Below, piece after piece: positions 1 through 64,000 of a stretch of 64,000 bases of DNA. The notes beneath the pieces were generated by a model. That model did no database searches and had not been told where the DNA came from. It saw only the letters and a list, made by a program, of their open reading frames with translations. Position numbers and translations under genes: made by a program. This DNA comes from Paracoccus rhizosphaerae (GTDB lineage: Bacteria > Pseudomonadota > Alphaproteobacteria > Rhodobacterales > Rhodobacteraceae): the NCBI RefSeq assembly GCF_026162645.1, contig NZ_JAOTBE010000004.1, positions 62,001 through 126,000 on the forward strand. Direction: 5' to 3'. Each line of letters opens with the position of its first letter. Within the stretch, counting starts at the first letter, position 1.

Positions 1-2152
1 CATGAGCACGATTCAAGTCCAGCATCCGCATCCCGCCCCCGTTGTCCGGGTTGTTGTCCGGGTCCCGCCAATGCGCCATCGTCGCCTCGACATAGGCCGC
101 TTGGATGGCATCGTTGCGAGTGCCGTTCGAAAAGTGCGGCAACATGCTCTCACTGCTCATGGCGTCCAGGAACTTGTTGGGCTGGTTCGTGGCCTTGTCT
201 AGCGCCGCGCAGCCAAGCTCGGTGAACCAGATCGGCTTCATCCCGGGAACCCAGGCCGTCGCCTCGCGCTGGCGGATGCCGTTCGGCCGGTCATAGTGCA
301 GGTTCTGCCACCAGCCCTTCAAGTCCTTATAGCGCCAGACCCACGCCTCGTCATAGGCGCCGTCAGTGATCGGCGTCCTGATCTGCGCATCGCGGTCGGC
401 GTCGCTTGCATAGTACCAGTCATAGCCCTCACCGCCCGACACGTTCGCCCGCAGGTAATCGATGTTGTCGATCCGCCCCCAATGGGCATCCAGGTGATCG
501 TCACCATCGCGCCAGTCGGACAGCGGCATATAGTTGTCGATGCCGATGAAGTCGATGTTCGCGTCCGCCCAGAGCGGATCGAGGTTGAAGAACAGTTCTC
601 CGCCGCCGGAATGGTGGCCAAAATACTCCGACCAGTCGGCGGCGTAACCGATCTTGACCTTCGCCCCCAAGATCATGCGGACGTCCGCCGCCAGCTGGCG
701 CAACGCCACCACCGCAGGATAGCTGTTTTCAGGCCCCCGGATCCGCGTCATCGACACCATCTCGGAACCGATCAGGAACGCGTCGACCCCACCGGCCGCC
801 GCGCAGAGATGAGCGTAGTGCAGAATGAACCGGCGATATGACCATTCATCAGGTCCGACATAGCTGATCAGGTCGCCGTCACGCTGAAAGTCATTGGGCG
901 CGGCGTGGCCAAAGAAGCGGTCGACCTCCTGCACGGCCGCTGCCGTACCGTCAGACGATCCGATGCGACCTGGCGCAATGCCAGTCGTGATCCGGCCGCG
1001 CCACGGCATGATGGGCTGCTCGGCTGCGCCGTAAGGATCAGGCAGCCCATTGCCCGCGATCTGCTCCATCAGGATGAAGGGATAGAAAACCGCCTTGCGC
1101 CCTGATTGCGCCAGTGCCCGCAGCCCCTCGACGACCGAGCGATCCGAGGGCGTCCCGCCATAGATCGGCCGCCCGTCCTTGCGCGCTACCTCCTCGGCCT
1201 CGGCGCGGCTGATGCCGCCAGCCCGCCAGGGCATCTCGGCGCCGTCGGCTTCCGCGAACTCGACCTTCGGCTTGACTCGGCATTCGCCGATCCTCAAGTC
1301 GCTGCCGAACCACGACACCACCAGGCTGACCGACCCGACACTCGGCAGCTCTCGCCCTAGGATGTCCAGCGAGGCCGAAAAGTCCGTGCCTCCCATCGGC
1401 GTGTTGCGGTTGAAGCTGCGACCCTGCCCCAAGTCGTCGTCATGATTGACCGGCGTCGTCGCCAGCGAATACTCCCCCGTTCCGGGGATCAGCGCGACGG
1501 CCCTGACATCGCGCGAGAGCCCGCTCCCGTCGCGGGCGGGGCAGGTCACTTCGAAGCTCAGTTGCGGCATGCGGTTGCCCCACCGCTCGAGGCTCAGGTT
1601 CTCCAGCACGACGTAGGCGATGCCGCGATAGGCCGGAGCGTCGTCGCCCTCGTGCGCCGAGATGATGGGGTCGGGCATCTGCTCGTCATCGCCTGGATAG
1701 ACGCGCATGTTCAAGTCTTCTGCGGCAATCTCCTCGCCATCCGCCCAAACGCGCCCAACCCCCAGGGCGACGCCTTCGCAAAGCGCCAAGGCGACCGAAA
1801 GGCGATAACTGATCTGGGTCACCTGCGGCTTCGGCGAACCCTTGCCGCCGCCGGCGCCCTCGGTGCGCCGGATCTCTTCCAGGGGCGAGGCCCAGATGAC
1901 GTGCCCGGGTACGCGGATCTGTCCCCAGATGCGCGGCACCGCCGCGCCTTCGCCAGCGGCCTGAATACGCAGACGGTCGATGCGCCCCGTCTCGACGGCT
2001 TTCGCACCGCCGCCCAGCAGGCGCTGATCGACCGCACGCCCGACGACGGCGCCGGCGGCGCGTCCAAGCATAGCGCCAGACATCCCAAGCATGGCGCCGC
2101 CAAGCCCGGACCCCAGCGAAGCACCCACGGCAGAGAGGACAATCGTGGCCAT
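1..2152 (-). CDS. GTA host-specificity/tail tip protein with TIM-barrel-like domain (rcGTA gp15), partial
   Basis: This is the last GTA structural gene in the window. It starts at 2152 behind a strong AAAGGAGG and its C-terminus runs off the left edge, leaving about 717 residues. The N-terminus is glycine/alanine-rich and hydrophobic, followed by a domain that binds the tail hub in related phages. From roughly residue 450 onward it resembles the GTA TIM-barrel domain, a glycoside-hydrolase-like fold (for example DFIGIDNYMPLSDW and TELGCAALDK). In R. capsulatus the counterpart is part of the tail hub/megatron and contacts the host envelope. It follows the peptidase gp14 by 21 nt, so it should be co-transcribed. 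Family assignment is firm; exact domain limits are not. Confidence 0.88.
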   Translation of the reverse strand, partial: MATIVLSAVGASLGSGLGGAMLGMSGAMLGRAAGAVVGRAVDQRLLGGGAKAVETGRIDRLRIQAAGEGAAVPRIWGQIRVPGHVIWASPLEEIRRTEGAGGGKGSPKPQVTQISYRLSVALALCEGVALGVGRVWADGEEIAAEDLNMRVYPGDDEQMPDPIISAHEGDDAPAYRGIAYVVLENLSLERWGNRMPQLSFEVTCPARDGSGLSRDVRAVALIPGTGEYSLATTPVNHDDDLGQGRSFNRNTPMGGTDFSASLDILGRELPSVGSVSLVVSWFGSDLRIGECRVKPKVEFAEADGAEMPWRAGGISRAEAEEVARKDGRPIYGGTPSDRSVVEGLRALAQSGRKAVFYPFILMEQIAGNGLPDPYGAAEQPIMPWRGRITTGIAPGRIGSSDGTAAAVQEVDRFFGHAAPNDFQRDGDLISYVGPDEWSYRRFILHYAHLCAAAGGVDAFLIGSEMVSMTRIRGPENSYPAVVALRQLAADVRMILGAKVKIGYAADWSEYFGHHSGGGELFFNLDPLWADANIDFIGIDNYMPLSDWRDGDDHLDAHWGRIDNIDYLRANVSGGEGYDWYYASDADRDAQIRTPITDGAYDEAWVWRYKDLKGWWQNLHYDRPNGIRQREATAWVPGMKPIWFTELGCAALDKATNQPNKFLDAMSSESMLPHFSNGTRNDAIQAAYVEATMAHWRDPDNNPDNGGGMRMLDLNRAH

Positions 2153-2173
2153 TCGGGCCTCCTTTGGATAAAG

Positions 2174-2611
2174 TCAGGGAAAGCTAAAGCGGGCCACGAT
2201 CCTTGATTGCCAAGGCGTGGTCAGCGGGCTTTCGATGACACCGTGATAGGTGTAGGCGTGCAGGAACCTCGGCTCGGCCCCGGCCTCCGACAGGATGCCC
2301 AGATGCTTGGCAATGGCGCCTTGCCGCATCCGGAACAGCAGGACCTGCCCTTGGATTAGGCCCGCATGCGGCTCGACAGGAACCAGATGACGCATCGCCG
2401 CGAGCAGCAGGACCTCGTCGTTGCCGCACTCCGCCCAGTCCGCGGTGTAGGCTGGCGGAGTTTCTGGTTCGGCGCCGTGGACTTCTCGCCAGACCCCTCG
2501 GATCAGGCCCAGGCAGTCCGCACCGCAACCCTTGACGCTGCTCTGGTGGACATAGGGTGTTCCCAGCCATCCGCGTGCCGCCTCGACGACAGGGCACAGG
2601 GGTTCAGCCAC
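2174..2611 (-). CDS. NlpC/P60-type cell wall peptidase of the GTA tail (rcGTA gp14)
   Basis: A 145-residue protein of the NlpC/P60 cysteine peptidase family. It shows the expected catalytic Cys in GADCLGLIRG (Cys33) and a His in IAKHLGIL. In the GTA particle this enzyme is thought to open the peptidoglycan of the recipient during DNA delivery. It overlaps the end of the gp13 gene by 8 nt and precedes gp15, the standard gene order. There is no signal peptide, as expected for a virion component. The length is normal for the family. Confidence 0.9.
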   Translation of the reverse strand: MAEPLCPVVEAARGWLGTPYVHQSSVKGCGADCLGLIRGVWREVHGAEPETPPAYTADWAECGNDEVLLLAAMRHLVPVEPHAGLIQGQVLLFRMRQGAIAKHLGILSEAGAEPRFLHAYTYHGVIESPLTTPWQSRIVARFSFP

Positions 2612-3431
2612 GGCGACCTGCCTTCGGCGCCAGCAGCCAGTCCTCGGACGGCAGATGCGGGAAGCCGCGGAAGTTGATGAAGTTGGCGAACTTCAGGCGG
2701 CAGGACGTAGCGGACTTGTCACATCCTGCGGTCAGCCTGACCATGTCCCCCGGCATCGGAGAGATACCAAGTGCCGACCACAGCTCGATCACCCGACGGC
2801 CGCCGATTTGCGCGGTGTCGTTCTTGATCGTGCCCTGCAGCCCCTCTGCCGCGCCGGACAGGACCTGCAGGCGGCCGCTTTCGAACCAGTTCGCCGCAAA
2901 TGCCGAAACCGACGCAAAGCTGAAGATGCGGCCGTCCTCAAGCCCCTCCACCCGATGTTCAAGCGACAGATCCGACCCCGTCAGATCGACCTTGCAAGCG
3001 GCGTCGCCAAGCCGTGCGTGGCAGCGGGGATGGTAGACACGCCCCTGTGGGGCGTTCAGCCGCTCGGACAATCCGCGCAGTTCGGCACGGAAGGCACCAT
3101 TGGCACGCGACACGTCGCCAAGATGGCCCCGGAACACCAGCTTCCGCGCCTGGGAATCGGACCAGTCCACCTCCCACATGCACAATTCTGCCTCGTCCCA
3201 ACGTCCCGCCATCAGGTCGCGCTCGGTAATGGCATCGTCGCTAAGCGCGCCGACCGCCTCCGAGTTATCCACCGACAGGCCGGTTGCCTGAACCAGCGCC
3301 CTGGCCGTCAGTCCCCGATCGGGTCGGAACTCGATCCCGTCAAACTCCAGCACCTCGTCATGGTCGGTAAAGCCCAGCCTCATGCCGTCAGCGCGGCGGA
3401 TCGACCAGGCCCGAGCGATCATCGTCGTCAT
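2604..3431 (-). CDS. DUF2163 / phage BR0599 family GTA tail protein (rcGTA gp13)
   Basis: A 275-residue protein of the DUF2163 (BR0599) family found in GTA and siphophage tail-tip clusters. Recognisable stretches are an N-terminal ARAWSIRRADGMRLGFTDHD and a Cys-containing C-terminal part (YHPRCHARLGDAACKV and a later CDKS...C). In R. capsulatus the corresponding protein forms part of the tail hub and carries an iron-sulfur cluster; whether this copy does is inferred from the conserved cysteines. Its start overlaps the gp12 stop as ATGA, which suggests translational coupling. Confidence 0.88.
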   Translation of the reverse strand: MTTMIARAWSIRRADGMRLGFTDHDEVLEFDGIEFRPDRGLTARALVQATGLSVDNSEAVGALSDDAITERDLMAGRWDEAELCMWEVDWSDSQARKLVFRGHLGDVSRANGAFRAELRGLSERLNAPQGRVYHPRCHARLGDAACKVDLTGSDLSLEHRVEGLEDGRIFSFASVSAFAANWFESGRLQVLSGAAEGLQGTIKNDTAQIGGRRVIELWSALGISPMPGDMVRLTAGCDKSATSCRLKFANFINFRGFPHLPSEDWLLAPKAGRRG

Positions 3432-4060
3432 ACCCTGACCTCCACGACCGGAATGTCCGGCACCTGCCCTGCCTGAAAAGTCGCCACCGAGACCGCGATC
3501 CGATCCGTATCGAAGCGCACCGGCAGGTCGAATTCGAAACCCGCCGTGATGTCGGCGCCGTTCTCCGGCGCCTCGTTGAACGTGATCGTCCCGGTGCGGT
3601 GATCGACCGCGTAATGTGTCCCTAGGAAAACCTCGTTCCCGCCGATGCCAGCCCGCACCGACCCTGTCACGGGCTTCGTGATGGGACGATGATAAGTTGC
3701 CTCGCCAGAGCGGTAGGCCTTCGTCAGGCGGAAGGTCCGCTCGCGGCCGTCCGCCGTCGCGATGACCTGGTCGTCGAACCGCGGCGTCCCGGACGGCAGG
3801 CAGCTCTTGAAATCCGACCAGTCCTTCCAGCGGAAGCCGTGCAACTGACCTGCACGCGCCTCGAAGAAGGCGATGACGGTGGCCAGATCATCCAAGGACC
3901 GCAGTCCCATGCCTGCATCGAAGCGTCTGCGTGCATGGGCCCACGGCGTGTTCCGCTCCTCAAAGCCGCTGGCCAGGGCGACGATCTCGGTACGGCGCTC
4001 CGGACCGCCGATCGCACCGAATGACAGGTTGGCGGGAAACCGCACCTCGTGAAAGGCCAT
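3428..4060 (-). CDS. DUF2460 / TIGR02217 GTA distal tail protein (rcGTA gp12)
   Basis: A 210-residue protein of the DUF2460 family, the distal tail protein that links the tail tube to the baseplate in GTA particles. It opens with FHEVRFPANLSFGAIGGPER, and HGFRWKDWSDF in the middle is typical of the family. It lies 11 nt downstream of the tape measure gene and overlaps gp13 by 4 nt. The length matches homologues and the frame is intact. Confidence 0.9.
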   Translation of the reverse strand: MAFHEVRFPANLSFGAIGGPERRTEIVALASGFEERNTPWAHARRRFDAGMGLRSLDDLATVIAFFEARAGQLHGFRWKDWSDFKSCLPSGTPRFDDQVIATADGRERTFRLTKAYRSGEATYHRPITKPVTGSVRAGIGGNEVFLGTHYAVDHRTGTITFNEAPENGADITAGFEFDLPVRFDTDRIAVSVATFQAGQVPDIPVVEVRV

Positions 4061-4071
4061 GATGCCCCCCT

Positions 4072-4719
4072 TCAGCTGTTGCGTTCGCCGCGCGCCAGCA
4101 CGCGCGACATCTGCGCCGCGATCTGCGACTGGCTCCTCTGGAAGCCCGCCACATCCGGCGTCTGGATGTTGAAGGTGACATTGACTGAGCCGCCGCCCCC
4201 GGCCGCCGCGACACCTAATTTGCCATCCGGCCCGCGCCGAAGCGGCATGATGGCCTCGGGTCCGGCTTCACCCATCAGCCCCTGGCCGCCGCGCATCGGA
4301 AAGGTCGCAGGACCCGAGACGACATCGCCGGCAACCGCCCTTCCATTCGCAAAGGCACCGCCCTTGGCGAAGGGCGTCAGGCCACCGCCAAGCATCCCGC
4401 CGATTCCGCTGGCGATCGATCCGGCCAGGGCACTCTCGACCGGCTTCATCGCGATGCCATAGACCGTGTCCGCTAGGGAGCGGCCCACGGTCTTCAGCGC
4501 ATCCGACAGCTTGCCGCCATCCAGCACCAACCCGTCCAGCGCACGCCCCAGTCCGCGCTCCAGCCCCGAGGACAACGTTCCGACCTCGCGCGTGGTGAAC
4601 ATCATCGACTGGCGCAGCCGCGCCAATTCGCCGTGGAACTCGCTTGTCATCCGGGCGCTCTGCCCCAGATCCTCGTCCAGCCTGTCCAGAACAGAGCTCG
4701 CGCTCTCATACGTCGCCAT
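4072..4719 (-). CDS. Phage tail tape measure protein (rcGTA gp11)
   Basis: A 215-residue, very short tape measure protein. Tape measure length sets tail length, so this predicts the short tail typical of GTA particles. The N-terminal half is helical and charged (SSVLDRLDEDLGQSARMTSE). The middle is glycine-rich (GGMLGGGLTPFAKGGAFANG), and the motif GLMGEAGPEAIMPL is characteristic of tape measure C-termini. I chose the ATG at 4719 (MATYES...) because an AGGAG lies 9 nt upstream. An in-frame extension to 4800 exists but would lie deep within the preceding gene. Confidence 0.86.
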   Translation of the reverse strand: MATYESASSVLDRLDEDLGQSARMTSEFHGELARLRQSMMFTTREVGTLSSGLERGLGRALDGLVLDGGKLSDALKTVGRSLADTVYGIAMKPVESALAGSIASGIGGMLGGGLTPFAKGGAFANGRAVAGDVVSGPATFPMRGGQGLMGEAGPEAIMPLRRGPDGKLGVAAAGGGGSVNVTFNIQTPDVAGFQRSQSQIAAQMSRVLARGERNS

Positions 4720-4957
4720 CGCCCTCATCTCCTTTCTGCGCTGTTGCCATTCCGCCCGACGAACCGGAGGCATCCGGATATCGTGCCGCCAGGTCCGCAA
4801 GCCGCGACCGGGTCATCCGGGGCGCAAGCGTTCCGATGCCCAGCATCAGCGCCAGTTCAGCCGGCGTCAGCGCCCAGAACTGGTCCGGGTGCAGCCGCAG
4901 CTCGCGCAGCCCCGCGCGCATCATGCCCGCCCAGTCCAAGCCGCTGCCCGAGATCAT
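4706..4957 (-). CDS. GTA tail assembly chaperone-like protein (rcGTA gp10.1, TIGR02216 type)
   Basis: A small protein of 83 residues, recognised by its core HPDQFWALTPAELALMLG. It is the short ORF that always sits between the gp10 chaperone and the tape measure gene in alphaproteobacterial GTA clusters. By position it would act with gp10 as a tail assembly chaperone; that function is inferred from the equivalent phage gene pair. It overlaps gp10 by 4 nt and the tape measure gene by 14 nt. I see no frameshift site that would fuse it to gp10. Confidence 0.85.
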   Translation of the reverse strand: MISGSGLDWAGMMRAGLRELRLHPDQFWALTPAELALMLGIGTLAPRMTRSRLADLAARYPDASGSSGGMATAQKGDEGDGDV

Positions 4958-5268
4958 TCCGGCACCCGGAACGCCAGCGCCAGAAGCCGTGCCGCCACCC
5001 TTGCGGCCTCCAGCGGCCCCCCGTCGATCTGCACCGACACCAGGTTCTCGGCCGAGCCGCGCCAGCCGCCGCCCCGCAGGCCCGCAACGATCACCATGAG
5101 GATGTCTCGACTGCCGAACGCCCCCTCGTCGATCCGCGCGACCAGGCCCGAAAGCCCGGTCGCGCCCAGTTCCGCCTCCAGCTCGGCGAGCGCCCCAAGC
5201 GTCAGCCGCGCGACATGCGGCTGACCGTCAAGGGCCAGGGCAACCTCCCCCCGCATAGGATTGGTCAT
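4954..5268 (-). CDS. GTA tail tube chaperone family protein (rcGTA gp10, PF11836)
   Basis: A 104-residue protein of the GTA gp10 family (Phage_TAC_11). It starts MTNPMRGEVALALDG, has the LTLGALAELEAELG segment and ends with a short helical tail. It probably helps load tail tube subunits onto the tape measure. Start and preceding stop share bases (TGATG at 5268), so it is tightly coupled to the major tail protein gene. Confidence 0.87.
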   Translation of the reverse strand: MTNPMRGEVALALDGQPHVARLTLGALAELEAELGATGLSGLVARIDEGAFGSRDILMVIVAGLRGGGWRGSAENLVSVQIDGGPLEAARVAARLLALAFRVPE

Positions 5269-5681
5269 CAGAGAGCCACGAAGGTCAGCAGTCCAGCCGA
5301 CGCCAACGAGATTTCATAGGTCGCCTCGCCGTCGAAGCTGCCCGCATATTCCAGACCAGTAATCTGGAACGGGCCCTCGACCGTGCCGAAGTCGGGGATG
5401 ATCACCTGAAACCGCGGGATCTCGCCGTCGAAGAACGCCTGCCGCGCCCTGCCGTCGGTCGATGCGTCGCGGAACACGCCCGAGCCCGAGACCTGCGCGC
5501 TGCGCACCCCGGCCCCGCCCAGCAGCTCCCGCCAGCCGCCGTCGCTTTCCAGGCTCGTGACGTCCACCGTCTCGGCATTGAAGGACAGGCGCGTGGCGCG
5601 CAAGCCGGCCACGGTCTCGAACGTACCGTCGCCCAGCATGTCCATCTTGATCAGCAAGTCACGTCCGTTTTGAACTGCCAT
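5268..5681 (-). CDS. Phage major tail (tube) protein, TP901-1 family (rcGTA gp9)
   Basis: A 137-residue major tail protein, the repeating subunit of the tail tube. Family marks are the N-terminal NGRDLLIKMDMLGDGTFE and the conserved RLSFNAETVDVTSLES and SGSGVF strands typical of TP901-1-type tube proteins. It precedes the two chaperone genes and the tape measure gene, the normal tail-module order. The start at 5681 follows a GGAG. Confidence 0.93.
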   Translation of the reverse strand: MAVQNGRDLLIKMDMLGDGTFETVAGLRATRLSFNAETVDVTSLESDGGWRELLGGAGVRSAQVSGSGVFRDASTDGRARQAFFDGEIPRFQVIIPDFGTVEGPFQITGLEYAGSFDGEATYEISLASAGLLTFVAL

Positions 5682-5694
5682 TTGTCCAGTCTCC

Positions 5695-6114
5695 TCAACC
5701 CAGGTCGATGCGTGCGCGGAATGTCAGGTCGACCTGACGGGCCGAGCCGCTTTTCATCCGCCGCGCCGTGGCGCGCAGAAACCAAATTCCTGCCAGATGG
5801 CCGCGGGACAGCTCGAGGCTGCCTTGCTCCAGCGCGTCGGTCACGGCGACCGCAGCCGCCTTGATCGCGCCGAAACCCGCGCCGCCGTCGGAGCCGGCCA
5901 TCACCGACACCACGAAGTCATGACGCGACCCGCGCGCGGTTGCGTCGCTGGCATCGCGCACCTCCTCGGCACCAAGCGAGACGAAGACGCCGCTTGGCGC
6001 ATCGACGGGCATGGCGTCGAAGATCGCATCGCCGACCAACTGGTTCAGCGACGCGTCGGCGCGCAGGTGCTGATAGATCGCCGCTTGCAGGGCAACGCCC
6101 GCACCATAGCTCAT
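5695..6114 (-). CDS. DUF3168 tail terminator protein (rcGTA gp8)
   Basis: A 139-residue DUF3168 protein. The family (gpU/gp17-like) caps the tail tube and joins tail to head. It starts MSYGAGVALQAAIYQHLRAD, has the PVDAPSGVFVSLGAEEVRDAS middle typical of the family, and a C-terminal basic strand. It overlaps gp7 by 4 nt (ATGA) and is 13 nt from gp9. Its position between head closure and tail tube genes fits a terminator role. Confidence 0.88.
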   Translation of the reverse strand: MSYGAGVALQAAIYQHLRADASLNQLVGDAIFDAMPVDAPSGVFVSLGAEEVRDASDATARGSRHDFVVSVMAGSDGGAGFGAIKAAAVAVTDALEQGSLELSRGHLAGIWFLRATARRMKSGSARQVDLTFRARIDLG

Positions 6115-6446
6115 GTCAGATCCTCCTCGCGGGCAAAGCAGTCGACAAGGCGCCCGCCGGCGTCGCTCTCGGCAACGGCCTCGATGTTGAATAGGCGCTC
6201 GCCCAAGCGAAACCGCTGCCCGGGGCGGGGCCGGCGCGGATCACCGACGGGCGCCGCGCGTGTCGTGATGCGCCACTGGACCACGCTGACCATGCCTGCG
6301 CCCGTTCCCTGCTCTCGCCCCGAGCGAGCGTCCATCCGCACCCACAGCCAGCCCAGTTGCCGCCAGTCGGTGCGATAGCCGCTCAGCCCGTCGGCGATCC
6401 TCTCCGGCGCTTCCAGCGCCAGGCGCGTGTTCATCGCGACAGGCAT
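6111..6446 (-). CDS. Phage head closure / head-tail adaptor protein (rcGTA gp7)
   Basis: A 111-residue head-tail adaptor of the SPP1 gp16 / HK97 gp10 type. It begins MPVAMNTRLALEAPERIADG and ends with an LFNIEAVAESDAGGRLVDCFA strand. I chose the start at 6446 because it overlaps the gp6 stop as TGATG and a GGGAG lies 8 nt upstream; a longer open frame to 6497 has no such support. It plugs the portal channel after DNA packaging in related phages. Confidence 0.85.
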   Translation of the reverse strand: MPVAMNTRLALEAPERIADGLSGYRTDWRQLGWLWVRMDARSGREQGTGAGMVSVVQWRITTRAAPVGDPRRPRPGQRFRLGERLFNIEAVAESDAGGRLVDCFAREEDLT

Positions 6447-7060
6447 CAGCGCCACTCCCGACTGCCGCGGCCGGCAAGGGTGCGGACCGCCCGCCATTTC
6501 TCGATCAGCGCACTGACACCGAAGGGCAGCGCATGGCGGGCGCTTTCGCCCCCCCGGTCGTCGTAGTACCGGGCAGCCAACAGGATCACCGCCTGCGCCA
6601 GGTCCGCAGGGACGTCCGACCAGCTGCTTCCAAACCCGGCGGTGAATGTCACGGTGACGAAACCCAGGCGCGGGACGTTGGGCAGGATGACGCCTGCGGG
6701 CAGGATGATCGGCCGTTGCGTGTCGGGCAGCAGGCGCCAGCTTTCCGCCGGCAGCACCGCCACGGTCCCGGCGCCGTCATCGATCTCGATCCGCTCGACC
6801 GAGTGCACGGGCGCCAGCGGCAGGGACTGGCCCAGCCGATCACGCCAGTCGTCCAGCTGCATCCGGAACCGCCGCGTCAGCAGCACCTTGCCGGTGCGTC
6901 CTTCGATGGTGGCGATGGCCGCGCGCAGAAAGCCAGCCAGCGCCGTCGTCTCGGCTGCGTCATCCGGCCCGTCGAAGCCCTGGGCCAGGCGCAGGTGCGC
7001 GCGCAGGGCGGCCACCGGCAGCGCCTCCGCCGCAGGCGCCGTTTCCTCTATCAGCATCAT
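6446..7060 (-). CDS. Head-tail connector (head completion) protein (rcGTA gp6)
   Basis: A 204-residue connector protein of the phage gp6-like/TIGR02215 family. Typical segments are LRAHLRLAQGFDGPDD near the N-terminus, the internal LLTRRFRMQLDDWRD, and PADLAQAVILLAARYYDDRGG near the C-terminus. The start at 7060 has GGGAGG 8 nt upstream; the longer open frame to 7174 runs through the hairpin behind the capsid gene and is not credible. The protein forms the ring between portal and closure protein. Confidence 0.87.
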   Translation of the reverse strand: MMLIEETAPAAEALPVAALRAHLRLAQGFDGPDDAAETTALAGFLRAAIATIEGRTGKVLLTRRFRMQLDDWRDRLGQSLPLAPVHSVERIEIDDGAGTVAVLPAESWRLLPDTQRPIILPAGVILPNVPRLGFVTVTFTAGFGSSWSDVPADLAQAVILLAARYYDDRGGESARHALPFGVSALIEKWRAVRTLAGRGSREWR

Positions 7061-7101
7061 CTCGCGAACCTCCCGTCCTGCCTGTCCGCATGTTCCACCA
7101 A

Positions 7102-7124
7102 GGGCAGGGCCGATGGCCCTGCCC
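7102..7124 (-). other. Perfect intercistronic hairpin between major capsid and gp6
   Basis: GGGCAGGGCC (7102-7111), a 3-nt loop, then GGCCCTGCCC form a perfect 10-bp stem in the 194-nt gap behind the major capsid gene. There is no U-run after it on the minus strand, so it is more likely an mRNA stabiliser or weak terminator than a full stop. Confidence 0.6.
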
Positions 7125-7254
7125 AGCTGTCTCGGCCAAAGGGATCGAAGGGGGCGCGTCCGCACGCCAGCCATCAGCGCGCGCGGACAGTTGCTCTACC
7201 GGAACGGCCGACGCCCGTACGCGCCCCCTTCCCCTCACATGATCCCGCGGGGGA

Positions 7255-8418
7255 TCAGGCGAACTTCAGCAGCTTGACCGCGCGGAAATCGGTCACGCCG
7301 CCGCCGACGCGCTTGGTGGCGTAGAAAAGGACGTGGGGCTTGGCGCTGAACGGGTCGCGCAGCACGCGCAGGTCAGGACGTTCGACGATGGTATAGGCGG
7401 CGCGGAAATCGCCGAAAGCCACCGCCAGCGCCTCGGGGGCGACATCGGGCATGTCCTCGCTGATCAGGACCGGATAGCCCAGCAGCTGCGGCACCTGGCC
7501 CACGCTCAGCGCATCCGACCACAGGAAGCGCCCATCGGCGTCCTTCATCTTGTGCACCCGCGCCGCGGTCTTTGAGTTCATGACGAACGACGCGTTCGCC
7601 CGGTACTCGGCCGCCAGCGCGTAGATGAGGTCGATCAGGCTGTCGGCGGGATTCGCGTCGTTGAAGCCACCCAGCGCGCCGGTGGTCAGGAAGCCGATCT
7701 GGCCGTCGGCCGCAGTGGCGTCCGGCATGGCGGCATAGGACAGGATGCCCCGCGGCTTGTCGACGCCGTCGCCGCTGATGAACGCCGCCGCTTCCGAGCG
7801 GGCGAACTTGTCGGCGATCCGTTCGGCCAGCCAGCCCTCCACGTCGAATGCCGCGTCGTCCAGCAGGCGCTGGCTGGCCTTCGGCATGGCCGACAGTTCG
7901 TGGACAGGGATGGTGATGCGCTCGATGCCGCCGGCACCGGTCTCGGCTGCCGCGGCCTCGGTGGCCCAGCCGGCGCCCATGTCACCCTTGTCGACCAGAA
8001 CCTCGTAGGACGCGCTCTCGATGGTGACGACATTCGCCAGCGCCCGCAGCGACGAACCGGACCGCAGCACGGCCTGCACGGTCTCGACCACCTTCGGCGC
8101 CGCCAGGAAGCCGCCGTCGCTGGCGACGGTCAGCCCCTTCTCCTCGATGACCAGGCCGCGCAGGCCGTCGTCGTCGCCGCTGCGCAGATAGGCGTTGAAT
8201 GCCTTTTGGTGCGGAACCTCGACCTCGGCCGTGGCGGACAGAGGGGCGCGGCCCCGGATGGCGGTCTTGCGGTCGATCATGGTCATGCGCTCTTCCTGTG
8301 CATTGAGCTTGGTCTGGATGTCTTCACGAAAGCCCCGGAGTTCGCTCACGAACCCCATCATGGCCCCCTTCAGGTCGGCGGACATGTCCCCGCCGCCCGC
8401 AGCCTTCACCTCGGTCAT
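7255..8418 (-). CDS. Phage major capsid protein, HK97 fold (rcGTA gp5)
   Basis: A 387-residue HK97-type capsid protein. The first roughly 100 residues are the charged helical delta/scaffold region (MSADLKGAMMGFVSELRGFR) that the gp4 protease should remove. The mature part carries the E-loop and P-domain features, for example GWATEAAAAETGAGG, IPVHELSAMPKASQRLLDD and FVMNSKTAARVHKM, and ends FRAVKLLKFA. It starts 6 nt after a GAGGAG. Hairpins flank the gene on both sides, as expected where capsid must be made in large excess over the other structural proteins. Confidence 0.95.
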   Translation of the reverse strand: MTEVKAAGGGDMSADLKGAMMGFVSELRGFREDIQTKLNAQEERMTMIDRKTAIRGRAPLSATAEVEVPHQKAFNAYLRSGDDDGLRGLVIEEKGLTVASDGGFLAAPKVVETVQAVLRSGSSLRALANVVTIESASYEVLVDKGDMGAGWATEAAAAETGAGGIERITIPVHELSAMPKASQRLLDDAAFDVEGWLAERIADKFARSEAAAFISGDGVDKPRGILSYAAMPDATAADGQIGFLTTGALGGFNDANPADSLIDLIYALAAEYRANASFVMNSKTAARVHKMKDADGRFLWSDALSVGQVPQLLGYPVLISEDMPDVAPEALAVAFGDFRAAYTIVERPDLRVLRDPFSAKPHVLFYATKRVGGGVTDFRAVKLLKFA

Positions 8419-8490
8419 GGTCTTCTCCTCGTCGCGATGATCGGGGCCGCGCCCCTGTTGCCGGACCGCATCCGGGTCCGAACCTCTGGC

Positions 8491-8511
8491 GGACCGCGGC
8501 AGTCGCGGCCC
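8491..8511 (-). other. Hairpin in the protease-capsid gap
   Basis: GGACCGCG and CGCGGCCC form an 8-bp stem (one G-U pair on the minus-strand RNA) around a 5-nt loop in the 99-nt gap between gp4 and gp5. A second 6-bp stem (CGGACC/GGTCCG, about 8463-8480) follows. No U-run is present. It could be an mRNA processing or attenuation element upstream of the capsid gene. Confidence 0.4.
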
Positions 8512-8517
8512 GGAAAC

Positions 8518-9048
8518 TCATTCGCCCCGCAGGGCGCAGGCAGCCTGCCTGAACAGGGCCGCTACCTCACGCAGATCGTCCGCGTCCTTGCGGCCCACCT
8601 TTGCCTCGGGCAGCATTGGGAAGGTGACCAGCGACACCTCCCACAGCTCGACCTCGGTCAGGATGCGGCGGCCCTTCTGGTCGCGCTCGGCGCGGATCGT
8701 GCGATAGCCGATCGACAGCCCGTCGATCGCGCCGGCCTGGATCAGCGCCGCCGCCTCGCGGGCCTGCGCCACCTCGGGCAGAAGCCGCCCCTTGACCCAC
8801 AGGCCCTGCTCGTCCTCGCGGATCTCGTCCCAGACGCCGATGGGGCGGGTGGGATCGTGCTGCCACAGCATCCGCACCTTGTCCCTCTTGGCCGCCAGCC
8901 GCGCCAGCGACGCGGCGAACGCGCCGGGCATCACGGCGTCGCCCCCTTGATCGGTCAGCCCGAACAGGCTGGCATAGCCCTCGATCACCTGCCCCTCGGA
9001 CAGGACGGGCGCCCCACCCGCAAACTTCACCTCAAGCCCCGGAACCAT
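8518..9048 (-). CDS. HK97 family prohead protease (rcGTA gp4)
   Basis: A 176-residue serine protease of the U35/HK97 prohead family. It shows IEGYASLFGLTDQGGD, a catalytic His in MLWQHDPTRPIG and the Ser in IDGLSIGYRT. It trims the N-terminal scaffold region of the capsid protein during head maturation. It lies 3 nt downstream of gp3.5 and just upstream of its substrate gene, the usual order. Confidence 0.93.
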   Translation of the reverse strand: MVPGLEVKFAGGAPVLSEGQVIEGYASLFGLTDQGGDAVMPGAFAASLARLAAKRDKVRMLWQHDPTRPIGVWDEIREDEQGLWVKGRLLPEVAQAREAAALIQAGAIDGLSIGYRTIRAERDQKGRRILTEVELWEVSLVTFPMLPEAKVGRKDADDLREVAALFRQAACALRGE

Positions 9049-9051
9049 CCT

Positions 9052-9282
9052 TCAGCCTCCTTTCGGCGCAAACTCCAGAATTCCCTGGACGGCCTGGGTC
9101 AGGATCACGGCGACCACGCCATAGACCGTCATCCACAGCCGCCGTTCCAGCCCTTCGACCATGGCCTCGATCCGCTCCAGGCGCTTCTCCACCTGGCCGA
9201 ACTGCAGCGCCATGATCCGCTCCTGCGCGTCGAACCGCTGGTCGTGCCACAGCCCGTCCTTGACGAAACGCGACCCCTCCAC
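9052..9282 (-). CDS. Small GTA membrane-like head protein (rcGTA gp3.5)
   Basis: A 76-residue protein corresponding to orfg3.5 of the R. capsulatus GTA cluster. It has an amphipathic, coiled-coil-like middle (FGQVEKRLERIEAMVEGLERR) and one C-terminal hydrophobic segment (MTVYGVVAVILTQAVQGI). The role is not well defined in the family; a head-associated function is suggested by position between portal and protease. It is 3 nt from each neighbour. Confidence 0.75.
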   Translation of the reverse strand: MEGSRFVKDGLWHDQRFDAQERIMALQFGQVEKRLERIEAMVEGLERRLWMTVYGVVAVILTQAVQGILEFAPKGG

Positions 9283-9285
9283 GGC

Positions 9286-10470
9286 TCAGGCCCCGTCCAG
9301 CGGCGGCAATCCCAGCAGCGCGCGCTTCTCGGCATCCGTGAGGAAGCTCGCCCCCGCGACCCGCGCCCACTGCTGGTTGCGCTCCTCGGCCAGCGCCGGC
9401 ACCTGGTCTGGGTCGGGCCGCAGCTCGACCTCGGCGCCCAGGTGTTCGGACAGCCACCACGCGATCGACGCCGCCACCCGCGTGGCCAAGGGCAGCACCG
9501 TCAGGCGATAGAACGCCCGGTGCGCCTCGGCATAGTTCGCATAGGTCGCATCACCCGGTATTCCCAGCAACATCGGCGGCACGCCGAAGGCCAGCGCGAT
9601 CTCCCGCGCCGCCGACAGCTTCGTTTCGTGAAACTCCATGTCGCTCGGGCTGAACCCCATCGGACGCCAATCCAGGCCGCCTTCCAGCAGCATCGGCCGC
9701 CCGGCATTGCGCGCACCCTGGTGGTTCATCTCGATCTCGCCCACCAGGCGGTCGTACTGCTCAGGGCTCAGCACCCCCTGCCCGTCGACACCCTTGTAGA
9801 TGATCGCCCCGCTCGGCCGCGCAGCGTTGTCCAGCAACGCCTTCGACCAAGCGCTGGCGCTGTTGTGCACGTCCAGCGCCACCGCCGCCGCCTGCATCGG
9901 CGACAAGCCATAATGATCATCCTGCGGATGGAACGCCTTCACGTGGCAGATGGGGTCAGGGCTGCCCGTCATGTCGAAGCGGTGCTTGCGCCCGCCCACC
10001 GCATATTCGAAAGCGACCGGCCAGCCGTCCGCGCCCGGCACCACGCTCATCCGGTCCGAGCGCAGCACGTGCAACTCCTCGGGCAAGCCCGAGGCATCCA
10101 GCCCGACCGCCTCCAGATAGCCGTCGCCCGACAGCAGGATCTGCCCGAACAGCGCCTCGAACAGCTCGGCCCGCCCCTGACCCGGATTGGGCCGGCGCAG
10201 CAGGTCCAGCAGCGGATGCACCTCATAGCGGCGATCCCGGTTCGCGCAGACCAGGGGCACGGCCGCGGCAGCCTCGGCGATCAGCTTCACGCTGCGAAAA
10301 CCGACGGGATTGCCCATAAAGCCGCCCCGCGTCAGACTGCCGGTATCACGCGCCGACCAGATCGCCCGCCCCGACCCCGAGGCCAGCGCCACCACCCGAC
10401 CGGTCGCGCTGGCCTTCCTCTCCGGTGCAGGAGCGTTCTTGCCCTCCCGCGTGAACAATCGAAACGCCAT
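9286..10470 (-). CDS. Phage portal protein, HK97 type (rcGTA gp3)
   Basis: A 394-residue portal protein that forms the dodecameric DNA entry channel of the capsid. Typical portions are VGFRSVKLIAEAAAAVPL, VHPLLDLLRRPNPGQ, LSGDGYLEAVGL and the C-terminal VPPMLLGIPGDATYANYAEA. I chose the ATG at 10470 (MAFRLFTREG) because GGAGG lies 5 nt upstream; a start at 10497 would put coding sequence across the upstream terminator-like hairpin. It is followed by gp3.5 after 3 nt. Confidence 0.92.
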   Translation of the reverse strand: MAFRLFTREGKNAPAPERKASATGRVVALASGSGRAIWSARDTGSLTRGGFMGNPVGFRSVKLIAEAAAAVPLVCANRDRRYEVHPLLDLLRRPNPGQGRAELFEALFGQILLSGDGYLEAVGLDASGLPEELHVLRSDRMSVVPGADGWPVAFEYAVGGRKHRFDMTGSPDPICHVKAFHPQDDHYGLSPMQAAAVALDVHNSASAWSKALLDNAARPSGAIIYKGVDGQGVLSPEQYDRLVGEIEMNHQGARNAGRPMLLEGGLDWRPMGFSPSDMEFHETKLSAAREIALAFGVPPMLLGIPGDATYANYAEAHRAFYRLTVLPLATRVAASIAWWLSEHLGAEVELRPDPDQVPALAEERNQQWARVAGASFLTDAEKRALLGLPPLDGA

Positions 10471-10495
10471 GTTCGCCTCCATGCCTCGGTGATGC

Positions 10496-10523
10496 AAAAA
10501 GGGCCGCCCCGGCGGGACGGCCC
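10496..10523 (-). terminator. Intrinsic terminator-like hairpin between terminase and portal genes
   Basis: On the minus-strand RNA, GGGCCGUCCC, a 3-nt loop and GGGGCGGCCC form a 10-bp stem (one G-U pair) followed directly by five U (10500-10496). It sits 30 nt behind the large terminase stop and 26 nt before the portal start. The G-U pair exists only on the minus-strand RNA, which supports that orientation. It should reduce or stop transcription into the head genes unless read through or opposed by an antiterminator. Confidence 0.75.
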
Positions 10524-10552
10524 TTCGTTCATTCCATCTTTTCCAATCGGCC

Positions 10553-11908
10553 CTACAGCACCCGCATCTGCGGCCGCCGCCAGCCCGCCGCCGGCTCGAT
10601 CATCAGCTCGTGGACCGCCCACACCAGCGCATCCAGCCGGTCCGGACTACCGCGCCCCTCGAAGCCGCGCACCGTCATCTGGCACATCTGGTCCTCAAGC
10701 GCCCCAAGCGCCCCCCGCAGGTGCTTCACCCGCCCCTGCTCATAGAGCGCCGCCACCGGCTCGGCCCGCAGCCCCTTGCCCCGCGACGCCCGCAGCGCCC
10801 TGAAGGGCACCAGCGGATCGATCTGCCGGACAACGCTTTCCACAAGATCGCCGCCCTGGTTCACCTCGGCCACCAGCTTCTCGGCCCCGTGCCGGTCCAT
10901 CGCGGCAATCGCCGCGCGCGCCCAGTCTGTCGGGCCGCCACGCACGCTGGCATCCTCCAGCACATAGGCCCGCCAATCCTTCGGCTCGCCCTGCGTGACC
11001 ACGCCCGCCACGATGATGCCGCATTCGTCGCTGCCCGCGCCCCCGGTGACCGAGGGGTCGACCGCCACCACGACCCGGTCCAGCTTCGGCACCTGCGCCA
11101 CCCGCGCCGTCTCCAGCATCGCCGTCGTCCACAGCGCGCCCTCGATGTCGTCCAGCAGCACGCCGTCCAGCTCCTGCCGCCCCAGCCGCGTCCCGCCATA
11201 GCGGCTCTCGACCTCGGCAAGGAAGCTTTCGGCCAGATAGGCGCGGTTTGCATCCGTGGGCGCATGCGTCACCACCGTGCTGGCGTTGCTCAGGATGCGC
11301 TTCAGGACGCCCACGTTCCGGGGCGTCGTTGTCACCACCTGCTGCGGATGCTCGCCAAGCCGCAGCGCGAACTGCAGCATGTCCCAGACATCCTCGGCCT
11401 TCTTCCACTTCGCCAGCTCGTCCACCCAGGCCGCGTCGAACTGCGGCCCCCGCAGCGCCTCGGGCTCGTGCGCCGAATAGACCGTGGCGGTGGCGCCGTT
11501 GGCCCAGACCAGCCGCCGCCGCCCAGCCTCCCAGACGGGACGCCGGTCTGGCGGCGAACAGGCCAGGATGCCGCTCTCGCCGAACACCATCACCTCTCGC
11601 ACCTGATCAAAGGTCTCTCCGACCAGGGCCACGCGATGACACCGGCCGGGTGCGGCGGCGGTCGGCCCCTCGACCATCCGCCGCACCCATTCGGACCCGG
11701 CGCGTGTCTTGCCCGCGCCGCGCCCGCCCATGATCACCCACGACTTCCAGTCGCCCTCCGGGGGCAACTGGTGGGGCAGCGCCCAGAACTCGAACAGCCA
11801 GGGCAGGCTCATCAGTGCGTTCTCCGACAGCCCGCCCAGGAACTCCTCAACCTCCTCCGGCCCGGCGGAGGCAAGCCAGGCGGCGCCCGATCTCGTCTCG
11901 TGCGGCAT
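10553..11908 (-). CDS. Terminase large subunit, DNA packaging ATPase/nuclease (rcGTA gp2)
   Basis: A 451-residue large terminase. The Walker A motif is GGRGAGKTRAG (about residue 61-71), the Walker B region is FDAAWVDELAKW, and the nuclease domain opens with VVVAVDPSVTGGAGSDECG. In GTAs it packages headfuls of host DNA rather than a specific genome. I chose MPHETRS at 11908, which gives the usual N-terminal length; a TTG start at 11965 is possible. Either way it overlaps the end of gp1 considerably (62 nt or more), so the true start is not certain. Confidence 0.92.
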   Translation of the reverse strand: MPHETRSGAAWLASAGPEEVEEFLGGLSENALMSLPWLFEFWALPHQLPPEGDWKSWVIMGGRGAGKTRAGSEWVRRMVEGPTAAAPGRCHRVALVGETFDQVREVMVFGESGILACSPPDRRPVWEAGRRRLVWANGATATVYSAHEPEALRGPQFDAAWVDELAKWKKAEDVWDMLQFALRLGEHPQQVVTTTPRNVGVLKRILSNASTVVTHAPTDANRAYLAESFLAEVESRYGGTRLGRQELDGVLLDDIEGALWTTAMLETARVAQVPKLDRVVVAVDPSVTGGAGSDECGIIVAGVVTQGEPKDWRAYVLEDASVRGGPTDWARAAIAAMDRHGAEKLVAEVNQGGDLVESVVRQIDPLVPFRALRASRGKGLRAEPVAALYEQGRVKHLRGALGALEDQMCQMTVRGFEGRGSPDRLDALVWAVHELMIEPAAGWRRPQMRVL

Positions 11909-12254
11909 CAAGGTCGAGGCTGCCTCCTCCGACCCCGCCCGCGATGTCCTTGCGAAGTTTGTCAACCTTGATCCTTTCCGCCATCAGCAGCTGGACGGCC
12001 TCGCGGACCGTCTTCGCCGTCTCCATGGCCTTCTTCAGCTTGGCGGGATCGATCTCCGCCGCCTTGACCGCCTCAAGCTCGGCCTGGTGCCCCCGAAGGT
12101 CCTTCACATAGTCCCAGAACAGCCAGCGCAGGACATCGATCTCGTCCTCGCCCTCGGCAATCTCGGGCACCCGGACGCCAGCCCCCGCAGGATGGTTTCC
12201 GGGCACGAAGGGTCCTTCGGGATCGCCTGCCCCGCCCCAGTTCATATCGTTCAT
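11847..12254 (-). CDS. GTA small terminase-like protein (rcGTA gp1)
   Basis: A 135-residue protein matching the first gene of Rhodobacterales GTA clusters. Homologues act as small terminase. The core is helical and charged (IDVLRWLFWDYVKDLRGHQ and LKKAMETAKTVREAVQLLMA), as expected for an oligomeric DNA-binding terminase subunit, and the C-terminus is glycine-rich and basic. I start it at MNDMNWGG (12254). The longer open frame to 12350 would translate the leader hairpin and is unlikely. Confidence 0.82.
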   Translation of the reverse strand: MNDMNWGGAGDPEGPFVPGNHPAGAGVRVPEIAEGEDEIDVLRWLFWDYVKDLRGHQAELEAVKAAEIDPAKLKKAMETAKTVREAVQLLMAERIKVDKLRKDIAGGVGGGSLDLDAARDEIGRRLACLRRAGGG

Positions 12255-12298
12255 GCAATCTGCCCCGCCTCGTGACCTGTCCGCACGAGCCGAGAAAC

Positions 12299-12330
12299 AA
12301 AAAAGCGACCTAGGGTTGCCCCCCGGCCGC
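12299..12330 (-). terminator. Terminator-like hairpin in the GTA leader (attenuator or trpF terminator)
   Basis: On the minus strand GCGGCC (12330-12325) pairs with GGTCGC (12310-12305) with one G-U pair. Inside it an inner GGG/CCC pair closes a CAA loop, and six U follow (12304-12299). It lies between the predicted GTA promoter and the gp1 start codon. It could simply terminate trpF transcription, but its place downstream of the promoter makes leader attenuation possible. Confidence 0.6.
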
Positions 12331-12356
12331 TTGCCCATTTCTCCCAGCATGCAAAC

Positions 12357-12385
12357 GTTCTACTTCAGGCCGTTCTCTAAGTCAA
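12357..12385 (-). promoter_or_regulatory. Candidate sigma-70-type promoter of the GTA cluster
   Basis: Minus-strand TTGACT (12385-12380) and TAGAAC (12362-12357) are separated by exactly 17 nt, in an AT-rich stretch directly upstream of gp1. The expected transcription start is near 12350, giving a leader of about 96 nt. The -35 matches 5 of 6 consensus bases and the -10 matches 4 of 6. Confidence 0.6.
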
Positions 12386-12392
12386 TCACTAA

Positions 12393-12414
12393 CGTTCTGG
12401 TTGTGAACGGGTTC
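12393..12414. promoter_or_regulatory. GTTC/GAAC inverted repeats just upstream of the GTA -35
   Basis: CGTTC-N7-GAACG (12393-12409) overlaps GAAC-N2-GTTC (12405-12414). Further GTTC half-sites lie at 12372 and inside the -10 at 12357, and the octamer AACGTTCT occurs twice, 37 nt apart (12354 and 12391). Such clustering right at the promoter suggests a transcription factor site. The spacing resembles an alphaproteobacterial LexA box, but the orientation differs from the usual direct repeat. Confidence 0.45.
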
Positions 12415-12496
12415 AAGATAATGCCTACTCGCCAATAACTTACCAGATGCAACACCCCCCGCGAACGCTGCGCAACACCCGGCGATAACAACCGAT

Positions 12497-13132
12497 TTAG
12501 TTCTGAAGCGCCCTGACGAACGCGCCGATCCGCGCAACATCCTTGACGCCCGGCGCCGATTCAACGCCCGAGCTCACATCAACAACGCGCGCTCCGGTCA
12601 GCCGGACGGCCTCGGCCACGTTCTCGGGCGTCAGGCCGCCCGCCAGCATCCAGGGCCGAAGAAACCGTCGCCCGACCAGAAGCTGCCAGTCGAACGCCAG
12701 CCCGTTGCCCCCCGGCAGGGCGGCGCCCTCGGCGGCCTTTGCATCGACCAGCAGCATGTCCGCGACCAGCCCATAATCCGTCAGCTGCGCCAGGTCAGAC
12801 GCCTCGCGGATGCCCACGGCCTTCATGACCGGCAGCCCGGTCAGCGCCTTGATCTCGGCAACCCGGTCGGGGCTCTCTTTTCCGTGCAGCTGGATCACGT
12901 CCAGCGGCACAACCTCCAGCACCCGCCGCAGCAATTCGTCATCGGGGTCGACGAACAGCCCCACGCTGGCCACGCCCACGGGGACATGGGCGACCAGCGC
13001 CGCCGCCTCCTCCGGCGTCACCGAACGCGGAGACCTGTCGAAGAACACAAAGCCCAAATAGCGCGCGCCCGCCTCGACGGCGGCCGCAACATGTGCCGGA
13101 TCCTTCAGGCCGCAGATCTTGACGTCGGCCAC
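12497..13132 (-). CDS. trpF: Phosphoribosylanthranilate isomerase
   Basis: A 211-residue TrpF that converts N-(5-phosphoribosyl)anthranilate to the ribulose form in tryptophan synthesis. The general-base Cys is in KICGLKD (Cys7), and the catalytic Asp lies in MLLVDAKA. The glycine-rich phosphate-binding ends LAGGLTPENV and VDVSSGVESAPGVKD are intact. It is 3 nt from lapA. In Rhodobacterales trpF is usually followed by trpB; here the GTA cluster follows instead. Confidence 0.96.
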   Translation of the reverse strand: MADVKICGLKDPAHVAAAVEAGARYLGFVFFDRSPRSVTPEEAAALVAHVPVGVASVGLFVDPDDELLRRVLEVVPLDVIQLHGKESPDRVAEIKALTGLPVMKAVGIREASDLAQLTDYGLVADMLLVDAKAAEGAALPGGNGLAFDWQLLVGRRFLRPWMLAGGLTPENVAEAVRLTGARVVDVSSGVESAPGVKDVARIGAFVRALQN

Positions 13133-13135
13133 CGC

Positions 13136-13558
13136 TCAGCGCGCCGCGGGCAGCTGTGCTGGCGTTGTCCCCGCGTGCGAGGGAACACGGGCGGCCGCGG
13201 GGCGGCGATTCGACGGCTCGTCCAGAATGGCCAGGACATCGTCGCGGGGCGCAGCATGACGCTCGCGCAGATGCCCCATCTCGCTTTCAAGACGCGCCAC
13301 CTCGTCATGGCGCAGCCGTGCCTCGCGGCGATAGTTCGCCTCGCGCATCCATTCCCACAGCAGCCCCGCCAGCATGCCAAGGGCAAAGGCGCCGAAGATG
13401 ACGACGAATAGCGGCACGGCCAGCGACCATGTGCCACCCAGGAACTGCCCGAAGCCGGCCGGGAACAGCGAAAGCGTGACCATCTCGCGGTTGGCCAGGG
13501 CCACTCCCACCAGGATCAGCGCCAGAAGCGCGATAAAGATCAACCGGATAAAGCGCAT
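13136..13558 (-). CDS. LapA family (DUF1049) inner membrane protein
   Basis: A 140-residue protein of the lipopolysaccharide assembly protein A domain family. It has two N-terminal transmembrane segments (about residues 5-22 and 43-65), then a cytoplasmic coiled-coil-like stretch (ANYRREARLRHDEVARLESE) and a proline/alanine-rich tail. E. coli LapA acts with LapB to control LpxC turnover, but here the exact role is unknown. I chose ATG 13558, with GAAGGA 7 nt upstream, over the in-frame GTG two codons earlier. Confidence 0.85.
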   Translation of the reverse strand: MRFIRLIFIALLALILVGVALANREMVTLSLFPAGFGQFLGGTWSLAVPLFVVIFGAFALGMLAGLLWEWMREANYRREARLRHDEVARLESEMGHLRERHAAPRDDVLAILDEPSNRRPAAARVPSHAGTTPAQLPAAR

Positions 13559-13631
13559 GGTCACTTCCTTCGTATGGTTGCGGTCACCGCCGCGGGGGCC
13601 GCCCTGTTATCACAAACGTGTTCTACGACGG

Positions 13632-13916
13632 TCACGCCTCGCCGTTCAACCTGTCGCGCAGCAGCTTGCCGGTCTTGAAGAATGGAACGTGCTTCTCCTC
13701 GACATCGACCGCCTCGCCGGTGCGGGGATTGCGGCCGGTCCGGGAATCGCGCTTCTTGACCGAGAAGGCGCCGAAGCCGCGCAATTCGACCCGGTCGCCG
13801 CGCGCCATCGCGTCGATGACCTCCTCGAAGACGGTGTTCACGATCCTCTCGACGTCTCGCCTGAAAAGATGGGGGTTCTCGTCTGAAATCATCTGGATCA
13901 ATTCCGATCGGATCAT
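13632..13916 (-). CDS. ihfB: Integration host factor subunit beta
   Basis: A 94-residue HU/IHF family DNA-bending protein. [20 protein letters not shown] starts the dimerisation helices and [20 protein letters not shown] leads into the DNA-embracing beta arm with the conserved NPRTGE. The start at 13916 is fixed by family length; the open frame continues upstream without homology. It follows rpsA behind a strong terminator, so it needs its own promoter. A perfect TTGACA lies at 13994-13989 (minus), but I cannot find a good -10 partner. Confidence 0.96.
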
Positions 13917-14084
13917 GCTTTCCCCCAACTGGACGAGTCGTTGCTGCCGCGCGGGATGGACGAACCCCGGATTGCCGCTTTTCAGGCCTGTCAACGCGCG
14001 GAAGAAGTCACTGGTTTCACAGCGTTGCCAGCTTTGCCATGTCCGCGCAAGTCGCTTGCCGCGTTCCGCCGGACCGCCGGCAAC

Positions 14085-14116
14085 AAAAAGCCCGCCCCGG
14101 ACGGACCGGGGCGGGC
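14085..14116 (-). terminator. Intrinsic terminator of rpsA
   Basis: An 11-bp perfect stem (14090-14100 with 14106-14116, GC-rich) closes a 5-nt loop and is followed on the minus strand by five U (14089-14085). It starts 24 nt after the rpsA stop and separates rpsA from ihfB. Confidence 0.9.
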
Positions 14117-14139
14117 GAAAGATCAGTCCTTAGACTGGA

Positions 14140-15819
14140 TCAGTTGTTGCGGCTCAGCGCGGCGCCCAGGATGTCGCCCAGCGACGCGCCCGAATCCGAG
14201 CTGCCGTACTGGTCGATGGCTTCCTTTTCTTCCGCGATCTCGCGCGCCTTGATCGACAGGCCCAGACGGCGGGTCTTGGTGTCGATGTTGGTCACGCGCG
14301 CATCGACCTTGTCGCCGACCTGGAAACGCTCGGGGCGCTGGTCCTGGCGGTCGCGGGCCAGGTCGCTGCGGCGGATGAAGGACTTCACGCCGTTGTACTC
14401 GACCTCGATGCCGCCATCCTCGATCGCGGTGATCTCGGCGGTGACGATCGAGCCACGCTTCACGCCGTCAACGGCTTCGGCCATGTGCTCGTTTTCCAGC
14501 GCCTTGATCGAAAGCGAGATGCGCTCCTTCTCGACGTCCACGTCCTGAACGACCGCCTTGACGACGTCGCCCTTGCGGAAGTCCTGGATCGCATCCTCGC
14601 CACGCGTGTCCCAGCTGATGTCGGACAGGTGGACCATGCCGTCGATGTCGCCCTCGAGGCCCACGAACAGACCGAACTCGGTGATGTTCTTCACCTCGCC
14701 CTCGATGACGGTGCCCGACGGATGGGTCTCGGCAAAGACCTCCCACGGGTTGCGCATGGTCTGCTTCAGGCCCAGCGACACGCGACGCTTCGCCTCGTCG
14801 ATCTCCAGGACCATCACGTCGACTTCCTGGCTGGTTGAGACGATCTTGCCCGGATGGACGTTCTTCTTGGTCCAGCTCATTTCCGAGACGTGGACCAGAC
14901 CCTCGACACCGGCTTCCAACTCGACGAACGCGCCGTAATCGGTGATGTTGGTCACGCGGCCCTGATGGACCGAGCCGATCGGGAACTTGTCGGCGACCGT
15001 ATCCCACGGATCGGCCTGCAGCTGCTTCATGCCCAGGCTGATGCGGTGGCTGTCCTTGTTGATCTTGATGACCTGGACCTTGACGGTCTCGCCGATCGAC
15101 AGGATCTCGGACGGGTGGTTGACGCGGCGCCAGGCCATGTCGGTGACGTGCAGCAGGCCGTCAACACCGCCCAGATCGACGAAGGCGCCGTATTCGGTGA
15201 TATTCTTGACCACGCCATCGACCGTCTGACCTTCGGTCAGGTTGGCGATGACCTCGGCGCGCTGCTCGGCGCGGCTCTCTTCCAGGATGGCACGGCGCGA
15301 CACGACGATGTTGCCGCGGCGGCGGTCCATCTTCAGGATCTGGAACGGCTGCTTCAGACCCATCAGCGGGCCGGCGTCGCGCACGGGGCGCACATCGACC
15401 TGCGAACCCGGCAGGAAGGCGACGGCGCCGCCCAGGTCGACCGTGAAGCCGCCCTTGACGCGACCGAAAATGGCGCCCTCGACGCGCTCCTCGGCACCAT
15501 AGGCTTTCTCCAGACGGTCCCAGGCTTCCTCGCGGCGGGCCTTCTCGCGGCTGATGCTGGCTTCACCGCGGGCGTTCTCGACGCGGTCCAGATAAACCTC
15601 GACCTCGTCGCCGACCGACAGGCTCGACTCTTCGCCGGGGTTCGCGAATTCCTTCAGATCGACCCGGCCTTCCATCTTGTAGCCGACGTCGATGATGGCC
15701 TGGCCCGCCTCGATGGCAATGACCCGGCCCTTGACCACCGAACCTTCGTCCGGCGTGTCGATTTCGAGGCTTTCGTTCAGGAGGGCCTCGAATTCCTCCA
15801 TGGTCGCTTTAGCGCACAT
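14140..15819 (-). CDS. rpsA: 30S ribosomal protein S1
   Basis: A 559-residue S1 protein that binds mRNA and helps deliver it to the 30S subunit. Repeated S1/OB-fold domains are visible, each with a variant of GxVxxITDYGAFVELE (for example GVVKNITEYGAFVDLGGVDG, then TNITDYGAFVELEAGVEG, then KNITEFGLFVGLEGDIDG). The N-terminus (CAKATMEEFEALLNESLEID) is typical of alphaproteobacteria. It ends in its own terminator. The usual upstream cmk gene is absent here; cckA lies there instead. Confidence 0.97.
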   Translation of the reverse strand: MCAKATMEEFEALLNESLEIDTPDEGSVVKGRVIAIEAGQAIIDVGYKMEGRVDLKEFANPGEESSLSVGDEVEVYLDRVENARGEASISREKARREEAWDRLEKAYGAEERVEGAIFGRVKGGFTVDLGGAVAFLPGSQVDVRPVRDAGPLMGLKQPFQILKMDRRRGNIVVSRRAILEESRAEQRAEVIANLTEGQTVDGVVKNITEYGAFVDLGGVDGLLHVTDMAWRRVNHPSEILSIGETVKVQVIKINKDSHRISLGMKQLQADPWDTVADKFPIGSVHQGRVTNITDYGAFVELEAGVEGLVHVSEMSWTKKNVHPGKIVSTSQEVDVMVLEIDEAKRRVSLGLKQTMRNPWEVFAETHPSGTVIEGEVKNITEFGLFVGLEGDIDGMVHLSDISWDTRGEDAIQDFRKGDVVKAVVQDVDVEKERISLSIKALENEHMAEAVDGVKRGSIVTAEITAIEDGGIEVEYNGVKSFIRRSDLARDRQDQRPERFQVGDKVDARVTNIDTKTRRLGLSIKAREIAEEKEAIDQYGSSDSGASLGDILGAALSRNN

Positions 15820-15901
15820 GCGTGTTCAGTTTCCTTTGTATCGGTTTTCCGGCCTGACGGTTGGCTCCGCCGGTCTTTATGGCGTCCATACTGGCAACGA
15901 C

Positions 15902-15928
15902 AAAGGGTCGCGGCAAAGCGCCCGACCC
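15902..15928 (-). other. Structured element in the rpsA leader
   Basis: On the minus strand GGGTCG and CGACCC form an outer 6-bp stem, with an inner GGC/GCC stem and a one-base bulge, and UUU follows. It lies about 85 nt upstream of the rpsA start within the predicted leader. S1 autoregulation through leader RNA structure is known in E. coli, so this may be a control element or an attenuator. Confidence 0.4.
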
Positions 15929-15974
15929 GTCTGCAGCGGTCTGTTCTGACCATGTCGCCCGATTGACTGCACGC

Positions 15975-16003
15975 TCTATACGCGCCGACGCCATCGATTT
16001 CAA
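15975..16003 (-). promoter_or_regulatory. Candidate rpsA promoter
   Basis: Minus-strand TTGAAA (16003-15998) and TATAGA (15980-15975) are spaced 17 nt apart, about 155 nt upstream of the rpsA start codon. No better pair was seen in the gap. Confidence 0.55.
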
Positions 16004-16238
16004 CGCCAAACAGCCTGCCAGAAATGCTGTCAGTCGTCTCGGCGGATCAGGCCGGAGCCACCAATCCCTGCCCGGGATACCGCCGGCAGAACTTTAGCCA
16101 GTCTTCCCGTCGAGGTCGCTTCATCCGATCTGGTGCAGCCTGCCCGGTGCGGGTGCCTCTCCCCTGCGACACGGAAATCAGGCGGGTGTCCGATAAGCGC
16201 ACCCGCCCGCCTCCCGCCCTCGGCTGAGGCGATGCCTG

Positions 16239-18341
16239 TCAGTGCCTTCGGCCGCCGGAGCCGGCCGCAAGCTGCCCTTCGACAAGCTGCGTCAACTCGG
16301 TCAGCGTGAAAGGCTTAGCCAGGAACGCGGCACCGGCCACCGGCGTCCGCCCCTCGACAAAGATGTCCTCGGTATAGCCAGACATGAAGATCACCGCTGC
16401 CGCCGGATGACGCTCCTTCGCCTGCTGCACCCAGGCCGGGCCGTCGAGGCCAGGCATGACCACGTCCGTCACGAAGATGTCGATGGTCCGCCCGCACGTG
16501 TCCAGAACCTCCAGCGCGTCCTCTCCGCTGCTCGCCTCGAGGACGTCGAACCCCTTCAGCTTCAGCGCCCGCGAGGCGAAGGCGCGGACCGGCGCCTCGT
16601 CCTCGACCAGAAGGACGGTGGCGCGAGAGTTGCCCTGCAGCTGCGATGCGGGTCGCGGCGCGGCCTGCGGCAGCGCAGTCACCGTCGCCGCCGGCCGCGC
16701 ATGCGCCGGAAAATAGAGCGAGAAGGTCGTCCCCTCGCCGATCGCGCTGTCGCAGAAGATGAAGCCACCGGTCTGCTTCACGATGCCATAGGCGGTGGAC
16801 AGGCCCAGCCCCGTGCCCTCGCCCGTGCGCTTCGTGGTGAAGAACGGCTCGAATATCTTGTCCAGATGCTCTGGAGAGATCCCGCAGCCCCTGTCCGTCA
16901 CGCGGATGCAGACATAGTCGCCCTTGGGCAGCGTCACCCGGTCCCGCGAAAGCGGCGCGCTCAGCTGGACGTTTTCCGTCCTGACGCTGATGTCTCCGCC
17001 CTGGGGCATGGCATCGCGGGCATTGACGACAAGGTTCATGATGACCTGCTCCAGCTGGCGCTTGTCGGCGCGGATGGCGCGCAGCGCCGGGTCGTAGGTG
17101 ATCGTCAGGCCGACGCGTTCGCCCACCAGGCGGTTCAGAAGATGGGTCAGGTCGGCCAGCGTGTCGCGCAGGTCCAGCGTTTCGAGCCGCAGGGTCTGCT
17201 TGCGCGAGAACGCCAGCAGCTGGCCGACCAGCGCCGCCGCCCGGTTGGCGTTCTGGCTGATCTGGTCCAGGTCGGCAAAGTCCGGGTCGCCCTTGTCGCG
17301 ACGCAGCATCAGCAGGTCGCAATGGCCGCTGATCGCCGTCAGAAGGTTGTTGAAATCATGCGCCACGCCGCCGGCCAGCTGGCCGATCGCCTGCATCTTC
17401 TGGCTCTGCACGAACTGCGCCTCGAGCGTCTTTAGTGCGCTGGCATCCGACATGACCGCAATCAGCCGACCCGGATCTGCGGGATCGCGCGCGACCGACA
17501 GCTGGATGTGACGGTCCTTCATGGCGTTGGTGCGGGTGTCGGGGTGGCGCAGGCGCAGCATCTCGGTCAGGTTGACGGCGCGCCCGGCGCACAGGTCAGC
17601 CAGCCAATCCGCCAGCGGGCGGCCAGGCCCGTCCAGCAGCTCTGCCAGGTTCTGGTCCGCGCCATCATCGGCCAGCAGCCCCTCCATCAACTCGCGTGCG
17701 GCAAGGTTCGTCTGGCAGATGCGCCCATCCGCCGTCAGGCGCAGCAGCGCCACGGGGATGGCGTCGAAATCGTCCTGCGGCATGTCGCCGTCGGGCGCCA
17801 CATGCCCCTCATCAAACCCCGCCCGGTGCAGCGCCCAGACCTGCAGCGGCGCATCCGGCGAACAGCTGAGCGACAGACGCTCATCCCCGGGCAGCTCGAT
17901 TTCGGCATGGCCGAGCCGCATGGCCTTTGCCGACAGATCGGCCAGCTGCCCCTGCGCATCGGCGCGAAACCGCGCCAGCAGCATCAGGATCTGGCGTCCC
18001 GTCATGTCGTCGAAAGACCGCTGCGCGGGCGCGTTCTGGAACAGGACCAACCCGTCGGCATCGCAGATCCAGACCGGCTCGGGCGCCACGGCGACCTCTC
18101 CGCGGATCGCGCGGAGCGCGCGGCGGGCGGCGATCCCGCGCGCCAGATGCGCGGCCGAGACCGCACCGCCCAGCAGGTACCACGCGACCGCGATCGTCGC
18201 GACGACGACCGCGGCCACGCCGGTCGGGGCGCCGGGCCGCAGGGCCAGCACCGCCGCCCCCAGCACCATTGGCGCCAGCAGCACCGGCAGCGCCGCCAGT
18301 GCCCCGCGCGGAAGCCCCGCCTGTTCGTCCAGATGCGCCAT
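16239..18341 (-). CDS. cckA: CckA-type hybrid sensor histidine kinase/receiver protein
   Basis: A 700-residue membrane-bound hybrid kinase. Two N-terminal transmembrane segments are followed by two PAS-like regions (for example [20 protein letters not shown]). The HisKA domain has the phospho-accepting His in [20 protein letters not shown] (about residue 328), and the HATPase motifs include [14 protein letters not shown] and [14 protein letters not shown] receiver domain has its Asp in [13 protein letters not shown] (about residue 626). The order and the HDFNNLL box match CckA, which phosphorylates CtrA through ChpT and in R. capsulatus governs GTA release. I chose ATG 18341 because AAGGA lies 8 nt upstream; the alternative at 18419 lacks a ribosome site. 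Confidence 0.9.
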
Positions 18342-18391
18342 GCGAATCGTCCTTCTGCCGTTCGACGGACCAGCACCTAGCGCGGCACCCT

Positions 18392-18406
18392 TTAATTTAG
18401 CGTTAA
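18392..18406. promoter_or_regulatory. CtrA-type binding box upstream of cckA
   Basis: A perfect TTAA-N7-TTAA (18392-18395 and 18403-18406) lies in the 74-nt gap between the rRNA methyltransferase stop and the cckA start, 50 nt upstream of the start codon. This is the consensus for the response regulator CtrA, itself the output of the CckA phosphorelay. In such GC-rich DNA a chance match is unlikely. Confidence 0.7.
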
Positions 18407-18415
18407 TCAGCCTCT

Positions 18416-19561
18416 TCATTCGCGGCCGAGGATTGCCAGGAAAAAACCGTCGCCACCGCTCAACGGCGTCCACAGGCGATCCTCGACCAGCCGGAACCCC
18501 TGCCGCCGGGCCAGGAAGTCCGACACCTGCCGGCCGTTCTCGGCCGTCAGGACCGAGCAGGTCATGTAGGCCAGCCACCCACCTTGCGCGACAAGCGGCG
18601 CGACCCGGTCCAGGATCTGCGCCTGCAGCGCGACAAGATCGTCCAGGCGCCGACGATCCAGCCGCCACTTGGCATCCGGCGTGCGTCGCCAGGTTCCCGA
18701 CCCCGAACAGGGCACATCCGCCACGACCAGATCGAAGCTGCCCTTCGGCCGGTCCGCGACCGTGACCCGCAGCCCCGCCCGCGCCGCCCGCGCCGGAAGA
18801 TCAGCCATGCGCGCGACCGATGCGTCATGCGCCGTCAGCCGTGCATCCGGCTGGCGCGCACCGATGGCCAACGTCTTGCCGCCGCCGCCCGCGCAGAAAT
18901 CCAGGACCGACATCCGCGGCGACAGGGGCAGGCGGGCGCACGCCAGCTGCGGCGACAGGTCCTGAAGCTCGACCAGGCCGTCGCGATAGGCGGCGGAGCG
19001 TGCGACCGTGCGTTCGTTCGCCGTTACCCGCAGCGCCGAGGGCAGCAGCTCGGACGGTTCGGTCCCGATACCCTCGGCGGCCAGCGCGGCGATGGCGGCG
19101 GGCGGATCGGTCCGCGCCAGGTTCACCCGCAGCCAGACCGGCGCGCGGTCCGTCATCGCCGCCGCAACCTCTGCCGCCAGCGGACCCAGGGCGGCCTGCC
19201 AGTCCGGGCGCAGCCAGTCCGGCAGATCGTCGGGAAGGTCGCTTGCCCGGTGCGCGGTCTCGGCCGGGGTCAGGGGGGCGGGGCCGTGACCCTGACCGCT
19301 GAAGATGTCGTCCAGGGGCAGGTCCTCGGCGCGGGCATGGCCGATCATCAGGCCGCGCCCGGTCAGCGCACCGCCAAGCGCGGCATAGCTGTCGCGCCGC
19401 CGCAACGCCCCGAAGACAAGGTCGCGCAGCGCCGCTCGGTCGCCGGACCCGGCGAAGCGGCTGGCCCGCGACCAGCGCAGCAGCGCCTGTTCGGCGGGGC
19501 TTCCGGTCAGGATTTCGTCCAGGACACCGATGGCGGCGGCGATGCGGGCGGCGGGGGTCAT
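18416..19561 (-). CDS. RsmB/NOP-family RNA (cytosine-C5) methyltransferase
   Basis: A 381-residue SAM-dependent methyltransferase of the RsmB/NSUN type, which methylates cytosine-5 in rRNA. Motif I is LDFCAGGGGKTLAIG, and the two family cysteines are in DVPCSGSGTWRRTPD and MTCSVLTAENG. An N-terminal NusB-like RNA-binding helical part is shortened compared with E. coli RsmB. It is followed by cckA after a gap containing the CtrA box. A start at 19561 is supported by family length. Confidence 0.9.
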   Translation of the reverse strand: MTPAARIAAAIGVLDEILTGSPAEQALLRWSRASRFAGSGDRAALRDLVFGALRRRDSYAALGGALTGRGLMIGHARAEDLPLDDIFSGQGHGPAPLTPAETAHRASDLPDDLPDWLRPDWQAALGPLAAEVAAAMTDRAPVWLRVNLARTDPPAAIAALAAEGIGTEPSELLPSALRVTANERTVARSAAYRDGLVELQDLSPQLACARLPLSPRMSVLDFCAGGGGKTLAIGARQPDARLTAHDASVARMADLPARAARAGLRVTVADRPKGSFDLVVADVPCSGSGTWRRTPDAKWRLDRRRLDDLVALQAQILDRVAPLVAQGGWLAYMTCSVLTAENGRQVSDFLARRQGFRLVEDRLWTPLSGGDGFFLAILGRE

Positions 19562-19659
19562 GACAGGATCGGGGCGGCAGAGGTGGACATGCAGGACCTT
19601 TCGCTGGCACGGAACGTCCAGCGCCTAGCACGGCCCGGCCCGGCCGCTCAATCGGGCAG

Positions 19660-19968
19660 TCAGAAGCAGGTCGAGGTCGCGATCACCGGAAACAGCGTGA
19701 AGGCGCTGGCCACAAGGCCGATCAAGCTGCCGGCGACAATGATCCGGCGTGCCCGCCCCTGCCCCGCCGGCATCGTCACGACCAGCAGGACATGCACCGC
19801 CAGCCCCGCCGCCCAGACGGCCCACATCGCCCCGCGATGCAGGTCCACCGGCCCCAGCGACACCTGCGTCCAGCCCAGGTTGCACCCTGCCCCGTGCAGC
19901 GCATAGACGGCCGAGAACAGCGCCCCCCACAGCATCGGCCCCGCAAGAGCGCGCGCCAGCCAGGTCAT
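19660..19968 (-). CDS. Small three-helix membrane protein of oxidase module 1
   Basis: A 102-residue protein, not a named family that I recognise. It has three hydrophobic segments (about 7-27, 46-65 and 76-98) and two cysteines, Cys29 in GAGCNLGW and Cys101 in the C-terminal ATSTCF. Its ATG overlaps the CoxI-III stop (ATGA). The protein after the second CoxI-III (28675-29082) has the same position, a similar helix pattern and equivalently placed cysteines, so the two look paralogous. A small oxidase subunit or assembly partner is likely but inferred. Confidence 0.75.
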   Translation of the reverse strand: MTWLARALAGPMLWGALFSAVYALHGAGCNLGWTQVSLGPVDLHRGAMWAVWAAGLAVHVLLVVTMPAGQGRARRIIVAGSLIGLVASAFTLFPVIATSTCF

Positions 19969-22514
19969 GCCAGCACCTCCTGCGCGGCGACGACCGCGAC
20001 CGATGCGGCGCTGGTGCCCAGCCAGAAGGTCTGTAACAGTTGCCACGCCGGAACCGCGCCCCGCCTGTCGGCCCCGATGCGGCCCTGCCGCGCATCGACA
20101 TCGGCCCGCAGCGCCAGCATCACCGCGATCACGCCATGCACAACTGCGAAGCCCAGGACGGCCCCGCGCAGCGCGTCGCGGGCGTGGCGCGTGGGATCGT
20201 CCAGCCCCCAGCCCAGCACGCCCAGCAGCGCCAGCGCCAACGCCGAACAGGCCAATCCAAGCCGCGTCCACAGCCTGCCACCCGCGCGCGTCCGGCGCGT
20301 CTCGGCCAGCCGCGCCGCGACGACACCGGCGGCCATCAGCGCCAGCGCGGCCAGCGCCGGAAGAAGCATCCACCACGTCCCGATACCGCTTTCGGGCGCC
20401 GGCCAGCCCGGCGCCACGACGGTCAGGAACCCGACACCGAACAGCAGCGACCCGTAGAGCGTCGCGTCCGCCACCAGCAGGACCATCGTCCCGGTCAGGC
20501 CCAAGGTCTGACGCACCTGCCAATGCAGCGGCAGCGACAGGCCGGGCGCGACCTCGACCAGGGGATGGTCGCGGTCAGTCCCCATGATCGCGCCCCAGCG
20601 CCAGACGACGACCAGCGTCGCCACGATCCCCAGCGGCGCCAGCCAGTAAAGCCCGGCCAGCATCATGGCGAAGAAGCTGCCGATCGCTCCGGCGGTCGCC
20701 ACCGGCAGCGCGGTATTGGTGGCCAGCACGGCGATATGCTGCGGTCTGCCGCTGCCGGGTTCGACGACCAGCGTCTCGCGCCAGCCGCGTGGCGCGCCGG
20801 CCAGCAGCCCTTCGCCCCGCGCCAGCGGCAGCAGGGCGCCGGCATCGGGCTGGCGCGGTCCCGGCAGAGAGGCGAAGTTGTAGGATGGCGCCGGCAGCGG
20901 CATCGCCCATTCCAGCGTCGGCGCTTGCCACGGGTTGCGCCAGCTGCGCCGCCCGAACATCCACTGCATGATGACGTCAAAGGCAAACAGCGCAAAGCCC
21001 GCCGCCTGGATCATCCCGAACCCCGAGGAGACCAGGTTCAGCCACTCGAACTCGGCATTTTCGGGATAGACCGCGATGCGGCGGCGCATGCCCAGAAGTC
21101 CGGTCAGGTGCATGATGAAGAAGGTGCCGTGAAAGCCGATGAAGATCAGCCAGAACGCGGCCTCGCCCAGGCCGCGCACCCGCCAACGCCCGCAGATCAG
21201 CGGCATCCAGTAGGCGATGGCCGCCAGCATCGGGAAGACGAAGCCGCCGACCAGAACGTAATGCAGGTGCGCCACCACGAAGTGCGTGTCATGCGCCTGC
21301 CAGTTGAAAGGCACCATAGCCAGCATCACGCCGGTCAGCCCGCCCATCACAAAGGTCGCGAAAAACCCTATGATATAGAGCATCGGCAGACGGAACTGGA
21401 CCCGTCCCTCCCACATGGTGCCGATCCAGGCGAAGATCTGCACCGCCGTCGGCACCGCCACCAGCGCCGACGCGGCCGAGAAGAACGACAGCGCCATGTG
21501 CGGGATGCCCACGGTGAACATGTGGTGGACCCACAGCCCGAAGGACAGGAAGACCAGCCCGATCACCGCCGCTACCAGCGCGCCATAGCCCAGGATCGTA
21601 GTCCGCGACAGGATCGGGATGATGGTGGATAGCGCCCCCGCGGCGGGCAGGAAGATGATATAGACCTCGGGGTGGCCGAACAGCCAGAAAAGGTGCTGCC
21701 ACAGAAGCGGCGATCCCCCGCGGGCGACATCGAAGAACGGCCAGTCGAAGGCGCGCTCGACCTCCAGCAGGATCGACCCCAGGATCAGCGGCGGAAAGCC
21801 CACCAGCATCATCACGGCGGTACCCAGCAGGTACCACCCCATCAGCGGCATGCGCGTCAGCGGCATGTGCGCGGCGCGGCAGCGCAGGATGGTCACGGTG
21901 ATCTCGATCGCGGCCGCCATGGCGCTGATCTCGACGAAGGTCACGCCCAGCAGCCAGACATCGGCATTGATGCCGGGCGTATAGGTCTTGCTGGTCAGCG
22001 GCACGTACATGAACCAGCCGCCATTCGGCGCCACCCCGAACAGCAGCGACAGCACGATGACGATGCCGCCGAACAGATAGCAGAAATACCCCAGCGCGCT
22101 GAGGCGGGGATAGGCCATGTCGCGTGCGCCCAAAATCTTGGGCAGAAGCCAAAGCGCCAGCCCCTCCAGCAGCGGGATCGCAAACAGGAACATCATGATG
22201 CTGCCGTGCATCGTGAAGATCTGGTTATACAGCTCGGTGTCCAGGAACGCGCCGTCGCGCGTCGCCAGCTGCGCGCGGATCATCATGGCCAGGACGCCGC
22301 CGATGGCGAAGAAGACGAACGCCGTCGCCATGAAGCGCTTGCCGATCGTGCCGTGGTTGACCGAGGTGAAGAACCCCCGCCAGCCCGGCAGGTCGCGCCA
22401 GACCTCGTCCAGTTCGCGGTGCAACGGCAGGGCGCGTCGCGGCGGGTTGGCCGCGATGCCGGCATCGGTGTCGATGGCGTCGTTGCGGGTGTCGATCCGG
22501 GGCCCTTTGGTCAT
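19965..22514 (-). CDS. Fused cytochrome c oxidase subunit I-III, module 1
   Basis: An 849-residue heme-copper oxidase in which subunit I (about 1-560) is fused to a C-terminal subunit III-like membrane region. Heme a and CuB ligands are present (TMHG at His103, HPEVY with His281 and the cross-linking Tyr, VHHMF, and HFVVAHLHY). The D-channel Asp is kept (GARDM, Asp132), but the Asn seven residues on is Ser139. The K-channel lysine of the PTGIKIF motif is Gln359 (PTAVQIF). It overlaps CoxII upstream and the small membrane protein downstream by 4 nt each. Confidence 0.93.
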   Translation of the reverse strand: MTKGPRIDTRNDAIDTDAGIAANPPRRALPLHRELDEVWRDLPGWRGFFTSVNHGTIGKRFMATAFVFFAIGGVLAMMIRAQLATRDGAFLDTELYNQIFTMHGSIMMFLFAIPLLEGLALWLLPKILGARDMAYPRLSALGYFCYLFGGIVIVLSLLFGVAPNGGWFMYVPLTSKTYTPGINADVWLLGVTFVEISAMAAAIEITVTILRCRAAHMPLTRMPLMGWYLLGTAVMMLVGFPPLILGSILLEVERAFDWPFFDVARGGSPLLWQHLFWLFGHPEVYIIFLPAAGALSTIIPILSRTTILGYGALVAAVIGLVFLSFGLWVHHMFTVGIPHMALSFFSAASALVAVPTAVQIFAWIGTMWEGRVQFRLPMLYIIGFFATFVMGGLTGVMLAMVPFNWQAHDTHFVVAHLHYVLVGGFVFPMLAAIAYWMPLICGRWRVRGLGEAAFWLIFIGFHGTFFIMHLTGLLGMRRRIAVYPENAEFEWLNLVSSGFGMIQAAGFALFAFDVIMQWMFGRRSWRNPWQAPTLEWAMPLPAPSYNFASLPGPRQPDAGALLPLARGEGLLAGAPRGWRETLVVEPGSGRPQHIAVLATNTALPVATAGAIGSFFAMMLAGLYWLAPLGIVATLVVVWRWGAIMGTDRDHPLVEVAPGLSLPLHWQVRQTLGLTGTMVLLVADATLYGSLLFGVGFLTVVAPGWPAPESGIGTWWMLLPALAALALMAAGVVAARLAETRRTRAGGRLWTRLGLACSALALALLGVLGWGLDDPTRHARDALRGAVLGFAVVHGVIAVMLALRADVDARQGRIGADRRGAVPAWQLLQTFWLGTSAASVAVVAAQEVLA

Positions 22515-23212
22515 TCACGGCCCTCCTCGGCATCGGCGAAATCGGGCAACGGCCCCGCCGGGTCATAGGCGACAACCTCGAAGTTCATGAAGCTGTGGCC
22601 CAGCCCGCAGAATTCCGCACACAGCCCCTCATAGGTGCCGGGCGCGGCGGCCATCAGGCGATGCACGTTCCGGTGGCCGGGGATCGCGTCCATCTTGCCG
22701 CCAAGGCGCGGCACCCAGAAGCTGTGGATCACGTCGGACGAGGTGATCGCCACGTCGAAGGGCCGCCCCGCCGGAACGTAAAGGACCCCCTGCGTCGTCA
22801 CCGGCTGACCACCCGGACCCGGCTGCACGAACTCCCACGCCCACTGGCCGGCATGCGCCTCGACCAGAGGGGTGTCGTCGTCGCGCGCGATCATGCGTTC
22901 GCCGATCCAGATGCCGAAGCCCAGAAGCACCGTCAGCACCGCCAGCGAAAAGCCCAGGCCCCAGCCGAAGATCCAGCGACGCTCGGCTGCGAGACGGGGG
23001 CGCCCTTGCGACTGGCGGCGCAACGCGCGCCACAGCATTGCCATGACCAGAAGGGTGATCAGACCCGACCCGATCAGCATTGCCCACCACAGGCGCGCGA
23101 TCTCGACCGCGGCGGGTCCGGCGGGTGTCAGCGTGCTCAGCGGCCCTTCGCAGGCGGCCAGCAGCGGAACCGCCAGCAAAGCGGCGGGCTTGTTAGGGCA
23201 GAACCTGGGCAG
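22511..23212 (-). CDS. Cytochrome c oxidase subunit II, lipoprotein type, module 1
   Basis: A CoxII of about 220-233 residues. The CuA ligands are in CAEFCGLGHSFM, with the upstream His in DVIHSFW. A lipoprotein-like signal is visible (ALLAVPLLAACEG), then two membrane helices (LWWAMLIGSGLITLLVMAML and the GFSLAVLTVLLGFGI region). There is no ATG close to the signal peptide. Options are CTG 23212 with AGGGG 6 nt upstream, TTG 23179, or an ATG at 23284 that would overlap the divergent DUF2231 gene. It has no cytochrome c domain, unlike the second CoxII. Confidence 0.82.
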   Translation of the reverse strand: MPRFCPNKPAALLAVPLLAACEGPLSTLTPAGPAAVEIARLWWAMLIGSGLITLLVMAMLWRALRRQSQGRPRLAAERRWIFGWGLGFSLAVLTVLLGFGIWIGERMIARDDDTPLVEAHAGQWAWEFVQPGPGGQPVTTQGVLYVPAGRPFDVAITSSDVIHSFWVPRLGGKMDAIPGHRNVHRLMAAAPGTYEGLCAEFCGLGHSFMNFEVVAYDPAGPLPDFADAEEGRE

Positions 23213-23224
23213 TGGGGACCCCTG

Positions 23225-23755
23225 ATGCGCAAGAAGTATTCCTGGAGGCAGCGCCGCCGCCTTAGCGACCCGATCGAGGAGCATGTCGCCTTCAGCGACA
23301 CCGAAACCAAGATCGCCATCGCCGGGCATCCGCTGCATGCGATGATGGTGGCCTTTCCGATCGCGCTGGCGTTCTCCGTCTTCGGGGCGGATGCGATGTA
23401 CTGGTTCACCGGCGACGACTTCTGGCCGCGGGTCGCGCTGTGGGGGTCCGGCGTGGCCTTCGGCATGGGCGTCCTGGCCGGCGTCACCGGTACGGTCGAA
23501 CTGCTGATGGCCCCCGGCATCCGCATCCGCAGCGCCAGCTGGACGCATTTCATCCTGGCGGTGATGCTGCTGTCGGTGCTTGGCCTCAACTGGGGCTTCC
23601 GGCTCGACGACCCGGTGGGGGCGGTACTGCCTTGGGGCGCGATGATCTCGGCCTTGGCGGCGGGGATGACGGGGATCACCGGCTGGCACGGCGGCAAGCT
23701 GGTCTTCGACTATCACATCGGCGCGCAACGCAGGGACAAGGGCGGTCATGCCTGA
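23225..23755 (+). CDS. DUF2231 domain membrane protein
   Basis: A 176-residue protein with a charged N-terminus (RKKYSWRQRRRLSDPIEEH) and four transmembrane segments. GHPLHAMMVAFPIALAFSVF is the family signature with conserved His residues, and a similar THFILAVM follows. DUF2231 proteins often accompany terminal oxidase and copper genes, but the role is unknown. It is transcribed divergently from CoxII of module 1 and its end overlaps the convergent CopD-like gene by 10 nt. Confidence 0.85.
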   Translation: MRKKYSWRQRRRLSDPIEEHVAFSDTETKIAIAGHPLHAMMVAFPIALAFSVFGADAMYWFTGDDFWPRVALWGSGVAFGMGVLAGVTGTVELLMAPGIRIRSASWTHFILAVMLLSVLGLNWGFRLDDPVGAVLPWGAMISALAAGMTGITGWHGGKLVFDYHIGAQRRDKGGHA

Positions 23756-24255
23756 CCCCACGTCCCGCGCGGCGACAGCATGAAGCGCGGCATCCAGTCG
23801 GTCAGCCCGCCCAAATCGGGCTTGGCCAGCACCAGCCACAGCACGCCCACCATCAGCGGGATCGCCAGCGCCAGCGGGATCAGCGGCGACGGCAGGTTGT
23901 GCATGCCCCTGTGTTCGGCCGAGATCAGGATGAAATGCCCGATCCAGGCGTGAACCAGCGCCATCCCGGACACCAGCGCCAGCTTGGCCACGAACCACAG
24001 GTCGAACACGTCGGCGGCGAAGATCAGCCCGGTGCCCGCCGCAATGGCAACGACCGCCGCAGGCGTCGCAAAGGCGACATAGCCGTAATGTGTGATCAGG
24101 CGGAATTCGGCATAGCGGGCCTGCAGCTTCTCGCTGCCGCGGTCGCGCCGCCATGCCCCGCCATAGAGGCTGAGAAGCAGCGGCAGCGCGATTAGCGACG
24201 CGCACCAGCAGAGCATCGCCGCCAGGTGCAGATACTTGAGCAGGGCGACGATCAT
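23746..24255 (-). CDS. CopD-like four-helix membrane protein
   Basis: A 169-residue protein with four hydrophobic segments. Histidines sit in KYLHLAAMLCWCASL and VHAWIGHFILIS, and a Cys pair (CWC) lies in the first helix. It resembles CopD/YndJ-type membrane proteins linked with copper or heme handling. It overlaps ctaG by 4 nt (ATGA), so both are probably made together to serve CuB or heme insertion in the neighbouring oxidases. Function is inferred from context. Confidence 0.75.
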   Translation of the reverse strand: MIVALLKYLHLAAMLCWCASLIALPLLLSLYGGAWRRDRGSEKLQARYAEFRLITHYGYVAFATPAAVVAIAAGTGLIFAADVFDLWFVAKLALVSGMALVHAWIGHFILISAEHRGMHNLPSPLIPLALAIPLMVGVLWLVLAKPDLGGLTDWMPRFMLSPRGTWGQA

Positions 24256-24971
24256 GCCGCGAACCCGGCCTGCCAGCCGCGCCGCAGCACGACCGCGGCC
24301 AGCGCCGCCAGCGGCAGGAAACCCGGCACCCACATCAGAAGACCCGCCAGCTGCTGGTCGGCCAGCGCGCCCAGGCCCCAGGCCGCCGCGCCGCCGATGT
24401 GCTGCAGGTAAAGAACTCCGGGCGCGAAGGTCAGCAGCGCCCCGATCAGCCCCATGATCCCGGCCAGGCCGCCCACCAGAAGCGCGCGGCGCATCGCGTC
24501 CTCGGCCGTCATGTCGCGCGTCAGGATGGCCGACCAGAACGCCCAGGCCGGCAGCAGCATCGCCGCCTGCATCGCCCAGTAAAGGCCGTCCGACGCCCAG
24601 ATCGCCGCATAGACCGCCGGCAGGTGCCACGCGACCATGGCAGCCGTGACCGCCCCCAGCGACAGGCTGGCGGGCACGCGCGCCAGGATCGGACAGGCCA
24701 GCGCCAGTGCGGGCGCCGCCACCGTGATCAGCAGCAGGTGATGGACCGACCGCGCCGCGAACAGCGCCACCGTCAGCGCGCAGAGCGGCGACACGAACGC
24801 CACCGCCAACGCAGTCAGTGCCACGGCCGCAGCGCCCCGACGCTCCGTCGCGAACCAAAGCGCACAGCCGGCCAGCGCCAGCGCCGCCAGAAGCACGGGG
24901 TCCGGGTTCCATGCCGTCCAGATCTGAGTGGGTGCCGGCGCGGGACCGCAATACGGAGTCTGCTGGATCAT
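24252..24971 (-). CDS. ctaG: CtaG (caa3 type) cytochrome c oxidase assembly protein, module 1
   Basis: A 239-residue polytopic membrane protein of the Caa3_CtaG family (PF09678), with about seven hydrophobic segments and conserved His residues in ARSVHHLLLITVAAP, VAWHLPAVYAA and YLQHIGGAAAWGLG. The family is needed for active caa3 oxidase in Bacillus, probably through copper delivery. The start at 24971 follows AGGGA by 5 nt. It faces the second oxidase operon across an approximately 190-nt divergent gap and precedes the CopD-like gene. Confidence 0.87.
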   Translation of the reverse strand: MIQQTPYCGPAPAPTQIWTAWNPDPVLLAALALAGCALWFATERRGAAAVALTALAVAFVSPLCALTVALFAARSVHHLLLITVAAPALALACPILARVPASLSLGAVTAAMVAWHLPAVYAAIWASDGLYWAMQAAMLLPAWAFWSAILTRDMTAEDAMRRALLVGGLAGIMGLIGALLTFAPGVLYLQHIGGAAAWGLGALADQQLAGLLMWVPGFLPLAALAAVVLRRGWQAGFAA

Positions 24972-25157
24972 CAGGGTCCCTGTCCTGAATGCCACGCGGG
25001 CATGTTACGGCTTGGTGACGTAACCGCCTGTCACGGCGCGGGTTCCCGCCGATCCGCATCTGGCTGAGGCCCGACCACCGACACGCCCTGGGGAACAAAA
25101 CGGCACACGGGAAGTTGAAGGAACCGGGCCATAACAAACGCGGAAGTGACGGGACAT

Positions 25158-26135
25158 ATGCGGCGACCACCCCTGGTCTGGCGGGCGATCCGCCTCGGGC
25201 CGATCATGGCCCTCGCCGGGTGCGAGGGGACGCAGTCGATGTTCTCGCCCGCCGGGATCGACGCGCTGGCGACGCTGAACCTCTTCTGGGTGATGCTGGC
25301 TGGCGCGGTCGTGATCTGGTTCGCGCTGAACGGGCTGTTCCTCTATGTGACCCGCATCCACGTCGGCAAGATGTCCCGGCGCCTGGCCGAGGCGGTCATC
25401 ATCGGCGGCGGCATCCTGTTTCCGCTGGTGGTGCTGTCGACGCTGTTGATCTACAGCTTGCCGATGATGGGGCATCAGCGTGCGCCCGACGACGGCCTGC
25501 GCGTCAGCATCACGGCCGAGCGGTGGTGGTGGCGCGTCGAATACTGGCCGGACGGCGCCGACGCCCCCGTCGTTTCCGCCAACGAGCTGCGCCTGCCCGT
25601 GGACCAGCGCAGCGAACTGCTACTGACGGCGGGCGAGGTGATCCACAGCTTCTGGATCCCGGCGCTCGGCGGCAAGACCGACATGTTCCCCGGCCGCATC
25701 ACCCGCATGACGCTGGCCCCGTCGCAGACCGGCACCTTCCGCGGCCAATGCGCCGAATTCTGCGGCCTGTCGCATGCGCTGATGGCGATCCCGGCGGTCG
25801 TCATGGAGCCCGATGCCTTTGCGGACTGGCTGGCCGACCAGGCGCAACCGGCCGACCTGTCGGCCCCCGGCCGCGCCGTCTTCCTGCGCGAAGGTTGCGG
25901 CGCCTGCCACACCATCCGCGGCACCCCCGCCGCCGGGCGGGTGGGGCCCGACCTGACGCATCTGGGCAGCCGCACCGCGCTGGCCGCGGGCATCCTGCCG
26001 ATGACGGCCGACGCGCTCCGCGCCTGGATCTCGAACCCCGAGGCGGTCAAGCCGGGGGCCGAGATGCCAGCCTATGACCACCTGAACGACACCGACATGA
26101 CGGCCCTGGCGGCCTATCTGATGGGGCTGGAATGA
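25158..26135 (+). CDS. Cytochrome c oxidase subunit II with fused cytochrome c domain (caa3 type), module 2
   Basis: A 325-residue CoxII. After a lipoprotein-like signal (IMALAGCEG) there are two membrane helices. The CuA domain has its ligands in EVIHSFW and CAEFCGLSHALM, and a C-terminal cytochrome c domain has heme motif CGACH and a distal Met in GAEMPAYDHL. The fused cytochrome should accept electrons from a periplasmic donor. I prefer ATG 25158 to the in-frame GTG four codons earlier. It overlaps the next gene by 4 nt. Confidence 0.92.
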   Translation: MRRPPLVWRAIRLGPIMALAGCEGTQSMFSPAGIDALATLNLFWVMLAGAVVIWFALNGLFLYVTRIHVGKMSRRLAEAVIIGGGILFPLVVLSTLLIYSLPMMGHQRAPDDGLRVSITAERWWWRVEYWPDGADAPVVSANELRLPVDQRSELLLTAGEVIHSFWIPALGGKTDMFPGRITRMTLAPSQTGTFRGQCAEFCGLSHALMAIPAVVMEPDAFADWLADQAQPADLSAPGRAVFLREGCGACHTIRGTPAAGRVGPDLTHLGSRTALAAGILPMTADALRAWISNPEAVKPGAEMPAYDHLNDTDMTALAAYLMGLE

Positions 26136-28678
26136 CAAGCGACGCCGACCGCGGCACCTATCCGCCGACCGAGGAGATGCTGGCACAGCCGGTCCCCGCC
26201 GAGGTTGCCAAGGCGCAGGCCGACCGGCTGCGCAAGGTTTGGGCGCAGCCGCCCGGCTGGACCTACTGGTCCGCCGTCAACAACACCGAGGTCGGCGTCT
26301 GGTACTGCCTGACAGCCACGTTCTTCATGCTGCTGGCGGGGATCCTGGCGCTGCTGATGCGGGTGCAGCTGGCGGTGCCGGAAAACGACTTCCTGGATGC
26401 CAGCCGCTACAACCAGTTCTTCACGATGCACGGCTCGGCGATGATGTTCCTCTTCGCGGTGCCGATCTTCGAGGCGATCTCGATCCTGATCCTGCCGTCG
26501 CTGCTGGGTGCGCGGGACATGCCGTTCCCGCGGCTGTCGGCCTACGGCTTCTGGTGCTTCGTGATCGGCGGCATCTTCGTCATGGGGTCGCTTCTGTTCG
26601 ATGCGGCGCCCGATGCGGGATGGTTCATGTATCCGCCGCTGGCCACGGAATACGGCGGCATCGGCGCCGACATCTGGCTGCTGGGCCTGTCCTTCATCGA
26701 AGTGGCCAGCATCGCGGCGGCTGTGGAACTGATCGTGGGCGTCCTGAAATGCCGCCCGCCGGGGATGCGCGTCAACATCATGCCGCTTTACGCCTGGTAC
26801 GTGCTGGTCGTGGGGGGGATGATCGTCTTTGCCTTCCCGCCCCTGATCGCCGGCGACTTCCTGTTCGAGATGCAGCGCAGCTTCGACTGGCCCTTCTTCG
26901 ACCCGGAACGCGGCGGCGACCCGATGCTGTGGCAGCACCTCTTCTGGATCTTCGGCCACCCCGAGGTCTATATCATCTTCCTGCCCTCGATCGCCGTCAC
27001 CGCGATGATCGTGCCCACGGCGGCGCGCCGCCCCATCGTCGGCTATTCTTGGATCGTGCTGTCGGCGGTGGGAACGGGTTTCCTCAGTTTTGGGCTGTGG
27101 GTGCACCACATGTTCGCGACGGGCCTACCCGCGATCAGCCTGGGATTCTTTTCCGCCGCGTCAGAGGCCGTGGTTCTGCCCACCGGCATCCAGATCTTCG
27201 CCTTCGTCGCGACGCTGATGGTCGGGCGTGTCAGGATGATCCACCCGATGCTGTGGATCGCGGGGGCGCTGGCGATCTTTGTCGCGGGCGGGCTGACCGG
27301 CGTCATGGTCGCCATCGTGCCCTTCGACTGGCAGGTCCACGACACCTATTTCATCGTGGCGCACCTGCACTACACCATCTTCGGCGGGATGCTGTTCCCG
27401 GTCATCGGCGGCATCTATTACTTCTATCCCATCATCGCCAAGAAGCAGCTGTCCGAGCGTCTGGGGAAATGGGCCTTCTGGCTGATGTTCACCGGGTTCA
27501 ACGTGACCTTCCTGCCGATGCACCTGACGGGGATGCAGGGCATGCCGCGCCGGGTCTTCACCTATCCGGGCGATCTGGGGTGGAACTGGCTGAACATGAT
27601 CTCGACCGTCGGGGCGTTCGTGATGGCGGCGGGCATCCTGGTCTTCGTCTATGACCTGCTGCGGCCCAAGGGCAAGCAGCCCGACCCGCCGCGCAACCCC
27701 TGGGATGCGGGCACGCTGGAATGGACCCACAACGTCCCCGGAGAGGCCTGGGGCATCCGCTCGATCCCTTACGTGGACACCCGCTATCCCCTCTGGCAGC
27801 AATCGAAGATGCAGGAGAGGATCGACGCCGGCCGCTATTACCTGCCAGACGCCGAAGAGGGCAAGCGAGAGACCCTGGTCACCAGCGTCATCGACGCCCA
27901 TCCCCTGCACGTCCAGCGCGTAACCGGCCCGGCCTGGATCACCATCTGGGCCGCGATCTTCACCGGCGGGGCGTTCATCTTCCCGACCTTCCACTGGTAT
28001 CCGCCGGCCATCGTCAGCGCGGTGCTTGCGGTGGCCTGCATCATCTACTGGAACTGGACCTCGACCGCCGTCATCCCAGAAAAGGACAGCAAGGACGCAG
28101 GCTTGGGCCTGCGGCTGCCGCTCTATGTCTCGGGGCCGGATGCGGTGGGCTGGTGGGCGGTCTGGATCACTATGCTGGCCGACGCGACGGCGTTCTCCAG
28201 CCTCGTCTTCGCGGTCTTCTTCTATTGGACCGCCAGCGCGCAGTTCCCGCCTGACGGGGCGCAGTTCGCGAATGGCGGGCTGGTGGCGGCGGGCACGGGG
28301 CTGGTGGCGGGCAGCTGGGCGCTGACCGCCTGGGCGCGCCGCGACGCCGGCCGCGGCGCGATGGCGGCGCTGGCGGCCGCGATGCTGGCGGCCTGCGCTG
28401 GCGGGGCTGTGCTGTTCCTGGCGCTGTGGACGACGGACATGGATCCCACCGAACATGTCTATCCCGCGATGATGTGGGCGCTGGTCATCTGGGTGATCGT
28501 CCACCTGATCGCAGGGGTCGTCCTGCAGGGATACTGCCTCGCGGGCCTTGCCTTCGGCAAGATCACCCGCCGCCACGATGCGCCGCTGTGGAACAGCCTG
28601 CTGTTCTGGCACTTCCTTTGCCTGACGGTCCTTGTGACGGGCGCCATGATCGCCATCGCCCCGAGGTTGATGACATGA
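26132..28678 (+). CDS. Fused cytochrome c oxidase subunit I-III, module 2
   Basis: An 848-residue CoxI-III fusion, clearly homologous to, but well diverged from, the module 1 copy. Ligands and the Tyr cross-link are present (TMHG at His100, HPEVY with His276, VHHMF, HFIVAHLHY-like YFIVAHLHY). The D-channel Asp is Asp129, while Ser136 takes the place of the pump-critical Asn. The K-channel lysine in PTGIKIF is Gln354 (PTGIQIF), the same substitution as in module 1. The subunit III-like tail follows about residue 600. It is coupled to its neighbours by ATGA overlaps. Confidence 0.93.
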   Translation: MTSDADRGTYPPTEEMLAQPVPAEVAKAQADRLRKVWAQPPGWTYWSAVNNTEVGVWYCLTATFFMLLAGILALLMRVQLAVPENDFLDASRYNQFFTMHGSAMMFLFAVPIFEAISILILPSLLGARDMPFPRLSAYGFWCFVIGGIFVMGSLLFDAAPDAGWFMYPPLATEYGGIGADIWLLGLSFIEVASIAAAVELIVGVLKCRPPGMRVNIMPLYAWYVLVVGGMIVFAFPPLIAGDFLFEMQRSFDWPFFDPERGGDPMLWQHLFWIFGHPEVYIIFLPSIAVTAMIVPTAARRPIVGYSWIVLSAVGTGFLSFGLWVHHMFATGLPAISLGFFSAASEAVVLPTGIQIFAFVATLMVGRVRMIHPMLWIAGALAIFVAGGLTGVMVAIVPFDWQVHDTYFIVAHLHYTIFGGMLFPVIGGIYYFYPIIAKKQLSERLGKWAFWLMFTGFNVTFLPMHLTGMQGMPRRVFTYPGDLGWNWLNMISTVGAFVMAAGILVFVYDLLRPKGKQPDPPRNPWDAGTLEWTHNVPGEAWGIRSIPYVDTRYPLWQQSKMQERIDAGRYYLPDAEEGKRETLVTSVIDAHPLHVQRVTGPAWITIWAAIFTGGAFIFPTFHWYPPAIVSAVLAVACIIYWNWTSTAVIPEKDSKDAGLGLRLPLYVSGPDAVGWWAVWITMLADATAFSSLVFAVFFYWTASAQFPPDGAQFANGGLVAAGTGLVAGSWALTAWARRDAGRGAMAALAAAMLAACAGGAVLFLALWTTDMDPTEHVYPAMMWALVIWVIVHLIAGVVLQGYCLAGLAFGKITRRHDAPLWNSLLFWHFLCLTVLVTGAMIAIAPRLMT

Positions 28679-29082
28679 GCCACGACAAGCAGACATCCGA
28701 CGCCCGGCAGTTCGCCGAGGAAAGCAGCAGCCTGGTGCGGATCACCGCGGCGCCGCTGACATGGGCGGGCCATTTCGTGCTGTGCTATGGCGCGGCGGCC
28801 GTCTGGTGCGTGAAATGGCCCGGCCCCATCGGCCAGATGGCGCCGCTGCGCATCGCGTTGGGGCTGGCCACGGTGCTGGCCCTGGCGATCATCGCCTGGC
28901 TGGGCTGGCGGTCCTGGCAGCAATGGGATCTGCTGGACGACTACGACTATGAACACGAGATGGGCGTGGGCGAGGATCGCCACGAATTCCTGGGCCATGC
29001 GGCATTCCTTCTGTCCATCGTGTCCTTCGTGGGCGTGATCTTCACCTCGCTGCCGCTGGTCTTCGCGGCGACGTGCAGATGA
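28675..29082 (+). CDS. Small three-helix membrane protein of oxidase module 2
   Basis: A 135-residue protein without a recognised family. A polar N-terminus precedes a helix (WAGHFVLCYGAAAVWCVKW), a second helix (IALGLATVLALAIIAWLGW), an acidic loop (DLLDDYDYEHEMGVGEDRHE) and a third helix ending LPLVFAATCR. Cys45 and Cys134 sit where Cys29 and Cys101 lie in the shorter protein of module 1, and both start by overlapping the CoxI-III stop. It is likely a subunit or dedicated assembly factor of this oxidase type. Confidence 0.75.
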   Translation: MSHDKQTSDARQFAEESSSLVRITAAPLTWAGHFVLCYGAAAVWCVKWPGPIGQMAPLRIALGLATVLALAIIAWLGWRSWQQWDLLDDYDYEHEMGVGEDRHEFLGHAAFLLSIVSFVGVIFTSLPLVFAATCR

Positions 29083-29648
29083 GGTGGGCGCCCGCATCCG
29101 CCGCAATCGCCGTGCTGGCGGCGGCCTGGCTGCTGCCCTGGGACCGCTGGACGGGGCCCTTCCCCGCCCACATGGTCCGCCACATGGCGCTGGTCGCCAT
29201 CGCCGCGCCGCTGATCGTGCTGGCCCTGCCGGGGCTGGCGGGGCGGCTGGCGATCCCGGCGCTGGCCGGGATGGTGGTCGAATTCGTCGTCGTCTGGTCC
29301 TTCCACCTGCCCGGCCTGCAGGACCGGACCGTCCAGGGGCCGGGCTGGTTCGCGCTGGAGCAGGCGGCCTTCCTGGGTGCCGGACTGGCGGTCTGGGCGG
29401 GTGCACTGGCGGCGCGGCCGCTGGCGGGCGCCGGGGCGATGCTGCTGACATCCATGCACATGACGCTGCTGGGGGCGCTGATCGTGCTGTCGCCGCGGCC
29501 GATCTATGCGATCTGCGGACAGGACGTGGGGTCGCAGCAGCTGGGCGGGCTGATCATGCTGGGCATCGGCACGCCCGTCTATCTGGTGGCGGGCCTGTGG
29601 CTGGTGGGCCGCGCCCTGCATGACGGCGGACAGGAGGTTCGGGCATGA
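29079..29648 (+). CDS. CtaG-like cytochrome c oxidase assembly protein, module 2
   Basis: A 189-residue membrane protein related to the Caa3_CtaG family but shorter than the module 1 copy. Conserved His residues are in PAHMVRHMALVAIAAPL, VVWSFHLPGLQ and LLTSMHMTLLGA. Four to five hydrophobic segments are visible. The ATG at 29079 overlaps the preceding stop; it overlaps the cytochrome gene by 4 nt. It probably supports CuB or heme insertion in the caa3-like oxidase. Confidence 0.82.
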   Translation: MRWAPASAAIAVLAAAWLLPWDRWTGPFPAHMVRHMALVAIAAPLIVLALPGLAGRLAIPALAGMVVEFVVVWSFHLPGLQDRTVQGPGWFALEQAAFLGAGLAVWAGALAARPLAGAGAMLLTSMHMTLLGALIVLSPRPIYAICGQDVGSQQLGGLIMLGIGTPVYLVAGLWLVGRALHDGGQEVRA

Positions 29649-30700
29649 AGACGGTGATCCGGACGCTGCTGGCGGTGGCGGGGCTTGGGCTAGCGGGTGC
29701 TGCGGCGGTGGTCTTCGGCGGCCTCTATGACGTGTCGGCGCGGCACGGGCACCTGCCCGGTGTGTCCTGGGTGCTGCACACGACGTTTCGGAACTCGGTC
29801 CAGCTGCGCGCGCGGCCGATGGCCGAGGTGCCGCCGCTGACCGACCAGATGGCCGCCTTGGGCGCGCGCCACTATGACGCCAGCTGCCGCCACTGCCACG
29901 CCAGCCCCGGAGAGACCGCCACGCAGACGATGCGGGCGATGGTGCCCCACCCGCCCCACATCACCGACGCCGTCGCGGACTGGAAACCGAACGAGCTGGG
30001 CTGGATCGTCTATCACGGCGTCAAGATGAGCGGAATGCCCCAATGGCCCGCCCCGCGCGAGGACGAGGTCTGGGCGGTCGTGGCCTTTCTGGACCGCGTC
30101 TCGCAGATGTCGGAGGCCGCCTATGAGGACCTGACCGCACAGCCCCAGGCCGAACTGGCAGGGTTGTCCTATTGCGCAAGCTGCCACGGCTTGGACGGCC
30201 ATGCGCCGAACCCGCAGGTTCCCCGGCTGGATATCCTGGACCGGCCGTATCTCGACATGTCGCTCGAGGCGTTCCTGGGCGACCTTCGCCACAGCGGCAT
30301 CATGCAGCACGCGGTGACCGAGGTGCCGCCGGAGGCTCTGGACCCGCTGGCCGAGCACTATGCCGCGCAACCGCTTGGACCGGCGGCCGCGCAAGACCTC
30401 GACCCGGCGCTGGTCGCGCGGGGTCAGCTTCTTGCCGAGGCGCAGGAGGGGGACGACGTGCCGGCCTGCCGGTCCTGCCACGGGCCCTGGCCCGACAAGC
30501 TGCGGGACGAGTTCCCGTCGCTGTCCGGTCAGCACGAGCCCTATCTGCGCAGCCAGTTGAAGGCCTGGCGCGACGGCCATCGCGGGGGCGGCCCGGTGTC
30601 CGAACTGATGCGGGAAGCCGCCGAAGATCTGGAGGATGCAGATATCGACGCGCTGGCGGCATATTACGCCTCGCTGCCGCCGGCCCGGCTGTCCCGCTGA
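29645..30700 (+). CDS. Triheme c-type cytochrome of the oxidase operon
   Basis: A 351-residue exported or membrane-anchored cytochrome. An N-terminal hydrophobic segment (LLAVAGLGLAGAAAVVFGGL) precedes three CxxCH heme sites: CRHCH (about residue 84), CASCH and CRSCH. Candidate distal Met ligands are in KMSGMPQW and in the C-terminal cytochrome domain. It ends the five-gene operon, and its stop lies 2 nt from the end of the convergent exoD-like gene. It probably feeds electrons to the oxidase, or links it to another donor. Confidence 0.85.
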   Translation: MKTVIRTLLAVAGLGLAGAAAVVFGGLYDVSARHGHLPGVSWVLHTTFRNSVQLRARPMAEVPPLTDQMAALGARHYDASCRHCHASPGETATQTMRAMVPHPPHITDAVADWKPNELGWIVYHGVKMSGMPQWPAPREDEVWAVVAFLDRVSQMSEAAYEDLTAQPQAELAGLSYCASCHGLDGHAPNPQVPRLDILDRPYLDMSLEAFLGDLRHSGIMQHAVTEVPPEALDPLAEHYAAQPLGPAAAQDLDPALVARGQLLAEAQEGDDVPACRSCHGPWPDKLRDEFPSLSGQHEPYLRSQLKAWRDGHRGGGPVSELMREAAEDLEDADIDALAAYYASLPPARLSR

Positions 30701-30702
30701 AC

Positions 30703-31293
30703 TCAGCCGCTGAAGCCGAAGTACCATACCGCCACCGGGATCGCCGACAACAGCAGCATGGCGGCCAGCACCAGCCCCCCGTCCCGCGTCAGCAGGCCCG
30801 CCGCGAACAGCGCGATGACCGCCGACGCGATGGAGCCCGAGGTCGGGATCACCTCCATGAACGGCATGAACAGCGTCAGCCCAAGGACCAGCAGCAGCGG
30901 CAGGAAGAACCATGGCCGGTGCAGCAGGAACTGCAGCCTGGGGCGCAGGAAGCGCTCGACGAAATGGACGGGCTTGCGCAGCCAGCCGATGCCCTTGCAC
31001 AGCTTCTGCGTCGACAGCTGCCGGTGCATGACGAAGCCGGGAAGCCAGACGCTCTTGCGTCCGACGGCCATCTGCACGGCCAAGGCGAAGACAATCAGCG
31101 CGACCATGGCTGTCACGCCCGGAATGGCGCTGGCCGGCGATGTCGAGATGAGAGAGAAGGTCAGCATCAGCGATGCAAAGGATTTGCGCCCCAGCTTGTC
31201 CACGACCTCCTGGACCGCGATGCTCTCTCCATGGGCCGAGCTTTCGATTTGATCGAGAACGTCGCTGAGCGCGCGGGTTCTTCCTTCCGTCAT
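30703..31293 (-). CDS. ExoD family exopolysaccharide synthesis protein
   Basis: A 196-residue polytopic membrane protein of the ExoD family. It begins with a helical cytoplasmic part (SDVLDQIESSAHGESIAVQE) and has four to five hydrophobic segments, including FASLMLTFSLISTSPASAIPG, the family signature. ExoD was named for a Sinorhizobium exopolysaccharide and alkali-tolerance mutant; the molecular function remains unclear. It is converged on by the oxidase operon without a gap. Confidence 0.88.
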   Translation of the reverse strand: MTEGRTRALSDVLDQIESSAHGESIAVQEVVDKLGRKSFASLMLTFSLISTSPASAIPGVTAMVALIVFALAVQMAVGRKSVWLPGFVMHRQLSTQKLCKGIGWLRKPVHFVERFLRPRLQFLLHRPWFFLPLLLVLGLTLFMPFMEVIPTSGSIASAVIALFAAGLLTRDGGLVLAAMLLLSAIPVAVWYFGFSG

Positions 31294-31479
31294 GATCCAC
31301 CTGCATTCGTTCGCGGGTCAACGCGGCGCCGGCGCTGCCGTTCCGCCTGCCGGGACAGGATGCTTTGCGGGCGCCGTGACCGCCGCTAGCCCATTCGTGA
31401 CCGGATGAGAGGTGCCGCGCGGGGAACAGACCGCCGCGGCATCCGTTATCCGGACCAGGACCCTGGAAAGGAGATCGAC

Positions 31480-32334
31480 ATGTTCATGACGAACCGCAAC
31501 CTGCACAGCGTCGCGCTGGCCGCGGCCCTTGCCCTGCCCATCGCTGCCGCGCCGGCCTTCGCGCAGACCGCCGACAGCGGCCAGACGACCGGGGACAGCA
31601 GCCAGTCCGCCGATATGGCCCCGCAGGCCGCCCCTGACGGCACGACCGCCGGCGATCCGATGGCCGCCCCTGCCCCAGATCAGGTCGTGGCCACCGTCGG
31701 CGGCACCGATATCCGTGGCGAGGACGTGGTGGCCGCCATCGCCCAGCTGCCCCCGCAGGTGCAGGCGCAGCCGCCGCAGATGCTGATCCCGCTGGCGCTT
31801 GAACAGCTGATCCTGCGAGAGCTGATCCTGCAGGAGGCGCAGAGCCAGAACCTGGCCGAGGACCCCGAGGTGACGCAGCTGGTCGAACAGACCATGCAGG
31901 ACGCCCAGTCCAACGCCATGGTCCAGGTCTGGCTGGAGCGCGAAACCGCTGACGCCGTCACCGACGAGGCCGTGCAGCAATACTATGACGAGGCCAAGGC
32001 CCAGGGCGGCGAGGACTTCCCGCCGCTTGAGGAGGTGCGCCCGCAGATCGAGCAGCACCTTCGCCAGCAGCAGATGACCGAGCTGCGCACCAGCCTGCGC
32101 GAGGGGGCCGACGTCGTCCTTTATGGCCCGAACGGCGAGCCGATGGAGGATGCGCAGACCCAAGGCAGCATGGACGCCACGTCCGGCGGCCAGAGCGACA
32201 TGGGCACCGCTCCCGAGGACCAGAGCAACACGGACTCCGCCTCCGGAAGCCAGGCGGACACGGCGACCGAGGCCGACGGTCCGACCGAGGGTCCCGTCGA
32301 CACGCCGGCCGAAGAAACGTCGCCAAAGAACTGA
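31480..32334 (+). CDS. Exported SurA-N-like chaperone protein lacking a rotamase domain
   Basis: A 284-residue secreted protein. The signal peptide (about residues 1-27) ends in APAFA. Residues about 65-215 look like the helical SurA/PpiC N-terminal chaperone domain (VVATVGGTDIRGEDVVAAIA, ALEQLILRELILQEAQSQN, EEVRPQIEQHLRQQQ). No parvulin domain is present. The C-terminal 60 residues are low complexity, rich in Ser, Thr, Asp and Gly. AAAGGAG lies 6 nt before the ATG, and the gene ends in its own terminator. It is probably a periplasmic chaperone; that is inferred. Confidence 0.75.
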   Translation: MFMTNRNLHSVALAAALALPIAAAPAFAQTADSGQTTGDSSQSADMAPQAAPDGTTAGDPMAAPAPDQVVATVGGTDIRGEDVVAAIAQLPPQVQAQPPQMLIPLALEQLILRELILQEAQSQNLAEDPEVTQLVEQTMQDAQSNAMVQVWLERETADAVTDEAVQQYYDEAKAQGGEDFPPLEEVRPQIEQHLRQQQMTELRTSLREGADVVLYGPNGEPMEDAQTQGSMDATSGGQSDMGTAPEDQSNTDSASGSQADTATEADGPTEGPVDTPAEETSPKN

Positions 32335-32359
32335 TCTGCGACCATCGATGCGAACTACA

Positions 32360-32385
32360 GGGGCAGGCCTAGGGCCTGCCCCTTT
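32360..32385 (+). terminator. Intrinsic terminator after the SurA-like gene
   Basis: GGGGCAGGCC, a 3-nt loop and GGCCTGCCCC form a perfect 10-bp stem followed by TTT, 25 nt downstream of the stop codon. Confidence 0.8.
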
Positions 32386-32421
32386 CGCATGTGCCGTTCC
32401 GCCAATCACGCCCACCGCCGA

Positions 32422-32468
32422 CTTTTTTCCCGACAAAAAAGCATGGGAATTATTGTCCTCGGATTGTC
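32422..32468 (+). promoter_or_regulatory. Inverted and direct repeats upstream of the iron-siderophore operon
   Basis: CTTTTTT-N6-AAAAAAG (32422-32441) is a perfect inverted repeat, followed by a direct repeat of ATTGTC at 32452 and 32463, 11 bp apart (one helical turn). Both precede the binding-protein gene by 70-110 nt. A metal-responsive regulator site is plausible, but I cannot match it to a known Fur, RirA or Irr consensus. Confidence 0.4.
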
Positions 32469-32534
32469 GGTCCGCTAAGAGCCGGACTGCACAGGGTGCA
32501 ACGGCGCCCGACGGATGATCCGAAGGAGAGAAAC

Positions 32535-33440
32535 ATGCGTGACATCGTGCTGGCCGGTCTTCTGGCGGCCCTTCCGGCCTCTGCGGCGCTTGCCGATCAG
32601 GTGGTGATCGAGACCGCGCAGGGCGAGGTCGCGCTTCCGGCCGATCCGCAGTCGGTGGCGGTCTACGACATGGCGGCGCTTGACACGCTGGCCGCGCTTG
32701 GCGTGACGCCCACCGGCACGATTGACCGCATCCTCGTGCCCGCGCTGCAGGATGCCGCGCCGGGCGCTGCGGCCGTCGGCACGCTCTTCGAGCCGGACCT
32801 CGAGGCGCTGGCGGGGCTGGCGCCGGATCTGGTGATCGTGGGCGGGCGGTCGTCGGCGCAGCTTCAGGCTGTCAAGCAGGTGGCCCCCGCCATCGACATG
32901 ACCATCGGGACCGATCTGGTCGGCGACGCCCGCGCGCGGATCGATGCCTATGGCAAGCTGTTCGCGAAAGACGCCGAGGCCGCGCGGCTGTCCGAGACGC
33001 TGGACGACAAGCTTGCGGCGCTGCGCGCGGCGGTCGATCCTGACGACACGGCGCTGGTCGTGATGACCAATGGGCCGAAGATGTCGACCTATGGCAAGGG
33101 TTCGCGTTTTGGCTGGATCTTCGAGACGACCGGCTTGGCCGAGGCCGTGCCCGGCCTTGACGACGCCAGCCACGGGCAGGCGATCAGCCACGAATTCATC
33201 GCAGAGGCCGATCCCGACTGGCTTCTGGTCCTGGACCGCACCGCCGCGATCGGGGCCGAGGGTCAGGCTGCGGCCGAGACGCTGAAATCCGATCTGGTCG
33301 CCGGCACCACCGCCTGGCAGCAGGGCCAGGTGATCATGCTGGACCCGGCCTCGACCTATATCTCGGCCGGCGGGTTCACGTCGCTGACCGGCACCATCGA
33401 CCGGTTGACGCAGGCCTTCACGGACGCCTCGTCCAGCTGA
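32535..33440 (+). CDS. Iron-siderophore ABC transporter substrate-binding protein
   Basis: A 301-residue periplasmic binding protein of the FepB/CeuA type (PF01497). The signal peptide ends in ASAALA. Typical parts are VAVYDMAALDTLAALGV, LEALAGLAPDLVIVGGRSS and the SRFGWIFETTGLAEAVPG lobe. It would capture a ferric siderophore in the periplasm and pass it to the FecCD permeases. AAGGAG lies 5 nt before the ATG. The stop overlaps the next start (TGATG). No TonB-dependent receptor gene lies nearby. Confidence 0.92.
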   Translation: MRDIVLAGLLAALPASAALADQVVIETAQGEVALPADPQSVAVYDMAALDTLAALGVTPTGTIDRILVPALQDAAPGAAAVGTLFEPDLEALAGLAPDLVIVGGRSSAQLQAVKQVAPAIDMTIGTDLVGDARARIDAYGKLFAKDAEAARLSETLDDKLAALRAAVDPDDTALVVMTNGPKMSTYGKGSRFGWIFETTGLAEAVPGLDDASHGQAISHEFIAEADPDWLLVLDRTAAIGAEGQAAAETLKSDLVAGTTAWQQGQVIMLDPASTYISAGGFTSLTGTIDRLTQAFTDASSS

Positions 33441-34393
33441 TGCGCCCGCTGCCCGTCCTCGGTGCGGCGCTTCTGGCGCTAATGCTGGTCAGCGTGAGCG
33501 TCGGCGCGGCGCAGGTCGATCTGCGCACGATCCTGAGCGATCACCGGGCCATGCTGGTCGTGCTGGAATCGCGGCTGCCGCGGACGGTGGCCGTCGTGCT
33601 GACCGGGGCGGCGCTGTCGGTGGCGGGCGTGCTGATCCAGGCGCTGGTCAGGAACCGCTTTGTCGGCCCGGACACGTCCGGCACCGCCGAGGGCGCCGCC
33701 CTGGGCCTCTTGGCGGTCACGATCCTTTGGCCGGCAAGCCCACTGTGGCTGCGCATGATCGCGGCCAGCGCGGCGGCGATGGCGACCACGGCGCTGTTCC
33801 TGGCCGTTGTCCGCCGCCTGCCCGTGCGCGAGGTGATGCTGGTCCCCATCGCCGGGCTGGTCCTGTCGGGTGTTCTGGGTTCGGTCGTCACCTTCGTCGG
33901 CTGGCAGAGCGACCTGATGCAATATGTCGGCACCTGGCTGATGAGCGGAGAGTTCTCGGGCGTCATCTCGGGCCGGTACGAGCTGTTGTGGTTCGCAGGC
34001 ATCGCGGCGGCGCTGGCGTGGTTCTCGGCCGACCGTTTCGCGATCCTGGGGCTGGGCGACGGGGTCGCGACGGGGCTGGGCCTGTCGACCGCGGCGGTCA
34101 TGCGACTGGGGCTGGCGGTGGTGTCGATCGTGACGGCGATGGTCGTGACGACCGTTGGCATGATCCCCTTCGTGGGCCTTGTGGTGCCGAACCTGGTCGC
34201 GCGGATCATGGGTGACAACCTGCGGACCTCGCTGCCGGTGGTGGCGCTGGCGGGGGCGGTTCTGGTCCTGGCCTGCGATCTGGCGGGCCGGCTGGTGATC
34301 CGCCCCTATGAGGTTCCTGCCGGGCTGATCCTGGGCATCCTGGGCGCTGTCCTGTTCCTGTGGCTGCTGCACCGCAGGCCCGCGCATGGATAG
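33440..34393 (+). CDS. Iron-siderophore ABC transporter permease, FecCD family (first)
   Basis: A 317-residue inner membrane permease with about nine hydrophobic segments. FecCD signatures are PRTVAVVLTGAALSVAGVLIQ near the N-terminus and MIPFVGLVVPNLVARIMGDN near the ATPase-coupling loop. It forms a heterodimeric pore with the next gene product. It overlaps the binding-protein gene upstream and the second permease gene (8 nt) downstream. Confidence 0.92.
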   Translation: MRPLPVLGAALLALMLVSVSVGAAQVDLRTILSDHRAMLVVLESRLPRTVAVVLTGAALSVAGVLIQALVRNRFVGPDTSGTAEGAALGLLAVTILWPASPLWLRMIAASAAAMATTALFLAVVRRLPVREVMLVPIAGLVLSGVLGSVVTFVGWQSDLMQYVGTWLMSGEFSGVISGRYELLWFAGIAAALAWFSADRFAILGLGDGVATGLGLSTAAVMRLGLAVVSIVTAMVVTTVGMIPFVGLVVPNLVARIMGDNLRTSLPVVALAGAVLVLACDLAGRLVIRPYEVPAGLILGILGAVLFLWLLHRRPAHG

Positions 34394-35384
34394 CGGCTTC
34401 GCCGGCGCCGGCCTTGACCCTCGGCCGCGACTGTCGCGCGATGCGGCAATGCTGGGCGGCATGGCGCTGCTGCTGGCGGCGGTCGCGGCGCTGTGGATGT
34501 TCCAGGGGCTGGGCCAGGGCAACCGCAGCTTCCTGCTGGGCCTGCGCGGCGCGAAGCTGGCGGCACTGGTCACCGTGGCGGTGGCCGGCGGCGTCTCCAC
34601 GATCCTGTTCCAGACGGTGGCGGCGAACCGGGTGCTGACGCCGTCGATCATGGGGTTCGATGCGCTCTATGTCCTGTTGCAGAGCGGGCTAGTCGTCGCC
34701 CTGGGCGGCGCAGGCTTCGTGGGACTGCCCCCCGCCGCCAAGTTCACGGCCGAGGTCGCGGCCATGACGGCGCTGGCCGCCCTGCTGTTCGGCACGCTGC
34801 TGCTGAAGGGGGCGCGGGATCTGCCGAAGATGATCCTGACCGGGGTGATCCTGGGCGTCCTCTTCCGGTCGGTGTCGGGGTTCCTGGGGCGGGTGCTGGA
34901 CCCGAACGAATTCGCCGTCGTCCAGTCGGTCAGCTTCGCCAGCTTCAACCGCGTGGACGTGACGCTTCTGCCATGGGCGGTCGCGGCGACCGCGCTGGCC
35001 GTTGCAGCGGCATGGCGCATGTCGGCGATTCTGGACGTGCTGGCCCTGGGGCGCGACCCGGCGGTGTCCTTGGGGCTACGACATCGGGCAGCGGTGCTGG
35101 CTGTGCTGACGCTGGTGGCGGTGCTGGTGTCGGTTTCGACCGCGCTGGTGGGGCCGGTGGCGTTCTTCGGCCTGATCCTGGCGGGCCTGGCGCACGGGCT
35201 GATGCGCACGTCGCGCCACGCCCTGCTGCTGCCCGCCGCCGGCCTCTCTGGCGCCATCCTGCTGGTCGGCGGTCAGTGGCTGTTCGAGCGGCTGCTGAGC
35301 CAGGCCGCAACACTGTCGGTCGTCGTCGAGTTCGCGGGCGGCCTGTTCTTCCTGTTCCTGCTGCTGAAGGGGCGCATCAGATGA
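34386..35384 (+). CDS. Iron-siderophore ABC transporter permease, FecCD family (second)
   Basis: A 332-residue FecCD permease. It contains RGAKLAALVTVAVAGGVSTI, NRVLTPSIMGFDALYVLLQS and the coupling region VGPVAFFGLILAGLAHGLM. The N-terminal 35 residues before the first helix are longer than usual, but the start overlaps the previous stop by 8 nt, which supports it. It pairs with the upstream permease, resembling YclN/YclO. Confidence 0.91.
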   Translation: MDSGFAGAGLDPRPRLSRDAAMLGGMALLLAAVAALWMFQGLGQGNRSFLLGLRGAKLAALVTVAVAGGVSTILFQTVAANRVLTPSIMGFDALYVLLQSGLVVALGGAGFVGLPPAAKFTAEVAAMTALAALLFGTLLLKGARDLPKMILTGVILGVLFRSVSGFLGRVLDPNEFAVVQSVSFASFNRVDVTLLPWAVAATALAVAAAWRMSAILDVLALGRDPAVSLGLRHRAAVLAVLTLVAVLVSVSTALVGPVAFFGLILAGLAHGLMRTSRHALLLPAAGLSGAILLVGGQWLFERLLSQAATLSVVVEFAGGLFFLFLLLKGRIR

Positions 35385-36136
35385 TTCAGATCGACGGCGT
35401 CAGCCACCGGATCGGCGGCGCGCCGATCCTGCACGACATCTCGACCCGGCTGCCGCAGGGCAAGTTGACCGCGCTGATTGGTCCGAACGGCGCTGGCAAG
35501 TCCACGCTGCTACGGCTGGTTGGCCGGCTGGAGCCGCTGCAGGCCGGGCGCATTACCGTGGCGGGCCACGACGTGGCGACGACTCCTACGGACAGGCTGG
35601 CCAGGGTCATGGCGATCCTGGGGCAGCAGACCGCAATTGCCAGCCGCCTGCGCCTGTCCGAGCTGGTGGCCTTCGGCCGCTGGCCGCACCACAAGGGCCG
35701 CCCCGGCTCCGTCGACCGCGCCAAGGTGACAGAGGCGCTGGACGCGTTCGCACTGACACCGCTGGCCGGGCGCTTCCTCGACGAGGTGTCGGGCGGCCAG
35801 GCGCAGCGCGCGCATATCGCCATGGCGGTCGCCCAAGACACCGACTGGCTGCTGCTGGACGAGCCGTTGAACAACCTCGACATGGCCCACGCCCGCGCCC
35901 TGATGCGCAGGCTTCGAGCAATGGTGGATGGCGGCCGCAGCGTCGGCATGGTCGTGCACGAGATCAACTATGCCGCGGCCTGGGCCGATCACGTGATCGC
36001 GATGAAGAATGGCCGCGTCGTGGCGCAGGGACCTGCAGGATCGGTCCTGACGGAAGACCTGCTGTCGGACCTTTACGACACGCCCATCCAGATCGGCGAA
36101 CATCGAGGCCGTCCGCTGGTGCTGCACCACTGCTGA
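35381..36136 (+). CDS. Iron-siderophore ABC transporter ATP-binding protein
   Basis: A 251-residue ABC ATPase that energises the preceding permeases. Walker A is GPNGAGKST (about residue 34-42), the signature is VSGGQAQRAHIAMA, Walker B is WLLLDEPLNNLD, and the switch His is in VVHEIN. The start overlaps the previous stop as ATGA. It ends the four-gene operon. Confidence 0.94.
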   Translation: MIQIDGVSHRIGGAPILHDISTRLPQGKLTALIGPNGAGKSTLLRLVGRLEPLQAGRITVAGHDVATTPTDRLARVMAILGQQTAIASRLRLSELVAFGRWPHHKGRPGSVDRAKVTEALDAFALTPLAGRFLDEVSGGQAQRAHIAMAVAQDTDWLLLDEPLNNLDMAHARALMRRLRAMVDGGRSVGMVVHEINYAAAWADHVIAMKNGRVVAQGPAGSVLTEDLLSDLYDTPIQIGEHRGRPLVLHHC

Positions 36137-36147
36137 AGCGGCGGGCG

Positions 36148-36165
36148 GCGCATGAAATGCGCTTT
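36148..36165 (+). terminator. Terminator-like hairpin after the iron ABC operon
   Basis: GCGCAT-GAA-ATGCGC forms a 6-bp stem with a tight loop, followed by TTT, beginning 11 nt after the ATPase stop. Confidence 0.55.
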
Positions 36166-36270
36166 ACTCGGCCAAGTTTGCGGTTACTGCTGGCTGCAAC
36201 GCCCCTTCCGGGGTGCCAGAACGGACACAGGTCGCGCGCCGTCCTGTACCACCTGCCATAGGAGCAAACC

Positions 36271-37413
36271 GTGCCAGATGTCGGCCTGAGAGAATGGATC
36301 GCGGCCGGACGCGCGATCGCCAGCGGTCACCTGTTGCGCTATGATCCGGGCGCGAACCTGACCTCCCGGTTCGAAAAGGAACTGGGTCAGACGGTCGGGG
36401 CCAGCCATGTGCTGGCCGTCAACTCTGGCTCCAGCGCTCTTGTCGCGGCGCTGGCCGCGGCCGGCATCGGTCCGGGCGACGAGGTCTTGGTCCCGGCCTA
36501 TACCTGGATGGCGACGGCCGCCGCGCCCGTGCAGGTCGGCGCCGTTCCGGTGCTTGTCGACATCAACGAGACCCTGACCATCGACCCCGAGGACATCCGC
36601 GCGAAGATCACGCCCTATACCCGCGCGATCATCCCGGTCCACATGGTCAACGCGCCCTGCGACATGGACGCGATCATGTCCATCGCCAAGGAACATGGCC
36701 TGATCGTCATCGAGGATTCCTGCCAGGCCGTCGGCGTGCCCTACAAGGACCGCCACTGCGGGGCGATCGGCGACCTGGGCACCTTCAGCTTCAACAAGAT
36801 GAAGAACATGAACATCGGCGAAGGCGGCGCCGTCCTGACCAACGACGAGCGGTATTTCATCCGCGCCCGAAGCTATCACGACCTGGGCTCGCTGGTGCGC
36901 CAGCACGGCGACCGCCTGAACGAGCCCGAGTTCGTGGGGATGAACTTCAAGGTGACCGAGATCGACGGCGCCATGCTGAGGGTCCAGCTGCGCAAGGTCG
37001 TCCCGATGCTGCGCCGGATGCAGAAGCGGCGCGCCGTTCTGGCCGATATCCTGTCGCAAAGCGACGAGTTCACCGTCACACCGCACAACGACCCCGGTTC
37101 GGCCGTCAGCCTGTCGATCCTGGCGCCGACGCGCGAGAAGGCAATCGAGCTGACGGGCCGGCGCGGCGTTCACAACCGGCTGCGCGACAGCTCGAAGCAC
37201 CTCTACACCAACTGGGAGCCGATCCTGCAGAAGCGCACGTTCCACCCCAAGATGAACCCCTGGGCCTGGGCCAAGCGCGAGATCAACTATACGCCCGACA
37301 TGTGCGCCCGCACGCTGGATATCCTGGACAGGACCTGCATCGTGACGCTGGGGCTGCGTTACCCCACCCCGCTCATGGCCCTGATCGCCCGAAAGCTGGC
37401 CCGCGCGGGCTGA
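36271..37413 (+). CDS. DegT/DnrJ/EryC1/StrS family PLP aminotransferase
   Basis: A 380-residue sugar- or cyclitol-type aminotransferase. The PLP fold shows NSGSSALVAALAAAGIGPGD, the family Asp in IEDSCQAVG, and the lysine that binds PLP in SFNKMKNMNIGEGGAVLTND (about Lys178). Such enzymes aminate keto-sugars or keto-cyclitols. It starts at GTG with AGGAG 6 nt upstream. Its last 55 nt overlap the 3' end of the convergent GMC oxidoreductase gene. The pair could oxidise and then aminate one substrate, but that is inference. Confidence 0.88.
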   Translation: MPDVGLREWIAAGRAIASGHLLRYDPGANLTSRFEKELGQTVGASHVLAVNSGSSALVAALAAAGIGPGDEVLVPAYTWMATAAAPVQVGAVPVLVDINETLTIDPEDIRAKITPYTRAIIPVHMVNAPCDMDAIMSIAKEHGLIVIEDSCQAVGVPYKDRHCGAIGDLGTFSFNKMKNMNIGEGGAVLTNDERYFIRARSYHDLGSLVRQHGDRLNEPEFVGMNFKVTEIDGAMLRVQLRKVVPMLRRMQKRRAVLADILSQSDEFTVTPHNDPGSAVSLSILAPTREKAIELTGRRGVHNRLRDSSKHLYTNWEPILQKRTFHPKMNPWAWAKREINYTPDMCARTLDILDRTCIVTLGLRYPTPLMALIARKLARAG

Positions 37414-39023
37414 TCGCCGGCCGCCCAGGCAGCGTCCGCCGGACGTTCCGTCGACTCGTCATGGCGCGCGGCCGCAAGTGCGGCGGCGCGCGCGGTCAGC
37501 GCCATGATGGTCAGCGTCGGGTTGTGGACATGCTGCCGCGGGAACGAGGCAGCGTCCGTCACGAAAAGACCCGGAACGTCCCAGCATTCGTTGTTCTGAT
37601 CGAGGACCGAGGTGGCGGGGTCCGTCCCCATCCGGGCCGTTCCGCATTCGTGGACGCTGGTCCCGCCCGGCGACAGTTCGTTGTTCACGACCAGCCCCGA
37701 CAGGCCCAGGTCACGGGCGAGGTCGCGGATGATCGCGGCTTGGCGCTGCGCCATCTCGTGCTGCCGATCAGAATGCTGGAAGCGGATCACCGGCACCAGC
37801 ATGCCGTGCCGGTCCCGCCGCGACGGTGACAGGGTGACCCGGTTCCCTTCGTCCGGCAGCATCTCGGCGAACGAGACGATGTCCACACGCGCCCCGCCGC
37901 CGGGCCTGGGGTGGATATGGATTTGCACCCCGATCGAGCCGCCCAAGGTTTCGTGCGGGGGGATGTGGATGCAGCGGCCGGGTTCGGACTGTTCGGGCAG
38001 GACATCGTCAAGCCTGGCGCAGAAGCCGTGCCCGCTCATCACCGCGTGATCCATCAGGTAGCGGCCAAGCGCAGGCGAGCCGGTGCCCGTTCCCGAACCC
38101 GCGGAGGGCATGCGGGACAGCATCAGAAGGCGCGTGCTCTCGATCGCCGAGGCGCAGAGGAACACGATGGGCGCATGGGCGCGGCGGACGCTGCCCGTGC
38201 GGCTGTCGATCCATTCGACCCCCTCGGCGGCCCCGCCAGGGTTCTTCAGGACGCGCCGCACGACGGCATCCGCCTGGCAGGTCAGGCGCCCGGTGGCGGC
38301 GGCCTTGTCCAGCCATGGCAAGGGCGGCGCGAACGTGCCGAGGACTGGCCTTGCCTCGGGCCACCGGGCGCGGATGATGTCCATGAAGGTCTGCTCGGAC
38401 CCCGTGGGCTGCAGGGTTTCGGCCAGCCTGCTGCCCCGCGCGCCGGACGGCTGATGCGCCCCGCCCTTCAGCTGCAGCCTGTCCTCGACCCAGCCGTACC
38501 AGTCATCGAGGTCGTTCAGTCCGAACGGCCAGTCGATCCCGCTGCCGCTGCGGTCCTGCGCCGTCATCCCGGCAAGCCGGTAATACTGCCGGCCATGTCC
38601 CGGAACCAGCATGCGCCCGCCCGGGCGGCGCGACCGGAACCAGCTGAACCTGGTGCCCGGCTCGGTCTCATAGGGACAGTCGCGGTCGTCGACCAGGATG
38701 TCGGGGGCCATCGCCCAGGCGAACAGCCCCGACTGGACGGGCTGCCGGACCCGCCCCAGCCGGCGGAAGACACGTTCGCCCAGGCGCGCGACCTTGGGAG
38801 GAAGCCGCCGCTCGGCGCCGACCTTGTCCAGGAACCGGGCCAGGGCCGTCAGCGATCTGGTGACGGGATTGACCTGAGGGGTTCCGGCCGACCCGGCCTC
38901 GAATATCGCGACGTTGAGCCCCGCCTCGCACAACCGTGCCGCCGCAACTCCACCGGCCGCTCCGGCGCCTACGACGATCGCATCGAACCGGCTGCCATCC
39001 GCGATCGGCGCGCCATTCCACAT
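37359..39023 (-). CDS. GMC family FAD-dependent oxidoreductase
   Basis: A 554-residue flavoprotein of the glucose-methanol-choline family, closest in look to gluconate/sorbose dehydrogenase-like members. The FAD-binding motif is VVGAGAAGGVAAARLCEAG near residue 20. The C-terminal part has HECGTARMGTDPATSVLD, LFVTDAASFP and HNPTLTIMALTARAA with the conserved His-Asn region. The last 40 residues extend past the normal family end into the convergent aminotransferase gene. The start codon at 39023 is chosen by homology; no good ribosome site is visible. Confidence 0.87.
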   Translation of the reverse strand: MWNGAPIADGSRFDAIVVGAGAAGGVAAARLCEAGLNVAIFEAGSAGTPQVNPVTRSLTALARFLDKVGAERRLPPKVARLGERVFRRLGRVRQPVQSGLFAWAMAPDILVDDRDCPYETEPGTRFSWFRSRRPGGRMLVPGHGRQYYRLAGMTAQDRSGSGIDWPFGLNDLDDWYGWVEDRLQLKGGAHQPSGARGSRLAETLQPTGSEQTFMDIIRARWPEARPVLGTFAPPLPWLDKAAATGRLTCQADAVVRRVLKNPGGAAEGVEWIDSRTGSVRRAHAPIVFLCASAIESTRLLMLSRMPSAGSGTGTGSPALGRYLMDHAVMSGHGFCARLDDVLPEQSEPGRCIHIPPHETLGGSIGVQIHIHPRPGGGARVDIVSFAEMLPDEGNRVTLSPSRRDRHGMLVPVIRFQHSDRQHEMAQRQAAIIRDLARDLGLSGLVVNNELSPGGTSVHECGTARMGTDPATSVLDQNNECWDVPGLFVTDAASFPRQHVHNPTLTIMALTARAAALAAARHDESTERPADAAWAAGDQPARASFRAIRAMSGVG

Positions 39024-39481
39024 GTCTGTCAATTTGGAAACTTTCAATAAGAACACTAAGCCATGTCCGGCTGCCCGGTTGAGCCATGGGCTTGATGGTG
39101 AGCCCAGTTCGCGCTTGTTTCCAGCCCCCACGGCCCGATTGGGCCGCCCTTCCTACAGTTTTCGACGCCGATGCGGCCACGGCCGCAACCGCGGGTGGAA
39201 GGCCTTTTGAGGCCCGCAACTCAGGCTATAAACGAAGGTTCCTGTTGCCGGATCTGCCGAATCACTTCCGAACAGCGGAACCCGAAGCGGGGAGCGATTC
39301 GGCATGTGGCGCCGTCCTGGTAGGCGGGATCGATGGGCGCTATATGGTGAACTAGCGGCACCGACAAAAGCCCACAGACGCGCCGCCACCAGCGCGTCTG
39401 CATCCTATGGCACCGACCGCCGGGGTCACGGGTGACGAAACCGGCTCAAGGTCCTCGAATGCCCGGTGCCCGAACCGCCAC
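39024..39481. other. 458-nt gap upstream of the GMC gene and downstream of bioY
   Basis: I find no plausible gene in this stretch. It should hold the promoter of the GMC oxidoreductase gene (the AT-rich part near 39030-39060 is the likely place) and the bioY terminator region listed separately. Short open frames here show no family resemblance. Confidence 0.55.
39366..39400 (-). terminator. Probable terminator of the bioMNY operon
   Basis: CAGACGCGC and GCGCGTCTG (39375-39383 with 39392-39400) form a perfect 9-bp stem with an 8-nt loop. On the minus strand four U follow after five bases. It lies about 80 nt beyond the bioY stop. Confidence 0.5.
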
Positions 39482-40048
39482 TCACCCCCGGTGCGCGCGG
39501 TTCCATGCGATCGCCTGGGGACGCGTCTTCGCAAGTGCCGCGACCAGCAAGCCAGTGATGGCGGCCTTCAGGATGTCGCCGGGGACGAAGACCAGCGACA
39601 GGACGAACGCCTCGGACAGCGTCCGCTCCAGAACGACCGACATGCCGACGATCCCGAAGGTGTAAAGTACCACGACACCGCCGATGAAGGCGCCAAGGCC
39701 AGCCGCGAGGCCGGCGTTGCGGATCGGCAGACGCTCGACGCAGAACCCGGTAACCGCTGCCGCCGGGATCATGCCCAGAAAGAAGCCGACGGTCGGCCCG
39801 GCCAGGACGCCCAACCCGCCGCGACCGCCCGACAGCAACGGCAGGCCCATGAGGACCAGGACGACGAACAGCGTCGCGGCCGCCGCGCCGCGCCTTGCGC
39901 CAAGGGCGGCACCCGCCAGCATCACGCCAAGCGTCTGCGCCGTGATCGGCACGCCGAACCCCAGGGTGATCGGGGGCACGACCCCCAGGGCCGCGATCAG
40001 CGCGGCAAACAGCGCCACATGGGCAACGCCTCTTTCCATGTTTTCCAT
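39482..40048 (-). CDS. bioY: Biotin ECF transporter S component BioY
   Basis: A 188-residue integral membrane protein with six hydrophobic segments. BioY signatures are ITAQTLGVMLAGAALGARRG, VLAGPTVGFFLGMIPAAAVT and LVFVPGDILKAAITGLLV. It binds biotin with high affinity and delivers it through the BioMN energising module. It starts directly behind bioN (1 nt), so it is the last gene of the operon. The ATG at 40048 follows GGAG. Confidence 0.93.
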   Translation of the reverse strand: MENMERGVAHVALFAALIAALGVVPPITLGFGVPITAQTLGVMLAGAALGARRGAAAATLFVVLVLMGLPLLSGGRGGLGVLAGPTVGFFLGMIPAAAVTGFCVERLPIRNAGLAAGLGAFIGGVVVLYTFGIVGMSVVLERTLSEAFVLSLVFVPGDILKAAITGLLVAALAKTRPQAIAWNRAHRG

Positions 40049-40049
40049 C

Positions 40050-40649
40050 CTACTCCAGAAGACTGCGCGCACGGAGCGCGTCGGCAACGTGATCGGCCTC
40101 TTCGAAAGCCGAAAGCACAAGTGGCACCATCAACCGCCAGCCGGGCCGGCGCAGGGACCGCGCGCGCCAGGCCAGCGACAGCGCCGAGGCCCTGGCGACC
40201 AGCACCGGTGTGAAGCGCACGACCAGCGCGACCCCGATCTCGATCCGGTCGGTCCGCATGCCCAGGCGGCGCAGGGGTCCCAGCACACGGTGCAGCACGT
40301 CCATCATTTCGGCCAGGGTCGTCGTCATCGTGACCAGGTTCGCCAGCGCGACCAGCGTGACCATGCGCAAGACAATACGGACCCCGTCCCCCACGTCGCG
40401 GGTGACGGCATGCCAGAGCAGAAGGATCACCACGAAGGGCAGAAGCGGCCTCAGCGACCGCAGCCCCGCCTTCAGGAACACCCGCCCCGGCAGCGCATAA
40501 AGCAGCCCCACCACCGCAGCCGCCGCAAGCTGCACCGCGATGTCCTGGACGGGAAACAGCAGCGTCGTCGCGATGCAGACGGCCAGCAGCTTGCCCCCCG
40601 CAGGCCAGCGGTGGGCGCGGGTCCTAACCGGCGAGACGAGAGAGATCAT
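40050..40649 (-). CDS. bioN: Biotin ECF transporter transmembrane protein BioN (EcfT)
   Basis: A 199-residue EcfT-type protein that couples the BioM ATPase to BioY. It has about four N-terminal hydrophobic segments and the two cytosolic coupling helices with the Ala-Arg-Ser motif, seen as LAWRARSLRR and DALRARSLLE. I chose ATG 40649 with AGGGGG upstream; it overlaps bioM by 26 nt. Confidence 0.92.
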   Translation of the reverse strand: MISLVSPVRTRAHRWPAGGKLLAVCIATTLLFPVQDIAVQLAAAAVVGLLYALPGRVFLKAGLRSLRPLLPFVVILLLWHAVTRDVGDGVRIVLRMVTLVALANLVTMTTTLAEMMDVLHRVLGPLRRLGMRTDRIEIGVALVVRFTPVLVARASALSLAWRARSLRRPGWRLMVPLVLSAFEEADHVADALRARSLLE

Positions 40650-41364
40650 CGGCTGCCCCCTGGCGACGCATGTCCGCGGCAAACTCACTCAGCATCGTGT
40701 CGGCAGGTCCGACGGCCCTCAGCCGCCCCTGGTCCAGCCAGAACACCTCATCATAACCCTGCAGGTCATCCGGGTCATGGGTCACGTGCAGCACGGCCAC
40801 ATCGGCCAGGGCCAGGTGGCGTCGCAGCTGCAGGCGCGTCGGAATGTCCAGTCCGGCGAAGGGTTCGTCCAGGATCAGCAGGCGCGGCCTCATGGCCAGA
40901 ACCGACATCATGCAGAGCAGATGTTTCTGCCCGTGCGACAGCTGATCGACCACGGCATCGATCCAGTGCGACTTGCCGAAGCGGTCCAGGACCTGCAGCA
41001 CGGTCGCGGCGGCATCCGCCTTGCCTTGGCCCATCTGCCGCAGCCCGAAGGCCATCTCTTCGCGCACCGTCGGGAAGATGATCTGATGCTCAGGGTTCTG
41101 GAACATCACCCCCACCGTGCGTAGCGCAGCCTTCCTGTCGCGGAACATGTCGTGCCCGGCGACGCGCAGGCTGCCGCCGCTCGGGCGCAGCAGCCCCGCG
41201 ACGAGCCGCGCCAGCGTGCTCTTGCCAGAGCCGTTGCGCCCGACGACCCCGATCCGCCGGGCCGAGCTGTGGAGAGTGATGTCTGACAGGATCCTCCGCC
41301 CCGAGGCGTCGAAGCAGAGCTTGTCAGCGGCGATGGTCACGTGATCAGGTTCGCGCGGCGCCAT
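40624..41364 (-). CDS. bioM: Biotin ECF transporter ATP-binding protein BioM
   Basis: A 246-residue ABC ATPase of the CbiO/BioM type. Walker A is GRNGSGKST, the Q-loop is MFQNPEHQIIFPTV, and the signature region is QLSHGQKHLLCMMSVLA, with His replacing the usual Gly, as is frequent in BioM. Walker B is LLILDEPFAGLD. It starts at 41364 behind a GGAGGGAGGGG stretch and heads bioMNY. I found no BioR-type TTAT...ATAA site in front of it. Confidence 0.92.
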   Translation of the reverse strand: MAPREPDHVTIAADKLCFDASGRRILSDITLHSSARRIGVVGRNGSGKSTLARLVAGLLRPSGGSLRVAGHDMFRDRKAALRTVGVMFQNPEHQIIFPTVREEMAFGLRQMGQGKADAAATVLQVLDRFGKSHWIDAVVDQLSHGQKHLLCMMSVLAMRPRLLILDEPFAGLDIPTRLQLRRHLALADVAVLHVTHDPDDLQGYDEVFWLDQGRLRAVGPADTMLSEFAADMRRQGAADDLSRLAG

Positions 41365-41751
41365 CCTGCCCCTCCCTCCGACGGCATTCCCAGCAAGGCA
41401 GCGCGGTGCGGCACCCGAGAGCACAGGCGCCAGGCCCGCGTCCGATGCGTCCCGCTGTCTGCGCGATCATCCTCGTCCTCCGCAATCGGACTCGGCATCC
41501 GGAAGTGGAACGCGTCTACAAAGCCGTGGCGCATGGCGCAAGACCGTTCGCCAGACGTCCCGACTGAATCAGGGGTTGTTGCTGGCTTCATCAGCGGTCC
41601 TTGCCACATGGCGCCGGGCGCCGTCCACGCGACGGACCTGCTTCGCGGCTGCGGCGATCGTTCCCTGAACCCTATTCGTCAATCCGCAGATGTCGGCACA
41701 CCACACGGAGATGGAGCGCGCGACAGCCTGCCGGTGCTGGCGGTTCCTCGG
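41365..41751. other. 387-nt gap between bioM and the metallophosphoesterase gene
   Basis: No gene is recognisable on either strand. The gap must contain the bioMNY promoter and the end of the metallophosphoesterase transcript, but I see no clear hairpin, riboswitch or -35/-10 pair. Confidence 0.5.
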
Positions 41752-42543
41752 TCAGGCGCGCTGCCAGGCGCCGTCGATGCGCTGATAGCGAGCGACCTCT
41801 GGCTCCAGAAAGCCTTCGGCGGACATGGGGGCGACGTGGCGTTCAAGCCGTAGGCTGTCGCCGTCGATGTCCAGGACCGCGTATTCGTTCTGTCCGTCGC
41901 TGATCCGGGCGCAGAGCGCGGTGCCGGCCTGCAGTTGCAGCACACCGGGCCACCTGCCGGTATCAATCAGCGCGTCGACGTTGAAGCGGTGCAGGTGCCC
42001 CGACAACGCGATGCGGACGCCGGCGGCCTGCAGCCTGGACATGGCTTCATCGGCGCGGCGGGCGGGTTGCTTGTCCATCTGCGGCAGCTGCTCCAAGGGA
42101 TGATGCAGGGCGATGACGTTGACGGCGTCAAGGTCCAGCCCCCTGATCAGCCGCCTGATCTCGCCCTTGCGGAACTTGCCGCGCTGCCAGCTGTAGGGGT
42201 CGGTGCTGTTGATGCCCAGCACCCGCACGTCGCGGGCCTGCCGCATCGTCTCGAGCGGCCTGCCAAAGCTTCGGCGATAGGCCGCGAAGGGCCTGAGCAG
42301 CCGGGCCAGCGGGTTGAAGGCGGGGATGTCGTGGTTGCCCGGCACCATCAGCATCGGCGCCTCGATCCGGTCCAGGAAGGCCCGCGCCATCGCCATCTGG
42401 CCGCGGCGCGCGCGGTGGGTCATGTCACCCGTCACGACCACGATGTCCGGCCGCGCCTCGGCGATACGCGCCAGAAGCGGCTCGACCAGGGCCTCGCGGT
42501 GAAAGCCGAAATGCAGGTCCGACAGGTGAAGAAGCCTTGTCAT
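41752..42543 (-). CDS. Calcineurin-like metallophosphoesterase
   Basis: A 263-residue phosphoesterase of the 3',5'-cAMP phosphodiesterase-like (CpdA) group. All metal-binding motifs are visible: DLHFG, VVTGDMTHR, PGNHD, ALHHPL and SGHLHR. The real substrate is unknown. It follows the lipid kinase gene after 4 nt and is probably co-transcribed with it. Confidence 0.9.
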   Translation of the reverse strand: MTRLLHLSDLHFGFHREALVEPLLARIAEARPDIVVVTGDMTHRARRGQMAMARAFLDRIEAPMLMVPGNHDIPAFNPLARLLRPFAAYRRSFGRPLETMRQARDVRVLGINSTDPYSWQRGKFRKGEIRRLIRGLDLDAVNVIALHHPLEQLPQMDKQPARRADEAMSRLQAAGVRIALSGHLHRFNVDALIDTGRWPGVLQLQAGTALCARISDGQNEYAVLDIDGDSLRLERHVAPMSAEGFLEPEVARYQRIDGAWQRA

Positions 42544-42547
42544 CGGG

Positions 42548-43498
42548 TCAGTCCTTCACGTCGGCGGTCTTGCTGACCCCATCAGCCGGCAGAAGCACGC
42601 GCAGACCGCCGTGGCGGACCTGCAGACGGAACGGGCTGGTCAGCACGGTCTTTTCGCCGTCATGGGCCACCAGCTGCCGCCGCTTGGGCGTCTCGATCTG
42701 CAGGTGGTCGGACAGGATCAGGTCGAAATCGTCGTTCTTTGCGCTGTGACCGAAGGCCAGCCGCAGGGCCGAGCGCATCAGCGGCAGCGGCTGCAGGGCC
42801 TTGGCGATCAGGACGGCGAACTTGCCGTCGCGGATGGCGTCCGCCCCTTCAAGGCCGAAGCTGTCCATCTGGTAGGCGCTGCGGGCCACGAAGACCAGCG
42901 CGCTTTCGAAGTGCCGTTCCTGGCCATCGACCCGCGCGACCAGCCGCATCGGGCTGCGCAGCCGGCGCAGCGCCACAAGCACCGACCAATAGGCCGCCAC
43001 CCGCGACCGCCCCCAACGCTTGTAGATCCCCTCTCGCGTCTTCAGGATCTGCGGATAGGCGCCCAGACTGACATTGTTGAGGAAGATCAGGTCGTTCATG
43101 TCGCCAACGTCGACCCGGTCGACCCGCGCATCCAGAAGCGTGTCGAGCGCGTCCTCGATGGTCTCACCGACGCCCAGGTCCCTGGCGAAATAGTTGAAGG
43201 TCCCGCCCGGCAGCACGCCCATGACGACATTGGTCCCGGCCAGCGCGCCAGCCACCGCGGACTGCGTGCCGTCACCGCCCGCGGCGACGACCAGATCGAA
43301 GCCTTCGCTCGCAACCTGGCGCGCCAGCCCCGGAAGGTCGCTGCCCTTGACGCTCTGGCGCAACTCGAAGCTGCCGCAGGCGGGCTTCAGACGCTTTTCC
43401 AACTCGTCGACAATGGCGCGGTGCTTCTTCTTGCCCGAACCGCGATTCATGATGACGCAGACCCGGGCGCTGCCCAGATCGAATTTCTGTTGCTGCAT
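42548..43498 (-). CDS. Diacylglycerol kinase-type lipid kinase
   Basis: A 316-residue protein of the DAGK catalytic/YegS family, which phosphorylates lipids such as diacylglycerol. The nucleotide-binding motif is VVAAGGDGTQSAVAGALAG, followed by LPGGTFNYFARDLG. The C-terminal domain has the expected beta-sandwich pattern ending RHGGLRVLLP. I chose ATG 43498 (MQQQKFDLG). Confidence 0.88.
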   Translation of the reverse strand: MQQQKFDLGSARVCVIMNRGSGKKKHRAIVDELEKRLKPACGSFELRQSVKGSDLPGLARQVASEGFDLVVAAGGDGTQSAVAGALAGTNVVMGVLPGGTFNYFARDLGVGETIEDALDTLLDARVDRVDVGDMNDLIFLNNVSLGAYPQILKTREGIYKRWGRSRVAAYWSVLVALRRLRSPMRLVARVDGQERHFESALVFVARSAYQMDSFGLEGADAIRDGKFAVLIAKALQPLPLMRSALRLAFGHSAKNDDFDLILSDHLQIETPKRRQLVAHDGEKTVLTSPFRLQVRHGGLRVLLPADGVSKTADVKD

Positions 43499-43530
43499 GA
43501 AAGGCCTGCCCTGCCTGTCGTTTCCCGCAG

Positions 43531-43558
43531 GCAACCCCCGAACCGGCCGTTCGGTTGC
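43531..43558 (-). other. Hairpin after fdsD, possible operon end
   Basis: GCAACC and GGTTGC enclose an inner GAAC/GTTC stem with a 5-nt loop, immediately after the fdsD stop. No U-run follows. It may be a terminator or 3' stabiliser of the fds operon transcript. Confidence 0.45.
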
Positions 43559-43559
43559 A

Positions 43560-43760
43560 TCAGAGCCGGCGCGCGGCCTCCTCGGCCGAGGGCTTCAGCC
43601 CCTTGCCGCCGGTTTCCAGATAGGTCAGCAGCTGCGCCCGCATTCGCGGTTCCCAAAAGTCGCGCAGGTGGTCGGCGATCTTGTCGGGCGCATCGCCGGG
43701 CTGGCTGTCGAAGAAGGTGGCAATCTGGTTGGCCATCATGACCATCTTTTCAGGCGACAT
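43560..43760 (-). CDS. fdsD: Formate dehydrogenase delta subunit
   Basis: A 66-residue FdsD protein (MSPEKMVMMANQIATFFDSQ... then KIADHLRDFWEPRMRAQLL). It is a small subunit found in molybdenum-containing NAD-dependent formate dehydrogenases. It overlaps the fdhD end by 11 nt and closes the operon. The start at 43760 is set by homology. Confidence 0.9.
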   Translation of the reverse strand: MSPEKMVMMANQIATFFDSQPGDAPDKIADHLRDFWEPRMRAQLLTYLETGGKGLKPSAEEAARRL

Positions 43761-44574
43761 CGGATACCTCGGCGCGCAGCCGTTCGGGGTGGCAGAACAG
43801 ATCGAAACCCTCACCGCGGGCGAAGGCGGCCAGCGTGATGCCGGCACCCTCGGCCAGCCGCAGGGCATGGGCGGTGGGTGCCGAGACGGCGATCAGGACG
43901 GCGGACCCGGCCATGGCGCATTTCTGTACCATCTCGACCGAGACCCGGCTGGTCAGGACGAAGGCACCATCGCGGGCGGCGAGCCCCTGCCGCGCTATCG
44001 CGCCGATCAGCTTGTCCAGCGCGTTGTGGCGGCCGACATCCTCGCGCGCGAGGACGATCCCCTGCCCCGGCAGCAGAAAGCCCGCCGCATGGACCGCCCG
44101 CGTGCGGTCGTGCAGGGGCTGCCAGCCGCGCAGATCCTCGGCCGCTTGCGCGACCCGCTCGGGCGTCAGCGCAGGGCGCACGGTCGACAGGTCCGGCAGG
44201 GCACGCACCGCCTCGTCCAGGCTGTCGATCCCGCAGAGCCCGCAGCCGACCGGCCCGGCCATGAACCGCCGCCGCGCGGCCAGCGCCTCGGCGCGATCCT
44301 CGCTCAGCCACATCTGCGCCTCAACGCCCTTGGCGTGGTCCAGAACCTCCAGCCGCTCGATCTGAGACGGGTCGGTCACGATCCCTTCGGTCAGAGAAAA
44401 TCCGACCGCGAAATCCTGAAGATCCGACGGCGTCGCCATCATGACGGCCTGGGTCGATCCGGCATAGACCATCGCCACCGGCGTTTCCTCGGGCAGCGCG
44501 CGCTTCACGGCGACGCGACTGCCCGTGCGGTGGTGCATGGCGTCCACGGACTGGACTGGCGGCGGCAGGCTCAT
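43750..44574 (-). CDS. fdhD: Formate dehydrogenase accessory sulfurtransferase FdhD
   Basis: A 274-residue FdhD that carries sulfur from a cysteine desulfurase to the molybdenum cofactor of FdsA. The catalytic CxxC is in GPVGCGLCGIDS, and other family segments are GFSLTEGIV, VLAREDVGRHNALDKLIG and SVEMVQKCAMAG. It lies between fdsA and fdsD, 3 nt after fdsA, the normal arrangement. Confidence 0.95.
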   Translation of the reverse strand: MSLPPPVQSVDAMHHRTGSRVAVKRALPEETPVAMVYAGSTQAVMMATPSDLQDFAVGFSLTEGIVTDPSQIERLEVLDHAKGVEAQMWLSEDRAEALAARRRFMAGPVGCGLCGIDSLDEAVRALPDLSTVRPALTPERVAQAAEDLRGWQPLHDRTRAVHAAGFLLPGQGIVLAREDVGRHNALDKLIGAIARQGLAARDGAFVLTSRVSVEMVQKCAMAGSAVLIAVSAPTAHALRLAEGAGITLAAFARGEGFDLFCHPERLRAEVSDVA

Positions 44575-44577
44575 CGG

Positions 44578-47517
44578 CTATTCCGCGGCCGACAGGATCC
44601 GCCGCGACCGCTCCGCCTGCTCGTTGTAACGCTCCTGCCAGTCCGAGGGCCCGTTCGACGGGCTGACCTGAACGGCGGTGACCTTGTATTCCGGACAGTT
44701 CGTCGCCCAGTCCGAGAAGTCGGTCGTCACCACGTTGGCCTGCGTCGCCGGATGGTGGAAGGTCGTATAGACCACGCCCGGCGACACCCGGTCGGTAAGC
44801 ACCGCCCGCAGCGTCGTCTCTCCGGTCCGGCTGGCCAGCCGCACCCAGTCGCCCTCCGTCACGCCCCGAACCTCGGCGTCGTGAGGATGGATCTCGAGGA
44901 CGTCCTCCTCGTGCCAGACGGTGTTCTCGGTCCGACGGGTCTGCGCGCCCACGTTGTACTGCGACAGGATGCGCCCGGTCGTCAGCAGCAGCGGGAAGCG
45001 CGGGCCGGTCCGTTCCTCGGTCGCCACGTACTCGGTGATGATGAAGCGGCCACGGCCGGCCTGGAACCCGTTCACGTGCATGATGGGCGTACCCTCCGGC
45101 GCATTCTCGTCGCAGGGCCACTGCACGCTTCCCAGCTCTTCCAGCCGCTCATAGCTGACGCCGGTAAAGCTTGGCGTGGTCGAGGAGATCTCCTCCATGA
45201 TCTGGGCGGGATGAGTATAGCGCCAGCCGGCCCCCATCGCGTTGGCCAGCATCTGCGTGATCTCCCAGTCCTCGTATCCGTTGCGGGGCTGCATCACCTT
45301 GCGGACGCGGTTGATGCGACGTTCGGCGTTGGTGAAGGTGCCGTCCTTTTCAAGGAAGGACGATCCCGGCAGGAAGACGTGGGCATAGTTCGCGGTCTCG
45401 TTCAGGAACAGGTCGTGGACGATGACGCATTCCATCGCCTTCAGACCCGCCGCCACGTGATGCGTGTCGGGGTCCGACTGCAGGATGTCTTCGCCCTGGC
45501 AGTAGAGCCCCTTGAACGTGCCCTCCACGGCGGCGTCCAGCATGTTCGGGATGCGCAGGCCCGGCTCGGGGTCGATCTCGACGCCCCAGGCCTTCTCGAA
45601 GATCGCGCGGACATCAGGCAGCTTGACGTGGCGGTATCCCGGAAGCTCGTGCGGGAAGGACCCCATGTCGCAGGCGCCCTGCACGTTGTTCTGGCCGCGC
45701 AGCGGGTTCACGCCCACGCCGGGACGGCCGATGTTGCCGGTGAGCATCGCAAGGTTTGCGATGGCCATGACGGTGGTAGATCCCTGGCTGTGCTCGGTCA
45801 CGCCCAGGCCGTAATAGATCGCGCCATTGCCGCCCGTCGCGAACAGCCGCGCCGCCGCGCGCAGCTCGGCTGCCGGAACGCCGGTCACGCCCTCGACGGC
45901 CTCTGGCGAATGACGGGGATCGCCGATGAACTCGGCATAGTGCTGGAACTCGTCCCAGTCGCAGGCCTCGCGGATATAGGCCTCGTCCATCAGGCCCTCG
46001 GTCACGATGACATGGGCCAGCGCGCTGACCACGGCGACATTCGTGCCGGGACGCAGCGGCAGGTGATGGGCGGCCTCGACATGGGCCGATCTGACGATGT
46101 CGGTCCGGCGCGGATCGACGACGATCAGCTTTGCGCCCTGGCGCAGCCGCTTCTTCAGGCGGCTGGCGAAGACCGGGTGCCCGTCCGTGGGGTTCGCGCC
46201 GATGATCAGGACGACATCGGTATGTTCGACGCTATCGAAGTCCTGAGTGCCCGCCGAGGTGCCGAAGGTCTTGCCCAGGCCATAGCCGGTGGGCGAATGG
46301 CAGACGCGCGCGCAGGTGTCGGTGTTGTTGTTGCCGAAGACCGCGCGGGTCAGCTTCTGGACCAGATAGGTCTCCTCGTTCGTGCAGCGGCTGGAGGTGA
46401 TGACGCCCACCGACCGCCGCCCATGCTTCTGCTGGATGGCCTTCATCCGCGTGGCGGCAAACGACAGCGCCTCGTCCCAGCTGACCTCGCGCCAGGGCTC
46501 GTCGATGGTGTCGCGGATCATCGGGTTCAGGATGCGGTCCTTGTGGGACGCATAGCCATAGGCGAAGCGGCCCTTGACGCAGCTGTGGCCGCGATTGGCC
46601 TTTCCGTGCCTCCAGGGCACCATGCGGACCAGCTGGTCGCCGTTCATCTCGGCCTTGAAGCTGCACCCGACGCCGCAATAGGCGCAGGTGGTGATGACGC
46701 ACCGCGTGGGTGTGCCCAGTTCGGCCACCGACTTTTCCTGCAGCGTCGCCGTCGGGCAGGCCTGCACGCAGGCGCCGCAGCTGACGCAGTCGCTGGACAG
46801 GAAGTCGTCGAACCCGGCCCCGGCGCTGACGCGGCTGTCGAAGCCGCGCCCCTCGATGGTGAGCGCGAATGTCCCCTGCACCTCCTCGCAGGCGCGCACG
46901 CAGCGCGAACAGACGATGCACTTGCTGGGATCATAAGTGAAATAGGGGTTGCTGTCGTCCTTGGGCAGGTATTGCGGATTGCCCGGCCCCTCGCGCAGAC
47001 GCGCCTCGGACTGGGACCGCGCACCGATGCCCTTGGGGTCGAAATGGTTGTCGCCGGGGGTATAGCGGACATCGCGCAGGCCCACCTGCCCCGCCGCGTC
47101 CTGCAGTTCACAGTCGCCGTTGGCTGCGCAGGTCAGGCAGTCCAGCGGGTGGTCGCTGATATACAGCTCCATCACGCCCTTGCGGATCTTGCGCACCTTG
47201 GACGACTGGGTGTGGACCACCATGCCTTCGGTGACCGGGGTGGTGCAACTGGCGGGCGTGCCGCGCCGGCCCTCGATCTCGACCACGCACAGCCGACAGG
47301 AGCCGAAGGCCTCCATGTTGTCGCTGGCGCACAGCTTCGGAACCTCGATGCCTGCCTCGAAGGCGGCGCGCATGACCGAGGTGCCTTCGGGCACCGTCAC
47401 CTCGAACCCGTCGATGGTCAGGCTGACCGGGGCGCCGCTGCGGGCGGGAGTGCCCATGTCGCGGTCGTCGAAGGGTTCGGCGCCGGGCGCGAACTGGGGG
47501 ATGATGAAGTCTTTCAT
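44578..47517 (-). CDS. fdsA: NAD-dependent formate dehydrogenase alpha (molybdenum) subunit
   Basis: A 979-residue catalytic subunit that oxidises formate to CO2. An N-terminal NuoG-like 2Fe-2S domain (GSCRLCVVEIEGRRG, CLTCAANGDCELQ) and a two-cluster ferredoxin part (CIVCSRCVRACEEV, CVSCGACVQACPTATL) lead to a 4Fe-4S site (CAYCGVGC). The bis-MGD domain carries the molybdenum-binding Cys in ARVCHSPTGYGLGKTF (about residue 406), so this is not a selenocysteine enzyme. The C-terminal MopB domain is complete. It overlaps fdsB by 4 nt. Confidence 0.96.
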   Translation of the reverse strand: MKDFIIPQFAPGAEPFDDRDMGTPARSGAPVSLTIDGFEVTVPEGTSVMRAAFEAGIEVPKLCASDNMEAFGSCRLCVVEIEGRRGTPASCTTPVTEGMVVHTQSSKVRKIRKGVMELYISDHPLDCLTCAANGDCELQDAAGQVGLRDVRYTPGDNHFDPKGIGARSQSEARLREGPGNPQYLPKDDSNPYFTYDPSKCIVCSRCVRACEEVQGTFALTIEGRGFDSRVSAGAGFDDFLSSDCVSCGACVQACPTATLQEKSVAELGTPTRCVITTCAYCGVGCSFKAEMNGDQLVRMVPWRHGKANRGHSCVKGRFAYGYASHKDRILNPMIRDTIDEPWREVSWDEALSFAATRMKAIQQKHGRRSVGVITSSRCTNEETYLVQKLTRAVFGNNNTDTCARVCHSPTGYGLGKTFGTSAGTQDFDSVEHTDVVLIIGANPTDGHPVFASRLKKRLRQGAKLIVVDPRRTDIVRSAHVEAAHHLPLRPGTNVAVVSALAHVIVTEGLMDEAYIREACDWDEFQHYAEFIGDPRHSPEAVEGVTGVPAAELRAAARLFATGGNGAIYYGLGVTEHSQGSTTVMAIANLAMLTGNIGRPGVGVNPLRGQNNVQGACDMGSFPHELPGYRHVKLPDVRAIFEKAWGVEIDPEPGLRIPNMLDAAVEGTFKGLYCQGEDILQSDPDTHHVAAGLKAMECVIVHDLFLNETANYAHVFLPGSSFLEKDGTFTNAERRINRVRKVMQPRNGYEDWEITQMLANAMGAGWRYTHPAQIMEEISSTTPSFTGVSYERLEELGSVQWPCDENAPEGTPIMHVNGFQAGRGRFIITEYVATEERTGPRFPLLLTTGRILSQYNVGAQTRRTENTVWHEEDVLEIHPHDAEVRGVTEGDWVRLASRTGETTLRAVLTDRVSPGVVYTTFHHPATQANVVTTDFSDWATNCPEYKVTAVQVSPSNGPSDWQERYNEQAERSRRILSAAE

Positions 47518-49031
47518 TCCGCTGCCTCCTTATGGGTGGCAAAATCATCTGGGAATTGCGTCAGGGCGGACATGACCGGATAGGGCGTGAACCCGCCAAG
47601 CGCGCAGAGCGATCCGTCCTTCATCGTCTCGCACAGGTCCGTCAGCAGATCGGCGGCGGCGGCGTCACCCGCCGCGATGCGGTCGATGGTCTCAACCCCC
47701 CGCACGGCGCCGATGCGGCAGGGCGTGCACTTGCCGCAGCTTTCCACCGCGCAGAACTCCATCGCGAAGCGTGCCATCTGCAGCATATCGGCAGTGTCGT
47801 CGAAAACCACAAGGCCGGCATGGCCGATAAGGCCGCCCTTCTGGTCGAATTCCTCGTATCCCATCGGGGTGTCGAACTTGCTGACAGGCATATAGGCCCC
47901 AAGCGGACCGCCCACCTGCACCGCCTTGACCGGACGCCCGGACAGCGTGCCGCCGCCGATATCGTTCACGACCTCTCCCAGGGTCATGCCGAAGGCCGTC
48001 TCGAACAGCCCGCCGTGTCGCACGTTCCCGGCAATCTGCAGGGTCACCGTCCCGCGCGACCGGCCGAGGCCGAAGTCCGCGTAATGCTGCGCGCCCTTTT
48101 CGAAGATCACCGGCACGGTCGCCAAGCTGATGACGTTGTTGACCACCGTGGGCTTGCCCAGGAACCCCTCCAGCGCAGGCAGCGGCGGCTTGGCGCGGAC
48201 CGTGCCGCGCTTGCCCTCCAGGCTGTTCAGAAGACTGGTTTCCTCGCCGCAGACATAGGCGCCGGCGCCCGTGCGGATCTCCATGTCGAAGGCGCGACCG
48301 CTGCCCAGGACGTCATGTCCCAGCACGCCACGCTGGCGGGCGATGACGACGGCGGCCTGCATCACGCGGATCGCGTCAGGGTATTCGCTGCGCAGGTAGA
48401 CATAGCCGCGCGTCGCGCCGACCCCCAGGCCGGCAATCGCCATGCCCTCGATCAGGGTGAAGGGATCGCCCTCCATGATCATCCGGTCCGCGAAGGTGCC
48501 GCTGTCGCCTTCATCGGCGTTGCAGACGATGTACTTCTGGTCGGCGACCGCATCGCTGACGGTCTTCCACTTGATGCCGGTCGGAAAGCCCGCGCCGCCG
48601 CGACCGCGCAACCCGCTGGCGGTCACCTCGGCCACAATGTCGGCCTGGCTCATGCCGATGGCGCGGCGCAGGCCGGCCAGGCCGCCATGAGCGGCATAGT
48701 CGTCAAGGTCCAGCGGATCGATCACGCCGCAGCGCGCGAATGTCAGCCGCGTCTGACGGCGCATCCAGTCCAGTTCCTCGACCGGCCCCAGCCCATTCAA
48801 CTGGCCATCCAGCAGCGCCGGGACGTCGGCGGGCGACAGGGGGCCGTACGCCATCCGCCCCTCGGGCGTCTCGACCTCGACCAGAGGCTCCAGCCAGATC
48901 ATCCCGCGGGTGCCATTGCGGACGATCTGCACGTCCAAGCCCCGCGCCTTTGCCTCTCGCGCCAGCGCATCGGCCACCTGATCGGCGCCAAGCGCCTTGG
49001 CGGCGCTGTCCATGGGAACCCAGATCTTCAT
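47514..49031 (-). CDS. fdsB: NAD-dependent formate dehydrogenase beta (NADH/FMN) subunit
   Basis: A 505-residue NuoF-like subunit with an N-terminal thioredoxin-like segment. NAD- and FMN-binding motifs are GLRGRGGAGFPTGIKW and YIVCNADEGDSGTFADR, and the 4Fe-4S ligands are in ESCGKCTPCRIGAVRG. It transfers electrons from the iron-sulfur chain to NAD+. I chose ATG 49031, which overlaps the fdsG stop as ATGA; the open frame extends upstream antiparallel to no known domain. Confidence 0.95.
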   Translation of the reverse strand: MKIWVPMDSAAKALGADQVADALAREAKARGLDVQIVRNGTRGMIWLEPLVEVETPEGRMAYGPLSPADVPALLDGQLNGLGPVEELDWMRRQTRLTFARCGVIDPLDLDDYAAHGGLAGLRRAIGMSQADIVAEVTASGLRGRGGAGFPTGIKWKTVSDAVADQKYIVCNADEGDSGTFADRMIMEGDPFTLIEGMAIAGLGVGATRGYVYLRSEYPDAIRVMQAAVVIARQRGVLGHDVLGSGRAFDMEIRTGAGAYVCGEETSLLNSLEGKRGTVRAKPPLPALEGFLGKPTVVNNVISLATVPVIFEKGAQHYADFGLGRSRGTVTLQIAGNVRHGGLFETAFGMTLGEVVNDIGGGTLSGRPVKAVQVGGPLGAYMPVSKFDTPMGYEEFDQKGGLIGHAGLVVFDDTADMLQMARFAMEFCAVESCGKCTPCRIGAVRGVETIDRIAAGDAAAADLLTDLCETMKDGSLCALGGFTPYPVMSALTQFPDDFATHKEAAE

Positions 49032-49501
49032 CGCGCAGCCTCCAGTTCGGCGGTCAGGCGGTCGGCATCGACACGGCCGATCACCCGCCCGTCCAGCATC
49101 GCCGCCGGCCCGCAGGCGCAGAGACCCAGACAATAGACCGGCTCGACCGTCACGCCGCCGTCGGGCGTCGTGCCGTGCCAGTCCACCCCCAGCCGCGCCA
49201 GCGTCTCCGCCGCCACGCCCGCACCGCCGACCGACTGGCAGGCCTCGGCCCGGCAGATCTTCAGCACGCGCCGCCCGGCGGGATGGTCGCGGAAATCGTG
49301 ATAGAAGCTGATCACGCCATGCACCTCGGCCCGGCCCAGGTTCAGCACATCGGCCAGCACCGGCACGGCGGCCTGCGGCACATGACCCCACACCTCCTGG
49401 ATGGCATGGAGCATCGGCAGAAGCGGCCCCTCCAGCCCTGTCAGGGGCAGGACGACATCTCGGATTTCCTCCGCCGACGGGGCTGGCGCGTGATGGTGCA
49501 T
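49028..49501 (-). CDS. fdsG: NAD-dependent formate dehydrogenase gamma subunit
   Basis: A 157-residue NuoE-like 2Fe-2S protein. Cluster ligands are in CRAEACQSVGG and VYCLGLCACGPAAMLDG. It heads the fdsGBA-fdhD-fdsD operon and starts at 49501 with AAAGG upstream. The open frame to 49552 runs into the promoter region. Confidence 0.94.
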   Translation of the reverse strand: MHHHAPAPSAEEIRDVVLPLTGLEGPLLPMLHAIQEVWGHVPQAAVPVLADVLNLGRAEVHGVISFYHDFRDHPAGRRVLKICRAEACQSVGGAGVAAETLARLGVDWHGTTPDGGVTVEPVYCLGLCACGPAAMLDGRVIGRVDADRLTAELEAAR

Positions 49502-49573
49502 GGCTGGCCTTTCAAAGTCTGGTTCCGCACACAACAGCCAATCCATCCGCAAATCAATATCGCAGTTCCGTTG

Positions 49574-49596
49574 TTCGATAGAAAAACTCTATCGAA
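49574..49596. promoter_or_regulatory. Perfect 8-7-8 palindrome between lysR and the fds operon
   Basis: TTCGATAG-N7-CTATCGAA spans the stop codon of the LysR gene, about 75 nt upstream of fdsG. It contains the T-N11-A pattern typical of LysR-type binding sites and lies where a regulator would bind to control fdsG. No U-run follows, so a terminator is less likely. Confidence 0.65.
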
Positions 49597-50470
49597 CCAT
49601 GCGCCGCGCTTCGGTCAGCAGCGCCTCCAGCACCGGGGTGTGCGGCTCTCTCCATGGTGCGATCAGGCCCACCGCGTGGCCCGGGCCGACATTTTCCAGC
49701 GGCACCAGCGACAGCGGCTTGCCCTGCGCCAAAAACCCCGCCACGTCATGCGGCAGGATCGTCAGCCAGTCGCCGTTCAGCACCTGAGACACCAGCACCA
49801 CGGTCGAATTGCTTTCCACCGTCGCCAGCGGGTTCACCCCGGCATCGGCCAAGCGGCGGTTGATGATCCGGCGGTTCTGCATGTCGGGCGTCAGCAGGCA
49901 CAGCCGCTGGCCGTTCAGCGCCGACCAAGCGACCGCCCCGCCCTGCGCCAGCGGATGCCCGTGCGGCGCAACCAGCGTATAGCTTTCGTCGTAAAGCGGA
50001 ACCGCACTGACCTTCCCCAACGGCTCGTTGTCGAGATACGAGATCCCGGCATCGACCTCCAGATCCTCGATCATCTGCAGGATGGCGCTGGAGCTGCGCG
50101 ACAGGATCGTCAGCCCGACATTCGGATGCGCCTCACCATACCGCGCGGCCAGGCGGGCGGCCCAGGTCAGCGCCGTGGGCACGACCGCGATCCGCAGGCA
50201 CCCCGACAGGCCGTGGCGGGTGGCGCGCATCTCGTCCTTCAGCTGGCGGGTATCGCCGACGATGCGGCGCGCCCAGACCAGCGCCGACTGTCCCTCGGGC
50301 GTAAGGCCACCATAGCGCGAACCGCGAAAGATCAGCAGGACCCCAAGCGTCTCCTCAAGCTGCTTGATCCCCGCCGAAAGCGTCGGCTGCGTGATCCCCA
50401 GGGACTGCGCCGCGCGGCCGAAATGGCCTTCTTTGGCCACGGCCAGGAACATTTCCAGCTTGTCGATCAT
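49589..50470 (-). CDS. LysR family regulator of formate dehydrogenase genes
   Basis: A 293-residue LysR-type regulator. The N-terminal winged helix is canonical (LEMFLAVAKEGHFGRAAQSL, GITQPTLSAGIKQLEETLG), followed by the effector-binding domain (LRIAVVPTALTWAARLAARY). It is upstream of and in the same direction as fdsG, as for FdsR in other bacteria, where formate is the signal. The effector here is inferred. Confidence 0.9.
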   Translation of the reverse strand: MIDKLEMFLAVAKEGHFGRAAQSLGITQPTLSAGIKQLEETLGVLLIFRGSRYGGLTPEGQSALVWARRIVGDTRQLKDEMRATRHGLSGCLRIAVVPTALTWAARLAARYGEAHPNVGLTILSRSSSAILQMIEDLEVDAGISYLDNEPLGKVSAVPLYDESYTLVAPHGHPLAQGGAVAWSALNGQRLCLLTPDMQNRRIINRRLADAGVNPLATVESNSTVVLVSQVLNGDWLTILPHDVAGFLAQGKPLSLVPLENVGPGHAVGLIAPWREPHTPVLEALLTEARRMVR

Positions 50471-50512
50471 GGCGCCCCCTTGCCCGCATGAAGACGCGCA
50501 AGGGGGTGGCGG

Positions 50513-51496
50513 TCAAGTCGGGACGGCGATGACCGCCAGGCAGTCGCCGGTCTGCACCAGCCCCGGAAAATGCCGGGCCGCGATCAGGCCCGCGCGGTTC
50601 GCCACGACCTCGACCGGCGCCACCCCTGTGCGGTCGGCAGGCCAGATGCGGGCGATGGGCTGCCCCTCGGCCACCGGCTCGCCCAGATCGGCCAGAGGGT
50701 GCAGCAGTCCGTCGCGGGTGGCGAAGTGGAAGCAGTCGTCGCCCGGCATGTCCAGCATCCGGCTGTCGCTGCGCTCGATCTCTCCGCCCAGGATGCCCGC
50801 GTGACGCAGGACGTTCTTCGCGCCGCTGATGGCGATGCGTGCGGACGCCGCCGTCGCCGTGCCGCCGCCGCCCAGTTCGGTGGTGACGAAGACCTTGCCT
50901 TTTTCCTCGACCACCGTGTCGAACATGCCGACGGCGTCGATTTCGCGCATCATCATCGACCAGGGCGCGCCGAAGGCCTGCATTGCTGCGACGCAGGCCG
51001 CCTGCTGATCGGCGTCGTCCAGATAGTGCGCCGCCGCATAGGGCAGGAAATCCAGCGTCTTGCCGCCCGAGTGATAGTCCAGCACCACATCCGCCATCGG
51101 CACCAGCACGCTGTCGAAGAAGTGCGCGATCTTCTGCGTCACCGTGCCGTCCGGGCGTCCCGGAAAGCAGCGGTTCATGTTCACCTGGTCGATCGGGCTG
51201 ACCCGCGTCCCCGCCTTGAACGCCGGATAGTTTAGATAGGGCGCGATGATGACCCGGCCCGTGATGTCGTCCGGCTCAAGCTCCCACGCCAACTGCTGAA
51301 GGGCGATGGGGCCTTCGTATTCGTCGCCGTGGTTGCCGCCGGTCAGCAGCGCCGTCGGACCGTCGCCGTTGCCGATCACCGTCAGCGGGATCATCACGCT
51401 GCCCCAGGCGCTGTCGTTGCGGCTGTATGGCAGCCGCAAAAAGCCGTGATGCTTGCCGGGGGCGTCCAGCGGGATCGTGGGCCGGATCGGGTTCAT
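50513..51496 (-). CDS. doeB: N-alpha-acetyl-L-2,4-diaminobutyrate deacetylase (DoeB)
   Basis: A 327-residue zinc deacylase of the succinylglutamate desuccinylase/aspartoacylase family. Zinc ligands are in GGNHGDEYEG and VLDYHSGG, with a glutamate in VFVTTELGGGG. In ectoine breakdown it releases acetate from N-alpha-acetyl-diaminobutyrate. It overlaps doeA by 4 nt and is the last gene of the minus-strand ectoine operon. Confidence 0.92.
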   Translation of the reverse strand: MNPIRPTIPLDAPGKHHGFLRLPYSRNDSAWGSVMIPLTVIGNGDGPTALLTGGNHGDEYEGPIALQQLAWELEPDDITGRVIIAPYLNYPAFKAGTRVSPIDQVNMNRCFPGRPDGTVTQKIAHFFDSVLVPMADVVLDYHSGGKTLDFLPYAAAHYLDDADQQAACVAAMQAFGAPWSMMMREIDAVGMFDTVVEEKGKVFVTTELGGGGTATAASARIAISGAKNVLRHAGILGGEIERSDSRMLDMPGDDCFHFATRDGLLHPLADLGEPVAEGQPIARIWPADRTGVAPVEVVANRAGLIAARHFPGLVQTGDCLAVIAVPT

Positions 51497-52689
51497 GCCT
51501 TCACCAGCATCCGCCGGGGAATGGAACAGAACAGCTCCGGCTCGCGCTCGGTGATGACCAGCGATTCCGTGGTCTCGTATCCCCAGCCCTCCATCCAGAG
51601 GCCGGTCATGAAGTGGAAGGTCATTCCGGGCCGCAGCTCGGTCCGGTCGCCGCGGCGCAGGGACATGGTGCGCTCGCCCCAGTCGGGCGGATAGGACAGG
51701 CCGATCGGGTATCCGGTGCGGTTGTCCTTGACGATGCCGTAACGGTCCAGGACCGTGAAGAAGGCGTTGGCGATATCCTCGCAGGTGTTGCCCGGACGGG
51801 CGGCGGCAAGACCGGCCTCCATCCCCTCCAGCACGGCCTTCTCGGCCTCCAGCATCTCCTGAGGCGGCTTGCCCAGGAAGATCGTGCGCGACAGGGGCAC
51901 GTGGTATCGCTGGTAACAGCCGGCGATCTCGAAGAACGTGCCCTCATCCTGCTTCATCGGCAGGTCGTCCCAGGTCAGGTGCGGCGCGGCGGCGTCAGGC
52001 CCGGACGGCAGCAGCGGCACGATGGCCGGATAGTCGCCGCCATGCCCCGACCATTCGTCATAGCGCAATCCGCTGTCATAGATTTCCGCCACCAGATCGC
52101 ATTTGCGCATGCCGACCTCGATCTTGTCGGCGATGCGGCGGTGCATCCGCTCGACGATGCGGGCGGCCTTGCGCATGTATTGCAGTTCCTTGGGCGTCTT
52201 GACCGCCCGCTGCCAGTTCACAAGACCTGTCGCATCCAGGATCTGCGCGTCGGGCAGGCCGTGGACCAGACGCTCATGCGCCTTGGCGGAATACCAGTAG
52301 TTGTCCATCTCGACGCCGATGAAGCCGGTGTGCCAGCCCTTGTCGGCCAGCGTCGCCCAGAGGTAGTCCATCGGGTGGCGTTCCACCGACTGCACGTAAT
52401 AGTCGGGATAGCCGATGATATGGTCGTCGCTCATCCAAACGGTGCGCAGCGCGCCCTGGGCGTCCTGACCGCGCCCGAACCAGATGGGTGCCCCGGCCGG
52501 GCCCACGATCACGCATTGGTGGACATAGAAGGACCAGCCGTCATAGCCGGTCAGCCAAGCCATGTTCGACGGGTCGCTGACGATCAGCAGGTCCAGTCCC
52601 AGCTTCTCCATGCTGGCGCGCGTCTTGGCCAACCGCTCCTCGTATTCCGCGGTCGAAAAGCGTTCGGGCGTCCGTTGCAGTTCTGGCAT
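51493..52689 (-). CDS. doeA: Ectoine hydrolase (DoeA)
   Basis: A 398-residue member of the M24 (creatinase/aminopeptidase P-like) family that opens the ectoine ring to N-acetyl-diaminobutyrate. The N-terminal part has SDPSNMAWLTGYDGWSFYVH, and the C-terminal pita-bread fold has DEGTFFEIAGCYQRYHVPLS and GPGMTFHF-like RPGMTFHFMTGLWME. Its start directly abuts the eutC stop. Confidence 0.94.
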   Translation of the reverse strand: MPELQRTPERFSTAEYEERLAKTRASMEKLGLDLLIVSDPSNMAWLTGYDGWSFYVHQCVIVGPAGAPIWFGRGQDAQGALRTVWMSDDHIIGYPDYYVQSVERHPMDYLWATLADKGWHTGFIGVEMDNYWYSAKAHERLVHGLPDAQILDATGLVNWQRAVKTPKELQYMRKAARIVERMHRRIADKIEVGMRKCDLVAEIYDSGLRYDEWSGHGGDYPAIVPLLPSGPDAAAPHLTWDDLPMKQDEGTFFEIAGCYQRYHVPLSRTIFLGKPPQEMLEAEKAVLEGMEAGLAAARPGNTCEDIANAFFTVLDRYGIVKDNRTGYPIGLSYPPDWGERTMSLRRGDRTELRPGMTFHFMTGLWMEGWGYETTESLVITEREPELFCSIPRRMLVKA

Positions 52690-53646
52690 TCAGGTGGCTT
52701 TCGAAAACGCGGCAAGCGCGTGGGTGGCGATGGCGGTGTCCTGGACGCCCGTGCCGGTCAGATCGCAGATGGTGATCTGGTCGCGGTCGGTGCGTCCGGG
52801 GTGTTTTCCGGCGATGATGTCGCCAAGCTCGGGGACATGGTTGCCGGAATGGGTGCCGGCCTCGATGGCGGCGCGCAGCTCTCCCATCAGGCGGGTCTGG
52901 CTGGCGCGGTCGGCGACATAGAGGTCGGCGCGTGCCAGGCATTCGGGATCAAGCTCGTTCTTGCCGGGCTGGTCGCTGCCCATGGCGGTGACGTGCTGGC
53001 CGTCGCGCAGCCAGCCGGCCTTCAGGATCGGCTGCGTGGCGGGCGTGGTGGTCACGATGATGTCGGCCTGCGACACGGCCTCCTCGGCGTCCGGGGTGGC
53101 GCGGATGTCGATGCCCGTGACCTCATCCGCCAGCGCCTGGGCGCGGGACAGGTCGCGGGCCCAGATCACGGCGCTGTTCACGGACCGCACCAGCCGCAGC
53201 GCCTGCAGTTGCATCCGCGCCTGAAGCCCCGCCCCCAGGATCGCGACGCGGGCAGCGTCTGGGCGCGACAGCCAGCGCGCGGCCACGCCGCCCGCAGCAG
53301 CCGTCCGCACATCCGTCAGCCAGCCGTTGTCCAGCAGCACCGCGCGCACGCGCCCGGTCTGCGCGTCAAGCACCACCATCATCCCCGATGTCGAAGGCAG
53401 GCCTAGGGCCGGATTATCGAAGAATCCAGGTGAAATCTTGACCGCAAAGCCCTCGATTCCGGGCACGAATGCCGTCTTGACGTCCACCTCTCCGTTCACG
53501 TCGGGCAGGTGCATGGACATGACCGGGGGCATGACCACGCCACCCTCGGCCAGTCGCCGAAAGCCCGCCTCGACCACGTCGATGGCGGTCAGGTCCAGGG
53601 GCACGCGGTCGCACAGGTCGGACTCGGACAGGATCAGCGGCGTCAT
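52690..53646 (-). CDS. eutC: Ectoine utilization protein EutC (ornithine cyclodeaminase family)
   Basis: A 318-residue NAD(P)-binding protein of the ornithine cyclodeaminase/mu-crystallin family. The Rossmann motif is VAILGAGLQARMQLQAL, and other family segments are GLPSTSGMMVVLDAQTG and TDVRTAAAGGVAA. In the 5-hydroxyectoine branch EutABC act to convert hydroxyectoine to ectoine; EutC is thought to act as a reductase or cyclodeaminase. It overlaps eutB by 4 nt. Confidence 0.92.
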   Translation of the reverse strand: MTPLILSESDLCDRVPLDLTAIDVVEAGFRRLAEGGVVMPPVMSMHLPDVNGEVDVKTAFVPGIEGFAVKISPGFFDNPALGLPSTSGMMVVLDAQTGRVRAVLLDNGWLTDVRTAAAGGVAARWLSRPDAARVAILGAGLQARMQLQALRLVRSVNSAVIWARDLSRAQALADEVTGIDIRATPDAEEAVSQADIIVTTTPATQPILKAGWLRDGQHVTAMGSDQPGKNELDPECLARADLYVADRASQTRLMGELRAAIEAGTHSGNHVPELGDIIAGKHPGRTDRDQITICDLTGTGVQDTAIATHALAAFSKAT

Positions 53647-54590
53647 GTGGTCTCCAGCAGGCTGGCGTGAAGCGCGGGGTCGATGTTGCCGCCGGACAGG
53701 ATCAGGACCAGCGGGCCATCGCTGCGCAGCTTGCCCGCCAGGATCGCACCGGCACCGACGGCGGCGGCGCCCTCGACGACATGGCCTTCACCCGCCAGGT
53801 GGCGAAGGCCGGCGGCGATCTCGTCCTCGGTCAGCAGGATCAGGTCGTCCATCAGGTCGCGCACCATGGGGAATGTCAGGCGGTTGCCCATGCCGATGCC
53901 GCCGCCCAGACTGTCGGCCAGCGTCGGCAACTCGGTCACCTCGACGGGCTCACCGGCGGCAAGGCTGGCGGCCATGGCGGCGCCCCGTTCCATGCTGATG
54001 CCGATGATGCAGATATCTGGACGCCGCGCCTTGGCAGCCGCAGCGACGCCGGCCAGCAGTCCGCCACCGGACAACGGCACGGCGATGGCGGCGGCGTCAG
54101 GCACCTGGTCCAGGATCTCCAGCCCCAGTGTGCCCTGCCCCGCGATGACGTCGGGGTGGTCGAATGGCGGTATCAGGGCGAAGCCCTCGTCGCGCTGCAG
54201 GCGGCGGGCCTCCTCGAAGGCGTCGTCCTGGCTCTCGCCGACGATGCGCGCCTCGGCCCCCAGATCTCGTATCGCGGCCAGCTTGTTTGCGGGCACCAGC
54301 CGCGACATGCAAATGATCGCGGGCAGGCCCAGGGCGCGCGCCGCGTGGGCCAGCGCCCGCCCGTGGTTCCCGGTCGAGGCCGTGGTGACCCCCGCCACGT
54401 CCCCCAGCCGCGCCACCGCGTTCGTGGCCCCGCGCAGCTTGAAGGCGCCCGTCGTCTGGCGGTGTTCGCATTTCAGCCAGACCGGCCCGCCCGCCAGCGC
54501 CGACAGGTTTGCCGAACCCGCGACCGGCGTATCCAGCACCTGCCCCTCGATCCGGTCACGGGCCGCCAGGATGTCGTCAAGGCTTACCAT
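53643..54590 (-). CDS. eutB: Hydroxyectoine utilization dehydratase EutB
   Basis: A 315-residue fold-type II PLP enzyme related to threonine dehydratase. The PLP lysine is in QTTGAFKLRGATNA (about Lys51), with STGNHGRALAHAA and the phosphate-binding PLSGGGLLAGVAAA. It is assigned to 5-hydroxyectoine breakdown through context (EutA, EutC, DoeA, DoeB). Either ATG 54590 or GTG 54599 may be the start; both overlap the eutA end. Confidence 0.92.
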   Translation of the reverse strand: MVSLDDILAARDRIEGQVLDTPVAGSANLSALAGGPVWLKCEHRQTTGAFKLRGATNAVARLGDVAGVTTASTGNHGRALAHAARALGLPAIICMSRLVPANKLAAIRDLGAEARIVGESQDDAFEEARRLQRDEGFALIPPFDHPDVIAGQGTLGLEILDQVPDAAAIAVPLSGGGLLAGVAAAAKARRPDICIIGISMERGAAMAASLAAGEPVEVTELPTLADSLGGGIGMGNRLTFPMVRDLMDDLILLTEDEIAAGLRHLAGEGHVVEGAAAVGAGAILAGKLRSDGPLVLILSGGNIDPALHASLLETT

Positions 54591-55288
54591 GTCCGGCACC
54601 GGAACAGCGCGCCGGGCCCCGCCGAGGGGATGGCCACGCGGTCCAGCATGGCCCAGAACAGCGCCTGGTTCGACGACAGGACTGGCTTTCCCAGCAGCGC
54701 CTCGACCCGCTCGATCACGTCCAGCGCGGGCAGCGCGGTGCAGGACATGAACAGCGCCTGCGCGTCGGGGTGGTCGCTCTCCTCGGCCATCTCGATGATC
54801 TCGGCGGCACCAAGGCGGGCCATGTCGCGGTCGTCGGCATGGCCCATGCTGCTGCGGCGCAGGACGTCGATGCCGCGGGCCTGGAAGTAATCCCCGACCA
54901 GGTCCGTCGTCGCCTCAAGATAGGGCGTCATCAGCCCCACGCGATCAACGCCCAGGGCGGCAAAACCCCGCAGCGCCGCCCCCGCCGGCGTGGTGACCGG
55001 CGCCCGCCCGCCTGCCAGCCCTTCCATGTCGTCGCCCAGCACCGCCGAGGCCGAGGTGCAACCGAAGGCGATCCCCGCCAGGTCCACGCCCGGCACGATC
55101 AGGTCCACCGCCGCACGCAGGCGCGGGCCCGTGTGGCGCAGGTTCTCCTCGGTCGTGGGGTTGTCGAAGGCAATGCGGGTCACGTGCAGGCGCGTACCGG
55201 GCGGCATCAGCCGCGCGGCGTCGCCCTCGATCGTCATGTCCGTGGCCAGGGCCACCAGGCCGAAGCGCTGGAATGCGTCACGGGTCAT
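54584..55288 (-). CDS. eutA: Ectoine utilization protein EutA (Asp/Glu racemase-like)
   Basis: A 234-residue member of the maleate isomerase/aspartate racemase fold. Its two catalytic cysteines are in IAFGCTSASAVLGD and LFMSCTALPALDVI. With EutB and EutC it works in the hydroxyectoine branch; its exact step is less certain. It is 7 nt downstream of the large TRAP permease gene. Confidence 0.9.
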   Translation of the reverse strand: MTRDAFQRFGLVALATDMTIEGDAARLMPPGTRLHVTRIAFDNPTTEENLRHTGPRLRAAVDLIVPGVDLAGIAFGCTSASAVLGDDMEGLAGGRAPVTTPAGAALRGFAALGVDRVGLMTPYLEATTDLVGDYFQARGIDVLRRSSMGHADDRDMARLGAAEIIEMAEESDHPDAQALFMSCTALPALDVIERVEALLGKPVLSSNQALFWAMLDRVAIPSAGPGALFRCRTW

Positions 55289-55295
55289 AGGCGCC

Positions 55296-56582
55296 TCATG
55301 CCGGGAAGGCGAGGTCGCGCAGGAACAGCGCGATCTGCGGCACGAAGATCAGCAGGACCGAGACCCCCAGCAGGATCAGGATGAAGGGCGGGGTGCCCCG
55401 GATCACGTCCAGATAGGGCCGCTTGAAGACGGCGATAGCCGTGAAGATGTCGCAGCCGAACGGCGGCGTGGCACTGCCGATGGCGACCTGCAGCGTGATG
55501 ATGGTGCCGACCAGCACCGGGTCCAGGCCCGCGTCCCGCACCACCGGCGCGAAGATCGGCACCAGGATCAGGATCACCACGATAGGGTCGACGAACATGC
55601 AGCCGATGAAGAACGCGATCGAGATCGTGAACAGCACCCCGTAAGGCCCCATCCCATCGATGCCGATGCCGCCCAGGATCGCCTGCGGGATCTGCGCGAA
55701 GCTGATGACATAGCTGAAGGCCGTGCCGGCACCGACCAGGATGAAGACGACGGCGGTGATCAGTCCGGTCGATTTCGCCGTGGAATAAAGCTGCTTCATG
55801 CTCAGTTCGCGGAAGACCCCTATCTCCAGCACCAGCGCATAGAGGACGCAGGCGGCGGCGGCCTCGGTCGGTGAGAAGACGCCGCCATAGATGCCGCCGA
55901 TGATGATGACCGGGAACCCCAGTGGCCACAGCGCGCGCCGCATGGCGCGGCCGCGTTCGGCCCAGGTGGCCGGCGGCTCGGTGGGCACGTTGTTCCGGAC
56001 CGCATAGACATAGGCATAGACCGAGAACAGCAGCAGGATCAGCAGCCCCGGCCCGATGCCCGCGATGAAGAGTTCCGAGATGGAGGTGCCGGACACCACG
56101 CCATAGATGATCATGCCGATCGAGGGCGGGATCAGGAAGGCGATGTCCGATGCGTTGATGATCAGCGCCAGCGTGAAGCTGTCGCTGTAGCCCGCCTTCA
56201 GCAGGCGCGGGCGCAGCGGTCCGCCCACGGCCACCACCGTCGCCTGCGTCGATCCGGACACGGCGCCGAACATGGTGCAGGCCCCGGCGGTGGAAATCGC
56301 CAGTCCGCCCTTCATGTGGCCCAGGAAGGCCATGACCAGGTCGATCAGCCGTTCCGCCGACTGGCCGCGGGTCATCAGGTCGGCAGCGAAGATGAACATC
56401 GGCACCGCGATCAGGCTGGCGGGCTGGATGCCGGCGATGACCTGCTGGACCAGCGTTTCCAGCTGGCCAAGGCCGCCAAAAAGACCCACGAAGCCGACCA
56501 TCGACCCCACGATCAGCGGCACCATCATCGGAAAGCCCAGCATCAGAAGCACGACCATCGTGCCCAGGATGGCGGCGGTCAT
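55296..56582 (-). CDS. uehC: Ectoine TRAP transporter large permease
   Basis: A 428-residue DctM-type membrane subunit with about 12 hydrophobic segments. Family segments are [38 protein letters not shown] and [15 protein letters not shown]. It moves substrate using the Na+ gradient together with the small permease and the binding protein. It overlaps uehB by 4 nt. The eut genes follow directly, tying uptake to catabolism. Confidence 0.92.
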
Positions 56583-57232
56583 GGGCGGGTCTCCTCTTCG
56601 GGGACGGCGTCATAGCCGTCCTGAGTACCCGTGGACAGCCAGATGCCGTCATGCGTCAGGTTCTTCAGCGCAGTCAGCGCGTATTGCAGGCCGGTCAGGA
56701 AGAACCCGGCAGGCGCCCAGACGATGATCCACCACTGCGGGATGCGCAGCGCCGGCAGCACCCGGCCCCGGCTGGCTTGCGTCTGGACATAGGTGAGGGC
56801 GTACCACGCCAGAAGCAGCAGCAGCGCCGCCGTCAGCGCCGAGATGATGACCATCCCGGCCTTGCGCATGCCATAAGGCAGCGCGTCCAGGATCGCCGAC
56901 ATGCGGATGTGGCGCCCGTGCCGCGCGGCATAGGACAGGCCCGCGAAGGTGATCAGCACGATCAGCGCCTGGTTCACCTCTTCCGAGAAATAGAGCGACT
57001 GGCCGAAGCCGAAACGCCCGACCACGTTCGCGACCGTGTTGGTGGCCATCGCCAGCACACCAAAGGCCAGCATCACGGCCTCGACCCGCGCGATGGCCTG
57101 GTCCAGCGTCCCCAAGGGCCCCGGCAGGTCCGAACGATAGAGCGAATCGTCGATATCGTCCGGGGCTGCCACCGGCTCTGCCAGAAGGGGATCGTCGGGC
57201 TCTCGGCTGCGCGGGCTTGTGTCTGGCTGCAT
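56579..57232 (-). CDS. uehB: Ectoine TRAP transporter small permease
   Basis: A 217-residue DctQ-type protein with four transmembrane segments. [20 protein letters not shown] and [19 protein letters not shown] carry the family pattern. An extended acidic N-terminus of about 50 residues precedes the first helix. I chose ATG 57232; an in-frame TTG at 57259 lies inside the intercistronic hairpin region and is less likely. Confidence 0.88.
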
Positions 57233-57260
57233 GACCACCTGTCCATCTGGGTGTTGCAAG

Positions 57261-57288
57261 GGAACCGGCCGCGACGGCGCCCGGTTCC
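57261..57288 (-). other. Intercistronic hairpin behind the TRAP binding protein gene
   Basis: GGAACCGG and CCGGTTCC form a perfect 8-bp stem, with further GCC/GGC pairing in the loop, in the 70-nt gap between uehA and uehB. No U-run follows. Such elements typically protect the binding-protein mRNA so that it is made in excess over the permeases. Confidence 0.6.
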
Positions 57289-57302
57289 GGCAGGACCCGC
57301 GA

Positions 57303-58313
57303 TCAGCTGTTCGCGGCGGCTTCGAGGTCGGCCTTCATCTGGTCCAGCACCTCTTGCGCACGGTCGCCGCCGATCTCGAGGAAGGTTTTCTCGACCTCGC
57401 CGGCGGTTTCGCGGAACGGGGCGCGCTGCTCCTCGGTCAGCTCGGTGATGGTCATCGAGGGTTTGGCCTCCATGATCTTGTCGAGCGACTCCTGAGTCAG
57501 GCCCTGCTGGTATTCGATGATGTGCTCGAAGGCCGCGTCGGTCGCGTTCTGGATGACCTGCTGGTCCTCCTCGGGCAGGCCGTCATAGAAGTCCTTGTTG
57601 GCCATCAGCGCGGTCGTGAAGTTGTTGTGGCCCAGACGGGTGATGTGGTCCGTCACCTCGTACATGTTGGTCGACTCGATGAAGAAGGCCGGGTTTTCCT
57701 GACCGTCGATGATGCCGGTCTGCAGGCCGCCATAAACCTCGCCCCATGGCAGCGGCGTGGGCGTCGCGCCGAACGCCTTGTAGCTTTCGACCAGCAGCGG
57801 GTTCGTCATCACGCGCACCTTGGTGTCGGCCAGATCCTCGGGGCTGGTGACCGGCTCCTGGGTGGTCAGCATGACCTCGCCTTCAGGATACATGGTCAAC
57901 AGTTCCAGCCCCTGTTCGGCATAAAGCTCGGGGAAGATGTTGTTGATCGTTTCGGAGTTGCGGAAAAAGCTGACCAGCTGGTCCTGATCCTCGGGCAGCA
58001 GGTAGGGGACGAAGAAGACCTGCGCCTCGGGGATCAGCGCGCCGGTGAAGCCGGGCGACTGGTTCACGAACTGCAGGATGCCGGACTGGGTCTGTTCCAG
58101 GATGTTGTCGGATTCCCCCAGTGTTCCGAACGGGAACAACTGCACCTCATGGTCGGAATTGGCCTCGACCTCTTCCTTGAACTTCTGGGCGAAGACGCCC
58201 TGCACCTCGTCCAGGGCCTCCTCGAAGGCATAGCGCCAGGTGTCTGCCATCGCGGTGCCCGAACCCAGGATCAGGGCGGCAAGGCTGGCGGTCGTCATGG
58301 TCTTGATGGTCAT
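57303..58313 (-). CDS. uehA: Ectoine/hydroxyectoine TRAP transporter substrate-binding protein
   Basis: A 336-residue DctP-type periplasmic binding protein of the TeaA/UehA type. The signal peptide ends SGTAMA. The ectoine-specific look includes [40 protein letters not shown] and [16 protein letters not shown]. It is preceded by AGGAGG and heads the minus-strand operon. The AT-rich promoter stretch lies between it and enuR. Confidence 0.93.
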
Positions 58314-58502
58314 GGTCACCTCCTGTGTCGGGGCCGTCTCGGCGCGTTCGCCGGCGGCCCCTGGGGTTTGCGGATTCGGACCCGGTTGGCCCGTTCCTGC
58401 TTGGCCCGAGAGTTCGGGCGAAGCGGATTCCAAGTCAATTCGTATATTAAATCATGACAATTTCAGGCCGGGGTGTCAAACCGACGGGCGCAGGACCCGG
58501 TT
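58314..58502 (-). promoter_or_regulatory. Promoter region between enuR and the ectoine operon
   Basis: A 189-nt gap with an AT-rich island (about 58433-58470) in otherwise GC-rich DNA, containing minus-strand TTGTCATGATTTAATATACG and TTGACT. I cannot assign a certain -35/-10 pair. It should carry the inducible uehA promoter and probably an EnuR site. Confidence 0.5.
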
Positions 58503-59876
58503 TCAGATGCGGCTGTCGGGGGGCAGGATTGCCGAAACGATGCGCAGCGCCTGCTCCAGATCGCGCATCGGCACCCCACCGAGCGACAGCCGCAGCGCCG
58601 GGCCCGACGGCAGCATGGCAAAGCCCGCGCCCGGCGCCAGCGCCACCTGATGCGACAGGGCTTGGGCCAGCAGGTCGGCCTCGTCGCAGCCGTCGGGCAG
58701 CGGCAGCCAGCGGTGCAGCCCGTGCAGGAAGCCCTGCGCCCGGGGGCCCAGGACTCGCGCGGCGAGCCGGTTGCGCGCGGCCAGCTCGACCCGCTGCGCC
58801 GCCAGAAGTGCATCGGCGGTGCCGCCGGTGATCCAGTCCTGCGCGATCTCGGCCATCAGGGGCGTCGCCATCCACGACATCGACAGGTGCCGGTTCAGCG
58901 CGATCTCTGCCCGATCTTCGGGCATGGCCAGAAAACCCAGCCGCAGTCCCGGTGACAGGCACTTCGACAGGCCAGTGAAATAGAAACTGCGGTCGGGCGC
59001 GAAACTGGACAGCGCCGGCGGGCGGCGGGGCGGCATCGGGCCGGTGGGGTCGCTTTCCAGGATCATCAGCCCGGCGGCGGTCGCGGCCTGCGCCAGCGCC
59101 TCGCGCCGGTCGCGATCGATGATCCGCGCATGCGGCCCCCCGCCCGAAGGCAGCAGGAACACCGCCCGCATCCGCCCGCCCGAGGCGCGCGCCGCCGCGA
59201 TCAGGGCATCGGGGTCCATGCCGCGGTCGTCGCCGGGGATGCCCCTCAGCCGCAGGTGCAGCGCCTGCGCGGCGGGGCGCAGTGTGTGGCAGGTGGCGGC
59301 CTCGGTCGCGACGATGTCGCCGGGCTGCGCCACCGTCATCAGCGCCACGAACATCGCCGGCGTCGTGCCGTTGGTGATCAGAATGCGCTGCGCCGGGACC
59401 ACCATCCCGCAGCGCGCCAGCCAAGCCGCAGCCATGCCGCCATAAAGCGACATTGTCTGGCGCGGGCGAAAAGACAGCATCGCCGGGTCGGGCAGCCGGT
59501 CCGACAGCCGCACCATCGTGTCGGCCCAGGCCTGCCTGATCTGCGGCAGGCGGACCGGGGTCATCATCGACAGGTCGATCGGCGGCCGGTCGGTGGGGGC
59601 GCGGAACCACGGCACCTCGATCGTCTCTCGCGGCCCCGACTTCACGAAGCTGCCCCGCCCCACCTCGCCCGAGATCAGGTCCGCGCGGATCAACTCCTCG
59701 TATGCGCGGCTGACGGTCTGGACGCTGACGCCCAGCTGCCACGCCAGGTCGCGGTGCGGCGGCAGGCGCTGGCCGGGCCGCAGGCTGCCCGCGTCGATCG
59801 CCGCGGCGATCCCTTGGGCAAGGCTGCGATAGGCGGGGCGAGAGATGTCCTCGCGTCGTAACGGCCAGTGCGACAT
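58503..59876 (-). CDS. enuR: MocR/GntR-type regulator of ectoine catabolism (EnuR)
   Basis: A 457-residue MocR regulator. An N-terminal GntR winged helix (SRPAYRSLAQGIAAAIDAGS, LGVSVQTVSRAYEELIRADL) is fused to an aminotransferase-like domain that binds PLP through the Lys in FTGLSKCLSPGLRLGF (about Lys305). In Ruegeria EnuR represses the ectoine genes until breakdown intermediates such as N-alpha-acetyl-diaminobutyrate bind the PLP. I chose ATG 59876; longer open starts would run across the divergent doeX start. Confidence 0.9.
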   Translation of the reverse strand: MSHWPLRREDISRPAYRSLAQGIAAAIDAGSLRPGQRLPPHRDLAWQLGVSVQTVSRAYEELIRADLISGEVGRGSFVKSGPRETIEVPWFRAPTDRPPIDLSMMTPVRLPQIRQAWADTMVRLSDRLPDPAMLSFRPRQTMSLYGGMAAAWLARCGMVVPAQRILITNGTTPAMFVALMTVAQPGDIVATEAATCHTLRPAAQALHLRLRGIPGDDRGMDPDALIAAARASGGRMRAVFLLPSGGGPHARIIDRDRREALAQAATAAGLMILESDPTGPMPPRRPPALSSFAPDRSFYFTGLSKCLSPGLRLGFLAMPEDRAEIALNRHLSMSWMATPLMAEIAQDWITGGTADALLAAQRVELAARNRLAARVLGPRAQGFLHGLHRWLPLPDGCDEADLLAQALSHQVALAPGAGFAMLPSGPALRLSLGGVPMRDLEQALRIVSAILPPDSRI

Positions 59877-59901
59877 GTGTTGCAGGATCGCCCCGCAGCC
59901 G

Positions 59902-59946
59902 CCGGTTGTCCAGATTGACAACTGACCCGCCGCCGGAAACAACCGG
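59902..59946. promoter_or_regulatory. Operator-like repeats between enuR and doeX
   Basis: GTTGTC-N6-GACAAC (59905-59922) is a perfect inverted repeat, and CCGGTTGT (59902-59909) pairs with ACAACCGG (59939-59946). The ACAAC half-site is thus present twice in direct orientation, 21 bp apart (two helical turns), filling the 73-bp divergent gap. A binding site for EnuR or DoeX is likely. Confidence 0.6.
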
Positions 59947-59949
59947 TGC

Positions 59950-60432
59950 ATGACACCGCGCGCGCCCCGCCTCGACGACCGCGACATCGCCATCCTCGCG
60001 ACCCTGTCGCGCGAAGGCCGCATCGCCAAGACCGAACTGGCGGCGCGGGTGAACCTGTCGCCGACGCCCTGCTGGGACCGCATGAAGCGGTTGGAGCAGG
60101 CGGGCCTGATCCGCGGCTACCGCGCCCAGATCGACCTGGCCGCCATTGGCCCGCACGTCCAGGTCTTCGTCACGGTCGAACTGGACAGCCACCGCGCCGA
60201 AAGCTTCCAGATCTTCGAACGCACCGTCGCGCGGATGGAGGCCGTGACCGGCTGCTGGGCCATCGGCGGGGGCTACGACTATCTGCTGCAGGTCGTCGCC
60301 CGCGACGTCGGCGCGTTCCAGGACCTGATGGACGGGCTGCTGGAGAGCCGCGCCGGGGTCAGGCGGTATTTCAGCTATATCGTCACCAAGCCCGTCAAGG
60401 ACGAGGCCCCGGCGACCGCCCTTCTGGGCTGA
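59950..60432 (+). CDS. doeX: Lrp/AsnC family regulator of ectoine degradation (DoeX)
   Basis: A 160-residue AsnC-type regulator. The helix-turn-helix is in LDDRDIAILATLSREGRIAK and ELAARVNLSPTPCWDRMKRL, and the C-terminal RAM domain includes AVTGCWAIGGGYDYLLQVVA. It is divergent from enuR and precedes doeC, matching asnC/doeX in ectoine clusters of Ruegeria and Halomonas. It is expected to sense an ectoine intermediate. Confidence 0.9.
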   Translation: MTPRAPRLDDRDIAILATLSREGRIAKTELAARVNLSPTPCWDRMKRLEQAGLIRGYRAQIDLAAIGPHVQVFVTVELDSHRAESFQIFERTVARMEAVTGCWAIGGGYDYLLQVVARDVGAFQDLMDGLLESRAGVRRYFSYIVTKPVKDEAPATALLG

Positions 60433-60477
60433 GAGGAATCCTCGGGTCGCCACCCTGTGTGCAGAGGAATCCTCTGC
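60433..60477 (+). promoter_or_regulatory. Tandem palindromes upstream of doeC
   Basis: GAGGAATCCTC occurs twice, at 60433-60443 (starting 1 nt after the doeX stop) and 60464-60474, with centres 31 bp apart (three helical turns). The second is extended to a perfect 8-1-8 palindrome, GCAGAGGAATCCTCTGC (60461-60477). Two phased identical palindromes fit the dimer-of-dimers binding of Lrp-type regulators such as DoeX. Confidence 0.7.
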
Positions 60478-60546
60478 TCCCGGCGCGATCATCAGGGAAA
60501 TCGCCTGCCCACCCTGCCCCATCTTCCACGGGACAAGGAGGTGACC

Positions 60547-62007
60547 ATGTTCGACGATCATCACAGCCCGCTGCCCGAACGCCTGAGCGACCAAGGGCTG
60601 CTGCCCGGCCGAGGCGACTTTCCCGCCGAAGGTCGTCTGGCCGTCCGGGACCCCGCGACCGGCGGCCTTGTGGCGCAGGTGGCGATCAGCGACGCGAATG
60701 GCGCCCGCGCGGCCGTCAATGCGGCGCAGACGGCGTTCCCGGCTTGGGCGGCGATGCTGCCCCAGCACCGCGCCGACATCCTGCACCGCTGGCACGCGCT
60801 GATCGTCGGCGCCAAGGAGGATCTGGCCCGCATCATGGTCGCGGAACAGGGCAAGCCCATCAGCGAGGCGCGCGGAGAGATCGACTATGCCGCCAGCTTC
60901 GTGCAGTTCTATGCCGAAGAAGCCTTGCGCCCGAACATCGAAGGCGTGACCAGCCACCTGCCCGACGCCGAGATGGAGCTGTGGCGCGAACCCGTCGGCG
61001 TCGCGGCGCTGGTGACGCCCTGGAACTTCCCCTGCGCGATGATTACCCGCAAGGCCGCTGCCGCGCTTGGGGCAGGCTGCACCGTGGTCATCCATCCCTC
61101 GGCCGAAACGCCGCTTTCGGCGCTGGCCCTGGCGGTGCTGGCGCAGCGGGCGGGCTTTCCGTCAGGCGTCGTGAACACGGTCATCGGCGACGCGGCGACG
61201 ATCGTGGGCGAGTGGACGGCGGATGCACGGGTGCGGGCGCTGTCCTTCACCGGCTCGACCGAGGTCGGGCGGCTGCTCTATCGCCAGTCGGCCGACACGG
61301 TGAAGCGGCTGGTGATGGAGCTGGGCGGTCACGCGCCCTTCATCGTCTTCCCCAGTGCCGATCTGGACCGCGCCGTGGCCGAGGCCGTGAAGGCCAAGTT
61401 CGCGACCTCGGGTCAGGACTGCCTTGGCGCCAACAGGTTTTATATCCACCGCGACGTCTATGACGACTTCTGCACGCGATTCACGGCGGCAGTCGAAAGG
61501 CTGACTCTGGCGCCGGGGATGCAGGACGCCGACCTTGGCCCGCTGGTCCATGATCGGCAGGTGGCCAAACAGGTGGCGCATGTCCAGGATGCGGTGGCAC
61601 ATGGCGCGCGCATCCTGACCGGCGGCGAGGTCGCGGCCGATCTGGGCCCGCTGTTCTTCAAGCCGACCGTCCTGGCCGACGTCACCGACGAGGCCGCCAT
61701 CATGCGCGAGGAGACCTTCGGCCCGGTCGCGGCGCTGTCGCCCTTCGACACCGAGGAGGAGGTCGTCGCCCGCGCGAACGCCAGCGAATACGGGCTGATC
61801 GCCTATGTCCACAGTCAGGACCCGCGCCGGATCTATCGGGTCAGCCGGGCGTTGCAATACGGCATGGTCGCCGTCAACCGCACCAAGGTCACCGGCGCGC
61901 CGATCCCGTTCGGCGGGATGAAGCAGTCCGGGCTGGGCCGCGAGGGTGCCCGGCAGGGCCTCGAGGCCTTTACCGAAATCAAGTATGTTTGCCGCGACTG
62001 GGCATGA
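60547..62007 (+). CDS. doeC: Aspartate-semialdehyde (aldehyde) dehydrogenase DoeC
   Basis: A 486-residue NAD(P)-dependent aldehyde dehydrogenase. The cofactor and active-site motifs are TPWNFPCAMITRKAAAALGAG, FTGSTEVG, the catalytic Glu in VMELGGHAPFIVF and Cys in SGQDCLGANRFYIH. In ectoine breakdown DoeC converts L-aspartate-beta-semialdehyde to aspartate. The ATG has AAGGAGG upstream; two palindromes lie in the leader. It is followed by doeD after 11 nt. Confidence 0.9.
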   Translation: MFDDHHSPLPERLSDQGLLPGRGDFPAEGRLAVRDPATGGLVAQVAISDANGARAAVNAAQTAFPAWAAMLPQHRADILHRWHALIVGAKEDLARIMVAEQGKPISEARGEIDYAASFVQFYAEEALRPNIEGVTSHLPDAEMELWREPVGVAALVTPWNFPCAMITRKAAAALGAGCTVVIHPSAETPLSALALAVLAQRAGFPSGVVNTVIGDAATIVGEWTADARVRALSFTGSTEVGRLLYRQSADTVKRLVMELGGHAPFIVFPSADLDRAVAEAVKAKFATSGQDCLGANRFYIHRDVYDDFCTRFTAAVERLTLAPGMQDADLGPLVHDRQVAKQVAHVQDAVAHGARILTGGEVAADLGPLFFKPTVLADVTDEAAIMREETFGPVAALSPFDTEEEVVARANASEYGLIAYVHSQDPRRIYRVSRALQYGMVAVNRTKVTGAPIPFGGMKQSGLGREGARQGLEAFTEIKYVCRDWA

Positions 62008-62018
62008 GGAGAGATGCG

Positions 62019-63389
62019 ATGCTGACGAATGACGAACTGGCGAAATGGGACCGCGAGAACTTCATGCACCCCTCGACCCATCTGGCGCAGTTCGCGCGCG
62101 GCGAGGCGCCGCAGCGGATCGTGACCGGCGGTGAGGGCGCCCATATCACCGACCGCGACGGCAACCGCCTGCTGGACGGTTTCGCGGGGCTTTACTGCGT
62201 GAACGTAGGCTATGGCCGGCAAGAGATCGCAGAGGCCATCGCCGCGCAGGCGCGCGATCTGTCCTATTACCACGCCTATGCCGGCCACGGGTCGGAGGCG
62301 TCGATCACGCTGTCGAAGATGGTCATGGACCGCGCGCCGGAAGGCATGGCGCGGGTCTATTTCGGCCTTGGCGGGTCCGACGCGAACGAGACGAACATCA
62401 AGCTGGTCTGGTACTACAACAACATCTTGGGCCGCCCGAAGAAAAAGAAGATCATCAGCCGCTGGCGCGGATATCACGGCTCGGGCCTGGTCACCGGGTC
62501 GCTGACCGGGCTTGAGCTGTTCCACAAGAAGTTCGACCTGCCGCTGGACCAGGTGATCCACACCGAGGCGCCCTATTACTTCCGCCGCCCCGACGCATCC
62601 ATGTCTGAGGGCGACTTCGTGGGATACTGCGTCGAGAAGCTGGAGGCGCTGATCGAGGCCGAGGGCGCCGACACCATCGCCGCCTTTATCGGGGAACCCG
62701 TGCTGGGCACCGGCGGCATCGTCCCGCCTCCCGCCGGATACTGGGAGGCGATCCAGGCGGTACTGGAGGCCCATGACATCCTGCTGATCGCCGATGAGGT
62801 CGTGACCGGGTTCGGGCGGCTTGGGACGATGTTCGGGTCGGACCATTACGGCCTGAAGCCCGACCTGATCACCAGCGCCAAGGGACTGACCAGCGCCTAT
62901 GCGCCGCTGTCGGCATCCATCGTCGGCCAGAAGATGTGGGACGTGCTGGAGCGTGGCACTGACGAGAATGGCGTGCTGGGCCACGGCTGGACCTATTCGG
63001 CCCATCCCATCGGCGCGGCGGCGGGCGTCGCGAACCTGAAGCTGATCGACAGCCTGGGGCTGGTCGAGAACGCGGGCACCGTCGGCGCCTATCTGAACGA
63101 GCGGATGCAGGCGGCGGTGGGCGATCATGCCCATGTCGGCGACGTGCGCGGCGAGGGGATGCTGTGCGCGGTGGAACTGGTCGCGGATCGCGATGCCCGC
63201 CGCTTCTTCGACGCGTCAGAAGGCAAGGGCGCCAAGGTCGTGGCGGCCATGCTGAAGCGCGGCGTTATCGCACGGGCCATGCCGCAGGGCGATATCCTGG
63301 GCTTTGCCCCGCCGCTGTGCCTGACGCGCGACGAGGCCGACCGCATCGTCGAGGTCACGGCCGAGTCAATCGCCGAGGTGTTGGGATAG
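62019..63389 (+). CDS. doeD: L-2,4-diaminobutyrate transaminase DoeD
   Basis: A 456-residue class III PLP aminotransferase. Motifs are LLDGFAGLYCVNVGYG, FGLGGSDANETNIKLVWYYN, LIADEVVTGFGRLG and the PLP lysine in ITSAKGLTSAYAPLSA. DoeD transfers the amino group of diaminobutyrate, giving aspartate-semialdehyde for DoeC. I chose ATG 62019, which follows GGAG. Confidence 0.92.
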   Translation: MLTNDELAKWDRENFMHPSTHLAQFARGEAPQRIVTGGEGAHITDRDGNRLLDGFAGLYCVNVGYGRQEIAEAIAAQARDLSYYHAYAGHGSEASITLSKMVMDRAPEGMARVYFGLGGSDANETNIKLVWYYNNILGRPKKKKIISRWRGYHGSGLVTGSLTGLELFHKKFDLPLDQVIHTEAPYYFRRPDASMSEGDFVGYCVEKLEALIEAEGADTIAAFIGEPVLGTGGIVPPPAGYWEAIQAVLEAHDILLIADEVVTGFGRLGTMFGSDHYGLKPDLITSAKGLTSAYAPLSASIVGQKMWDVLERGTDENGVLGHGWTYSAHPIGAAAGVANLKLIDSLGLVENAGTVGAYLNERMQAAVGDHAHVGDVRGEGMLCAVELVADRDARRFFDASEGKGAKVVAAMLKRGVIARAMPQGDILGFAPPLCLTRDEADRIVEVTAESIAEVLG

Positions 63390-63407
63390 GTTGCGTCCCG
63401 CGGACGC

Positions 63408-63432
63408 GCGGGGGGACTACGCGTCCCCCCGC
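63408..63432. terminator. Strong hairpin between convergent doeD and the nucleotidyltransferase gene
   Basis: GCGGGGGGAC, a 5-nt loop and GTCCCCCCGC form a perfect 10-bp stem in the gap between the two convergent genes. No U-run follows on either strand, so it may act as a bidirectional barrier or rho-assisted terminator. Confidence 0.6.
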
Positions 63433-63459
63433 ACCCCCCTCCCCGTGCTGGATCGAGAC

Positions 63460-63993
63460 CTAGATCTGGTCGGGGCGGTCGATATCTCTCAGTTGGCCCG
63501 GGGCTGCGATCAGCCGTTCCGGCGGCAGGTCGCGCAGCAGCCGAGCCGCGCCCCGGTCACCTGACAGCGCCGCCAGCAACGGAAGCTGGCTGCGCGGGAA
63601 GCAGGCCGGGGGCATCGGGTGCTGACCGTCATGGCTGGCACTGGGGCCGTCGTCACTGGCATGGGCCAACACTTGCGACAGGAGCGAGGGCGTAACGTCG
63701 GGCATGTCGCCCAGCACGATCAGCAGCCTGTCCGGGTGGTCCAGATGCGCCAGGCCCGCCCTCAGGCTGTCGGATTGCCCGCCCTGGGGGATGACGATCA
63801 CCTCGAACCCCTCCAGCAGCGGCCCGAGGCTGGGGTTGCTGATGACGGCGACGTACCGGTCCAGCGGCACCTGGCGCAGCGCATCGGCGGCATGCAACAG
63901 CAGTGGACGGCCGCGCAGGCGGGCCAGCAGCTTGTCGTCGGGGCCGAACCGCCGCGACGCGCCAGCGGCCAGCAGCAACCCGGCCCGGATCAT
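63460..63993 (-). CDS. MobA/MocA-like NTP transferase (molybdenum cofactor cytidylyltransferase type)
   Basis: A 177-residue nucleotidyltransferase. The N-terminal signature GLLLAAGASRRFGPDDKLLA binds the nucleotide, and LIVLGDMPDVTPSLL holds the metal-binding Asp. It resembles MocA/MobA proteins that attach CMP or GMP to molybdopterin. Mocogenesis would fit the molybdenum formate dehydrogenase in this window, but the two are not adjacent. The real substrate is not certain. Confidence 0.85.
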   Translation of the reverse strand: MIRAGLLLAAGASRRFGPDDKLLARLRGRPLLLHAADALRQVPLDRYVAVISNPSLGPLLEGFEVIVIPQGGQSDSLRAGLAHLDHPDRLLIVLGDMPDVTPSLLSQVLAHASDDGPSASHDGQHPMPPACFPRSQLPLLAALSGDRGAARLLRDLPPERLIAAPGQLRDIDRPDQI

Positions 63994-64000
63994 CCGGTGA

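Follow-up and report, generated by a model that had tools for sequence, protein, structure and literature searches.

Fused CoxI-III oxidases of Paracoccus rhizosphaerae belong to a clade with an apparently dismantled K channel and an altered D channel

Introduction

The part that the K channel and the D-channel asparagines play in enforcing proton pumping is a long-standing question, which has been studied mainly in engineered mutants. The A1-type haem-copper oxidases, including the aa3 enzymes of P. denitrificans and R. sphaeroides, are recognized by their metal ligands, the active-site tyrosine (Tyr-I, Y280), E278, D124, the D-channel residues N113, N131, N199, S134, Y35 and S193, and K354, T351 and S291 of the K channel (PMC3084760). 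According to PMC12901375, standard oxidases that have lost K354 are essentially blocked in the reduction of haem a3; an enzyme without this lysine therefore needs some compensation. The same source describes the bovine mutants N98D, N98T and N98S (N98 corresponds to N131 of P. denitrificans), in which O2 reduction is kept and pumping is lost, and states that N98D or N98T restores the lost step when added to a K-channel mutant. The K channel also involves CoxII, which provides the entry Glu (E101 in R. sphaeroides), and H96 has been named as another entrance that standard enzymes may use (PMC10341450).

Oxidases of the B-type (ba3) and C-type (cbb3) likewise lack the canonical Lys at the K-channel site (PMC3084760), and loss of the K channel within family A has already been mentioned in print. 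CoxI-III fusions, such as those studied here, are found in caa3 oxidases (Thermus thermophilus, 2yev) and in COX operons of type a and type a-II (Degli Esposti, 2014; PMC4013037). This source reports that COX1 forms of 630-670 aa occur with PQQ dehydrogenases and that type a-II is present in Rhizobium, Sinorhizobium and Mesorhizobium; a word search of the main text of PMC4013037 returned neither 'channel' nor 'proton'.

Two CoxI-III fusions in the window

The window, that is, the whole stretch of 64,000 nucleotides of P. rhizosphaerae that was analysed, encodes two neighbouring CoxI-III fusions, hereafter A and B (Table 1). A matches Pfam COX1 with 460.2 bits and NCBIfam CtaD_CoxA with 669.3 bits, slightly below the cut-off of 670.75. 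P. denitrificans numbering was transferred to both proteins by alignment via the canonical CoxI of the same genome (L001), itself aligned to 1ar1 over its length. In this numbering, K354 is replaced by Gln in both fusions (PTAVQIF, Q359 in A; PTGIQIF, Q354 in B), and the residue seven after the D-channel Asp, at the place of N131, is Ser (GARDMAYPRLS, D132 and S139 in A; GARDMPFPRLS, D129 and S136 in B). Both substitutions had been claimed in an earlier note on this DNA, and the alignment confirms them, as does a check of the codons. The note had also stated that the haem and CuB ligands and the cross-linking Tyr are kept; H94, H276, H325, H326, H411, H413 and Y280 are indeed all present in A and B, and so are D124 and E278.

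Among the residues by which A1-type enzymes are recognized (PMC3084760), A and B therefore carry the ligands, Tyr-I, E278 and D124, and lack K354 and four of the D-channel residues: the places of N113, N131, N199 and S134 are taken by Leu, Ser, Glu and Gly in A and by Ile, Ser, Glu and Gly in B. The earlier note does not mention the changes at N113 and N199, nor the Glu residues at positions 108, 190 and 246 of both proteins. The D-channel residues Y35 and S193 are both found in B and are Phe35 and Ala193 in A, T351 is kept in both proteins, and S291 is kept in A and is Ala in B. L002, the third CoxI encoded in this genome, shares Gln354 but retains N131.

Table 1. Features of the two oxidase clusters, with positions in the window
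Feature	Position	Strand	Remark
CoxI-III fusion A, Q354-type oxidase subunit I+III	19965..22514	-	ORF, 849 aa
A Q359 codon, at K354 place	21438..21440	-	alignment and codon check
A E251, gained acid, position 246 (near helix V end)	21762..21764	-	
A E204, replaces D-channel Asn N199	21903..21905	-	
A E195, gained acid, position 190 (helix IV)	21930..21932	-	
A S139 codon, at N131 place	22098..22100	-	alignment and codon check
A E117, gained acid, position 108 (helix II), 4 residues ahead of 113	22164..22166	-	
CoxII partner of A	22511..23173	-	has CuA ligands; lacks CXXCH and the K-channel entry Glu
DUF2231 membrane protein, opposite strand inside cluster A	23225..23755	+	Pfam PF09990, 124.1 bits
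Membrane protein, cluster A	23746..24255	-	place of CopD-family gene in Paracoccus sp. AK26
Caa3_CtaG-type assembly factor, cluster A	24252..24995	-	Pfam PF09678, 74.9 bits
CoxII partner of B, 329 aa	25146..26135	+	has CuA ligands and, at the C-terminus, a haem c domain (CGACH); lacks the K-channel entry Glu
CoxI-III fusion B, Q354-type oxidase subunit I+III	26132..28678	+	ORF, 848 aa
B E114, gained acid, position 108	26471..26473	+	
B S136 codon, at N131 place	26537..26539	+	alignment and codon check
B E190, gained acid, position 190	26699..26701	+	
B E199, replaces N199	26726..26728	+	
B E246, gained acid, position 246	26867..26869	+	
B Q354 codon, at K354 place	27191..27193	+	alignment and codon check
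Small membrane protein 3' of CoxI-III B	28675..29082	+	DUF2157 match under cut-off
Caa3_CtaG-type assembly factor, cluster B	29073..29648	+	Pfam PF09678, 58.2 bits
c-type cytochrome, cluster B	29645..30700	+	Pfam Cytochrome_CBB3 and Cytochrom_C; three CXXCH motifs

A single clade of Gln354 oxidases

Our CoxI alignment contains 178 rows, of which 120 have Gln354 (51 at <80% identity) and 53 have Lys354; 79 of the 120 Gln354 rows (Q rows) are drawn from the best 80 of at least 591 relatives of B, and the Lys-type rows consist of the 30 best family matches and 23 others. The Q rows are all separate from the Lys354 rows, which speaks against a chance substitution. Five short matches and a duplicate (L118) were removed, and a retained fragment (L153) is a source of gaps. 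The CoxI phylogeny proposed in the earlier note, with scoring of K354, N131 and E278, recovers one Gln354 clade (hereafter the Q clade; support 98/96) in a tree with outgroups built from 36 of the 178 rows, 19 of the 120 Q rows among them, after removal of ten channel columns. In the same tree, the Q clade groups with Ala/Thr354 rows with a support of 100/99; in a quick tree of 74 rows, the corresponding values are 53 for the Q clade alone and 99 with the Ala/Thr354 rows. Since A and B fall within one clade, the tree points to one shared ancestral change, and two independent changes are unneeded. The channel changes are, at the level of sequence, clade-wide and of single origin. The earlier description of two neighbouring oxidases stands as far as the ORFs are concerned, and is too narrow as a frame for the trait. 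Members of the clade include S. meliloti (pSymB), A. brasilense Sp 7, R. etli CIAT 652 and D. shibae.

Changes in the K and D channels

Gln occupies position 354 in all 120 clade members. The earlier note had named a nearby lysine replacing K354 as evidence that would speak against it; we sought one by alignment and found no substitute Lys or Arg at positions 346-362 and no Lys in helix VI (268-294) in any of the 120 Q rows, with Lys elsewhere within 335-364 in five. Glu345 (helix VIII) was considered as a general substitute and rejected, being present in just 56 of the 120 rows, with Met in 46. T351 is kept in 79/120 rows (Ala in 25) and S291 in 58/119 (Ala in 60). The K-channel entry Glu of CoxII, which we take to lie within the xExxWTxxP motif, is found in none of 118 Q-type proteins vs all 28 readable Lys-type proteins; the latter all come from canonical loci of the 30 best family matches, quinol-oxidase CoxII lying outside this comparison. 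Thirty of the 118 Q-type CoxII, B's included, have a Glu or Asp between four residues before the entry-Glu column and the Pro, and this acid near the old entrance might substitute for the entry Glu. With Gln354, no Lys at 346-362 and the CoxII entry Glu gone, both subunits seem to have had their share of the K channel dismantled.

Changes are also seen in the D channel. N113 is retained in 0/118 Q rows, N199 is replaced by Glu in 116/119, and N131 is kept in only 10/118, L002 included. Acids appear instead at position 190, which is Glu in 119/119 rows, and at position 108, which is Glu in 113/117 and Gln in the remaining four; as position 108 lies four residues ahead of 113 (117 of 118 readable rows), it would face the same side of the helix as the lost N113. 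The combination E108-D124-S131-E190-E199-E246-Q354 is complete in 94 of the 120 Q rows. These patterns persist when the rows are thinned to <80% identity (51 Q rows), with E190 in 50/50, E199 in 48/50 and Q354 in 51/51, vs Glu at 190 or 199 in 0/32 thinned Lys rows. We found no description of the gained acids in the accessible literature. In a structure model, used for helix limits only, E246 is five residues from a helix end and may be a surface residue; we assume this end of helix V to be on the P side. Asp124 is present in 105/118 Q rows, the other 13 having Asn (eight), Glu (four) or Ser (one). In the nine rows with no acid at 124, K354, the CoxII entry Glu and E246 are missing as well, so that D124 cannot be the entrance in every member and no standard entrance remains in these nine.

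Compared with the A1-type enzymes, the Q clade shares the fold, the metal ligands, E278, Y280 and usually D124, whereas K354, the CoxII entry Glu, N113, N131, N199 and S134 are replaced and Glu is new at 108, 190 and often 246. Among the chains listed for the model of B, those from R. sphaeroides and P. denitrificans are 33-35% identical to it. In contrast to ba3 and cbb3 enzymes, the Q clade keeps E278, usually D124, and the Tyr at its A-type place; B scores at most 53.1 bits against ba3 chains and 397.8 against the best A-type chain, and A at most 27.4 and 415.3, respectively. The catalytic site is conserved throughout the aligned clade, with Y280 in 119/119 rows and E278 in 118/119 (Asp in one). 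The earlier note had hinted at NO reductase activity. That an A/B-type protein is a NO reductase and not an oxidase is scarcely credible: apart from the loss of a standard channel nothing speaks for it, while the cross-linking Tyr is invariant, the NO reductase signature HHX(arom)(arom)X17E occurs in 0/120 Q rows, and the CuA ligands are present in 151 of 154 aligned CoxII, including both in the window.

Proton route and pumping

We give a probability of about one half to the following reading. A and B would be real O2 reductases with the A-family fold, which have given up the K channel in both subunits and rebuilt the D-side pathway, and which serve as an electron outlet with weak or absent pumping. 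D124 would most likely be the cytoplasmic entry point for all protons used in O2 chemistry; from there they would follow an acid-lined route along helices II and IV, via E199 and E108 and next E190, before reaching E278 and the active site. The enzyme would most likely pump weakly or not at all, with turnover continuing, because Ser, a hydrophobic residue and Glu have taken the places of N131, N113 and N199, respectively, the Asn set that is linked to coupling in standard enzymes. The R. sphaeroides mutant N207D (N199) is reportedly decoupled. The gained Glu residues could equally restore gating and pumping. The earlier note had suggested a possibly different organization of proton uptake and pumping; this is supported, as a possibility and at the level of sequence, by both subunits and both channels.

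A full pump with one channel, in which the rebuilt acid-lined path carries chemical and pumped protons at normal or reduced stoichiometry, seems to us unlikely. It would agree with the conservation of E278 and Y280 and with the invariance of E190, which suggests a selected function over decay; moreover, one channel is enough for energy conservation in the B and C families, and these types separate charge without a D channel (PMC3084760, Table 2). However, most members have lost or altered the coupling-related Asn residues, and in standard enzymes pumping is abolished by changes of the N98S type, according to PMC12901375. It is more doubtful still that the K channel works without its lysine, protons being passed by Gln354, water and Thr351/Ser291. 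B-type enzymes do have alternative K channels of Thr, Ser and Tyr without Lys (PMC3084760), Gln354 is universal in the clade, T351 and S291 are kept in 79/120 and 58/119 rows, and 30/118 CoxII have an acid near the old entrance; yet the entry Glu is lost in 118/118, T351 and S291 are Ala in 25/120 and 60/119, and no Lys or Arg is found at 346-362. A supply of protons from the periplasm, with non-electrogenic O2 reduction as in cNOR, appears very improbable. The nine members that have neither an acid at 124 nor K354 nor the CoxII Glu, and hence no standard cytoplasmic entrance, would fit it, as would E246 close to an end of helix V (taken to be the P side), but D124 is kept with E199 and E108 in 94/120 rows, and the same nine members also lack E246.

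More tentatively than the D124 route with weak or absent pumping, we suggest a new proton pathway for the clade as a whole: the K channel may have been dropped once, with buried Glu residues of helices II and IV used instead, and a side branch without any standard entrance (R. etli, M. ciceri and Caballeronia types) may use an undescribed one.

The Q clade consists of natural, fixed and widespread enzymes in which both channels have changed and the catalytic site has been kept. If the clade as a whole does use a new proton pathway, these enzymes are natural counterparts of the laboratory mutants with K-channel loss or Asn 'decoupling' substitutions. As some members belong to culturable species, the pumping question is directly testable. 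If they pump less, their usual annotation (ctaD, cytochrome c oxidase subunit I) overstates the energy yield.

Gene neighbourhoods and electron supply

The CoxII of B combines the CuA motif CAEFCGLSH with CGACH, and hence has the CuA site and fused cytochrome c of a caa3 oxidase. The CoxII of A has the CuA motif and no CXXCH, which places it outside this type; its start codon is provisional, the frame being open upstream, with a lipobox-like stretch starting near 23173. In cluster A, the DUF2231 gene has the same position as in Paracoccus sp. AK26, and the sole Pfam match of the neighbouring 23746..24255 protein is UPF0093, slightly under cut-off. The type a operon of PMC4013037 (COX1-3 fusion, COX2 and characteristic neighbours) fits the gene content of the window in part, and the type a / a-II operons are similar in gene content to the surroundings of three of our loci (L171, L173 and L175).

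As an electron outlet, B would work via the haem c of its CoxII and the neighbouring c-type cytochrome. Several relatives would have this role beside periplasmic dehydrogenases; of the eight Q-type plasmid regions with annotation, four encode sorbosone, GMC/gluconate or PQQ dehydrogenases. No c-type cytochrome was found among the genes scanned in cluster A, so that the proposed role rests on B and the relatives.

We also recorded the motif GGAAC-N15..19-CGTT, which we take to be the general-stress (EcfG-type) promoter motif. It has 81 sites vs 45 expected in 86 loci and is present in 44 of them, mostly away from the operon start.

Proton-channel residues of the two fused oxidases

Alignment bore out the earlier note's observation that the two fused CoxI-III proteins of the window, A and B, have both lost the K-channel lysine and the D-channel asparagine. 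In P. denitrificans CoxI numbering, used hereafter, K354 is replaced by Gln (Q359 in A, Q354 in B) and N131 by Ser (S139 in A, S136 in B), and both proteins retain E278, Y280 and the metal ligands. Seven COX1-family proteins are encoded in this genome, four of which were aligned: the canonical CoxI has Lys354, and A, B and a third protein on contig C106 have Gln354. The canonical CoxI aligns along its length with that of P. denitrificans (1ar1; 1183 bits), which points to Paracoccus or a close neighbour of it. The third (motif PSGVQVY, open frame of 935 aa) retains N131 and carries E108, E190 and E199. Plasmid pAK2 in Paracoccus sp. AK26 shows the gene order of cluster A as well.

Genes of the two oxidase clusters in the window
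Feature	Cluster	Position	Strand
Caa3_CtaG gene	A	24995-24252	-
Membrane protein, in the place of a CopD-family gene	A	24255-23746	-
CoxII	A	ends 22511	-
CoxI-III A	A	22514-19965	-
DUF2231 gene	A		opposite to cluster genes
CoxII with fused cytochrome c	B	25146-26135	+
CoxI-III B	B	26132-28678	+
Small membrane protein	B		+
Caa3_CtaG gene	B		+
c-type cytochrome with three CXXCH motifs	B		+

A widespread Gln354 clade

We aligned CoxI sequences from the best 80 of at least 591 relatives of B in a contig search, the 30 top-scoring loci from a COX1-family search in 299 genomes of the phylum, the 30 top-scoring from a search of 299 genomes with B, 20 fetched regions and 16 plasmid regions; 178 rows remained once short hits were removed. 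Position 354 is Gln in 120 of them, Lys in 53 and Ala or Thr in five. The search with B placed a Gln354 enzyme in at least 29 of the 299 genomes, a lower bound with at most three candidates scored per genome; 27 of these are represented by loci L119-L145, and the other two are the genome of the window itself and G239, in which the gene is divided between two contigs.

In a tree of 36 diverse rows, which included actinobacterial, Bacillales, haloarchaeal and E. coli sequences and left out ten channel columns, all 19 Gln354 rows formed one clade (98/96). Together with the single Ala354 row they made up a larger clade (100/99), separate from all 16 Lys rows. A quicker 74-row tree gave the same grouping; there the Gln354 rows by themselves had a support of 53, and the larger group one of 99. 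A copy of the protein B type on a Rhodopirellula sp. (Planctomycetota) contig is nested in a Pseudomonadota clade, reflecting either gene transfer or contamination, and a relative in genome G050 (L154, about 5799-8092) is broken into two overlapping frames by a frameshift or a sequencing error.

Loss of K-channel residues in two subunits

The A-type K channel is defined by K354, T351, S291 and Y280 (PMC3084760). Throughout the Gln354 clade K354 is Gln (120/120) and Y280 is retained (119/119); position 351 is Thr in 79 rows, Ala in 25, Ser in 13, Asn in two and Met in one (n = 120), and position 291 is Ala in 60, Ser in 58 and Thr in one (n = 119). The alternative raised by the earlier note, a nearby lysine replacing K354, found no candidate: none of the 120 rows has Lys or Arg aligned at positions 346-362.

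In R. sphaeroides the K channel begins at CoxII E101 (or H96) (PMC10341450). This entry glutamate is present in all 28 readable Lys-type CoxII, all from canonical loci of the COX1-family search, and in none of 118 Gln-type CoxII, which most often have Ile, Val, Trp or Leu at this place. We take it to be the Glu of the xExxWTxxP motif. Some acid lies between four residues before its column and the Pro in 30 of the 118. With K354 gone from CoxI and the entry Glu gone from CoxII, the complex has thus lost K-channel residues from two of its subunits.

Nine members (L141-L145, L149, L171, L173, L175) also have Asn or Ser in place of D124, the standard D-channel entrance, and are without K354, the CoxII entry Glu and E246. 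E199 is missing as well in L149, L173 and L175, position 108 is Gln in these three and L141, and the CoxIII fusion is absent in at least L171, L173 and L175. Judged from their sequences, no standard cytoplasmic proton entrance would remain in these nine. In a sister group (L146-L148, L150, L151) both E278 and K354 are missing, position 278 being Trp (HPWVY) and position 354 Ala or Thr; N113, N131 and N199 are kept.

Implications for proton pumping

According to PMC12901375, the bovine-numbered mutants N98D, N98T and N98S keep O2 reduction and do not pump, bovine N98 being N131 of P. denitrificans (its Table 2). The same paper states that haem a3 reduction is essentially blocked in K319M (K354), and that a K-channel mutant regained a lost step when N98D or N98T was introduced as well. 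As the commonest state of the Gln354 clade pairs K-channel loss with N131S, by analogy weak or absent pumping is plausible. However, the glutamates gained in this clade have no counterpart in those mutants, and the pumping outcome therefore cannot be read off them.

The operon class was already described as type a and a-II in PMC4013037, whose main text does not contain the words 'channel' and 'proton'. In another survey, only 4 of 1216 oxidases, assigned to B type, were without the channel residues of their type (PMC3084760); if members of the Gln354 clade were among the 1216, they were necessarily counted as normal A type. Our literature search of titles, abstracts and passages, with subscription papers mostly outside it, returned neither a Gln354 clade nor Glu at 190 or 199. 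K-channel loss in family A has been mentioned in print, and the K-channel half of the finding may already be in Degli Esposti 2020.

Gene neighbourhoods and possible electron supply

Sugar or alcohol dehydrogenases lie close by in four of the eight annotated Gln-type plasmid regions: a sorbosone dehydrogenase on S. meliloti pSymB, a GMC oxidoreductase accompanied by gluconate dehydrogenase subunit 3 in both Sulfitobacter and D. shibae, and a PQQ methanol/ethanol dehydrogenase in M. ciceri. Three regions (R. etli, Caballeronia, Paracoccus AK26) have a formate-dehydrogenase-like gene instead, and in that of A. brasilense neither kind adjoins the oxidase genes. A Pfam tally of neighbours, covering 90 of 138 ORFs and 10 of 12 chosen loci, was led by Cytochrom_C (14), Cytochrome_CBB3 (11), COX2 (7) and Caa3_CtaG (5), with PQQ, molybdopterin, MgtC and GSDH at two each. 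The oxidase-dehydrogenase link is thus common in relatives; the scanned genes of clusters A and B include no dehydrogenase, and those of cluster A no c-type cytochrome.

In three A-type relatives (L136, which belongs to the window's genus; L137; and L174 of Paracoccus sp. AK26) the CoxII partner contains no CXXCH and has lost CuA ligands, with Cys replaced by Ser or Asn and His by Tyr; these enzymes could be quinol oxidases or users of another electron entry. A GGAAC-N16-CGTT site, resembling a general-stress sigma factor promoter, occurs near 6922-6925 in four loci (L013, L054, L056, L059); because it precedes CoxI by about 1.1 kb, it probably lies directly ahead of coxII.
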